Part shown: piece after piece, positions 1 to 36,334 of the stretch
Layout: every line of letters begins with the position of its first letter
Numbering within the stretch: the stretch's first letter is position 1
Assembly (NCBI GenBank): GCA_013791765.1
Contig: VMTC01000016.1
Location: 1-36,334 of the forward strand
DNA from: Rhodoferax sp.
Lineage (GTDB): Bacteria > Pseudomonadota > Gammaproteobacteria > Burkholderiales > Burkholderiaceae_C
DNA: 36,334 nucleotides
Reading direction: 5' to 3'
Translations under genes and position numbers: made by a program
The notes under the pieces: model-generated
The model's input: only the letters and a program-made list of their open reading frames with translations
Told to the model about the DNA's origin: nothing
Database searches by the model: none

Positions 1-191
1 ACAACATTTACCACGCATAAATTCACTAAGCTAGCAATTCACGCCATTACAAAAATGTGATTTCAAGAGCGAAGATCGTTGATTTCATTGGGCGCCGACG
101 TGGTTGGGGGTGAATAGCTGGGGAACCCGGGAGCCCGGGTTCTCGATCATGGCACCGATGTCAATCGCCGTGCCTCGCCCCAATTTCAGCA

Positions 192-365
192 TCATTTCAG
201 GCTCTAGCCCTCGTCGATAGTGCGCAACCAGCTATTTTTTATGTAGCAGGCGTGTGGCGCGACGATGCCCGCCAAAGCGGCGCCATCGCCATCGACCAGC
301 GCATGTTCGAGCGCCTCACCGGCGACCGGCGTGCCAAGGACCTGGCGGTGAAGGAAGACTGGTGA
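192..365 (+). pseudogene. Possible 3' remnant of a gene, entered through a repeat copy
   Basis: An open frame without a plausible start runs through repeat copy 194-240 and continues to a TGA at 363-365. The part after the repeat reads VAGVWRDDARQSGAIAIDQR, then a charged tail ending in AVKEDW. This has the composition of a genuine protein C-terminus, but I do not recognise the family. The frame stays open upstream for about 60 more bases with unconvincing residues. It may be a gene cut by the repeat, or chance coding in GC-rich DNA. Confidence 0.3.
194..240 (+). repeat. Dispersed ~50-bp repeat, copy A
   Basis: The copy starts ATTTCAGGC, runs through GGCTCTAGCCCT (200-211) and ends at AGCTAT followed by a T run. 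It shares 12 identical bases (ATCATTTCAGGC, starting at 191) with the copy at 35362, and 12 identical bases (GGCTCTAGCCCT, reverse strand) with the copy at 9071-9125. It lies in inverted orientation to copy B at 411-465. Confidence 0.6.
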
Positions 366-410
366 GGCGGCGCAAGAGAAGAGTGCGCGCCATCGACGTC
401 ATGCCAAAAA

Positions 411-465
411 ACTATCAATAAGATAGCTACTTAGGCATGCTGGATGTGGGCTAGCAGCCAAAATT
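411..465 (-). repeat. Dispersed ~50-bp repeat, copy B
   Basis: Read on the minus strand it gives AATTTTGGCTGCTAGCCC, a variable middle, then AGCTATC. This matches the layout of copy A (ATTTCAGGCT-CTAGCCC...AGCTAT) with several mismatches. It sits immediately downstream of the diguanylate cyclase stop codon, so it lies in the 3' untranslated region of that gene. Confidence 0.5.
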
Positions 466-483
466 AAAGATACCACGCCGAAA

Positions 484-1905
484 TCAATCCATCTCAAAGA
501 CCTGGTAACGATTCTTGCCCGCCGACTTGGCCTGGTACATGGCCTGGTCTGCCTGGCGCAGCAACTGGTCGGCGTCCACCGCCTGGCACTGCGGATAGAA
601 ACTCACACCCACACTGGCCGACACCTGTAGCTGGTGCTGGGCAAACTGCACCGGCTGGGCGACGGTGGCCAGAAGGCGCCGCAGCACGGGCTCGCAGGCC
701 GCCAAATCGGCCAGATCGAGCATCACCGCGACAAACTCGTCGCCGCCCAGGCGGGCCAGAGTGTCGCCTTCGCGCAGCGCCTTCTGCATGCGGCTCGCCA
801 GCGTCAACAGCAAGTGATCCCCTGCTTCATGCCCATGGCTATCGTTGATCAACTTGGACCCGTCCAGGTCCAGAAAGGCCAGCGCGAGCACTTGGCCATG
901 CCGCTGCGCCCGCGACATGCCCTGCTGCAGGCGGTCAGCGAGCAACAGGCGGTTGGGCAGGCCGGTCAGCGCGTCGAAATGGGCCAGGTGATGCAGTTGC
1001 TGCTGATGTTCTTTGAGCGCGGTAATGTCGGAGAACAGTGAAACGTACTGGCGGGTCTGAGCCTGGGCATCGCGCACCGCGCTGAGGTTTTGCAGCTGCG
1101 CATACACCTCACCGTTTTTGCGCCGGTTCCATACTTCGCCATACCACCAACCTTTGACCAGTAGATCGCGCCACATCGCAGCGTAGAACTCTTGGCTCTG
1201 CCGTCCTGAGCTCAAGATATGCGGGTTGCGGCCCAGAACTTCATCGCGTTCGTAGCCGGTGATGCGAGTGAAGGCCTGATTAACGTCAATGATCACGCCC
1301 TGCGCATCAGTGATCATGATGCCTTCAAGCGCGTGGGTAAAGACGCTGGCGGCGAGTTGAAGCTTTTCCTCGACCTGCTTGTGCGCACTGATGTCGGTGT
1401 GGGTGCCTATCACGCGCAACGGTTTGCCGGCCTCGCTGCGGCTGACCACCGTGCCACGGTCGAGAATCCACTTGTAGCTGCCATCCTTGCAGCGCATGCG
1501 GTATTGAGCGGCATACACCGGGGTTTGGCCATCCAGGTAAGCCTGCAAGGCAGTCAGGCTGGCCGCCTTGTCGTCGGGGTGAACGCGCCCCGCCCATTCC
1601 TGCAATTCGTTGCCCATCTCGAACGCCATCAAGCCCAGCATCTGCTTGTACTGGGCGCTGAAAAAAACGCTTCCATCGCTTACATTCCAGTCCCACAAGC
1701 CATCGCCTGAGCCTTCAATGGCAAATTTCCAGCGAAATTCACTTTCTCTGAGGCGCTTCTTTTGCACCAGCACAAAACGATACTGCGCTGCCAGTCGGCG
1801 CTGCGTCGTCCACAAGCGTGTGCTTTGCCACACGATCAAAGCCAGGACCAATAAGGCTCCGATGACCATCCACCCAGTGCGAAAAAGATCAAGGGCGAAT
1901 GGCAT
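484..1905 (-). CDS. Membrane-anchored PAS-PAS-GGDEF diguanylate cyclase
   Basis: The product (473 aa) makes the second messenger c-di-GMP from two GTP. One N-terminal membrane helix spans about residues 12-27. Two PAS sensor domains follow (about 55-180, with PAC motif VIGTHTDIS, and about 185-297, with ITGYERDEVLGRNPHILSSG). The GGDEF domain runs from about 305 to 471. The active motif GGDEF is at 387-391, and an RxxD inhibitory-site motif (REGD, 378-381) lies exactly five residues before it, so product feedback is likely. There is no EAL domain. One oddity is LDLDGSKLIND around 345-354, where family members nearly always have F in place of S350. An in-frame TGA 18 bases upstream limits the start to this ATG or M13; no strong Shine-Dalgarno is seen. 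The gene stands alone. Confidence 0.93.
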   Translation of the reverse strand: MPFALDLFRTGWMVIGALLVLALIVWQSTRLWTTQRRLAAQYRFVLVQKKRLRESEFRWKFAIEGSGDGLWDWNVSDGSVFFSAQYKQMLGLMAFEMGNELQEWAGRVHPDDKAASLTALQAYLDGQTPVYAAQYRMRCKDGSYKWILDRGTVVSRSEAGKPLRVIGTHTDISAHKQVEEKLQLAASVFTHALEGIMITDAQGVIIDVNQAFTRITGYERDEVLGRNPHILSSGRQSQEFYAAMWRDLLVKGWWYGEVWNRRKNGEVYAQLQNLSAVRDAQAQTRQYVSLFSDITALKEHQQQLHHLAHFDALTGLPNRLLLADRLQQGMSRAQRHGQVLALAFLDLDGSKLINDSHGHEAGDHLLLTLASRMQKALREGDTLARLGGDEFVAVMLDLADLAACEPVLRRLLATVAQPVQFAQHQLQVSASVGVSFYPQCQAVDADQLLRQADQAMYQAKSAGKNRYQVFEMD

Positions 1906-2402
1906 ATTTTTAGCGACGCTTCATTCGGTGCGCCAAGGCGCATTGACAGACCGGGTGCGTCGTTGCGAACGACCCAGTCTTGCAGCTTGTCGAACACGTC
2001 GCGCACCAGCGACCACAACACTGTCGGCAGCCCGTATTTGTCGCAAAGACGTCAAATGTAGGAACAACGTGTTCGGCATCCGATCGAACCCCTTGATAAA
2101 AATGGTGCAGAAATGAGCTGTTGATGAGCTGGTTTGCCAGGCAAATCACGACATCATCATAGCCCTGAAGATGAGCGCATTGTGCCTGCCCCAAGCACTC
2201 GCACTTTCGACTCCGACTCAGTTCTGTGGTTCTCTGCGTTAGCGCAAGTTAAGTTTTGCTTAAATCTCATGACTTTGGTGAATGAAAACCCAAGGCCTAT
2301 GGAAAACCATGCCATTTTTCACAATTCACAGAACGTAGAATGAAATCTCTGTTCATTTTTTACCATGCCGTTGCCAGTCCGCGGCTTTTTTAGGATTTAT
2401 TG
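1906..2402. other. Intergenic region between divergent DGC and ABC importer genes
   Basis: Nearly 500 bases with no gene I can defend. The minus-strand frames next to the cyclase are open for 60-94 codons, but plausible-looking segments fall in different frames (for example LPTVLWSLVRDVFDKLQDW in one and YDDVVICLANQLINSS in another). At most this is a decayed gene. Small symmetric sequences are present: GTCGTT-GCG-AACGAC (1959-1973), TTTGCC-A-GGCAAA (2133-2145) and TTAAG-TTTTG-CTTAA (2249-2263). The right part is AT-rich and should hold the importer promoter; TAGAAT at 2336-2341 is a possible -10 box without a good -35. Confidence 0.5.
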
Positions 2403-3170
2403 ATGAAAAAACTCCTGCTCGCTGTCGCATTGGGATCGCTCTGCGTCGTCTCTTTTGCGCAAGGCAAAGACCTCAAAGTCGCCATCGACCCAACGTATGA
2501 ACCCTTCACCTTCAAGACCGCCGACGGCAAGCCAACCGGCTTCGACGTCGACATCGCCAGTGCGCTGTGCGAGCAGATCAAGCGCAAATGCGTGTTCGTC
2601 GAACAAGTCTGGGACAGCATGATTCCAGGCCTGCAGGCCAAAAAATACGACGTCATCATCAGCTCGATGTCGATCACCGCCGACCGCCTGAAAGTCATTG
2701 ACTTCACCAACAAGTACTACAACACGCCAAGCCGCGTGGTGGTCAAGAAAGACGTCAAGTTTGATGGCCCGGCCTCGCTCAAGGGCAAGAAGATCGGCGT
2801 GCTCAAGGGCAGCACCCAAGAAAAATACGCCATGGGCGAACTCAAGACCGCAGGCGTTGACGTGGTCGCTTACGAAGCCCAAGACCAGGTCTACCTGGAC
2901 ATCAAGTCCGGTCGTCTGGACGGCACCGTGGCCGACTTTGTAGAAGTCACGGGTGGCTTCCTGAGCAAGCCAGAAGGCAAGGACTACAACCTGGTGGGCC
3001 CCGAGCTCTACATTGAAAAATACTTCGGTGTTGGTGCTGGCATCGGCCTGCGCAAGGGCGACACGGCGCTAAAGAACGAATTGAACACCGCCATCAAGAC
3101 GATCCGGGGCAATGGCAGCTACAAGAAGATCAACGACAAATACTTCAAGTTTGACGTTTACGGCAAGTAA
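2403..3170 (+). CDS. ABC transporter periplasmic substrate-binding protein, basic amino-acid type
   Basis: The product (255 aa) is a HisJ/ArtJ/AotJ-like family 3 solute-binding protein that captures an amino acid in the periplasm for import. Residues 1-19 form a signal peptide (MKKLLLAVALGSLCVVSFA) with cleavage expected before QGKDLK. Family signatures follow: LKVAIDPTYEPFTF, GFDVDIASALCEQI (the second family segment) and IISSMSITADRLKVIDFTNKYY. AGGA at 2392-2395 lies seven bases before this ATG and fixes the start; a TTG just upstream is not needed. It is the first gene of a co-directional operon with two permeases, an M14 hydrolase and an ATPase. That order resembles Pseudomonas aot (arginine/ornithine). 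Substrate choice among arginine, ornithine, lysine and histidine is inference. Confidence 0.92.
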   Translation: MKKLLLAVALGSLCVVSFAQGKDLKVAIDPTYEPFTFKTADGKPTGFDVDIASALCEQIKRKCVFVEQVWDSMIPGLQAKKYDVIISSMSITADRLKVIDFTNKYYNTPSRVVVKKDVKFDGPASLKGKKIGVLKGSTQEKYAMGELKTAGVDVVAYEAQDQVYLDIKSGRLDGTVADFVEVTGGFLSKPEGKDYNLVGPELYIEKYFGVGAGIGLRKGDTALKNELNTAIKTIRGNGSYKKINDKYFKFDVYGK

Positions 3171-3212
3171 GCAGCCACTAGCCAACAGCGACCGCCAGCC
3201 ACAAGCGCGCCG

Positions 3213-3899
3213 ATGAGTTCTTACTACAGCTCTATCTTGCAGGGTGCTGTGCTCACGGTGGGCGTGTCGCTGGCCGCCTTGGTGGTGGCGGTTTTGCTGG
3301 GACTGGCCGGTGCCGGCGCCAAGCTCTCGGGCCGCCCGGTTCTGGTGGCCTTGGCCACGCTCTACACCACCATCATCCGCGGCATCCCTGAGTTGGTGCT
3401 GATGCTGCTGGTTTTCTATGGCGGCACCATCGGTCTGAACAGTTTGCTTGAAGCCATGGGCAGCGAAGCCACGGTGGACATCAACCCGTTCCTGGCCGGC
3501 GTGCTGACCATCGGTTTTATCTACGGTGCCTACATGACCGAGACTTTTCGCGGTGCCATTCTGGCTATCCCGAAGGGCCAGGCCGAAGCCGCTTGGGCTT
3601 TTGGCATGGGCCGCATGCAAACCTTCATGCGCATCACTGCCCCGCAAATGGTGCGCTACGCCCTGCCGGGCTTCACCAACAACTGGCTGGTGTTGATCAA
3701 GGCCACCGCGCTGGTGAGCCTGATTGGCTTGCAGGAAATGACCTACCTGGCCAAGCAGGCCAGCGCCGCCACGCGCTCGCCATTTGCCTACTTTTTATTC
3801 ACCGCTGCGCTCTTCTTGATCTACACCACGGTGTCGCTCTGGGTGCTGCGCCGGCTCAACGCCCGTTACAGCCTGGGTACCAAGCGGGTGCAACTCTAA
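3213..3899 (+). CDS. Amino-acid ABC transporter permease (HisQ/AotQ-like)
   Basis: The product (228 aa) is an inner-membrane permease of the polar amino-acid transporter type. Hydrophobic helices begin at about residue 11 and recur to the C-terminus (LFLIYTTVSLWVL). The cytoplasmic EAA loop that docks on the ATPase is visible as EAAWAFGMGRMQTFMRITAP, and TTIIRGIPELVLMLL is the typical early helix motif. The stop TAA shares one base with the next gene's start (TAATG), so the two permeases are translationally coupled and probably form a heterodimer. No strong ribosome-binding site precedes the ATG, which lies 42 bases after the binding-protein stop. Confidence 0.92.
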   Translation: MSSYYSSILQGAVLTVGVSLAALVVAVLLGLAGAGAKLSGRPVLVALATLYTTIIRGIPELVLMLLVFYGGTIGLNSLLEAMGSEATVDINPFLAGVLTIGFIYGAYMTETFRGAILAIPKGQAEAAWAFGMGRMQTFMRITAPQMVRYALPGFTNNWLVLIKATALVSLIGLQEMTYLAKQASAATRSPFAYFLFTAALFLIYTTVSLWVLRRLNARYSLGTKRVQL

Positions 3900-4612
3900 T
3901 GAATTTCGCCGTCATCTTCGAGCCGCAGAACCTCGCGCTCTACGGCAACGGCATCCTGACCACGCTGGGCCTGCTATTTTCGTCATTGGCGGTGGGCGCG
4001 GTGCTGGCGCTCTTGTGTGCGCTGGCCCTGACCGGCCCGTGGGCGCCGCTGCGCTGGGTGGTTGGCGTCTACACCTATGTGATTCGCGGCACGCCCTTGT
4101 TGATTCAGGTCTACCTGATCTATTACGGCCTGGGCCAGCTGGAGTGGATTCAAGCGCGTTGGGACACCGTGTGGCCGTGGACCCATTTCAAGGATGCGTT
4201 CTTTTGTGCGCTGCTGGCCTTTAGCCTCAATACCGCGGGCTACACCGCAGAGATGCTGGCCGGCGCCATTCGCGAGACCGCCGCCGGCGAGATTGAAGCC
4301 GCACAGGCCTATGGCATGAACCGCTTCAAGGTCATGCTGCACATCGTGCTGCCCAGCGCGATGCGGCGCACACTGCCAGCCTACAGCAACGAGGTGGTGA
4401 TGATGCTGCACGCCACCAGCCTGGCCAGCGCCGTGCCCTCAATGCTGGACGTGACAGCGGCGGCGAGCCGCATCTATTCGGACTACTACCTGCCGTTTGA
4501 GGCCTATCTGGCTGCCGCTGCCATTTACCTCACAGCCTCTTTTTGCCTGATCGGCTTCTTCAAGTTCAGCGAGGCTCGCCTGCTGGCGTACCTGGCGCCC
4601 CGCAAGATTTGA
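3899..4612 (+). CDS. Amino-acid ABC transporter permease (HisM/AotM-like)
   Basis: The product (237 aa) is the second permease of the importer. I chose the ATG at 3899, which begins MNFAVIFEPQNLALYGNG, because it overlaps the previous stop as TAATG and gives the normal family length. A longer in-frame extension back to 3593 would only read the previous gene out of frame. Family signatures are YVIRGTPLLIQVYLIYYGL and the EAA loop EIEAAQAYGMNRFKVMLHIV. About five membrane helices are expected. It works with the 3213-3899 permease and the ATPase at 5801. Confidence 0.93.
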   Translation: MNFAVIFEPQNLALYGNGILTTLGLLFSSLAVGAVLALLCALALTGPWAPLRWVVGVYTYVIRGTPLLIQVYLIYYGLGQLEWIQARWDTVWPWTHFKDAFFCALLAFSLNTAGYTAEMLAGAIRETAAGEIEAAQAYGMNRFKVMLHIVLPSAMRRTLPAYSNEVVMMLHATSLASAVPSMLDVTAAASRIYSDYYLPFEAYLAAAAIYLTASFCLIGFFKFSEARLLAYLAPRKI

Positions 4613-4633
4613 TCCCAGGAATATTCAATCCCC

Positions 4634-5764
4634 ATGCTTCGCATTGATCATCCCCTGCTGCCTGGCAGCCTGGGCAGCACCCGGACCTTGACCAGCTTTC
4701 ACTTTGGTCAGCCCGCTAACGGCCCCAAGGTCTACATTCAGGCCAGCCTGCATGCCGAAGAATTGCCGGGCATGCTGGTGGCGCACCATCTGCGCGCCTT
4801 GCTCGAAGCGGCAGAGGCAGCGAGCCAGATTCTTGGCGAAGTCATTTTGGTTCCGGTGGCCAATCCGCTCGGACTGGCGCAGCGGGTGGATCACAAGCCG
4901 ATGGGCCGCTTTGATCTCGACACATCTGAGAACTTCAACCGCCATTACCCGGACCTGGCGCGCGCCGTCGGGCCGCTGGTGCGCGATGCGCTGGGCGATG
5001 ACCCCAAGAAGAATGTGGCCCTGGTGCGCAGCGCGATCGGCAGCTACCTGGGTGGCTGGCTGCCCGGCACGGAGCTGCAGAGCTTGCGCCACAGATTGCT
5101 GACACTGGCCCATGACGCCGATTTTGTGCTCGACCTGCATTGCGACTGTGAAGGCGTGCTGCATTTCTACACTGAAGAAGCCTGCTGGCCGCAGTTGGAA
5201 CCGCTGGCGCGTTTTCTGGGCAGCGAGGCGATCTTGCTGGCGAAGAATTCTGGCAGCGGACCGTTCGACGAATGTCTCTCGGGCGCCTGGTGGCGGCTGT
5301 CGGAGATTTTTTCCGATCTGGGTCGCCAACTGGCGTTGCCACAAGGCTGTTGCAGCACCACGATAGAGTTGCGCGGTGAGCTTGACGTGAGTCACGCCCT
5401 GGCGCAGCAGGATGCTGCCGCCATCGTTGACTGGCTGCAGCATATCGAAATGCTGGCTTGTGACCAGTCACCCGCTGTGCCCGCCTTCAAATGCCAACCG
5501 ACACCGCTGGCGGGTTCGGAAACGCTCAGGGCGCCAAGCCCGGGCCTGGTGGTATTTGCGGCCGAGGTGGGCCAGAGCCTGCACGCGGGCGACCTGGTGG
5601 CCGAGGTGATTGACCCGATAGCCAACCAGACGCAGCGCGTGCTGGCCGGTGTGGACGGCGTCTTTTATGCGCGCATCCGTGACCGCTACATCACCACCGG
5701 CGGCGAACTGGGCAAAATTGCCGGCGCCACTGCCTTCAGAACCGGCGAGTTGCTGGGCGCCTGA
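4634..5764 (+). CDS. Succinylglutamate desuccinylase/aspartoacylase-family zinc hydrolase (AotO-like)
   Basis: The product (376 aa) belongs to the M14-related family that removes acyl groups from N-acyl amino acids. Zinc ligands are visible as H40-x2-E43 in ASLHAEELPG and H169 in DFVLDLHCDCEG; E245 in TTIELRGEL is a candidate catalytic glutamate. The C-terminal ~90 residues (from about SPGLVVFAAEVGQSLHAGDL) look like a biotinyl/lipoyl-like barrel, as in other members. It lies between the permeases and the ATPase of the importer. Pseudomonas aot operons contain a comparable gene (aotO), which suggests it trims acylated amino acids brought in or handled by the same system. The actual substrate is unknown. 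AGGA at 4616-4619 is rather far from the ATG. Confidence 0.88.
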   Translation: MLRIDHPLLPGSLGSTRTLTSFHFGQPANGPKVYIQASLHAEELPGMLVAHHLRALLEAAEAASQILGEVILVPVANPLGLAQRVDHKPMGRFDLDTSENFNRHYPDLARAVGPLVRDALGDDPKKNVALVRSAIGSYLGGWLPGTELQSLRHRLLTLAHDADFVLDLHCDCEGVLHFYTEEACWPQLEPLARFLGSEAILLAKNSGSGPFDECLSGAWWRLSEIFSDLGRQLALPQGCCSTTIELRGELDVSHALAQQDAAAIVDWLQHIEMLACDQSPAVPAFKCQPTPLAGSETLRAPSPGLVVFAAEVGQSLHAGDLVAEVIDPIANQTQRVLAGVDGVFYARIRDRYITTGGELGKIAGATAFRTGELLGA

Positions 5765-5772
5765 GTTTTTTT
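5723..5772 (+). terminator. Possible internal terminator/attenuator at the end of the M14 hydrolase gene
   Basis: GGCGCC at 5723-5728 can pair with GGCGCC at 5756-5761, with an inner GCC/GGC pair possible. The stop codon and then seven T (5766-5772) follow. This is terminator-like but overlaps coding sequence and has a long loop. If active it would lower expression of the downstream ATPase. Confidence 0.3.
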
Positions 5773-5800
5773 ATTCTCTGCCTGTCAAAATGACCCGACC

Positions 5801-6577
5801 ATGATCCTCTCCACTATCAAACTCCAGGCCGACAACATTCACAAACGCTTCGGCAGTGTCGAGGTGCTCAAGGGTGTCTCGCTGACCGCCCATGCCGGTG
5901 ATGTGATCAGCATCATTGGCAGTTCGGGTTCAGGCAAGAGCACGTTTTTGCGCTGCATCAACCTGCTGGAAAAACCGCACCAGGGCCGTATCGTGGTGGC
6001 CGGTGAAGAGCTCGAACTGGTGGCAGGCAGCAATGGCGAACTCGGTGCGGCGGACCCCAAACAGTTGCAGCGCATGCGCACCAAGCTGGCGATGGTGTTC
6101 CAGCATTTCAACCTGTGGGCACACATGACGGTGCTGCAAAACATCATTGAAGCGCCGGTGCATGTGATGAATGTGCCGCGCGATGAGGCCGTGGAGATTG
6201 CGCGCAAATACCTCAAGCGGGTCGATCTGGCCGGCCTGGAAGACCGCTACCCGGCGCACATGAGCGGCGGTCAGCAGCAGCGCGTGGCCATTGCCCGCGC
6301 GCTGGCGATGGAGCCCGAAGTCATGCTGTTTGACGAGCCCACCAGTGCGCTTGACCCCGAGTTGGTGTCCGAGGTGCTCAAGGTCATGAAAACGCTGGCC
6401 CTGGAGGGCCGCACCATGGTGGTAGTGACCCATGAAATGGGCTTTGCGCGCGATGTGTCCAACCACCTGATTTTCTTGCACAAGGGCTTGATCGAAGAAG
6501 AGGGCAACCCGGCCCAGGTGCTGGCCAACCCAAAGAGCGAGCGTCTGGCGCAGTTTTTATCGGGCAGCCTGAAGTGA
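5801..6577 (+). CDS. Amino-acid ABC transporter ATP-binding protein (HisP/AotP-like)
   Basis: The product (258 aa) hydrolyses ATP to power the importer. Walker A is GSSGSGKS at 40-47, the ABC signature MSGGQ is at 154-158, Walker B is VMLFDEP at 174-180 and the switch histidine is H211 in [10 protein letters not shown]. Length and sequence fit the polar amino-acid uptake class. The ATG lies 36 bases after the hydrolase stop with no strong ribosome-binding site; a T run and possible attenuator fall in that gap. Its TGA stop (6575-6577) abuts, and may share its last base with, the left end of a palindromic element. Confidence 0.94.
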
Positions 6578-6739
6578 GGACCTGTCCACAAATAACATGC
6601 ACATTTGGCTCACCACCTTTGGGCGCACTGCGTCGTTGCAAATCGCTTGTGCAGCAGAGCTGCACGGCACGCTTTGCTGCCGTAGCATTGCATCCCAAAT
6701 CCGGCGGCCAAATGCACAGCTTATTCATGGACAGGCCCT
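6577..6739. mobile_element. MITE-like palindromic element (~163 bp)
   Basis: The ends are inverted repeats: the left end starts AGGACCTGTCCA and the right end, read on the other strand, starts AGGGCCTGTCCA. The match continues inward with AATAA, CATTTGGC and TTTGGG blocks. At the exact middle is a perfect stem GTGCAGC-AGA-GCTGCAC (6649-6665), so the whole element could fold as one long imperfect hairpin. It encodes no protein. No clear target-site duplication is visible (flanks AAGTG and AAGCC). It fills almost the entire gap between the importer ATPase and the PLP enzyme gene. Mobilisation in trans by a transposase is inferred. Confidence 0.7.
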
Positions 6740-6748
6740 AAGCCCGCG

Positions 6749-7792
6749 ATGAACTGGCTGCACACCGCCATTGCGCTGATTGAAGCCGACTACCAGCGCA
6801 GCGCCGACACGCACCTGATCGCCCTGCCCTTGCCAGGTTTCGCCCGAGATGGCATCGACCTGTATTTGAAGGACGAATCGACCCACCCAACCGGTAGCCT
6901 CAAGCACCGACTGGCGCGCTCGCTGTTCCTGTATGCGCTGTGCAATGGCTGGCTGCACGCGGGCTCGACCGTGGTGGAATCGAGCAGCGGCTCGACCGCG
7001 GTGAGCGAGGCCTACTTTGCACGACTGCTCGGTTTGCCCTTCATCGCCGTGATGCCCAGAAACACCTCGCCCGAGAAGATCGCCCAGATCACCTTTTATG
7101 GCGGACGCTGCCATCTGGTGGACAGCGCCAATGCGGTCTACGAGGAAGCGCGCGCGCTGGCCGAGCAAACCGGTGGCCATTACATGGACCAATTCACCTA
7201 CGCCGAGCGCGCCACCGACTGGCGCGGCAACAACAACATTGCACAAAGCATGTTCACGCAGATGGCGCGCGAGCGCCACCCGGTGCCGCGCTGGATTGTG
7301 GTGGGCGCGGGCACCGGCGGTACCAGCGCCACCATTGGCCGCTATGTGCGCCACCAGCGCCACGCCACCCAGGTCTGTGTGGCGGACCCGCAGGGCTCGG
7401 TCTTTGGCGAATTCCACCGCAGCGGCGACACCCGCTTGACCGCAGCAGGCTCACGCATCGAAGGCATTGGCCGGCCTCGCGTGGAGCCCAGCTTTATCCG
7501 CACCCTGGTTGACCGCATGATGGAAGTGAGCGACGTCGATTCGGTGGCCGCCATGCGGGTGTTGTCGCAGCTACTCGGGCGCAAGGTGGGGCCCTCAACC
7601 GGCACCAATTTCATCGGCATGCTGGCCCTGGCCAGCGAGATGCGCTCGCAGAACCAGCAAGGCGCTATTCTTTCGCTGCTGTGCGATTGCGGCGAGCGCT
7701 ACCTGGCCAGTTACTTTGACCCCAGCTGGGTGCAGCAGCACTTTGGCGACTGCAGCGCGTCGCAAGAGCAACTACAGGCCCAGTTGGCCTGA
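6749..7792 (+). CDS. PLP-dependent cysteine synthase-family enzyme (cysteine desulfhydrase-like)
   Basis: The product (347 aa) is a fold-type II PLP enzyme. The lysine that binds PLP is K52 in [10 protein letters not shown], the substrate loop is SSSGSTA (78-84) and the phosphate-binding glycine loop is GAGTGGTS (186-193). The family includes cysteine synthases and Cds1-type L-cysteine desulfhydrases that release H2S. The [10 protein letters not shown] context and extended length look closer to the latter, but this is inference. The ATG is only nine bases from the palindromic element, so its promoter or leader must lie in or before that element. The next gene starts seven bases after its stop, so the two are probably co-transcribed. 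Confidence 0.85.
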
Positions 7793-7799
7793 GCTTGCC

Positions 7800-8966
7800 A
7801 TGGCGCCCGAAACATTGGATCGGTTGCGACGACATCTGCTGGCCAGCGGCCTGGGCGCCGCGCTATGGCCCGGCCCCGTGCTGGCGCAAGGCAGCGCAAC
7901 GCCCGTGCTTGCGCCGCGCCGGCTGCAAGCACCGCGGGATCTGGGCAGCCACCCCGACTTTGCGATCGAGTGGTGGTACTTGACCGGCCACGCGCGATCG
8001 GGCGGGCGGGACTTTGGTTTTCAAGTAACCTTCTTTCGCTCCCGGGTGAGCGCCACGCAGGCGCTGCGTTCGCGCTTTGCAGCCAAGCAATTGATCTTTG
8101 CCCACGCCGCGGTGACCGATGTGCAGGGCAAAAAGCTCTGGCATGACCAGCGCATTGCGCGCGCCTCGGGCGCTGCCGAGATCGACCTGGCGGCAGCGAG
8201 CGAGGCCGACACCGATCTGCGACTGCGCAACTGGTCGCTCAAGCGCGAGGCAGATCAGGCAACGACGGGGATGAACACAGGCGCGGGGCAGCGATCAAGC
8301 TACCGCGCCCGCGTCGCAGGCCGTGACTTCAGCCTGGACCTGCAGTGCACCGAAACGCAAAGCTGGCTGTTGCAAGGCGATGGCGGCTTGTCGCGCAAAG
8401 GACCTGAGGCGACGCAGGCCAGCTACTACTACAGCCTGCCGCAATTGGCGGTGCAAGGCCAGATCACGCTGCAAGGCCAGCCGTTTGAGCTGGACGCCAA
8501 CGCCCCGAACGCGGCCTGGCTCGACCATGAATGGAGCCAGTCACTGCTGCCATCTCAAGCCGTCGGTTGGGACTGGATCGGCATGAACCTGATGGATGGC
8601 AGCGCGCTGACCGCGTTTCGCCTGCGCGACGCGGCGGACAACGCCGTCTGGGCCGGTGGCTCGTTTCGCGCGGCCGCAGCGGGCGCGCCCACCCGAGTTT
8701 TTGCGTCGGCTGAGGTGGTGTTTGAGCCGCTGCGCTATTGGCGTAGCCCTTTGACGCAGGCACTTTACCCGGTGCAATGGCAGGTGCGCACGCCCATTGC
8801 GCTCTACCGCGTGCAAAGCGTCATCGACGACCAGGAACTCGACAGCCGCCAATCGACCGGCGCAGTGTACTGGGAAGGCTTGTGCGAGCTTCAAGACAGC
8901 CAGGGCCAGCGAGTCGGGCGCGGCTACCTGGAGATGACCGGCTATGCCGGGGCGCTGCGACTCTAG
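7800..8966 (+). CDS. Exported CrtC/AttH-family lipocalin-like protein
   Basis: The product (388 aa) has the family hallmark FAIEWWYLTGHARSGGRDFG followed by QVTFFRSR. Later conserved blocks are WLDHEWSQSLL and GWDWIGMNL. Relatives include carotenoid hydratases (CrtC) and AttH-like proteins; the reaction here is unknown. I chose the ATG at 7800, where the product begins MAPETLDRLRRHLLASGLG. This gives a signal sequence with an RRHLL twin-arginine-like element and a VLA-QG cleavage site. A longer frame from 7716 would overlap the preceding gene. AttH proteins are often encoded with an FtsX-type ABC transporter, but none is present here; the next gene is a different exporter type. No carotenoid genes are nearby. 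Confidence 0.82.
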   Translation: MAPETLDRLRRHLLASGLGAALWPGPVLAQGSATPVLAPRRLQAPRDLGSHPDFAIEWWYLTGHARSGGRDFGFQVTFFRSRVSATQALRSRFAAKQLIFAHAAVTDVQGKKLWHDQRIARASGAAEIDLAAASEADTDLRLRNWSLKREADQATTGMNTGAGQRSSYRARVAGRDFSLDLQCTETQSWLLQGDGGLSRKGPEATQASYYYSLPQLAVQGQITLQGQPFELDANAPNAAWLDHEWSQSLLPSQAVGWDWIGMNLMDGSALTAFRLRDAADNAVWAGGSFRAAAAGAPTRVFASAEVVFEPLRYWRSPLTQALYPVQWQVRTPIALYRVQSVIDDQELDSRQSTGAVYWEGLCELQDSQGQRVGRGYLEMTGYAGALRL

Positions 8967-9070
8967 GCTGGGTCGCCGACTCTTGCGTTGTCAAGATGGC
9001 AAGATGGCCAAGAGGCGACTAACACCCGACACGAGAACGGCCGTCAACGCCGAGCAAAATTAGCTCTGTT

Positions 9071-9125
9071 AATAGTAGCTGCTGACACAATATCCATAAG
9101 GGCTAGAGCCCAATTTGCTATAAAT
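9071..9125 (-). repeat. Dispersed ~50-bp repeat, copy C
   Basis: Read on the minus strand it contains GGCTCTAGCCCT (9099-9110), identical to copy A, then a middle section and CAGCAGCTACTATT. It lies in the 208-base gap before the ABC exporter gene, ending about 50 bases upstream of the ATG, so it forms part of that gene's upstream region. Confidence 0.6.
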
Positions 9126-9174
9126 TCAGGGACACTCCTTGTGGCGCCCCTGATTCACCCCAACCTGAGCCCTC

Positions 9175-10950
9175 ATGAGCAGCGAACGCCCCAAACCCAG
9201 CAACCCCAAATCACTCTCCGGCCTGCTACCGTTTCTGCGCCCTTACAGGGGCCGTATCGCCTTGGCCCTGCTGTTTTTGGTCATGGCCGCCGTGGCCACA
9301 CTGGCTTTTCCGGTGGCACTGCGCAGCCTGATTGACGGTGGCCTGGTGCAGGGGGACAAAGGCGCTCAGGTGATGGCCTTGCGCGAACACTTTGTTGCGC
9401 TGTTTGCCGTGGCGGTGGCGCTCGGCCTGTTCTCCGCCGCACGCTTCTACATGGTGAGTTGGCTCGGCGAGCGTGTCACCGCTGACTTGCGCAACGCGGT
9501 CTACGCGCATGTGCTGCGACAAAGCCCCGAATTTTTCGAGACCACGCAGACCGGCGAAGTGTTGTCGCGCCTGTCGGCTGACACCACGCTGGTGCAGACG
9601 GTGGTGGGCTCGTCACTGAGCATGGGGCTGCGCAATACCGTGATGGGCATCGGCGCTCTGGGCATGCTGATCTGGACCAACCCGATGGTCATGATTCAGG
9701 TGCTGGGGGTGCTGGTGTTGATCGTGCTGCCGAGTCTGTGGTTTGGTCGGCGTGTGCGCAAGTTGTCGCGCGCCAGCCAGGACCGACTGGCCGACTCCAG
9801 CGCCATTGCAGCCGAAGTGCTCAACGCCATTCCGGTGGTGCAAAGCTACACCGCCGAGCCGCGTGAAGCGGCGCGTTTCAACACCGCCACCGACAACGCC
9901 TTCAACACAGCCGTGCGGCGCACCAAAGCGCGATCGGTGCTGGTGGCGTTCATCATCATTGCCACCTCGGCGGCGCTTTTGTGGGGTTTGTACCAAGGCA
10001 CGCAAGCGGTCATGGTCGGGCGTATCAGTGCCGGGCATTTGGGGCAAACGGTGGTCTACGTCATCATCTTGGCCAGCGCGTTCGCCATTTTGGGCGAGGT
10101 CTATGGCGACTTGCTGCGAGCGGCTGGTGCGACCGAACGACTGATGGAACTGCTCAGCAGCCAGTCCCCCATCACTTCACCGTCAAATCCGGCGCCAGCT
10201 CCCGTGCAGTCTGAGGGTAGTGCTATAAATTTTAATAGGGTGACATTCAACTATCCGTCGCGTCCGCAGCAAACGGCACTGGCTGATTTTTCACTGGCAG
10301 TCAAGCCCGGGCAAACCGTGGCGCTGGTGGGGCCCAGCGGTGCCGGCAAGAGCACCGTGTTCCAGTTGCTGCTGCGCTTTTACGATCCGGCGGCAGGACA
10401 GATCCATCTGGACGGCGTGGCGACACGCGAGCTGTCGTTGCATGATTTGCGCCAGCGCATCGGTATCGTGCCGCAGGACGCGGTGATTTTCTCCAACAGC
10501 GCACTGGAAAACATTCGCTATGGGCGCCCTGATGCCAGCGATGCAGAGGTCAAGGCGGCGGCGCAAGCGGCGTTTGCCGACGAATTCATCAGCGCCTTGC
10601 CCGAAGGTTACGACACCTTTTTGGGCGAGCGCGGAGTGCGCCTCAGTGGTGGACAGCGCCAGCGCATTGCCATTGCCCGCGCCATGCTGAAGAACCCGCC
10701 GCTCTTACTGCTCGACGAAGCCACCAGCGCGCTCGACGCCGAGAGTGAACGCATGGTGCAGGCGGCGCTAGAGAGCGCCATGCGCGGGCGTACCACACTG
10801 GTGATTGCGCACCGCCTGGCCACCGTGATCAAGGCCGACCACATCGTGGTGCTTGACCATGGCCGTTTGGTGGAGCAAGGCACGCACGCCGAACTGATCG
10901 CGCACGGCGGTGTTTATGCGGGCCTGGCGGCGCTGCAGTTCAACGCCTAA
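9175..10950 (+). CDS. MsbA-like ABC exporter (fused membrane and ATPase domains)
   Basis: The product (591 aa) is a half-transporter that works as a homodimer in the inner membrane. Six membrane helices occupy about residues 28-310, with the family motif ERVTADLRNAVYAHVLRQSP. The ATPase domain has Walker A GPSGAGKST (386-394), signature LSGGQ (490-494), Walker B LLLLDEA (510-516) and switch histidine H546 in IAHRLAT. MsbA-type exporters move lipids or drugs; the substrate cannot be read from sequence. The linker between the domains (about 331-350) is rich in P and S, and at its end GSAINFNR is encoded by DNA resembling the dispersed repeat. The Shine-Dalgarno is weak. It is separated from the preceding gene by a repeat-bearing gap, so it is probably its own unit. 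Confidence 0.93.
   Translation: MSSERPKPSNPKSLSGLLPFLRPYRGRIALALLFLVMAAVATLAFPVALRSLIDGGLVQGDKGAQVMALREHFVALFAVAVALGLFSAARFYMVSWLGERVTADLRNAVYAHVLRQSPEFFETTQTGEVLSRLSADTTLVQTVVGSSLSMGLRNTVMGIGALGMLIWTNPMVMIQVLGVLVLIVLPSLWFGRRVRKLSRASQDRLADSSAIAAEVLNAIPVVQSYTAEPREAARFNTATDNAFNTAVRRTKARSVLVAFIIIATSAALLWGLYQGTQAVMVGRISAGHLGQTVVYVIILASAFAILGEVYGDLLRAAGATERLMELLSSQSPITSPSNPAPAPVQSEGSAINFNRVTFNYPSRPQQTALADFSLAVKPGQTVALVGPSGAGKSTVFQLLLRFYDPAAGQIHLDGVATRELSLHDLRQRIGIVPQDAVIFSNSALENIRYGRPDASDAEVKAAAQAAFADEFISALPEGYDTFLGERGVRLSGGQRQRIAIARAMLKNPPLLLLDEATSALDAESERMVQAALESAMRGRTTLVIAHRLATVIKADHIVVLDHGRLVEQGTHAELIAHGGVYAGLAALQFNA
10216..10240 (+). repeat. Possible partial dispersed repeat inside the exporter gene
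   Basis: TGCTATAAATTTTAATAGGG is AT-rich against its GC-rich surroundings and shares GCTATAAATT with the edge of copy C (9117-9126). It stays in frame and encodes SAINFNR at the domain linker. The match is short, so repeat ancestry is uncertain. Confidence 0.3.
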
Positions 10951-11076
10951 CTGAAAGCACATCGGTCTAGGACTGCAGGGCCCGTGCGCAGACACAGCGA
11001 ACGCATGCGCCAATTGCCGGCATCACAGTCTGCATGGTTAAGATAGGCGCCGTCCTAAAACAGCCTCAACCCACTC

Positions 11077-11805
11077 ATGTCGTCCTACGCCAGATGCCCG
11101 TCGTGCCAAGCCTCCATGGAATCCCATACGCTCGCAAGCATCGCAGGTGCTACGGTCGATCTGGATTTGTGTTTTTCCTGTCAAGGCCTCTGGTTTGACC
11201 CGCAAGAGAACCTGAAACTGGCGCCTGCTGCGGTCGTCGAACTGTTCGGTTTGCTCCATGCGCACCGGGACGCAGCGCGCCAGCCACTGGCCATGAAGAT
11301 GAGTTGCCCGCGTTGCAGCACCTCCCTGACAAAAGGCTTTGATGTGGTGCGCAGTGGCCGGTACATCACTTACCGCTGTCCGCAGCGCCATGGACGCTTC
11401 AGTGCATTTTCAAGTTTCATGATCGAAAAAGGCTTTGTGCGCCAACTCACCGCGCCTGAAATTGATGAAATGGCCCAACGCGTGGCCGTGATCCGGTGCA
11501 GCAGTTGTGGTGCCCCGGTGGATCTGCGCAAAGACCACGCGTGCCCGCATTGCCGCTCCGCATTTTCACTGCTCGACCCCAAAGCGGTGGAACAGGCATT
11601 AAGGGGATATGCCCAAGCGGCCCATGGCGCACCTGCCATGAAGCTCCCTGAGCTGGCCGATGCGCTGGTGATGCTTGAGCGTGACCGCCTGCGTACCGCG
11701 CGCGAGGCCCAAGCACGCGGCGTCATGTCGTTCTCTGGGGAGGCACCGCCACCGGTCGATCTGTGGGGCCTGGGCATTGCCTTGGTCTGGAACGTCCTGA
11801 ACTAA
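11077..11805 (+). CDS. Triple zinc-ribbon protein, TFIIB-type zinc-finger family
   Basis: The product (242 aa) has three probable zinc sites: C7/C10 with C32/C35, C77/C80 with C101 and H105 (CPQRHG), and C141/C144 with C156/C159. The first matches the zf-TFIIB pattern (CPxC...CxxCxGLWFD). A charged, leucine-rich segment follows, and the end is hydrophobic (LWGLGIALVWNVLN), perhaps a short membrane-associating tail. The function is unknown. Members are often annotated as hypothetical zinc-ribbon proteins, and a nucleic-acid or protein-binding role is only a guess. The gene stands alone, 126 bases after the exporter, with no clear ribosome-binding site. Confidence 0.8.
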   Translation: MSSYARCPSCQASMESHTLASIAGATVDLDLCFSCQGLWFDPQENLKLAPAAVVELFGLLHAHRDAARQPLAMKMSCPRCSTSLTKGFDVVRSGRYITYRCPQRHGRFSAFSSFMIEKGFVRQLTAPEIDEMAQRVAVIRCSSCGAPVDLRKDHACPHCRSAFSLLDPKAVEQALRGYAQAAHGAPAMKLPELADALVMLERDRLRTAREAQARGVMSFSGEAPPPVDLWGLGIALVWNVLN

Positions 11806-11823
11806 GCGGCAGTTGCGCCCGAG

Positions 11824-11848
11824 GCAGCAGTAGCCGTTGAACTGCTGC
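11824..11848 (+). terminator. Hairpin after the zinc-ribbon gene
   Basis: A perfect 8-bp stem GCAGCAGT/ACTGCTGC with a nine-base loop starts 18 bases after the stop codon. No T run follows, so if it ends transcription it would act as a Rho-type or processing signal. Confidence 0.3.
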
Positions 11849-11895
11849 GGTGATCAGGGTTGCCACACATTGTGGAGCCGGATCACAAACCTCTA

Positions 11896-11924
11896 TTGAA
11901 AGCGTCGACCTCCTTTAGTAAACT
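11896..11924 (+). promoter_or_regulatory. Sigma-70-type promoter for the paired mini-genes
   Basis: TTGAAA (11896-11901) and TAAACT (11919-11924) are separated by exactly 17 bases. This gives five of six matches at -35 and four of six at -10. A start near 11931 would leave about 20 bases before the ATG at 11952. It is the only good promoter between the zinc-ribbon gene and the mini-genes. Confidence 0.5.
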
Positions 11925-11951
11925 GCAGCTTTCCACCGTTTGGAGCCTCTC

Positions 11952-12149
11952 ATGGACGTCTCAACCGTTAAATCCCAGCCCATACAGCCCAGCCAGCAAG
12001 TCAAGCGGGCCGACGAGGTGCAACAAGTGCAAAAGCGCGAGGCCCAGGAGAAGGAGAACAATGCCCAAGCAACGCAGCAGGCACAGGCCAGGCCGGTGGT
12101 CAACACCCAGGGGCAAACGACAGGGCGCATCCTCAACGCCACGGCCTGA
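11952..12149 (+). CDS. Small hypothetical protein, Q/A-rich with GQxxGRIL tail
   Basis: The product (65 aa) begins MDVSTVKSQPIQPSQQV. The middle is charged and rich in Q, E and A (QQVQKREAQEKENNAQATQQ), likely helical or coiled-coil. It ends ARPVVNTQGQTTGRILNATA. There is no signal peptide and no membrane segment. The C-terminal motif GQTTGRILN recurs as GQSSGRILD in the next small protein. A good promoter lies just upstream, which supports a real gene. The start at 11952 fits the promoter; an earlier in-frame ATG is not needed. Function unknown. Confidence 0.6.
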   Translation: MDVSTVKSQPIQPSQQVKRADEVQQVQKREAQEKENNAQATQQAQARPVVNTQGQTTGRILNATA

Positions 12150-12171
12150 ACGCTGGTTTAGAGCCGATGCC

Positions 12172-12441
12172 ATGGTTGCGATCAGCGCCGCCAACACGGC
12201 CACCCCGTCGCTGCAGTCAGTGCTGGGAAGAGTCCGCGTAGCACAAGCCCGACGTGAAGCGGACCAAGCCCAAGCCAATGCCCAAAACTTGCGCTCGTTG
12301 GCCGATCAGGCCGAGAGCAAGGCTCAGCAAAGCCAGGGCCGCTGGCTCGACTTGAGCCAACGCAGCCAGCAAGCTGACCCCACTTACCAGCCCCGCAAGC
12401 CAGGACAGAGTAGCGGCCGTATCCTCGACCTGCGGGCCTGA
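12172..12441 (+). CDS. Small hypothetical coiled-coil protein with GQxxGRIL tail
   Basis: The product (89 aa) begins MVAISAANTATPSLQSVL. A heptad-like helical region follows (RVAQARREADQAQANAQNLR, then LADQAESKAQQSQGRW), and the end is PRKPGQSSGRILDLRA. The Ala/Gln/Arg pattern suggests a coiled coil. It starts 22 bases after the preceding small gene's stop and ends with the same GQ[ST][ST]GRIL[DN] motif. The frame is open further upstream to 11860, but that part overlaps the first small gene in another frame and reads as unlikely protein. The Shine-Dalgarno is weak (GTTTAGAG). It converges with the glutamate dehydrogenase gene. Function unknown. Confidence 0.6.
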   Translation: MVAISAANTATPSLQSVLGRVRVAQARREADQAQANAQNLRSLADQAESKAQQSQGRWLDLSQRSQQADPTYQPRKPGQSSGRILDLRA

Positions 12442-12443
12442 TC

Positions 12444-12457
12444 CCGGCCCGCGCCGG
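12444..12457. terminator. Small GC hairpin between convergent genes
   Basis: CCGGC/GCCGG with a four-base loop lies in the 18-base gap between the convergent stops of the small coiled-coil gene and glutamate dehydrogenase. There is no T run on either side, so only a weak bidirectional pause or terminator is suggested. Confidence 0.25.
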
Positions 12458-12459
12458 AT

Positions 12460-15400
12460 TCAGGCGAGATGGCGCAGCTCACGCAGCGCCACCGAGATCG
12501 GCGCTAGGTCTGGACTCTGAGTGCTGATGCTCTGCAACAACTTGCACAGGCGATCAATTGTGCTTTGATGCTGCGTTGTCCAGTCCGACAAGTTTTGCGA
12601 GCCTGAAAGCAAGCTGCGGGTGATCTGGCTGGCGATGGAGTAGACGTCGTCGCGGGCACTGCCCCGAGCCTGCGTCTGCCACAAACTGTCGGTCGGCAAG
12701 CGGTTGATTTGAGCACGCCAGGCGCTCAGGCCCAGTGTGCCCTCGACACCAAAATAGGCGCGCGCGGCCTGCTCAAGATCCGCCTCGGTGCTTTGCGCCA
12801 AGTCCACCAGATCGAGCGCTGGGAAGATGAATTCCAGCGCTGTCAGATTTTGTGCCAGCGCTTGTTCCACCCCGGCCTGAACCAGGTTTTGGGTGGCTTG
12901 CTGCCAGTTGGAAATGGCCTGGGTCGGCAGCCAATGCGCCAGATTGCCGCGCAGCTCGCGCGCACCCGGCTGATAGCGCTGAATCAGCGTCGGCAGGTCG
13001 GTGTCCTTGGCGCGCAAGCGCAGCATCCAGCGCGAAGCGCGCTGCGCAATGGCGGTCAATTTACTTAACAGGTCCAATTGCAAACTGGTCGAGACCTGGT
13101 AATCGAGCGCGTCAATCTGGTCCCACAGTGCTTCAAGATCAAAGATTTCACGCGCCAGGGTGTAGGCGCGAACCACGTCGGCTGCGCTGGCGGCGGCCTC
13201 TGCTGCCAAAAAGTTCACAAACGTGGCCCCGGTGCGGTTGACCATCGTGTTGACGATAAACGTTGAGATGATCTCGCGCTTGAGCGGATGCCGCGCAATG
13301 GCTTCCGGGAATTTTTCAGTCAGCACTTTGGGAAAGTAAGCGCGCAGGGCGCCGCTAAAGTACGGGTCATCGGGCAGATTGCTCGCGACCAGGTCGTCGA
13401 ACACCGACATCTTGGCATAGGCCAATAAGACAGCACCTTCCGGCGCGCTCAAACCCTGCTTGCGGGCCCGGCGCCGTGCCATTTCCTCGTCACTGGGCAG
13501 AAACTCGATCCCGCGGTTCAAACGGCCGGCACCTTCAAGCCATTGCATGAGACGCTGCTGGCCGTCAAGCACATACAGGGGACGATGGCAGGCGATGTCA
13601 AGCGCTTGAGTCTGGTAGTAATTGTCTGCCAGTACCAGTCGACCAACTTCGTCCGTCATGGAAGCCAGCAGGTCATTGCGCTGCTTGAGCGTCAAGTCAC
13701 CGGCTTCGACCACCCGGTCCAGCAATATCTTGATATTGACCTCGTGGTCGGAACAATCGACACCCGCCGAGTTGTCGATGGCGTCGGTATAGATCAGGCC
13801 GCCCTTTTGGGCGAACTCGACCCGGCCCAGTTGGGTGCAACCCAGATTGCCACCTTCAACCAGCACCTTGCAGCGCAACTCCAAGCCATTCACGCGGAAT
13901 GCATCGCCCGCCTTGTCGCCCGCCTGGGCATGCGTCTCATGGGTAGCCTTGACGTAGGTGCCAATGCCACCGTTGTACAGGAGATCGACCGGCGCTTGCA
14001 AAACAGCATGCAGCAGTGCCGCCGGGGTCAACTCCTGCGCCTCAATGCCGATGACTGCGCACGCCTGGGGCGAGAGTTTGATCGATTTGGCCGCACGCGA
14101 ATAAACGCCACCCCCTTCTGAAATCAGGCTCTTGTCAAAATCATCCCAACTTGAGCGTGGCAGCGCAAACAGGCGCTGACGTTCAGCGAAGGTAGTGGCG
14201 ACGTCGGGCGTGGGGTCGATGAAGATGTGGCGGTGGTCGAACGCCACCACCAGTTTAATGTGTTCGGACAGCAGCATGCCATTGCCAAAGACATCGCCCG
14301 ACATGTCGCCAATGCCGACCACGGTGAAGGGGGTGGTTTGCGTGTTGATGGACAAGGCGCGGAAATGCCGCTTCGCCGACTCCCAGGCGCCCCGCGCCGT
14401 GATGCCCATTTTTTTGTGGTCATAGCCCACAGAGCCGCCGGACGCAAAGCCGTCACCGAGCCAGTATCGATACTGGGCCGACACACTGTTGGCAATATCC
14501 GAGAAGGAGGCGGTTCCTTTGTCGGCGGCCACCACGAGGTAAGGGTCATCCTGATCGTGGCGGACCACCTGGGGGGGTGGAACCACTTGGCCCTGCACCA
14601 GGTTGTCGGTCAGGTCCAACATGCCCGACAGAAAGAGCTTGTAGCACGCAATGCCCTCGGCCATATACGCCTCGCGATCACTGGTTGGTGGCGCCTTCTT
14701 GAGGACGAAACCACCCTTGGAGCCCACCGGCACGATGACCGTATTTTTCACGTGCTGGGCTTTTACCAGACCCAGAATTTCGGTGCGGAAGTCTTCCGGC
14801 CGGTCCGACCAGCGCAATCCGCCGCGGGCGACTTTGCCCAGACGCAGGTGCAGGGCTTCAACGCGCGGCGAATAGACCCAGATTTCGAACAGGGGCTTGG
14901 GCTCGGGCACACCCGGTAATTCGCGCGGGTTCAGCTTGAAGCTCAGGTAGGGTTTGCCGTCACCGGCTTGCGTGGTTTGCCATGCGTTGGTGCGCAGGGT
15001 GGCCATCACGCTGGCATAGAACTGGCGCAGGATTCGGTCTTCGTCCAGGCTGGCGACACCGCTCAGAAGCGCTTCAATGCGCTGGCCGATACGCTGCTGC
15101 ACACCGTTGCGATCTACCTCCCTTGCAGGGTCAAAGCGGGCCTCAAACAAGGCACTGATTTCTTGTGCGATCGAGGCATTTTTGTACAAAGTGGTTTCAA
15201 TGTAGCTCTGGCTGAATGCAAAACCCAACTGCTTGAAATAGCGTGTGTAGGCACGCAGCACCGAGATGGCACGGGCGTCCAGACTGGTGTTGAGCACCAG
15301 CTTGTTCAGGTCGTCACTGTCCACATCTCCTTTCCAGGCTTGCACAAACAGCGCCTCAAAGCGCGCCTTGATGACAGAAAGCTCGGTTCCAACTGGTAAC

Positions 15401-17232
15401 TGTAGTCCCAGATCATGAATCCAGAACACTTCACTTTGAGCACCGTCACCATTGGCGTTGCTGACCCGGTAGGGTTGTTCATCGAGCACGCGCGCACCCA
15501 GGCGCTCCAGCACCGGCAGGGAATCAGAGAGGGCAACTTTGGAGGTGTTGTAGATTTTGAAACGCAACAGGCCAGCTCCAGCCTCCAGCGGGCGATACAG
15601 CTTGACCGCCAGCGGCGACGTGGGCGTCAACGCAGACAGGGCCTGCGCATCTTCTGCAGCCACCTGGGCCGAAAAATCTTCACGGTAAGCGGTGGAGAAG
15701 GCACTGGCAAAGCGATGCGCCAATTCCAGGCCTGGGCCCTCGCCATGGGTATAAAGCAACTCTTGCGTGCAATCATCCTCCCAGCGTTGTGCGAGCCGTG
15801 CAATGCGCGCCTCAAGCGCACGCAGGTCGAGATTTTTGGGCACCCGATCCTTGGCCCGCACCAGGTAATGGATACGCGCCATCGGGCTATCAGTGAGCAT
15901 CGGGGTGAACTCAACCGACTGACCATTCAGCGCATTGGCCAGTTCCTGGCCGATCTTGATGCGCAGTTCGGTGTTGTAGCGGTCACGCGGCACAAATACC
16001 TGCACCGACGTAAAGCGTCCAAATGGATCACTGCGCAGAAACACGCGCGTGCGCTGGCGCTCTTGCAGACGCAAGATACCAATGGCATGGTCTGTGAGCG
16101 TGGCAGTATCTGTCTGGAACAACTCGTCGCGGGGGTAGGCTGCCAAAATAGACTGCAGCGACTTGGCTGCGTGGCTGTCCGGCACCACGCCTGCCACAGC
16201 CGTAACCTCGGCGGCGCGACGGCGCACCTGAGGAATATCGCTGACTGGCGCTGAGTAGGCGGTTGAGGTATAGAGGCCCAGAAAGCGCGCCTCGCCCACT
16301 ACCTGACCGGCCTGGTCAAATCGCTTGACGCCAATATAGTCCAGCCAGGCCGGACGGTGCACGGTCGAGCGGGTCATGGCCTTGGTAATGAGCACGAGTT
16401 GATCTGAATCGAGAAAAGCCACGGCATCGGCGGGCAGTTGGCTGACAGGCGTATGAACCGCGCCCCGCAGCACGCCCAGGCCAGACTCGGGAATGGCGAC
16501 CAGACTCACTGCGTCGCCATCACGCACAATGGCGTAATCGCGCGCCCCGAGAAAGGTGAAATGCTTGGCCTCAAGCCAGCGCAAGAACTCGACACCTTCT
16601 TGCTGCTTGTCAGAGGACAGTGGCGATTGTGCCGATGCGTCAGCAACGGCCTGCAAGCGACTCAGCATAGGTCGCCAGTCCTGCACGACAGCGTGCACAT
16701 CGCCCAGGACGCGCGCCAGCTCACCGGCCAGTGCGACCCGATCAGCTTCACTCACCACGCGATCACATTCCACAAGAATGAACGACGCCATCGGGCTGGC
16801 TTGCTCGCCACCGTGCGATGCGCTGGACGCTTTGACTAGGTGGCCCTGGGCGTCGCGCTGCACACTGAGCAGAGGATGAACAATCCAGTGCGCGGTACGC
16901 CCACTGCGATTGACGGCCATGGTGACTGAATCCACCAAGAATGGCATGTCGTCATTGACGATTTGAATAGCTGTGTGCTCGCTCACGTAACCGTCTTCAG
17001 CCAGGGTTGGATTGAACACCCGAATTCGGGCACTTTGCGGCGCACACGGGGCATCGGCCAAGCGCCAGTGCGCGCTGGCGATGGCGAACAAAGCTGCCGG
17101 CCCACGGGCCTGAATTTCATCCGGATCGGCATTTTCAAAATAAGCCAATGCGAAATCAGCAAGCGGGTTGCCTGCAGGCCCAGCATGCTCCTGGGTATAG
17201 GTCAGCAGTTCGGCAAGGGCGGGGTGGATCAT
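12460..17232 (-). CDS. NAD-specific glutamate dehydrogenase, large (~180 kDa) type
   Basis: The product (1590 aa) oxidises L-glutamate to 2-oxoglutarate and ammonia with NAD+. It belongs to the very large bacterial GDH class (Pseudomonas GdhB, Streptomyces GDH), whose members are about 1600 aa. Recognisable catalytic-region blocks are [20 protein letters not shown], then [13 protein letters not shown] near residue 835, then [20 protein letters not shown]. The N-terminal half is the regulatory region of the family. I start at 17232 ([10 protein letters not shown]) because GGAG lies five bases before it on the coding strand; a longer version from 17262 lacks this support. A possible -10 (TAGAAT) lies at 17263-17268. 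The role is amino-acid catabolism, which fits the basic amino-acid importer in the same window. No frameshift is seen. Confidence 0.96.
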   Translation of the reverse strand: [1590 protein letters not shown]

Positions 17233-17262
17233 GGTATCTCCGGTTGAACTTTGGTGAAACAA

Positions 17263-17268
17263 ATTCTA
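17263..17268 (-). promoter_or_regulatory. Possible -10 box for glutamate dehydrogenase
   Basis: TAGAAT on the minus strand matches the -10 consensus at five of six positions. A start near 17256 would give a leader of about 24 bases that includes the GGAG ribosome-binding site. No good -35 stands 16-18 bases upstream, so the call is tentative; the gene may also be read from the DUF1178 gene. Confidence 0.3.
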
Positions 17269-17369
17269 GGCTTGCCGGTCTGAATTGGCTCATGTTCTGC
17301 GTAGGGGTTCATGGCGTTATGCAAGAGTCGCATCAAGCCTTACGACCGCCTAGGCCCGCAGACTGAAAA

Positions 17370-17819
17370 CTATTGCAGGGTACCCTTGAAGGCGGCAGGC
17401 AACGACAAGGAAATCACAGCGATACCCTCCTCGATGAGGGACTCGGCTTCGGCGCGGGAAGCCTGACCACGAATGCTGCGCTCCTGCGCCTCGCCGTAAT
17501 GCATTTTGCGAGCCTCTTCGGCAAAATTTTCGCCGACATCATCGGTATTGGCCACAATGCGATGAGCCAGTGCCATCCAGGCCTGCTGCATGGCTTGTTC
17601 TGCGCCCTGCGGCGAAGAGCTTTCCAACGCGCGAGATCGCTCGCCCCGAGCACCGGCCAAGTTCAGGCGCGGCGCGCTCAAGCGCTTGCTGATCGCTGCG
17701 TCGCCACAGACGGGGCACTGGACCTGGGCCCGCTTGCACTGATCAAGAAAATCATCTTCTGACGCAAACCAGCCTTCAAATACATGCTGGTGACGACAAT
17801 GAAGATCGAGAACTTTCAT
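17370..17819 (-). CDS. DUF1178 family protein
   Basis: The product (149 aa) begins MKVLDLHCRHQHVFEGWFAS and has C-x2-C in QVQCPVCGDA, which with the N-terminal C/H residues could bind a metal. The C-terminal half is helical and charged, ending ISLSLPAAFKGTLQ. This matches the small proteobacterial DUF1178 family, whose function is unknown. It starts seven bases after the Nudix stop, so the two genes are almost certainly co-transcribed. Confidence 0.88.
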   Translation of the reverse strand: MKVLDLHCRHQHVFEGWFASEDDFLDQCKRAQVQCPVCGDAAISKRLSAPRLNLAGARGERSRALESSSPQGAEQAMQQAWMALAHRIVANTDDVGENFAEEARKMHYGEAQERSIRGQASRAEAESLIEEGIAVISLSLPAAFKGTLQ

Positions 17820-17826
17820 GACCCCA

Positions 17827-18432
17827 TTATCCGGCGGGGAGCGGCACAGCGGCTGGGCGCCAACTCAAAGGCCATGCTCCTGACAAATAATTCTGTAGCC
17901 ATAAGGTCGCCGTCAGGGTTTTGCCGTCTGTGATCAGGCCATCACGGCACCATTGCAACAGTTCGGTCGGGGTGGCGGTGAATACATCCAGAAACTCGCC
18001 TTGATCAAGCTGACGCATACCGGATGTCAGATCACGGGCAAACCAGATATCAATGAATTCAGTGGAATAGGAAATGACTGGGTGCAACACACCCGCGTGA
18101 GCCCATCGCGACCCGGCGTAGCCAGTCTCTTCAAGGAGCTCTCGCTGAGCGCAACGTTGCAGGTCTTCCCCTGCATCGAGCTTGCCGGCAGGAAACTCAA
18201 TCATCACTTGGCCGACGGGATAGCGAAACTGGCGCTCAAGAACTACTCTGATTCCGCCTTCTTCGTCCTCCAGCAGGGGAACAATCATGACGGCACCAGG
18301 GTGCACAATGTACTCGCGAGTAGCAGTGGCGCCATCGGGCAATCGGACCGTATCGCGATAGACGTGCAAAAAACGCCCCTTGACCAATTCCTCGGTACTG
18401 AGCTCCTCTTCAAGCAAATGACGGTCACTCAT
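17827..18432 (-). CDS. Nudix hydrolase, ADP-ribose pyrophosphatase-like
   Basis: The product (201 aa) carries a complete Nudix box, GKLDAGEDLQRCAQRELLEE followed by TGY, matching Gx5Ex7REUxEExGU, so metal-dependent hydrolysis of a nucleoside diphosphate derivative is expected. The sequence before the box (PDGATATREYIVHPGAVMIV) is typical of the ADP-ribose/NudF subgroup. I start at the ATG 18432 (MSDRHLLEEELSTEE); a TTG at 18444 would add four residues without support. It lies 133 bases after nuoN and directly before the DUF1178 gene. Confidence 0.88.
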   Translation of the reverse strand: MSDRHLLEEELSTEELVKGRFLHVYRDTVRLPDGATATREYIVHPGAVMIVPLLEDEEGGIRVVLERQFRYPVGQVMIEFPAGKLDAGEDLQRCAQRELLEETGYAGSRWAHAGVLHPVISYSTEFIDIWFARDLTSGMRQLDQGEFLDVFTATPTELLQWCRDGLITDGKTLTATLWLQNYLSGAWPLSWRPAAVPLPAG

Positions 18433-18565
18433 GAGAACTGGCAAAAACGAAACGCGTCAACCAGTAAAGGCACTGCACAACTAAAAAATGTTCACAGTCT
18501 GCAAGCGGGCTCAAACATCAGGCCGATGCCGCCAAGGACCGGCGCAAGGCAACAGACCAGACAAA

Positions 18566-20053
18566 TCAGGTGCCCAACATTTGCACGACCGCGTTGGAGC
18601 ACAAAGTCATCAGGCCGCCAGGCAACAGACCCAAGCCCAAAACCAGCGCACCATTCAGTGACAACACAGCCCGAACATCGAACGGTGCCGACACGGTGCC
18701 TGCCCCCACAGGCTTGTCAAAGTACATCACTTTAACCACGCGCAGGTAATAGAAAGCACCAATCAGCGACATCATGACGGCGAAAACCGCTAAACCAATG
18801 TGAAACACACTGCCCGAAGCAACCAGCGCCTGCAACACAGCGAGCTTGGCATAGAAGCCAACCATCGGTGGAATACCGGCCAACGAGAACAGGCACACTG
18901 CCATCACGCCTGCATAGAGCGGACTGCGTTCGTTCAAGCCAGCCAAATCAGCGATCTCTTCGCTCTCAAAACCGTCCCTGGCGAGCAGAAGGATCACGCC
19001 AAAACTGGCCAGCGTCGTCAACACATAGGTAATGACATAGAACATCGACGAGCCGTAGGCGTCCGCGGCATAGTGAATGTCACCGTTGACCATGCCCGAC
19101 ATCAAACCAATCAGCACAAAACCCATGTGTGAAATCGTGGAATACGCCAGCATGCGCTTGAGGTTGGTCTGTGCAATGGCCGCCAGGTTACCAATCAGCA
19201 AGGAGCCAACGGACAGCACCATCAACATCTGTTGCCAGTCAATGGCCAGTGGCAACATACCTTCCACCAGCAGCCGAATGCAAATGGCAAATGCTGCCAG
19301 CTTGGGGGCGCCAGCAATAAGCAATGTAACGGCCGTTGGCGCGCCTTGGTAGACATCAGGAACCCACATATGAAATGGCACAGCACCGAGCTTGAAGGCC
19401 AGGCCGGACACTACAAACACCAAGCCAAACACCAACACCTGATGCTTGATTTGCCCTGAATTAATGGCTCTGAACACCGCATTCACATCGAGCGACCCGG
19501 TGGCACCATAAATCATTGACAAGCCATATAGCAGGAAACCCGATGCCAGCGCGCCCAGGACAAAATACTTCATGGCAGCCTCAGTGGAGTCCGCATGGTC
19601 TCTCCGTAGCGCAACCAGCGCGTAGCTCGCGAGCGTCAGCAGTTCCAGCCCCAAATAGATCACCAGAAAATTATTGCCGGAGATCATCACAAATATCCCC
19701 AGCAGGCCAAACATGCTCAAAGAGAACATTTCTCCACCGCGAAGCATGTCCCGATCAGCCGCATAGGGACGGCCGTAGACCAAGGTCACCATCACGGCAA
19801 TCGCAGCAAAGCACTTGAGCCAGTTGCCCATGGGGTCGCTGACCACCATGTTATTAAAGCCATAAACGGTCGCACCACCCACGGCGTAACTCGCCTGCAA
19901 CGCTGCCACAATGGCCAGTGTCAAAAGGGACAGCACATAGGTCTGCGTGCGCCTGGGACTTTTCACGCCAAGATCGGCCAGCGTGATGACGCAGGCCATG
20001 ATAAGCAGGATGATTTCAGGGTAAACCGAAATCCAACTGAGTTTGTCGATCAT
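18566..20053 (-). CDS. nuoN: NADH-quinone oxidoreductase subunit N
   Basis: The product (495 aa) is one of the three antiporter-like membrane subunits of complex I that carry out proton translocation. About 14 hydrophobic helices are visible. Family segments include [20 protein letters not shown] and [20 protein letters not shown]. The start [18 protein letters not shown] follows the nuoM stop by 38 bases. It is the last gene of the nuo operon. About 133 bases without other features follow before the Nudix gene, and no clear terminator is seen, so read-through is possible. Confidence 0.97.
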
Positions 20054-20091
20054 GTTCTATCTCTTAATTCAATTTGGTCTATTCAGACTGA

Positions 20092-21567
20092 TCAGATCAG
20101 CTTGGAGTTCGCTACGTGCCTGAGCAATTCGATCACCGACGTATCCATCACATCAGTAAAGGGCTTCGGATAGATGCCCATATACAACACCGCGACTGCC
20201 AATAGTGTCAGCATGAAGAATTCGCGTCCGTTGATGTCTTTCAGGGCCTGAACGTGCTTGTTGGCGACAGGGCCCAGGTAGACGCGCTTGAACATCCACA
20301 AGGTATAAGCGGCACCGAAAATAAGTGCGCTGGCAGCGCCAACACCAATCCAGAAGTTGGCCTTCACAGCACCCAGAATCACCATCCACTCGCCGACAAA
20401 ACCGGCAGTTCCCGGTAGGCCGCAATTGGCCATGGCAAACAGCAAGGCAAATGCCGTGAACTTGGGCATGGTGTTGACAACGCCACCGTAGCTGGCAATT
20501 TCGCGTGAGTGAACACGGTCATACAGCACCCCAATAGACAGGAACATAGCGGCTGACACGAATCCGTGTGCAATCATCTGCACCAAGCCACCAGACACGC
20601 CCAAGTCATTGAAGATGAAAAAACCCAAGGTGACAAACCCCATGTGGGCAACAGACGAATAAGCGACCAGCTTTTTCATATCCTTCTGGACCAGCGCTAC
20701 CAGACCCACATAAATGACAGCAATCAGCGACAAAGCGATCATCAACCAGGCCCACTCCCGCGCGGCATCCGGCGCAATCGGCATTGAAAACCGCAAAAAG
20801 CCGTAGGCGCCCAGTTTGAGCATGATGGCGGCCAGCACCGCCGAACCAGCAGTAGGCGCCTCGACGTGCACATCAGGTAACCACGTATGGACTGGCCACA
20901 TCGGCACCTTCACCGCGAAAGCCGAAAGAAACGCGAAGAATAATAAGGTCTGGGCCGTGCCGCCCAAAGGAAGTTGGTACCACACACCCAGGTCGAAACT
21001 GCCACCCGACTGGGTATACAGGTAGATCAGGGCAATCAGCATTAGCAGTGAGCCGAGCAAGGTATACAGGAAAAATTTGAACGCTGCGTAGATCTTGTTC
21101 GGGCCTCCCCAGATACCAATGATCAGATACATCGGAATCAAAGTCGCCTCAAAGAACACATAGAACAGCATGCCGTCAAGCGCACAGAACACGCCAATCA
21201 TCAAGCCGCTCAAAATAAGAAAGGCCCCCATGTACTGGTTGACCCGCCGGGTAATAGCTTCCCAACTGGCAATGATGACCACCACGTTGATGAAAGCCGT
21301 CAAAAGTACAAGCCAGAGTGAAATTCCATCTATACCAAGGTGGTAGTTGATGTTGAAGCGTTCAATCCAGGGCGCCTTCTCAACAAATTGCATGGCGGCT
21401 GTGCCAAGCTTGAAGCTTCCGTACAAAGGCAGGGTCACAAGAAAACTGACAATGGCACCAATCAGCGCGATCCAGCGCACAGTTCGCGCCTGATCATCCC
21501 GACCCAGTGCCAGCAGCACGACACCAAAAACAATCGGTGTCCAAATAGCCAGACTCAACAATCCCAT
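20092..21567 (-). CDS. nuoM: NADH-quinone oxidoreductase subunit M
   Basis: The product (491 aa) is an antiporter-like proton-translocating subunit of complex I. Conserved segments are WIERFNINYHLGIDGISLWL near the N-terminus, VPMWPVHTWLPDVHVEAPTA and KKLVAYSSVAHMGFVTLGF. It has about 14 membrane helices, a normal length and no interruptions. The ATG lies 13 bases after the nuoL stop, so translation is probably coupled. Confidence 0.97.
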   Translation of the reverse strand: MGLLSLAIWTPIVFGVVLLALGRDDQARTVRWIALIGAIVSFLVTLPLYGSFKLGTAAMQFVEKAPWIERFNINYHLGIDGISLWLVLLTAFINVVVIIASWEAITRRVNQYMGAFLILSGLMIGVFCALDGMLFYVFFEATLIPMYLIIGIWGGPNKIYAAFKFFLYTLLGSLLMLIALIYLYTQSGGSFDLGVWYQLPLGGTAQTLLFFAFLSAFAVKVPMWPVHTWLPDVHVEAPTAGSAVLAAIMLKLGAYGFLRFSMPIAPDAAREWAWLMIALSLIAVIYVGLVALVQKDMKKLVAYSSVAHMGFVTLGFFIFNDLGVSGGLVQMIAHGFVSAAMFLSIGVLYDRVHSREIASYGGVVNTMPKFTAFALLFAMANCGLPGTAGFVGEWMVILGAVKANFWIGVGAASALIFGAAYTLWMFKRVYLGPVANKHVQALKDINGREFFMLTLLAVAVLYMGIYPKPFTDVMDTSVIELLRHVANSKLI

Positions 21568-21580
21568 TTTTCTTATTCTC

Positions 21581-23596
21581 CTACTTGAGCCAGACGAAAT
21601 ACGTCAAAAGCACAAAAACACCCAAGATCATGACCAGCGCATAGTGGTACAGATAACCAGTTTGAACCTTCCGAATCACGCCGGATACCCAAGCGACACC
21701 CTTCCAGGAGCCATTAACAATGGCGCCGTCAATCAGGGCCTCGTCACCACCTTTCCACAAGCCGGTTCCCAATGCCCGCATACCGCGGGCCAAAATATTT
21801 TCATTGAACCAGTCAAGGTAATACTTGTTTTCAAGCAGCGCATAGATCGGCTGGACGCGAGTCTTGATGGCAGCGGGCAATGCAGGGTTAACCATGTACA
21901 TGTAATAGGAGGTTGCCACCCCTGCCACGGCAAGCCAGAACGGCAACGTTTGCAGTCCATGCAATGCCATCTGTAGCGGACCATGGAACGTCTGGGCCAG
22001 GTTTGCCATGGCGGCGTGTTTAGCCGCGTCGATAAAAATAGCGTCCTTGAAAAACTCTCCAAACAACATGGGCTGGATGGTCATGAATCCAATCACAACG
22101 GAAGGGATGGCGAGCAGGATCAGCGGCAGCGTCACAACCCAGGGTGACTCATGTGGGGCGTGATGTTCCTTGTGGTGTCCATGATGATCGCCATGGTGAG
22201 CGTCTGGATTTTGATCGAAGCGCTCCTTGCCATGGAATACTAAAAAATACATGCGGAAAGAATAGAACGCCGTTATAAACACACCAGCCATCACGGCAAA
22301 GGATGCAAAGCCAGCGCCGGGCAGCTGACTTTCGTGAACCGCCAAAATAATACTGTCTTTAGAGTAGAAACCCGCGAACAAGGGAGTTCCAATGAGTGCC
22401 AGAGAGCCTAATAACGTGGTGATCCACGTAATTGGCATGTACTTGCGTACGCCCCCCATCCAGCGGATGTCTTGATTGTGGTGCATACCCATAATGACCG
22501 AACCGGCCGCAAGGAACAGCAAGGCCTTGAAAAACGCGTGCGTCATCAAGTGAAACACAGCAACAGAATAGGCGGAAGCACCGAGAGCCACCGTCATGTA
22601 ACCCAATTGAGACAAAGTGGAGTAGGCTACGCCACGCTTGATATCGTTCTGGATGATGCCCATCAATCCCATGAACAAAGCGGTAATTGAACCAATCACA
22701 AGAACGAAGTTCAAAGCAGTGTCACTGAACTCAAACAAAGGTGACATACGCGCCACCATAAAAATACCAGCAGTGACCATCGTGGCCGCGTGAATCAAGG
22801 CCGAGATCGGAGTGGGGCCCTCCATGGAATCCGGCAGCCAAACGTGCAGCGGAAACTGGGCTGATTTACCCATGGCTCCAATAAACAGGCAAATGCAAAT
22901 AACCGTAATGAGCATCCAGTCTGTACCTGGAAAATTCAGTGTAGCAAGCTCACTCGCTTTGGCGAAAACTTCGGTGTAGTTCAAGGTATCGGCGAATGCA
23001 ACGACCAGCCCAATGCCAAGGATGAAACCGAAGTCACCCACGCGGTTGACCAGAAACGCCTTCATGTTCGCAAAAATGGCAGTGGGCTTGTTGAACCAGA
23101 AGCCAATCAGCAGATAGGACATGAGGCCCACGGCTTCCCAGCCAAAGAAGAGCTGCAACATGTTGTTGCTCATCACAAGCATCAGCATGGAAAAGGTAAA
23201 AAGTGAGATGTAGGCAAAGAAACGGTTATAGCCTTCGTCTTCTTTCATGTACCCAATGGTATAGATGTGAACCATCAAAGACACAAAAGTGACCACGCAC
23301 ATCATCATGGCGGTGAGACCATCGACGAGAAAGCCCACTTCCATTTTGAGACCACCCACCACCATCCACGTATAGATAGTTTCATTGAAACGAGCGCCGT
23401 CAATTGCAACACTCTTGAGTACCCAAGCGGAAAGCACAAATGACAGGAACACGCCCAGAATCGTAAGGGAGTGCGACAGGCGTCGACCAATCCAGTTGCC
23501 ACCAAACTTGGTCCCGAAAATACCAGCCAGAACTGCACCCACCAACGGAGCCAATGGCACCGCGAGAAGCGTCGAAGCGGAAAGGGTTTGACTCAT
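21581..23596 (-). CDS. nuoL: NADH-quinone oxidoreductase subunit L
   Basis: The product (671 aa) is the distal antiporter-like subunit of complex I, with a long lateral helix near the C-terminus. Signatures are FFGWEAVGLMSYLLIGFW, GKSAQFPLHVWLPDSMEGPT and IKRGVAYSTLSQLGYMTVAL. The start is the ATG at 23596 (MSQTLSASTLLAVPLAPLVG), four bases after the nuoK stop; a longer version from 23626 would overlap nuoK. A histidine-rich loop (HHGDHHGHHKEHHAPH, about residues 466-481) makes this protein longer than the E. coli version. Confidence 0.97.
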   Translation of the reverse strand: MSQTLSASTLLAVPLAPLVGAVLAGIFGTKFGGNWIGRRLSHSLTILGVFLSFVLSAWVLKSVAIDGARFNETIYTWMVVGGLKMEVGFLVDGLTAMMMCVVTFVSLMVHIYTIGYMKEDEGYNRFFAYISLFTFSMLMLVMSNNMLQLFFGWEAVGLMSYLLIGFWFNKPTAIFANMKAFLVNRVGDFGFILGIGLVVAFADTLNYTEVFAKASELATLNFPGTDWMLITVICICLFIGAMGKSAQFPLHVWLPDSMEGPTPISALIHAATMVTAGIFMVARMSPLFEFSDTALNFVLVIGSITALFMGLMGIIQNDIKRGVAYSTLSQLGYMTVALGASAYSVAVFHLMTHAFFKALLFLAAGSVIMGMHHNQDIRWMGGVRKYMPITWITTLLGSLALIGTPLFAGFYSKDSIILAVHESQLPGAGFASFAVMAGVFITAFYSFRMYFLVFHGKERFDQNPDAHHGDHHGHHKEHHAPHESPWVVTLPLILLAIPSVVIGFMTIQPMLFGEFFKDAIFIDAAKHAAMANLAQTFHGPLQMALHGLQTLPFWLAVAGVATSYYMYMVNPALPAAIKTRVQPIYALLENKYYLDWFNENILARGMRALGTGLWKGGDEALIDGAIVNGSWKGVAWVSGVIRKVQTGYLYHYALVMILGVFVLLTYFVWLK

Positions 23597-23600
23597 CTTA

Positions 23601-23909
23601 TTAACCCTTAAGCGTATTAAGTTCATCCACGTTGATGCTTGACTTGTTGCGGAACAACAGCACCAAAATGGCTAGACCAATTGCTGATTCAGCAGCAGCA
23701 ACAGTCAGGATAAAAAACACAAATATTTGCCCGTGCATGTCTCCCAAGTAGTAGGAGAAGGCGACAAAATTGGTATTGACGGCCAACAGCATCAGTTCGA
23801 TAGCCATCAACAAGACAATCAAATTCTTGCGATTGAGAAAAATACCAATCACTGACAGCGCAAACAAGATGGCGCCGAGCGACAGAAAATGTCCAAGAGT
23901 TAAAGTCAT
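23601..23909 (-). CDS. nuoK: NADH-quinone oxidoreductase subunit K
   Basis: The product (102 aa) is a small three-helix membrane subunit of complex I ([20 protein letters not shown]). Conserved glutamates lie in its second and third helices ([20 protein letters not shown] and [17 protein letters not shown]), as required for proton pumping. The start overlaps the nuoJ stop by four bases (ATGA), so translation is coupled. Confidence 0.97.
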
Positions 23910-24565
23910 TCTTTCTTCTCCGCATTCACGGCGCTTGCCGCTTCATCTAGCGCTGCCACCTTGGTCGAATCCATCTTGAGCACGACCATCCGATCCTTGG
24001 CTTTCACCCGTACTTGAGAGGAGGGGCTCAACTGCTTGCTGTCTTTGCGCTGGCGCAAGGTCAACGCAATAGCTGCAATCATCGCCACCAGGAGAATCGC
24101 TCCAGCAATTTGGAGTGGGTACACGTATTGGCTGTACAAAATTTTTCCCAGCTCACGTGTATTGGATAGCTCGATACCGGCCTGTCCAAGCGCGGCAGCG
24201 CTTTGCGGTTCATCAGTGGCGCGGAATCCTCCCATCAATACCGCCGCCATCTCCAGCGCGATCACGACGCCCACCACGGCTGCCAGCGGGAAATGCTTCC
24301 AAAAGCCTTCGCGCAAACCATCCACTTTGATGTCTAGCATCATCACAACGAACAGAAACAGCACCATCACAGCCCCGACATACACCAGAACCAGTGTGAT
24401 GGCCAAAAATTCGGCCTTGAGCAACAACCAAATGGCCGCTGCCTGAAAGAATGCCAGGACTAGGTACAAAACGGCATACACCGGATTGCGCGAGGTAATC
24501 ACTCGAAAGGCGGCGAAGAGCAGCACGATCGAGAAAAAATAAAAGAAGCCCGTCTTGACGTCCAT
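23906..24565 (-). CDS. nuoJ: NADH-quinone oxidoreductase subunit J
   Basis: The product (219 aa) is a five-helix membrane subunit of complex I. The conserved segment [20 protein letters not shown] is the helix that carries a pi-bulge in known structures. The hydrophilic C-terminal tail after about residue 165 is lysine- and alanine-rich and is probably variable among relatives. The gene is 52 bases after nuoI and shares four bases with nuoK. Confidence 0.96.
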
Positions 24566-24617
24566 GTGTCGTTACTTTTTTCCGGTGTTCAAAATATGAA
24601 AGCTGCTGATGCGGTCG

Positions 24618-25151
24618 TTATCGATATTTGGCATCTGCTGCCCTGGCTGCTGCAATCTGGGCTTCATAGCGGTCACCCACAGCCAGCAGCATGTCTTTTG
24701 TGAAATAGAGGTCGCTACGGGATTCACCGTGGTACTCGAGGATCGAGGTTTCCACAATCGAGTCTACGGGGCAGCTCTCTTCACAAAATCCGCAAAAGAT
24801 GCACTTATTCAAATCAATGTCGTAACGAGTAGTCCGCCGGGAGCCATCGGCGCGAATCTCTGATTCGATCGTGATCGCCATCGCCGGGCAAATGGCTTCG
24901 CACAGCTTGCAAGCGATACAACGTTCCTCGCCATTTTCATATCGGCGCAGCGCATGCAGGCCCCGAAATCTGGGCGACAGTGGCGTCTTTTCTTCAGGGT
25001 ATTCCAGCGTGATCTTGCTGCGAAACGCATACTTGCCAGTCAGCGCCAGGCCCTTGAATAACTCACCCAGCATGAAACTGGACAGGAAATCTTTCAACGA
25101 GAAGGAACTCTCGCTTTCGATTTCAACAGCACTTGAAGTAGGGGTAGACAT
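24618..25151 (-). CDS. nuoI: NADH-quinone oxidoreductase subunit I (two 4Fe-4S clusters)
   Basis: The product (177 aa) holds clusters N6a and N6b, which pass electrons toward N2 near the quinone site. Ligand sets are C78/C81/C84/C88 in [13 protein letters not shown] and C117/C120/C123/C127 in [14 protein letters not shown]. The start is the ATG at 25151 ([17 protein letters not shown]); a TTG six bases earlier is unlikely. It lies 12 bases after the nuoH stop. Confidence 0.97.
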
Positions 25152-25163
25152 AGACAACTCGAA

Positions 25164-26246
25164 TTACTTCCAAATGTTCCACGGGGTCTGCATCCATCCC
25201 CCAACAACCACCAGCCAGACCAGGGTGACCGGAATAAAAATCTTCCAACCCAAACGCATGATCTGGTCGTAGCGAAATCTCGGGAACGAAACCCGTACCC
25301 AGACAAACATTGTCACGACCAAAAACGACTTGAGTCCCAGCCAGATCCATCCTGGAATCCAATTAACGAAGACACTGTCGATAGGTGACAACCAGCCACC
25401 AAGAAACATGATCGTCGCCAAGACCGACACCAGCCAGATGTTCGCGTACTCTGCCATCTGGAACATTGCCCAGGACATCCCGGAGTATTCCACCATATGG
25501 CCAGCCACAATTTCAGACTCGCCTTCAATCACGTCAAAAGGAAGTCGATTGGTTTCCGCCAGACTGGAAATAAAGTAAATCACGAAAATGGGCAATAGCG
25601 GCAACCAGTTCCACGACAGGAAGTTAAGCCCCATGTCCGCAAAGTAACCTTTGCCCTGGCCTGTGACGATGTCCGTCATATTCAGACTGGCTGACACCAT
25701 CAGTACAACCACGAAGCAGAAGCCCATGGCAATCTCATAACTCACCATCTGGGATGATGCACGCAACGCACCAAGGAAAGGATACTTTGAATTGGACGAC
25801 CAGCCAGAGATAATCACGCCATACACCTCCATCGAGGTGATCGCCATCAGAAACAGCAAACCTGCGTTAATGTTTGCCAAGGCAATGTCCGGACCAAATG
25901 GAATCACAGCCCACGCCGCCATGGCAGGCATCACGGTCATGACCGGTCCCATATAAAACAGAAACTTTTCTGCAGCTGCTGGTCTGAGGACTTCCTTGCC
26001 CATCAGCTTCAGTGCATCCGCTATGGGCTGCAGCAGACCCCAAGGTCCAACCCGGTTTGGTCCCATACGAATTTGGGCCCATGCCAGCAACCGGCGTTCC
26101 CACAGCGTCGTGTATGTCACAGCGCCCATAACGAGCATCAAGACCAGCGTCACCTTGATCAAAGCCCAAATCACCGGCCATGCAATGGCCGACCACCAAG
26201 GAGCTGCCAGCAGCCCCTCCCCCAACGCGAAAATGGTATCGATCAT
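25164..26246 (-). CDS. nuoH: NADH-quinone oxidoreductase subunit H
   Basis: The product (360 aa) is the membrane subunit that forms the floor of the quinone chamber and joins the peripheral and membrane arms. The hallmark segment [20 protein letters not shown] is present, as are [20 protein letters not shown] and eight or so membrane helices. Its start overlaps the nuoG stop (ATGA). A perfect GGAGGTGA ribosome-binding site lies inside the end of nuoG, so this subunit can be strongly translated. Confidence 0.97.
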
Positions 26247-28378
26247 GCTGTCACCTCCGTCGCCACAACATGTGGTTTAGCGTCTGCCGTCAGTTGCAGG
26301 CTCGCAGCTCGACGCACAATCCCATCCAGCGCATAAATGCCGACAGCGGCCGGTGCTGCGGAGGCGGGCGTGAGGTCAAAAACAGCCTGCGTTTTATTGC
26401 TCAACGTGGCACTCGACAAAAATGACTCGCCTTCAACCGGCAAGCCCGGTACGCGCTTGAGCACCTCCTGCGACGATTCGAAGCTGAAATCGGGGATCCC
26501 AAGCAGGTTGCCAAGCACACGCAAGACTTTCCAGGCAGGGCGGGTTTCGCCCAGCGGCTTGACCACCGCATGAAAACCCTGAACCAAGCCCTCGGCATTG
26601 ACAAAGGTTCCCGATGTTTCGGTGAACGGTGCAATCGGCAGCAGGACGTCACTGAAAGCCATATTGGCTTTGAACGGACTGAGCGTGACCACCATCTCGG
26701 CTTTTGACAGAGCGGTCAAAGCCAATGCACCCGGCGCTGAATCAAACTCGGGTTCGTTGTTCAACAGAAACACGGACTTCAGATCACCGCGGAGCATTTG
26801 CCCTGCATTCAGACCCTTAGGCCCAGGCAGAGCCCCCGCAATTTGTGCGCCCACGGTGTTGGCCGCCTCCGTCAAGTAACCGACGGTGGCGCCTGTCTGT
26901 GTGCCAATCCAGTTAGCGAGCGCCAACAAGCTCGAAGCCTGTTCGTGATGGGCCGCCGCATTGCCCAACAAAATTGATTTGCGTTCACCACCGAGCAAAG
27001 ACTGCGCGATGGCTTTGGCTACGGCGTCAGCCTTGCCGGGAACTGGCGGCTCAACGCCATTATGGTCTGCCACCGCAAAGGCCACGTCTGCGAGCGCCTG
27101 CGCCCAGGTACGGGCGTCGCGGAGCAGCGCATTGGCCACAGGCATCGCCCAGTCTTGCGCGTTAGACACAATAGCATTTACAACACAACCCTTGCGGGCC
27201 GCCTGGCGAATTCGTTGGGCAAACAAGGGGTGATCCTTGCGCAGGCTGGAACCCACCACCAACACACGCTGCAGTTCAGACAAGGACGCTATAGAAGTAC
27301 CCAAATGACGCACGCCTTCAGACGCAGGGAACTCGGCGTTACGCAAACGATAGTCGACGTTCTCGCTGCCCAGGCCACGCATCAGGGCGCCAGCCAGAAA
27401 TAACTCTTCTAAGGTGCTGTGCGGGCTAACCAAGGCGCCAATAGTCTGCGCGCCGTGTTCTGCCTTGATCTGTTTCAGGCCATTGGCAACATACTCTAGT
27501 GCGGTCTGCCAATCGACGGAATTCCAAACACCGCCCTGCTTGAGCATGGGCGTGGTCAGACGCTCATCGCTGTCCAGAGCTTCGTAGGAGAAACGGTCAC
27601 GGTCTGCAATCCAGCATTCATTAACTGCCTCGTTCTCGAAAGGTACGACGCGCATGACCTTGTTGCTCTTGACCTGTACAACCAAGTTGGCGCCAGTGGA
27701 GTCATGCGGGCTGACAGACTTGCGGCGCGACAATTCCCAAGTGCGGGCACTGTAGCGAAACGGCTTGCTGGTCAGGGCTCCCACCGGGCAAATGTCAATC
27801 ATGTTGCCGGAAAGTTCCGATTCGATCGAATGGCCGATAAACGTCTCGATCTCGGCGTGCTCGCCGCGATGCGACATACCCAACTCCATGACGCCTGCCA
27901 CCTCTTGGCCGAATCGAACGCATCGGGTGCAATGAATACATCGGCTCATTTCCTGCATGGAAATCAAGGGGCCTACATCTTTGACGGCCACAACACGTTT
28001 TTCTTCTTCGTAACGTGAAGAAGAGGCGCCATAACCTACGGCCAGATCCTGCAACTGGCACTCGCCGCCCTGGTCGCAAATAGGGCAATCCAGCGGATGA
28101 TTGATCAGCAGGAATTCCATCACCGACTTCTGCGCCTTGATTGCCTTCTCGCTTTTGGTCCGGACAATCATGCCTTGCGACACTTGCGTAGCGCAGGCGG
28201 GCATGGGCTTGGGCATCTTCTCTACATCCACCAGGCACATGCGGCAACTAGCCGCGATGCTGAGCTTCTTGTGGTAACAAAAATGCGGTATGAAGGTGCC
28301 TGCCTTTTCGGCTGCATGCATGATCATGCTGCCTTCAACAATGTCTATCTTCTTGCCGTCGAGTTCAATTTCAATCAT
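26243..28378 (-). CDS. nuoG: NADH-quinone oxidoreductase subunit G
   Basis: The product (711 aa) is the large iron-sulfur subunit of the NADH-oxidising arm. Ligands visible are C34/C45/C48/C62 for the 2Fe-2S cluster N1b; H94/C98/C101/C107 ([14 protein letters not shown]) for N5; and C147/C150/C153/C197 for N4. The extra CxxCxxxC site of cluster N7, found in E. coli and Thermus, is absent: residues 221-230 read [10 protein letters not shown], as in mitochondrial 75-kDa subunits. The remainder is the molybdopterin-oxidoreductase-like domain without cofactor function. The ATG lies 12 bases after the nuoF stop. Confidence 0.97.
26251..26258 (-). promoter_or_regulatory. Strong ribosome-binding site for nuoH
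   Basis: GGAGGTGA on the minus strand, four bases before the nuoH ATG (seven after the GGAGG core), lies inside the final codons of nuoG. It is the strongest Shine-Dalgarno I saw in the operon. Confidence 0.7.
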
Positions 28379-28390
28379 CTTGGGACTCGC

Positions 28391-29764
28391 TCAGACGTAG
28401 GCTGGGACCATGCAGGTCTTGTGCTCTACGTGGTATTCAAATTCAGGGCGGAAATGTTTGATCATGGCGCGCACGGGCATGGCTGCAGCCTCTCCCAGGG
28501 CACAAATGGTGCGCCCCATGATGTCTTCAGCGACGCTGTCCAGCAAGTCCATGTCTGTGGGACGACCCTGACCATGTTCGATCCGGTCAACCACGCGCGA
28601 CAGCCAACCTGTGCCCTCGCGACAAGGCGTGCACTGCCCACACGACTCATGCATATAAAAATAACTCAAACGCTGCAAGCTCTTGACCATGCAACGGCTG
28701 TCATCAAGCACAATCACGGCGCCAGAGCCAAGCATCGAACCTGCCTTTGCGATCGAGTCGTAGTCCATCGTACAGTCCATCATGATGCTGCCAGGCAAAA
28801 TTGGCGATGAGGACCCACCAGGAATAACAGCCTTGAGTTGGCGCCCCTTGCGCACACCGCCGGCAAGCTCAAGCAATTGGGAAAACGGCGTTCCCATCGG
28901 GACTTCGTAATTACCGGGTAGCTCCACGTCTCCACTCATGGAAAATATTTTGGTGCCCCCATTGTTGGGCTTACCGCACGCCAGATATGCCAGCCCGCCA
29001 TTGCGGATGATCCACGGCACCGCCGCGAAAGTTTCCGTGTTGTTTATCGTGGTGGGTTTTCCGTACAGACCAAAACTGGCCGGGAATGGTGGCTTGTAGC
29101 GGGGCTGCCCTTTTTTTCCTTCAAGCGACTCCAGCAAAGCGGTCTCTTCGCCGCAAATATAGGCGCCATAACCATGCGCAGCATGCAACTGAAAGCTGTA
29201 AGTCGTGCCCAGAATATTGTTGCCAAGAAAACCGGCCGCCCGTGCCTCTTCCAGGGCCTCTTCAAAACGTTGGTAGGTCTTGAATATTTCGCCATGAATG
29301 TAGTTGTAGCCTACGGAAATGCCCATCGCGTAGGCTGCAATGATCATGCCTTCAATCACCATATGGGGATTGAATTGCAGTATTTCCCGGTCCTTGCAAG
29401 TGCCTGGCTCGCCCTCGTCCGAGTTGCAGACAAGATACTTTTGCCCGGCATACTGACGCGGCATGAAACTCCATTTAAGCCCGGTCGGAAAACCGGCTCC
29501 GCCACGCCCGCGCAAGCCTGACTCCTTGACAGTTGCAATCACTTGGTCCGGCGTCATACCAGCAGCAGCGCCATCAGCAGCCAAGCCACCGTCTAGGCCG
29601 AGTATCTTTCGTAGCGCCTGATAACCACCACGCGATTCGTAGTCTTTCAAATGCCAATTCGAGCCATTCAAATCCGCATAGATTTGGGGATTGATATGCC
29701 GCCCATGAAAACCAGTCTGAACACCGGTCGCCTGAAATTGGGAGAGTATTTTGTCAGCCAACAT
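28391..29764 (-). CDS. nuoF: NADH-quinone oxidoreductase subunit F (NADH/FMN site)
   Basis: The product (457 aa) binds NADH and FMN and starts electron transfer in complex I. The dinucleotide-binding glycine loop is [18 protein letters not shown] (about 83-100), and FMN-site segments such as [15 protein letters not shown] follow. Cluster N3 ligands are C375/C378/C381 ([14 protein letters not shown]) and C421 (TICALGEA). Its ATG shares one base with the nuoE stop (TAATG), which couples the two peripheral subunits. Confidence 0.97.
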
Positions 29765-30252
29765 TACATGTCCCCCGCGGCACGCAAACCATCGACCAGT
29801 TGATCGAGTTTGTCATCACTCATGAAACTGCACATGGTCTGGTCATTCACCAATAGCACAGGTGAGTCAGCGCAAGCGCCAAGACATTCACATTGCTGCA
29901 AGGTAAACATGCCGTCAGCCGTGGTCTCGCCCATTTTGATGTCCAACTTGTGTTCAAGATGCTTGAGGGCCTTTCCGCCATCGCGCAACTGGCAGGGCAA
30001 ATTGGTGCAAACATTCAACTTGTATTTTCCAACCGGCTGCTGGTTGTACATGTTGTAAAACGTTGTGACCTCGTGTACGGCCATCGGGGCCATACCCAGG
30101 AACTCGGCCACCTCGACTTCGCTGTCGGCGCTGACGTAACCGGCCTCCTGCTGAACAATCGCCAGACACGCCATGACGGCGGACTGTTTCTGGTCCTGCG
30201 GGTATTTAGCAACTTCTTGAGCGAAGCGCGCTTTTGATTCTTCGGAAATCAT
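29764..30252 (-). CDS. nuoE: NADH-quinone oxidoreductase subunit E (2Fe-2S)
   Basis: The product (162 aa) is the thioredoxin-like 24-kDa subunit with cluster N1a. Ligands are C82 and C87 (VCTNLPCQL) plus C123 and C127 ([11 protein letters not shown]). The ATG overlaps the nuoD stop (ATGA), and GGGGAAG in the end of nuoD can serve as ribosome-binding site. Confidence 0.97.
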
Positions 30253-31502
30253 CGATCAACTTCCCCAAACACAATATCCAACGAACCAATAATGGCAACC
30301 GCATCGCCAATCATGTGGCCTTTTCCCATTTCACCGAGCGCGGCCAGATGAGCAAAGGCCGGTGGACGAATCTTCATGCGGTAAGGCTTATTGGCGCCAT
30401 CACTGACCATGTATATCCCGAATTCTCCTTTCGGATGCTCAATGGTCGCGTAGGCCTCGCCTTCGGGCACAGAAAAGCCCTCTGTAAATAGCTTGAAGTG
30501 GTGAATCAACTCTTCCATATTGGATTTCATGGACTCACGGTTTGGCGGCGCGATCTTGTGGTTATCGGTGATGACCGGACCGGGATTGACGCGCAGCCAA
30601 TCGATACACTGTTTGATGATGCGGTTCGACTGCTTCATCTCCTCCATGCGCACCAGGTAGCGGTCGTAACAGTCGCCCGTCACGCCTACCGGAATATCAA
30701 AATCAAGCTGGTCATATATCTCATACGGCTGCTTCTTGCGCAAGTCCCAGGCGATCCCGGAACCGCGCAACATCGGGCCACTAAACCCAAGATTAAGCGC
30801 GCGCTCGGCAGTAACGACGCCAACACCGACTGTGCGCTGCTTCCAGATGCGGTTGTCCGTCAACAAGGTGTGATATTCACCCAAATAGGTCGGAAAGCGC
30901 TGGGTAAAGTCTTCTATGAAATCCAGCAGGCTGCCGTCGCGAGCGCGATTGAGCCTTTCAGTGGACTTGGCGCTTCTGATCTTATTGGGCTGATGCCGCG
31001 CCATGGTGTCGGGCAAATCGCGATAGACGCCGCCCGGCCGAAAATAGGCCGCATGCATGCGTGCACCACTGACCGCCTCATACATGTCCAACAGGTCTTC
31101 GCGCTCGCGAAAGGCATACAGCATGACCGTCATCGCGCCGCAGTCCAGGGCGCCGGCGCCCACAGCCAACAAATGGTTGAGTAGACGGGTAATCTCGGCA
31201 AACATGACGCGGATGTACTTGGCGCGGGTGGGAACTTCCAGCCCCAACATCTTTTCAATCGCCAGACAGTACGCACTTTCATTGCACATCATCGACATGT
31301 AGTCGAGACGATCCATGTACGGCAAGGCCTGGATATAGGTCTTGGTCTCAGCGAGCTTCTCAGTGGCTCGATGCAACAACCCAATATGCGGGTCGGCGCG
31401 TTGGATCACTTCGCCATCAAGCTCCAACACCAGACGCAACACGCCATGCGCTGCCGGATGTTGCGGGCCAAAATTTAGGGTGTAGTTTTTTATTTCAGCC
31501 AT
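30249..31502 (-). CDS. nuoD: NADH-quinone oxidoreductase subunit D
   Basis: The product (417 aa) is the 49-kDa subunit that lines the quinone pocket with NuoB. I start at the ATG 31502 ([20 protein letters not shown]), the normal family start; an open frame back to 31628 reads into nuoC and is not protein-like. Conserved features are [34 protein letters not shown] and the C-terminal [13 protein letters not shown]. It lies seven bases after nuoC. NuoC and NuoD are separate here, not fused as in E. coli. Confidence 0.97.
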
Positions 31503-31509
31503 AAAAAGC

Positions 31510-32118
31510 CTAGTGCAAGCCTCCGTAGTTGTCTTCACGGATGATGCGCGGTGTAATTTCGCGGGGTTCAATCGAAACAGGTTGATAAACGACGCGCTTG
31601 AGCTCGGAGTCATAGCGCATCTCGACATGACCTGAAACTGGAAAATCCTTGCGGAACGGATGTCCGATGAAACCGTAATCGGTCAGGATTCGACGCAAAT
31701 CACTGTGGCCTTCGAAGACAATGCCGAACAGGTCAAAAGCCTCTCGCTCGAACCAGTTCGCAGAACTCCACAAATCACACAGGGACTGCACCACCGGCAG
31801 ACTGTCATCGGGCGCAAATACCTTCAGGCGCACGCGCTGATTCAGACTCACCGACAAAAGGTGAGACACCACACAAAAACGCAATCCAGCTTGAGGCTGA
31901 TCCTTGTAGGTCGAGTAATCAACGCCGCACAAGTCCATCAGTTGCTCGAACCTACAGCTGGGGTCGTTTCGCAGTATCTGTGCGGCTTGCAAATAATGGG
32001 CACTGTCTACGACGATGGTCAGCTCACCCAGTCGAAGGACGCTGCTAATGAGCAGGTCGCCCAATGCAGTTTCAACATTGATTTTGGTGGTTTCGGGATT
32101 CACAGCGAAAGAAGTCAT
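31510..32118 (-). CDS. nuoC: NADH-quinone oxidoreductase subunit C
   Basis: The product (202 aa) is the 30-kDa subunit of the peripheral arm. The family signature is [20 protein letters not shown] followed by [18 protein letters not shown] start at the ATG 32118 ([20 protein letters not shown]), ten bases after the nuoB stop; the open frame further upstream overlaps nuoB and is not protein-like. Confidence 0.96.
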
Positions 32119-32128
32119 CACCAGGCCC

Positions 32129-32608
32129 TTATGCGCGTGCAATGGTTTGCGTGCGGCGAATCTTGTGCTGCAGCTGAATGATGCCGTACAGAAGCGCTTC
32201 CGCCGTGGGAGGACAGCCCGGCACATAAACGTCCACGGGAACAATGCGATCACAACCGCGCACCACCGAATAGCTGTAGTGGTAATAGCCGCCGCCATTG
32301 GCACACGAGCCCATGGAAATCACGCGGCGCGGCTCGCTCATTTGGTCATAGACCTTCCGAAAAGCAGGCGCCATCTTGTTGCACAATGTGCCCGCCACAA
32401 TGATCAAGTCAGCCTGCCGCGGGCTGGCGCGAAACACTTCGGCCCCGAAACGACTGATGTCATAACGGGCGTTCGCCGCATGCATCATTTCGACCGCACA
32501 ACAAGCCAAGCCAAAAGACATGGGCCACATCGATCCTGTCTTAGCCCAGTTCATCACCGAGTCGTAACTGGTGGTGATAAAGCCTTCTTTTAATATGCCT
32601 TCAATCAT
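32129..32608 (-). CDS. nuoB: NADH-quinone oxidoreductase subunit B (cluster N2)
   Basis: The product (159 aa) carries the terminal 4Fe-4S cluster N2 that reduces quinone. Ligands are the tandem C36/C37 ([12 protein letters not shown]), C102 ([14 protein letters not shown]) and C132 ([12 protein letters not shown]). The start is the ATG 32608 ([18 protein letters not shown]); GGGAG at 32616-32620 lies seven bases before it, inside the last codons of nuoA. Confidence 0.97.
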
Positions 32609-32612
32609 CGCA

Positions 32613-32972
32613 TCACTCCCAGTCAAGGGCTCCCTTTTTCCACTCGTAAATAAACCCAACGACGAGAATGGCCAAGAACACCATGACTGACCAGAAACCA
32701 AGCGCACCAATATCTTTCAGCGCTACCGCCCAAGGAAACAGAAAGGCAATTTCGAGATCAAACAAAATGAACAGAATGGCAACCAAGTAGTAACGCACAT
32801 CAAACTTCATCCGGGCGTCGCCGAAGGCTTCGAAACCGCATTCGTAAGGCGAGTTCTTTGCAGCATCAGGGCGATTGGGTCCGAGAATGTACCCAATGAT
32901 TTGTGGCGCGACACCGACACCGATGCCAACCAGAATGAACAAAAAGATAGGCAGGTATTGATCAAGACTCAT
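32613..32972 (-). CDS. nuoA: NADH-quinone oxidoreductase subunit A
   Basis: The product (119 aa) is a three-helix membrane subunit of complex I and the first gene of the operon. Signatures are [20 protein letters not shown] and [16 protein letters not shown] start at the ATG 32972 ([16 protein letters not shown]), the usual N-terminus. There is no Shine-Dalgarno on the coding strand before it (the leader reads CTCCTTTT). This fits either poor initiation or a leaderless transcript from the predicted start two bases upstream. A frame back to 33026 is open but would cross the regulatory site. Confidence 0.96.
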
Positions 32973-32980
32973 AAAAGGAG

Positions 32981-32986
32981 ATTGTG
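32981..32986 (-). promoter_or_regulatory. Possible -10 box of the nuo promoter
   Basis: CACAAT on the minus strand matches TATAAT at four of six positions. It is placed so that a start at 32974 puts the FNR-type palindrome centre at exactly -41.5, the class II activator position. No -35 box is present, as expected for an activator-dependent promoter. Confidence 0.4.
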
Positions 32987-33008
32987 TTCCAAGTATTGGC
33001 TTGCTGCA

Positions 33009-33022
33009 TTGATCCACATCAA
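33009..33022 (-). promoter_or_regulatory. Perfect FNR/Anr-type binding site upstream of nuoA
   Basis: TTGATGTGGATCAA is a perfect TTGAT-N4-ATCAA palindrome, the consensus for oxygen- or NO-sensing FNR/Anr/Dnr regulators. It lies between the tRNA-Leu 3' end and nuoA, centred 43.5 bases before the start codon. It suggests oxygen-dependent control of complex I; whether this is activation or repression cannot be read directly. Confidence 0.65.
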
Positions 33023-33033
33023 GCATGTTTATT

Positions 33034-33118
33034 TGGTGCCGTCGGCGAGACTCGAACTCGCAAAGCTTTCGCCACTACCACCTCAAGATAGCGTGTCTAC
33101 CAATTTCACCACGACGGC
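33034..33118 (-). tRNA. tRNA-Leu (anticodon GAG)
   Basis: An 85-base tRNA that includes an encoded CCA end. The acceptor stem GCCGTCG pairs with CGACGGC, followed by A and CCA. The anticodon stem CTATC/GGTAG holds the loop TTGAGGT with GAG at the anticodon. The long variable arm (TGGCGAAAGCTTTGC) is typical of leucine tRNAs, and the T loop contains GTTCGAGTC. It reads CUC and CUU. It lies between secG and nuoA on the same strand, a conserved arrangement in this group. Confidence 0.95.
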
Positions 33119-33126
33119 TCTTTTGT

Positions 33127-33169
33127 GTCTGGACTGCACAAAAAGTAATGTGCTTTTAGCCCTCCAGAC
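33127..33169 (-). other. Nested stem-loop between secG and tRNA-Leu
   Basis: GTCTGGA (33127-33133) pairs with TCCAGAC (33163-33169), and inside it GCACA (33136-33140) pairs with TGTGC (33149-33153). A competing stem AGCCCT/AGGGCT (33158-33175) overlaps one arm. It may be a processing or termination structure between secG and the tRNA; on the minus strand no T run follows. Confidence 0.35.
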
Positions 33170-33231
33170 AGGGCTGTAGTCTACCCTTAATTCCAGCAAA
33201 TTTTGACCACAGACTCCAATTTCAACGGCGT

Positions 33232-33585
33232 TTATTTCGAAGGAATTTGGGCTGCGCCAGACGCTGGGACCACTGGCGCAGCGGCGACCGGAACGGGGAC
33301 TGAAACAGCAGCGCCGTCAAGCACGCTTCCCGAACTCGCGGTCGGACGCACGGTGCCGAAATAGGCAAGCATCAAGGTACAAACAAAGAAGATCGTAGCC
33401 AGGACAGCCGTGGTGCGAGACAAAAAATTCGCGCTGCCGCTGGCACCAAACAAGCTGCCTGAACCGCCGCTGCCGAACGCTGCGCCCATGTCGGCGCCCT
33501 TGCCATGCTGCACCAGGATCAAACCGACCATGGCCACCGCAGAAATCATCTGAACCGCGAGAAGAATAGTTAACAAAGCGCTCAT
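33232..33585 (-). CDS. secG: Preprotein translocase subunit SecG
   Basis: The product (117 aa) is a small two-helix membrane subunit of the SecYEG export channel. The N-terminal helix ([20 protein letters not shown]) leads into the conserved loop [20 protein letters not shown] and [20 protein letters not shown], then the second helix. The C-terminal tail is rich in A, P and V, which is variable in this family. It follows tpiA by 39 bases, as in many proteobacteria. Confidence 0.95.
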
Positions 33586-33624
33586 CGAATACTCCTAAAT
33601 ATATGTAGTGACCTCTGCTTGAAA

Positions 33625-34368
33625 TCAGCAGGCAGAGGCAATGATGGATAAAAAGTCAGCGACCTTGAGCGCGGCGCCGCCCACCAGGCCGCCATCAATG
33701 TCGGGCTGAGCCAGCAAATCCGCAGAATTCGCCGCGTTCATGCTGCCGCCATAAATAATGGGAATACGACCAGCCTGGTTTGAGGCCGCCTGCAACTGTT
33801 GGCGCAGCACCGCATGCACCTGCTGTGCTTGCTCAACACTGGCGGTCTTGCCAGTGCCGATAGCCCACACGGGTTCGTAGGCCACAACCACCTCGCTGAT
33901 GCAATGACCATTGGCATGAATTACGGCCGCCAATTGGCGTTTGACTACTTCTTCCGTCCGGCCTGCTTCACGCTCAGCCAGCGTCTCGCCGACACACACA
34001 ACGGGCGTCATGCCGCAGGCCAGCGCCCGCTGCGCTTTCGCTGCAACGAGCGCATCAGTCTCAAAGTGGTACTGGCGACGCTCAGAATGACCAACAATGC
34101 AATAGCGCACACCGAATTCCTGCAGCATGGCACCCGAAATTTCACCGGTGAAGGCGCCTATCTCGTATTGGGACAAATCCTGCGCACCCAATGCCATGGT
34201 GCTGCCAGCCAGCAGCCCCTGGCATTGCGCCAAATAGACCGAGGGCACACACAGTGCCACCTGGCAGGCGGGCACACCCATCCCGGCCAGCAAGCCGTTG
34301 ACCAATGTCTCATTGGCAGCCAGGCTGCCATTCATTTTCCAGTTGCCCGCGATCAGCTTTTTTTTCAT
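33625..34368 (-). CDS. tpiA: Triosephosphate isomerase
   Basis: The product (247 aa) interconverts dihydroxyacetone phosphate and glyceraldehyde 3-phosphate in glycolysis. Active-site residues are K11 in AGNWKMNG, H94 in [11 protein letters not shown] and E165 in [12 protein letters not shown]; the phosphate-binding [11 protein letters not shown] is also present. I start at the ATG 34368 ([14 protein letters not shown]). It overlaps the quinone oxidoreductase stop by four bases (ATGA), which shows translational coupling. A longer frame to 34437 only overlaps that gene. Confidence 0.97.
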
Positions 34369-35360
34369 GCGACACCCCAAGTCAAAATTATTTTCCCGAC
34401 ATGCAAATTGGATTCCATCAAGGCGTGTGCCCGGCATGCATCCTGCGCCGCAAATGTACTGTGAATCACCGGCTTGATGCGGCCCGACTCAAGCAAGGGC
34501 CAGACATATTCCAACAGCGCCTGTGCAATCGCCGCCTTGAAGGCCATCGGTCGCGCCCGCAACGTTGACCCAGTCACCGTGAGGCGCCGACGCAGCACCA
34601 GGCCGGCGTTGATCTCACTCTTGACACCCCCCTGCACTGCGATGATGACCAGGCGGCCATCTTCGCTCAGACACTCAATTTCCTTGGCCACATAGCTGCC
34701 AGCGACCATGTCAAGAATGACATTGACTCCCTGGCCGGCGGTCAATCGCTTGACCTCGGCCTGAAAATCGTGCGTCTTGTAGTTGATCGCGTGGTCGGCA
34801 CCCAAGGCCAGGCAAGCGGCACATTTTTCGTCGCTGCCCGCCGTCACAATGACGCGGGAACCCAGTGCCTTAGCCAACTGAATCGCGCTGACACCAATGC
34901 CGCTGGAGCCACCCTGAATCAACAACGTTTCACCCGGCTGCAATTGCGCACGGTCAAACACATTGCTCCAGACCGTAAAAAACGTCTCGGGCAGCGAAGC
35001 CGCCTCGACGTCGCTCAGGCCATTGGGCACTGGCAGGCACTGCGACACCGGGGCGACGCAACACTCGGCGTAACCGCCGCCAGCCACCAGCGCACAAACA
35101 CGATCGCCCAGTTTGAAGCCCAATCGCGCCAACGCCTGCGCATCACCGCTGACGACCACCCCAGCCACTTCCAGACCCGGAATATCCGAAGCACCTGGCG
35201 GCACCGGGTAGTTGCCCATGCGTTGCAGCACATCGGGCCGATTGACGCCGCTGGCCGACACCCGAATGAGCAATTCGCCCACGCCAGGCACCGGCACGGG
35301 CCGCTCACCCAGACGCAAAACGTCCGGGGCGCCAAAAGCGGTAATTTCAATGACTTTCAT
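34365..35360 (-). CDS. NAD(P)H quinone oxidoreductase, zinc-independent MDR family
   Basis: The product (331 aa) is a medium-chain dehydrogenase/reductase similar to PIG3-type quinone oxidoreductases. The N-terminal domain shows [20 protein letters not shown] and [10 protein letters not shown]. The Rossmann nucleotide site is [20 protein letters not shown]. The zinc ligands of alcohol dehydrogenases are missing. I start at ATG 35360 ([15 protein letters not shown]); ATG 35366 would add two residues. A repeat copy occupies the whole leader between this gene and pnp, and no good ribosome-binding site is seen. Confidence 0.9.
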
Positions 35361-35361
35361 G

Positions 35362-35411
35362 ATCATTTCAGGCGATAGCCCCCGTGCTATAAGCACGAGT
35401 AGCTATCACTT
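35362..35411 (+). repeat. Dispersed ~50-bp repeat, copy D, with internal hairpin
   Basis: It begins ATCATTTCAGGC (35362-35373), identical to positions 191-202, then TAGCCC and CGT as in copy A, and ends AGCTATC. An inner palindrome GTGCT-ATA-AGCAC (35384-35396) lies between GATAGC and GCTATC arms, so it can fold. It fills most of the 71 bases between pnp and the quinone oxidoreductase gene. Confidence 0.6.
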
Positions 35412-35431
35412 TCATATCAACAGGCCAAGGA

Positions 35432-36334
35432 TCAAGCGTGCTCAGGGCCGCCTTGGCCCGGACGCTCCAGCAACACCTTCATGGACAGCTTGATGCGGCC
35501 CTTTTCGTCCGTCTCCATCACTTTAACCTTGACGATCTGGCCTTCAGTCAGGTAATCGGAGACCTTTTCAACGCGTTCATGGGCGATCTGGCTGATGTGC
35601 AGCAAGCCGTCTTTGCCAGGCAGCAGGTTGACCAAGGCGCCGAAATCCAGAATCTTGGTGATCGGGCCTTCATAGATTTTGCCGATTTCAACCTCAGCCG
35701 TGATCTGCTGGATGCGGCGCTTGGCTTCTTCAGCCTTGGCCGGATCGCTTGACGCAATCGTGATGGTGCCGTCTTCGTCGATATTGATCTGGGTACCGGT
35801 CTCTTCGGTCAGCGCACGAATGACAGAGCCACCCTTGCCGATCACGTCGCGAATCTTGTCCGGATTGATCTTCATGGTGAACAGGCGCGGGGCGAAGGTG
35901 GACACTTCGGCTTTGGCCTCTGCCATCACTTCTTGCATCTTGCCCAGAATGTGCATGCGTGCTTCCTTGGCTTGCGCCAGCGCCACCTGCATGATTTCTT
36001 TAGTGATGCCTTGAATCTTGATGTCCATCTGCAGTGCCGTAATACCGTTGGTGGTACCCGCGACCTTGAAGTCCATGTCGCCCAGATGATCTTCATCACC
36101 CAAAATGTCAGTCAACACGGCAAAGCGGTTGTCTTCCTTGATCAGGCCCATGGCAATGCCGGCCACATGCGCTTTCAAAGGCACGCCTGCGTCCATCAAG
36201 GACAGGCAGCCGCCGCACACTGAAGCCATTGAAGAAGAACCATTGGACTCCGTCACTTCAGACACGACACGCATGGTGTAGGGGAAGTCTTCCTTGCTTG
36301 GCAACACGGCGATCAAAGCCCGTTTGGCCAGACG
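35432..36334 (-). CDS. pnp: Polynucleotide phosphorylase, C-terminal part (cut by window edge)
   Basis: The visible 300 residues are the C-terminal part of the ~700-aa enzyme that degrades RNA by phosphorolysis; the rest lies beyond 36334. The end of the second RNase PH-like domain is present ([20 protein letters not shown] and [20 protein letters not shown]). The KH domain follows ([20 protein letters not shown]), then the S1 RNA-binding domain ([20 protein letters not shown], then [15 protein letters not shown]). It ends [10 protein letters not shown]. Reading is open to the window edge. It is the first gene of the minus-strand run here, 71 bases before the quinone oxidoreductase start. Confidence 0.97.

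Follow-up and report, generated by a model that had tools for sequence, protein, structure and literature searches.

Complex I is usually viewed as an aerobic enzyme that Escherichia coli turns down without oxygen, and E. coli Fnr is held to repress the nuo operon. In the Rhodoferax sp. DNA considered here, the same operon carries a candidate FNR site at what would be an activating position. Among E. coli promoters directly activated by FNR and having a known start, 19 of 23 place the site at −41.5 ± 4 (according to the relevant passage of PMC3688515); the class II promoters narG, dmsA, nirB and nrfA have it at −41.5, as predicted for nuoA. Unlike in those four, the target here is complex I, the −10 element abuts the start codon, and both the start and a leaderless mRNA are predictions. 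For nuo, the passage concerned in PMC1805755 describes regulation by NarL and Fnr in E. coli and, in Yersinia, a nuo operon without a candidate Fnr, ArcA or NarP site. The sequence-only reading that preceded this analysis saw at nuoA a wiring different from that of E. coli; the contrast is fair, but FnrN/FixK sites upstream of nuoA-N had already been predicted by comparative genomics in Rhizobiales (PMC4999443). There, as here, an FNR-family box is assigned to the whole operon; unlike here, the species are Alphaproteobacteria, and the section in question does not give position, leader or tRNA context. FnrL-mediated nuo repression is reported in Dinoroseobacter shibae in an excerpt of PMC5398030, the operon nevertheless being up anaerobically, and a Shewanella EtrA (Fnr) table within PMC3078092 lists nuoB, nuoCD and nuoE at 0.35–0.44, a ratio that may run in either sense. 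Given these Rhizobiales, D. shibae and Shewanella reports, FNR-type oxygen control of nuo is not new as an idea. In the open full-text literature we found neither an FNR-activated nor a leaderless nuo in this genus, and no description there of a leaderless class II arrangement for this lineage.

Leaderless transcripts as such are described in a neighbouring case. In Burkholderia cenocepacia, 72 primary starts coincide with an annotated start and 42 lie no more than 10 nt from one; tRNAs account for 24 of these transcripts, and the leaderless ones have a TA-rich motif directly upstream (PMC4603805); this set resembles the leader predicted for nuoA, and nuo has 0 occurrences in the accessible text of that article. 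The nuoA 5′ end mapped in Cupriavidus metallidurans has the −10 string GTGAAATTGG with a low RpoD score of 5.1 (Table 2 of PMC9045368). The same string occurs in the tRNA-Leu of our window, the window being the whole stretch of 36,334 nt that was analysed; judged by this match, the C. metallidurans 5′ end seems to lie within tRNA-Leu, which counts against a start at the nuoA ATG.

On the minus strand of the window the order is tpiA, secG, tRNA-Leu(GAG), nuoA and then the remaining nuo-like ORFs, fourteen ORFs with the order and sizes expected for nuo genes spanning 32972 to 18566. We take the nuo, tpiA and secG names from gene order and sequence rather than from a family scan. The features used below are:

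33034..33118, minus strand: tRNA-Leu(GAG), directly upstream of nuoA, CCA encoded
32999..33024, minus strand: hairpin behind the tRNA, overlapping the left half-site of the box, with the right half-site in the loop; weak in the window (z −0.35 on 62 nt, −1.1 on 40 nt)
33009..33022, minus strand: FNR-type box TTGAT-GTGG-ATCAA, centre 33015.5, from sequence; TTGAY-N4-RTCAA in 38 of 80 readable genus upstreams
32981..32986, minus strand: −10-like CACAAT, last T 34.5 nt from the box centre, from sequence and spacing
32972..32974, minus strand: predicted transcription start, at 32974 by a 7-nt rule or at the A of the ATG at 32972, as suggested by spacing
32613..32972, minus strand: nuoA, which opens the nuo operon and lacks a Shine-Dalgarno
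18566..32972, minus strand: nuo operon, the presumed output, ORFs ordered as nuoA-N and named by order and sequence

The record NZ_JAAFHA010000022.1 (Rhodoferax sp. Bin2_7) is identical to the window in NuoA and in the 95 nt ahead of its gene. An Rfam search returned the tRNA alone, the second match (E 0.11) being far under its gathering score. In 76 of 80 genus genomes, 57–62 nt separate tRNA-Leu from the nuoA ATG, although this intervening sequence varies widely. An N-terminal extension of nuoA from an ATG at 33026 was considered and rejected: this upstream ATG precedes that of nuoA by 54 nt in the window and by 52 nt in relatives such as the one at our locus L045, where it is consequently out of frame.

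The 14-mer TTGATGTGGATCAA, read on the minus strand from 33022 to 33009, bears out the perfect FNR-type palindrome proposed between tRNA-Leu and nuoA, and all coordinates given for it hold. TTGAT-N4-ATCAA occurs once in the window against a mean of 0.03 in 100 dinucleotide shuffles. The window's own genome has 14 copies against 0 of a reversed control pattern, and 43 copies of TTGAYNNNNRTCAA against 7 of the reversed control. Many of the 42 boxes examined (all 43 except one on contig C124) fall within long ORFs, which is adverse to an FNR reading. One TTGAYNNNNRTCAA box stands 61.5 nt ahead of an ORF that by eye looks UspA-like (L306, C76:19760-21760 of the same genome), and others precede a CBS-domain-like ORF (L299, 40.5) and a phasin-like ORF (L009, 47.5).

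The −10-like CACAAT claimed ahead of nuoA is likewise present at 32981–32986, ending 8 nt before the ATG at 32972. A box centre at exactly −41.5 is right as arithmetic, 32974 being 7 nt below the hexamer, but it rests on that 7-nt rule; counting from the first base of the ATG instead gives 43.5. The −35 is poor (the hexamer at 17-bp spacing is ATGCAG), and no sigma-70 consensus promoter with a −35 was found in 32800–34000, as would be expected if an activator is needed. Across the genus, the last T of NANANT is 34.5 nt from the box centre in 29 of 38 nuoA boxes and 33.5 nt in 8; so loose a motif also turns up at other distances, namely 23.5 (15 of the 38 boxed rows), 19.5 (6 rows) and 40.5 (5 rows). 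The stricter YANANT, sought 5–9 nt ahead of the nuoA ATG, is present in 36 of 38 boxed rows vs 15 of 38 boxless ones, that is, in 51 of 76 genus rows (gap 6 nt in 41, 7 in 6 and 8 in 4), against a shuffled expectation of 4.7 of 76; eight control intervals farther upstream each contain it in 0 to 6 of 76 rows. Outside the genus set it precedes nuoA in 3 of 75 loci drawn from the best 80 nuoA loci. Of the 36 boxed rows with a −10, 26 have a gap of 6 nt to the ATG and 28 a box centre 41.5 nt before the A of the ATG, and for the majority of boxed relatives transcription is predicted to begin on the very A of the nuoA ATG. In the clade of four genomes that includes the window (G000, G076, G062, G090) the gap is 8, 2 nt longer, with box and −10 still 34.5 nt apart, and a group of eight rows with TACACT has a gap of 6 or 7 at a constant box distance of 33.5. 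Box and −10 change together in 2.5 vs 0.0 independent pairs, too few for significance. This spacing would put the transcription start at or near the nuoA ATG.

Whether the palindrome is kept in relatives was addressed with 89 genomes of the genus, 82 of them with a nuoA match; 81 upstreams were fetched and 80 were readable, G106 (no N-terminus) and G075 (no usable start) being left out. Tests on 76 rows further omit G009, G011, G020 and G063, whose upstreams are odd and none boxed, and all retention and −10 counts refer to related genomes, not independent events. TTGAY-N4-RTCAA is found at nuoA in 38 of the 80 and is absent from 42. On a tree built by a quick method from tpiA, secG and nuoABC (38 of 76 inner branches starred), the box occurs in 20 of 23 members of clade A, the window's own, in 1 of 18 of clade B and in 17 of 35 of clade C; its spacer is fixed as GTGG in clade A and takes eight forms in clade C. 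A neutral simulation from an ancestral box expects a mean of 5.4 boxes in A and 0.8 in C, and 0 of 1000 simulations reached the observed count in either clade. The right half-site alone, which the hairpin described below does not hold, gives P = 0.013 (A) and 0.009 (C). The simulation assumes a box at each clade root and a single rate for all columns, fitted to the rest of the intergenic region; this rate falls a little short in A (1.9 for 2.04) and overshoots a little in C (6.07 for 5.64).

A model-free count for clade C points the same way: among 45 positions of a sliding 5-4-5 mask, the one at the box yields the commonest 10-mer (17 rows, the next 11). In clade A the spacer is fixed and neighbouring masks tie at 20, so that A alone cannot separate a box from a conserved block. 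Column rates support constraint in clade A, with half-sites at 0.70 vs 2.04 for the rest and an equally quiet spacer (0.75). In clade C the half-sites change no less than the rest (6.0 vs 5.64), and over all 76 rows, half of them boxless, no constraint appears (12.1 vs 10.85). The sequence-only reading had named a palindrome not conserved in relatives as a refutation. Neither this check nor the one on the regulator, given below, refutes it, and the interpretation is supported in part: the box is kept above the neutral simulation in part of the genus, but is missing in 42 of 80 upstreams and in the other genera sampled. As far as sequence comparison can tell, the palindrome at nuoA is real and well placed, and appears to have been kept beyond drift in two clades.

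The box as a family-wide feature was rejected as far as sampled. A pattern of tRNA end, box and ATG, which is blind to any genus lacking a tRNA with the end GGCACCA ahead of nuoA, matched 4 of 399 genomes (5 from the genus and 394 from other genera of the family), and only the window's match is at nuoA, none of the 394 having one there; ARAGORN found no tRNA at the three other matches, two of which were inspected as sequence. Within 130 nt of nuoA, the box is found at 0 of 75 loci outside the genus set; these come from the best 80 nuoA loci, five being dropped as identical to genus rows, and one of the 75 (L134) is labelled Rhodoferax sp.

The absence of a Shine-Dalgarno, also noted beforehand, extends to the genus: Shine-Dalgarno 4-mers precede nuoA in 0 of 76 genomes, the window included, compared with 67/69 for secG, 55/73 for nuoB, 69/70 for nuoC and 10/67 for tpiA as control genes. 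A pairing energy of −5 kcal/mol or better is reached in 46 of 67 cases at tpiA and in 2 of 76 at nuoA. Outside the genus set the 4-mers are found in 10 of the 75 loci (again among the best 80), and since so few Shine-Dalgarnos are accompanied there by only three hexamers, a missing Shine-Dalgarno makes no case by itself.

An FNR-family regulator had been proposed as a check on the reading, and the genome does encode a canonical four-cysteine FNR (L015), with an N-terminal C-x2-C-x5-C, a fourth cysteine and ETVSR in its helix. With 242 bits it exceeds the NF008365 cut-off of 228, and the solved structure that it matches best bears the description FNR type regulator (9qll, 5cvr; E 6.4e-55). The helix has the form E-x-x-S-R, which presumably reads TTGAT. 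PF13545 has 16 matches in the same genome, 12 of them above cut-off. One other protein of this kind, L016 (C39:13510-14265), is an FNR paralogue that lacks the N-terminal cysteines and has the same ETVSR helix.

At E 1e-60, FNR is found in 76 of 89 genus genomes. It was not found in 11 of the 80 rows, seven of them boxless (G016, G011, G110, G096, G074, G105, G063) and four boxed (G103, G018, G104 and G089, with completeness of 89, 86, 75 and 90%). FNR, ccoN and the FNR-like paralogue were all not found in the boxed G103; its sister G105, 97% complete, has one mismatch in the box. That FNR loss explains box loss is unsupported, independent branch pairs going the same way in 0.7 and the opposite way in 0.8. 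Eight genomes (G016, G074, G110, G103, G105, G063, G075, G086), some incomplete, show neither FNR at this threshold nor ccoN, which suggests a joint loss of the low-oxygen branch; G071 and G009 have FNR and no ccoN match.

The textbook FNR target ccoN provides a yardstick within the genus. It has a match in 79 of 89 genomes, and in the window's genome fnr lies about 4 kb from it. Among the best 30 of the 79 loci (L268–L297), the start could be located in 25; the box is present in 18 of these, with the last T of the hexamer 34.5 nt from the centre in 18 of 18. A cruder first count gave a box in 19 of the same best 30; for 16 of these boxes the distance to the first Met is 62.5–65.5 nt. The cco (cbb3 oxidase) promoters thus share with nuoA the box code and the 34.5-nt distance, and at ccoN of G001 (L284) the 14-mer is identical to the window's nuoA box; unlike nuoA, the larger distance to the first Met would imply leadered mRNAs. 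Upstream of the window's own ccoN (L318, C76:24980-25330) there is no good FNR box, the best having two mismatches and no hexamer at 34.5.

We consider it probable that these elements make up a nuo promoter, particular to this genus, that is of FNR class II and nearly leaderless. The palindrome would be bound by FNR, an oxygen-labile iron-sulphur regulator, at the class II activating position, with 8 nt in the window, and 6 nt in 26 of 36 boxed rows, between the −10 and the nuoA ATG. When oxygen is low, FNR would occupy the box and, by contacting RNA polymerase, compensate for the poor −35; the 5′ end of the nuo mRNA would then lie at the ATG or no more than about 2 nt from it, and translation would proceed without a Shine-Dalgarno. 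FNR would in that case activate nuo rather than block it, and NO may also have a role at this promoter.

The same box could instead serve FNR as a roadblock or repressor, nuo being read through from secG or tRNA-Leu and stopped by FNR at low oxygen. The reported D. shibae repression and the Cupriavidus 5′ end apparently within tRNA-Leu fit such a scheme, as does the region between tRNA-Leu and nuoA, where a stem is present without a T run and no terminator-like match to an intrinsic terminator of tRNA-Leu was found. We nevertheless judge it unlikely, as it leaves unexplained both a −10 at a class II distance equal to that of ccoN and the hexamer's presence in nearly all boxed rows vs 15 of 38 boxless ones. 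The stem, overlooked by the sequence-only reading, raises another explanation, namely that the palindrome is a by-product of a hairpin following tRNA-Leu (serving processing, 3′-end protection or weak termination) and that no regulator binds it. In the window the hairpin runs from 33024 to 32999 with five pairs, a mismatch and four pairs, and it is an inverted repeat different from the box, their centres lying 4 nt apart. A stem with z ≤ −2 against mononucleotide shuffles follows the tRNA in 51 of 76 genus rows, boxed (24/38) and boxless (27/38) alike, and the left half-site lies within it, all of which this explanation would accommodate. It would not account for the right half-site, which all 38 boxed rows leave at least 4/5 unpaired and which is yet retained at the P values given above, nor for the poorer folding of boxed rows (median −9.7 vs −13.7 kcal/mol, the boxless hairpins being stronger) and the one stem pair that the box costs in the window; it also predicts no fixed −10 distance, and we hold it to be quite improbable. 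By eye, the clade C upstreams at L041, L051 and elsewhere often have an RTCAA-like half-site 8 nt past the right half-site, forming the 3′ arm of the hairpin.

A different protein of the CRP/FNR family might read the box, in which case the signal would not be oxygen. The cysteine-less paralogue L016 would be such a reader, having kept the ETVSR helix, although its 111.5 bits do not reach the Fnr cut-off of 228. Since only 32 of 89 genus genomes yielded it vs 76 for FNR, and 21 of the 38 boxed genomes did not, it makes a very improbable one. Returning to FNR activation from a near-leaderless promoter, one may speculate, with considerable doubt, that it forms half of a genus-specific switch: with oxygen, a leadered nuo mRNA would be read through from tRNA-Leu and its trailer hairpin; without oxygen, FNR bound in the same hairpin DNA would initiate a nuo mRNA that has no leader, perhaps blocking the read-through at the same time. 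In some lineages the box would then have been kept at the stem's expense, and in others surrendered for a strong hairpin.

If the class II reading is true, a single signal would govern the making of both complex I and the high-affinity oxidase in these bacteria, for life at oxygen's edge, and a 14-gene respiratory operon would be under an activator-dependent leaderless promoter. Such a promoter would allow the importance of leaderless translation at low oxygen to be tested cleanly. Sister species with and without the box are natural experiments within the genus.
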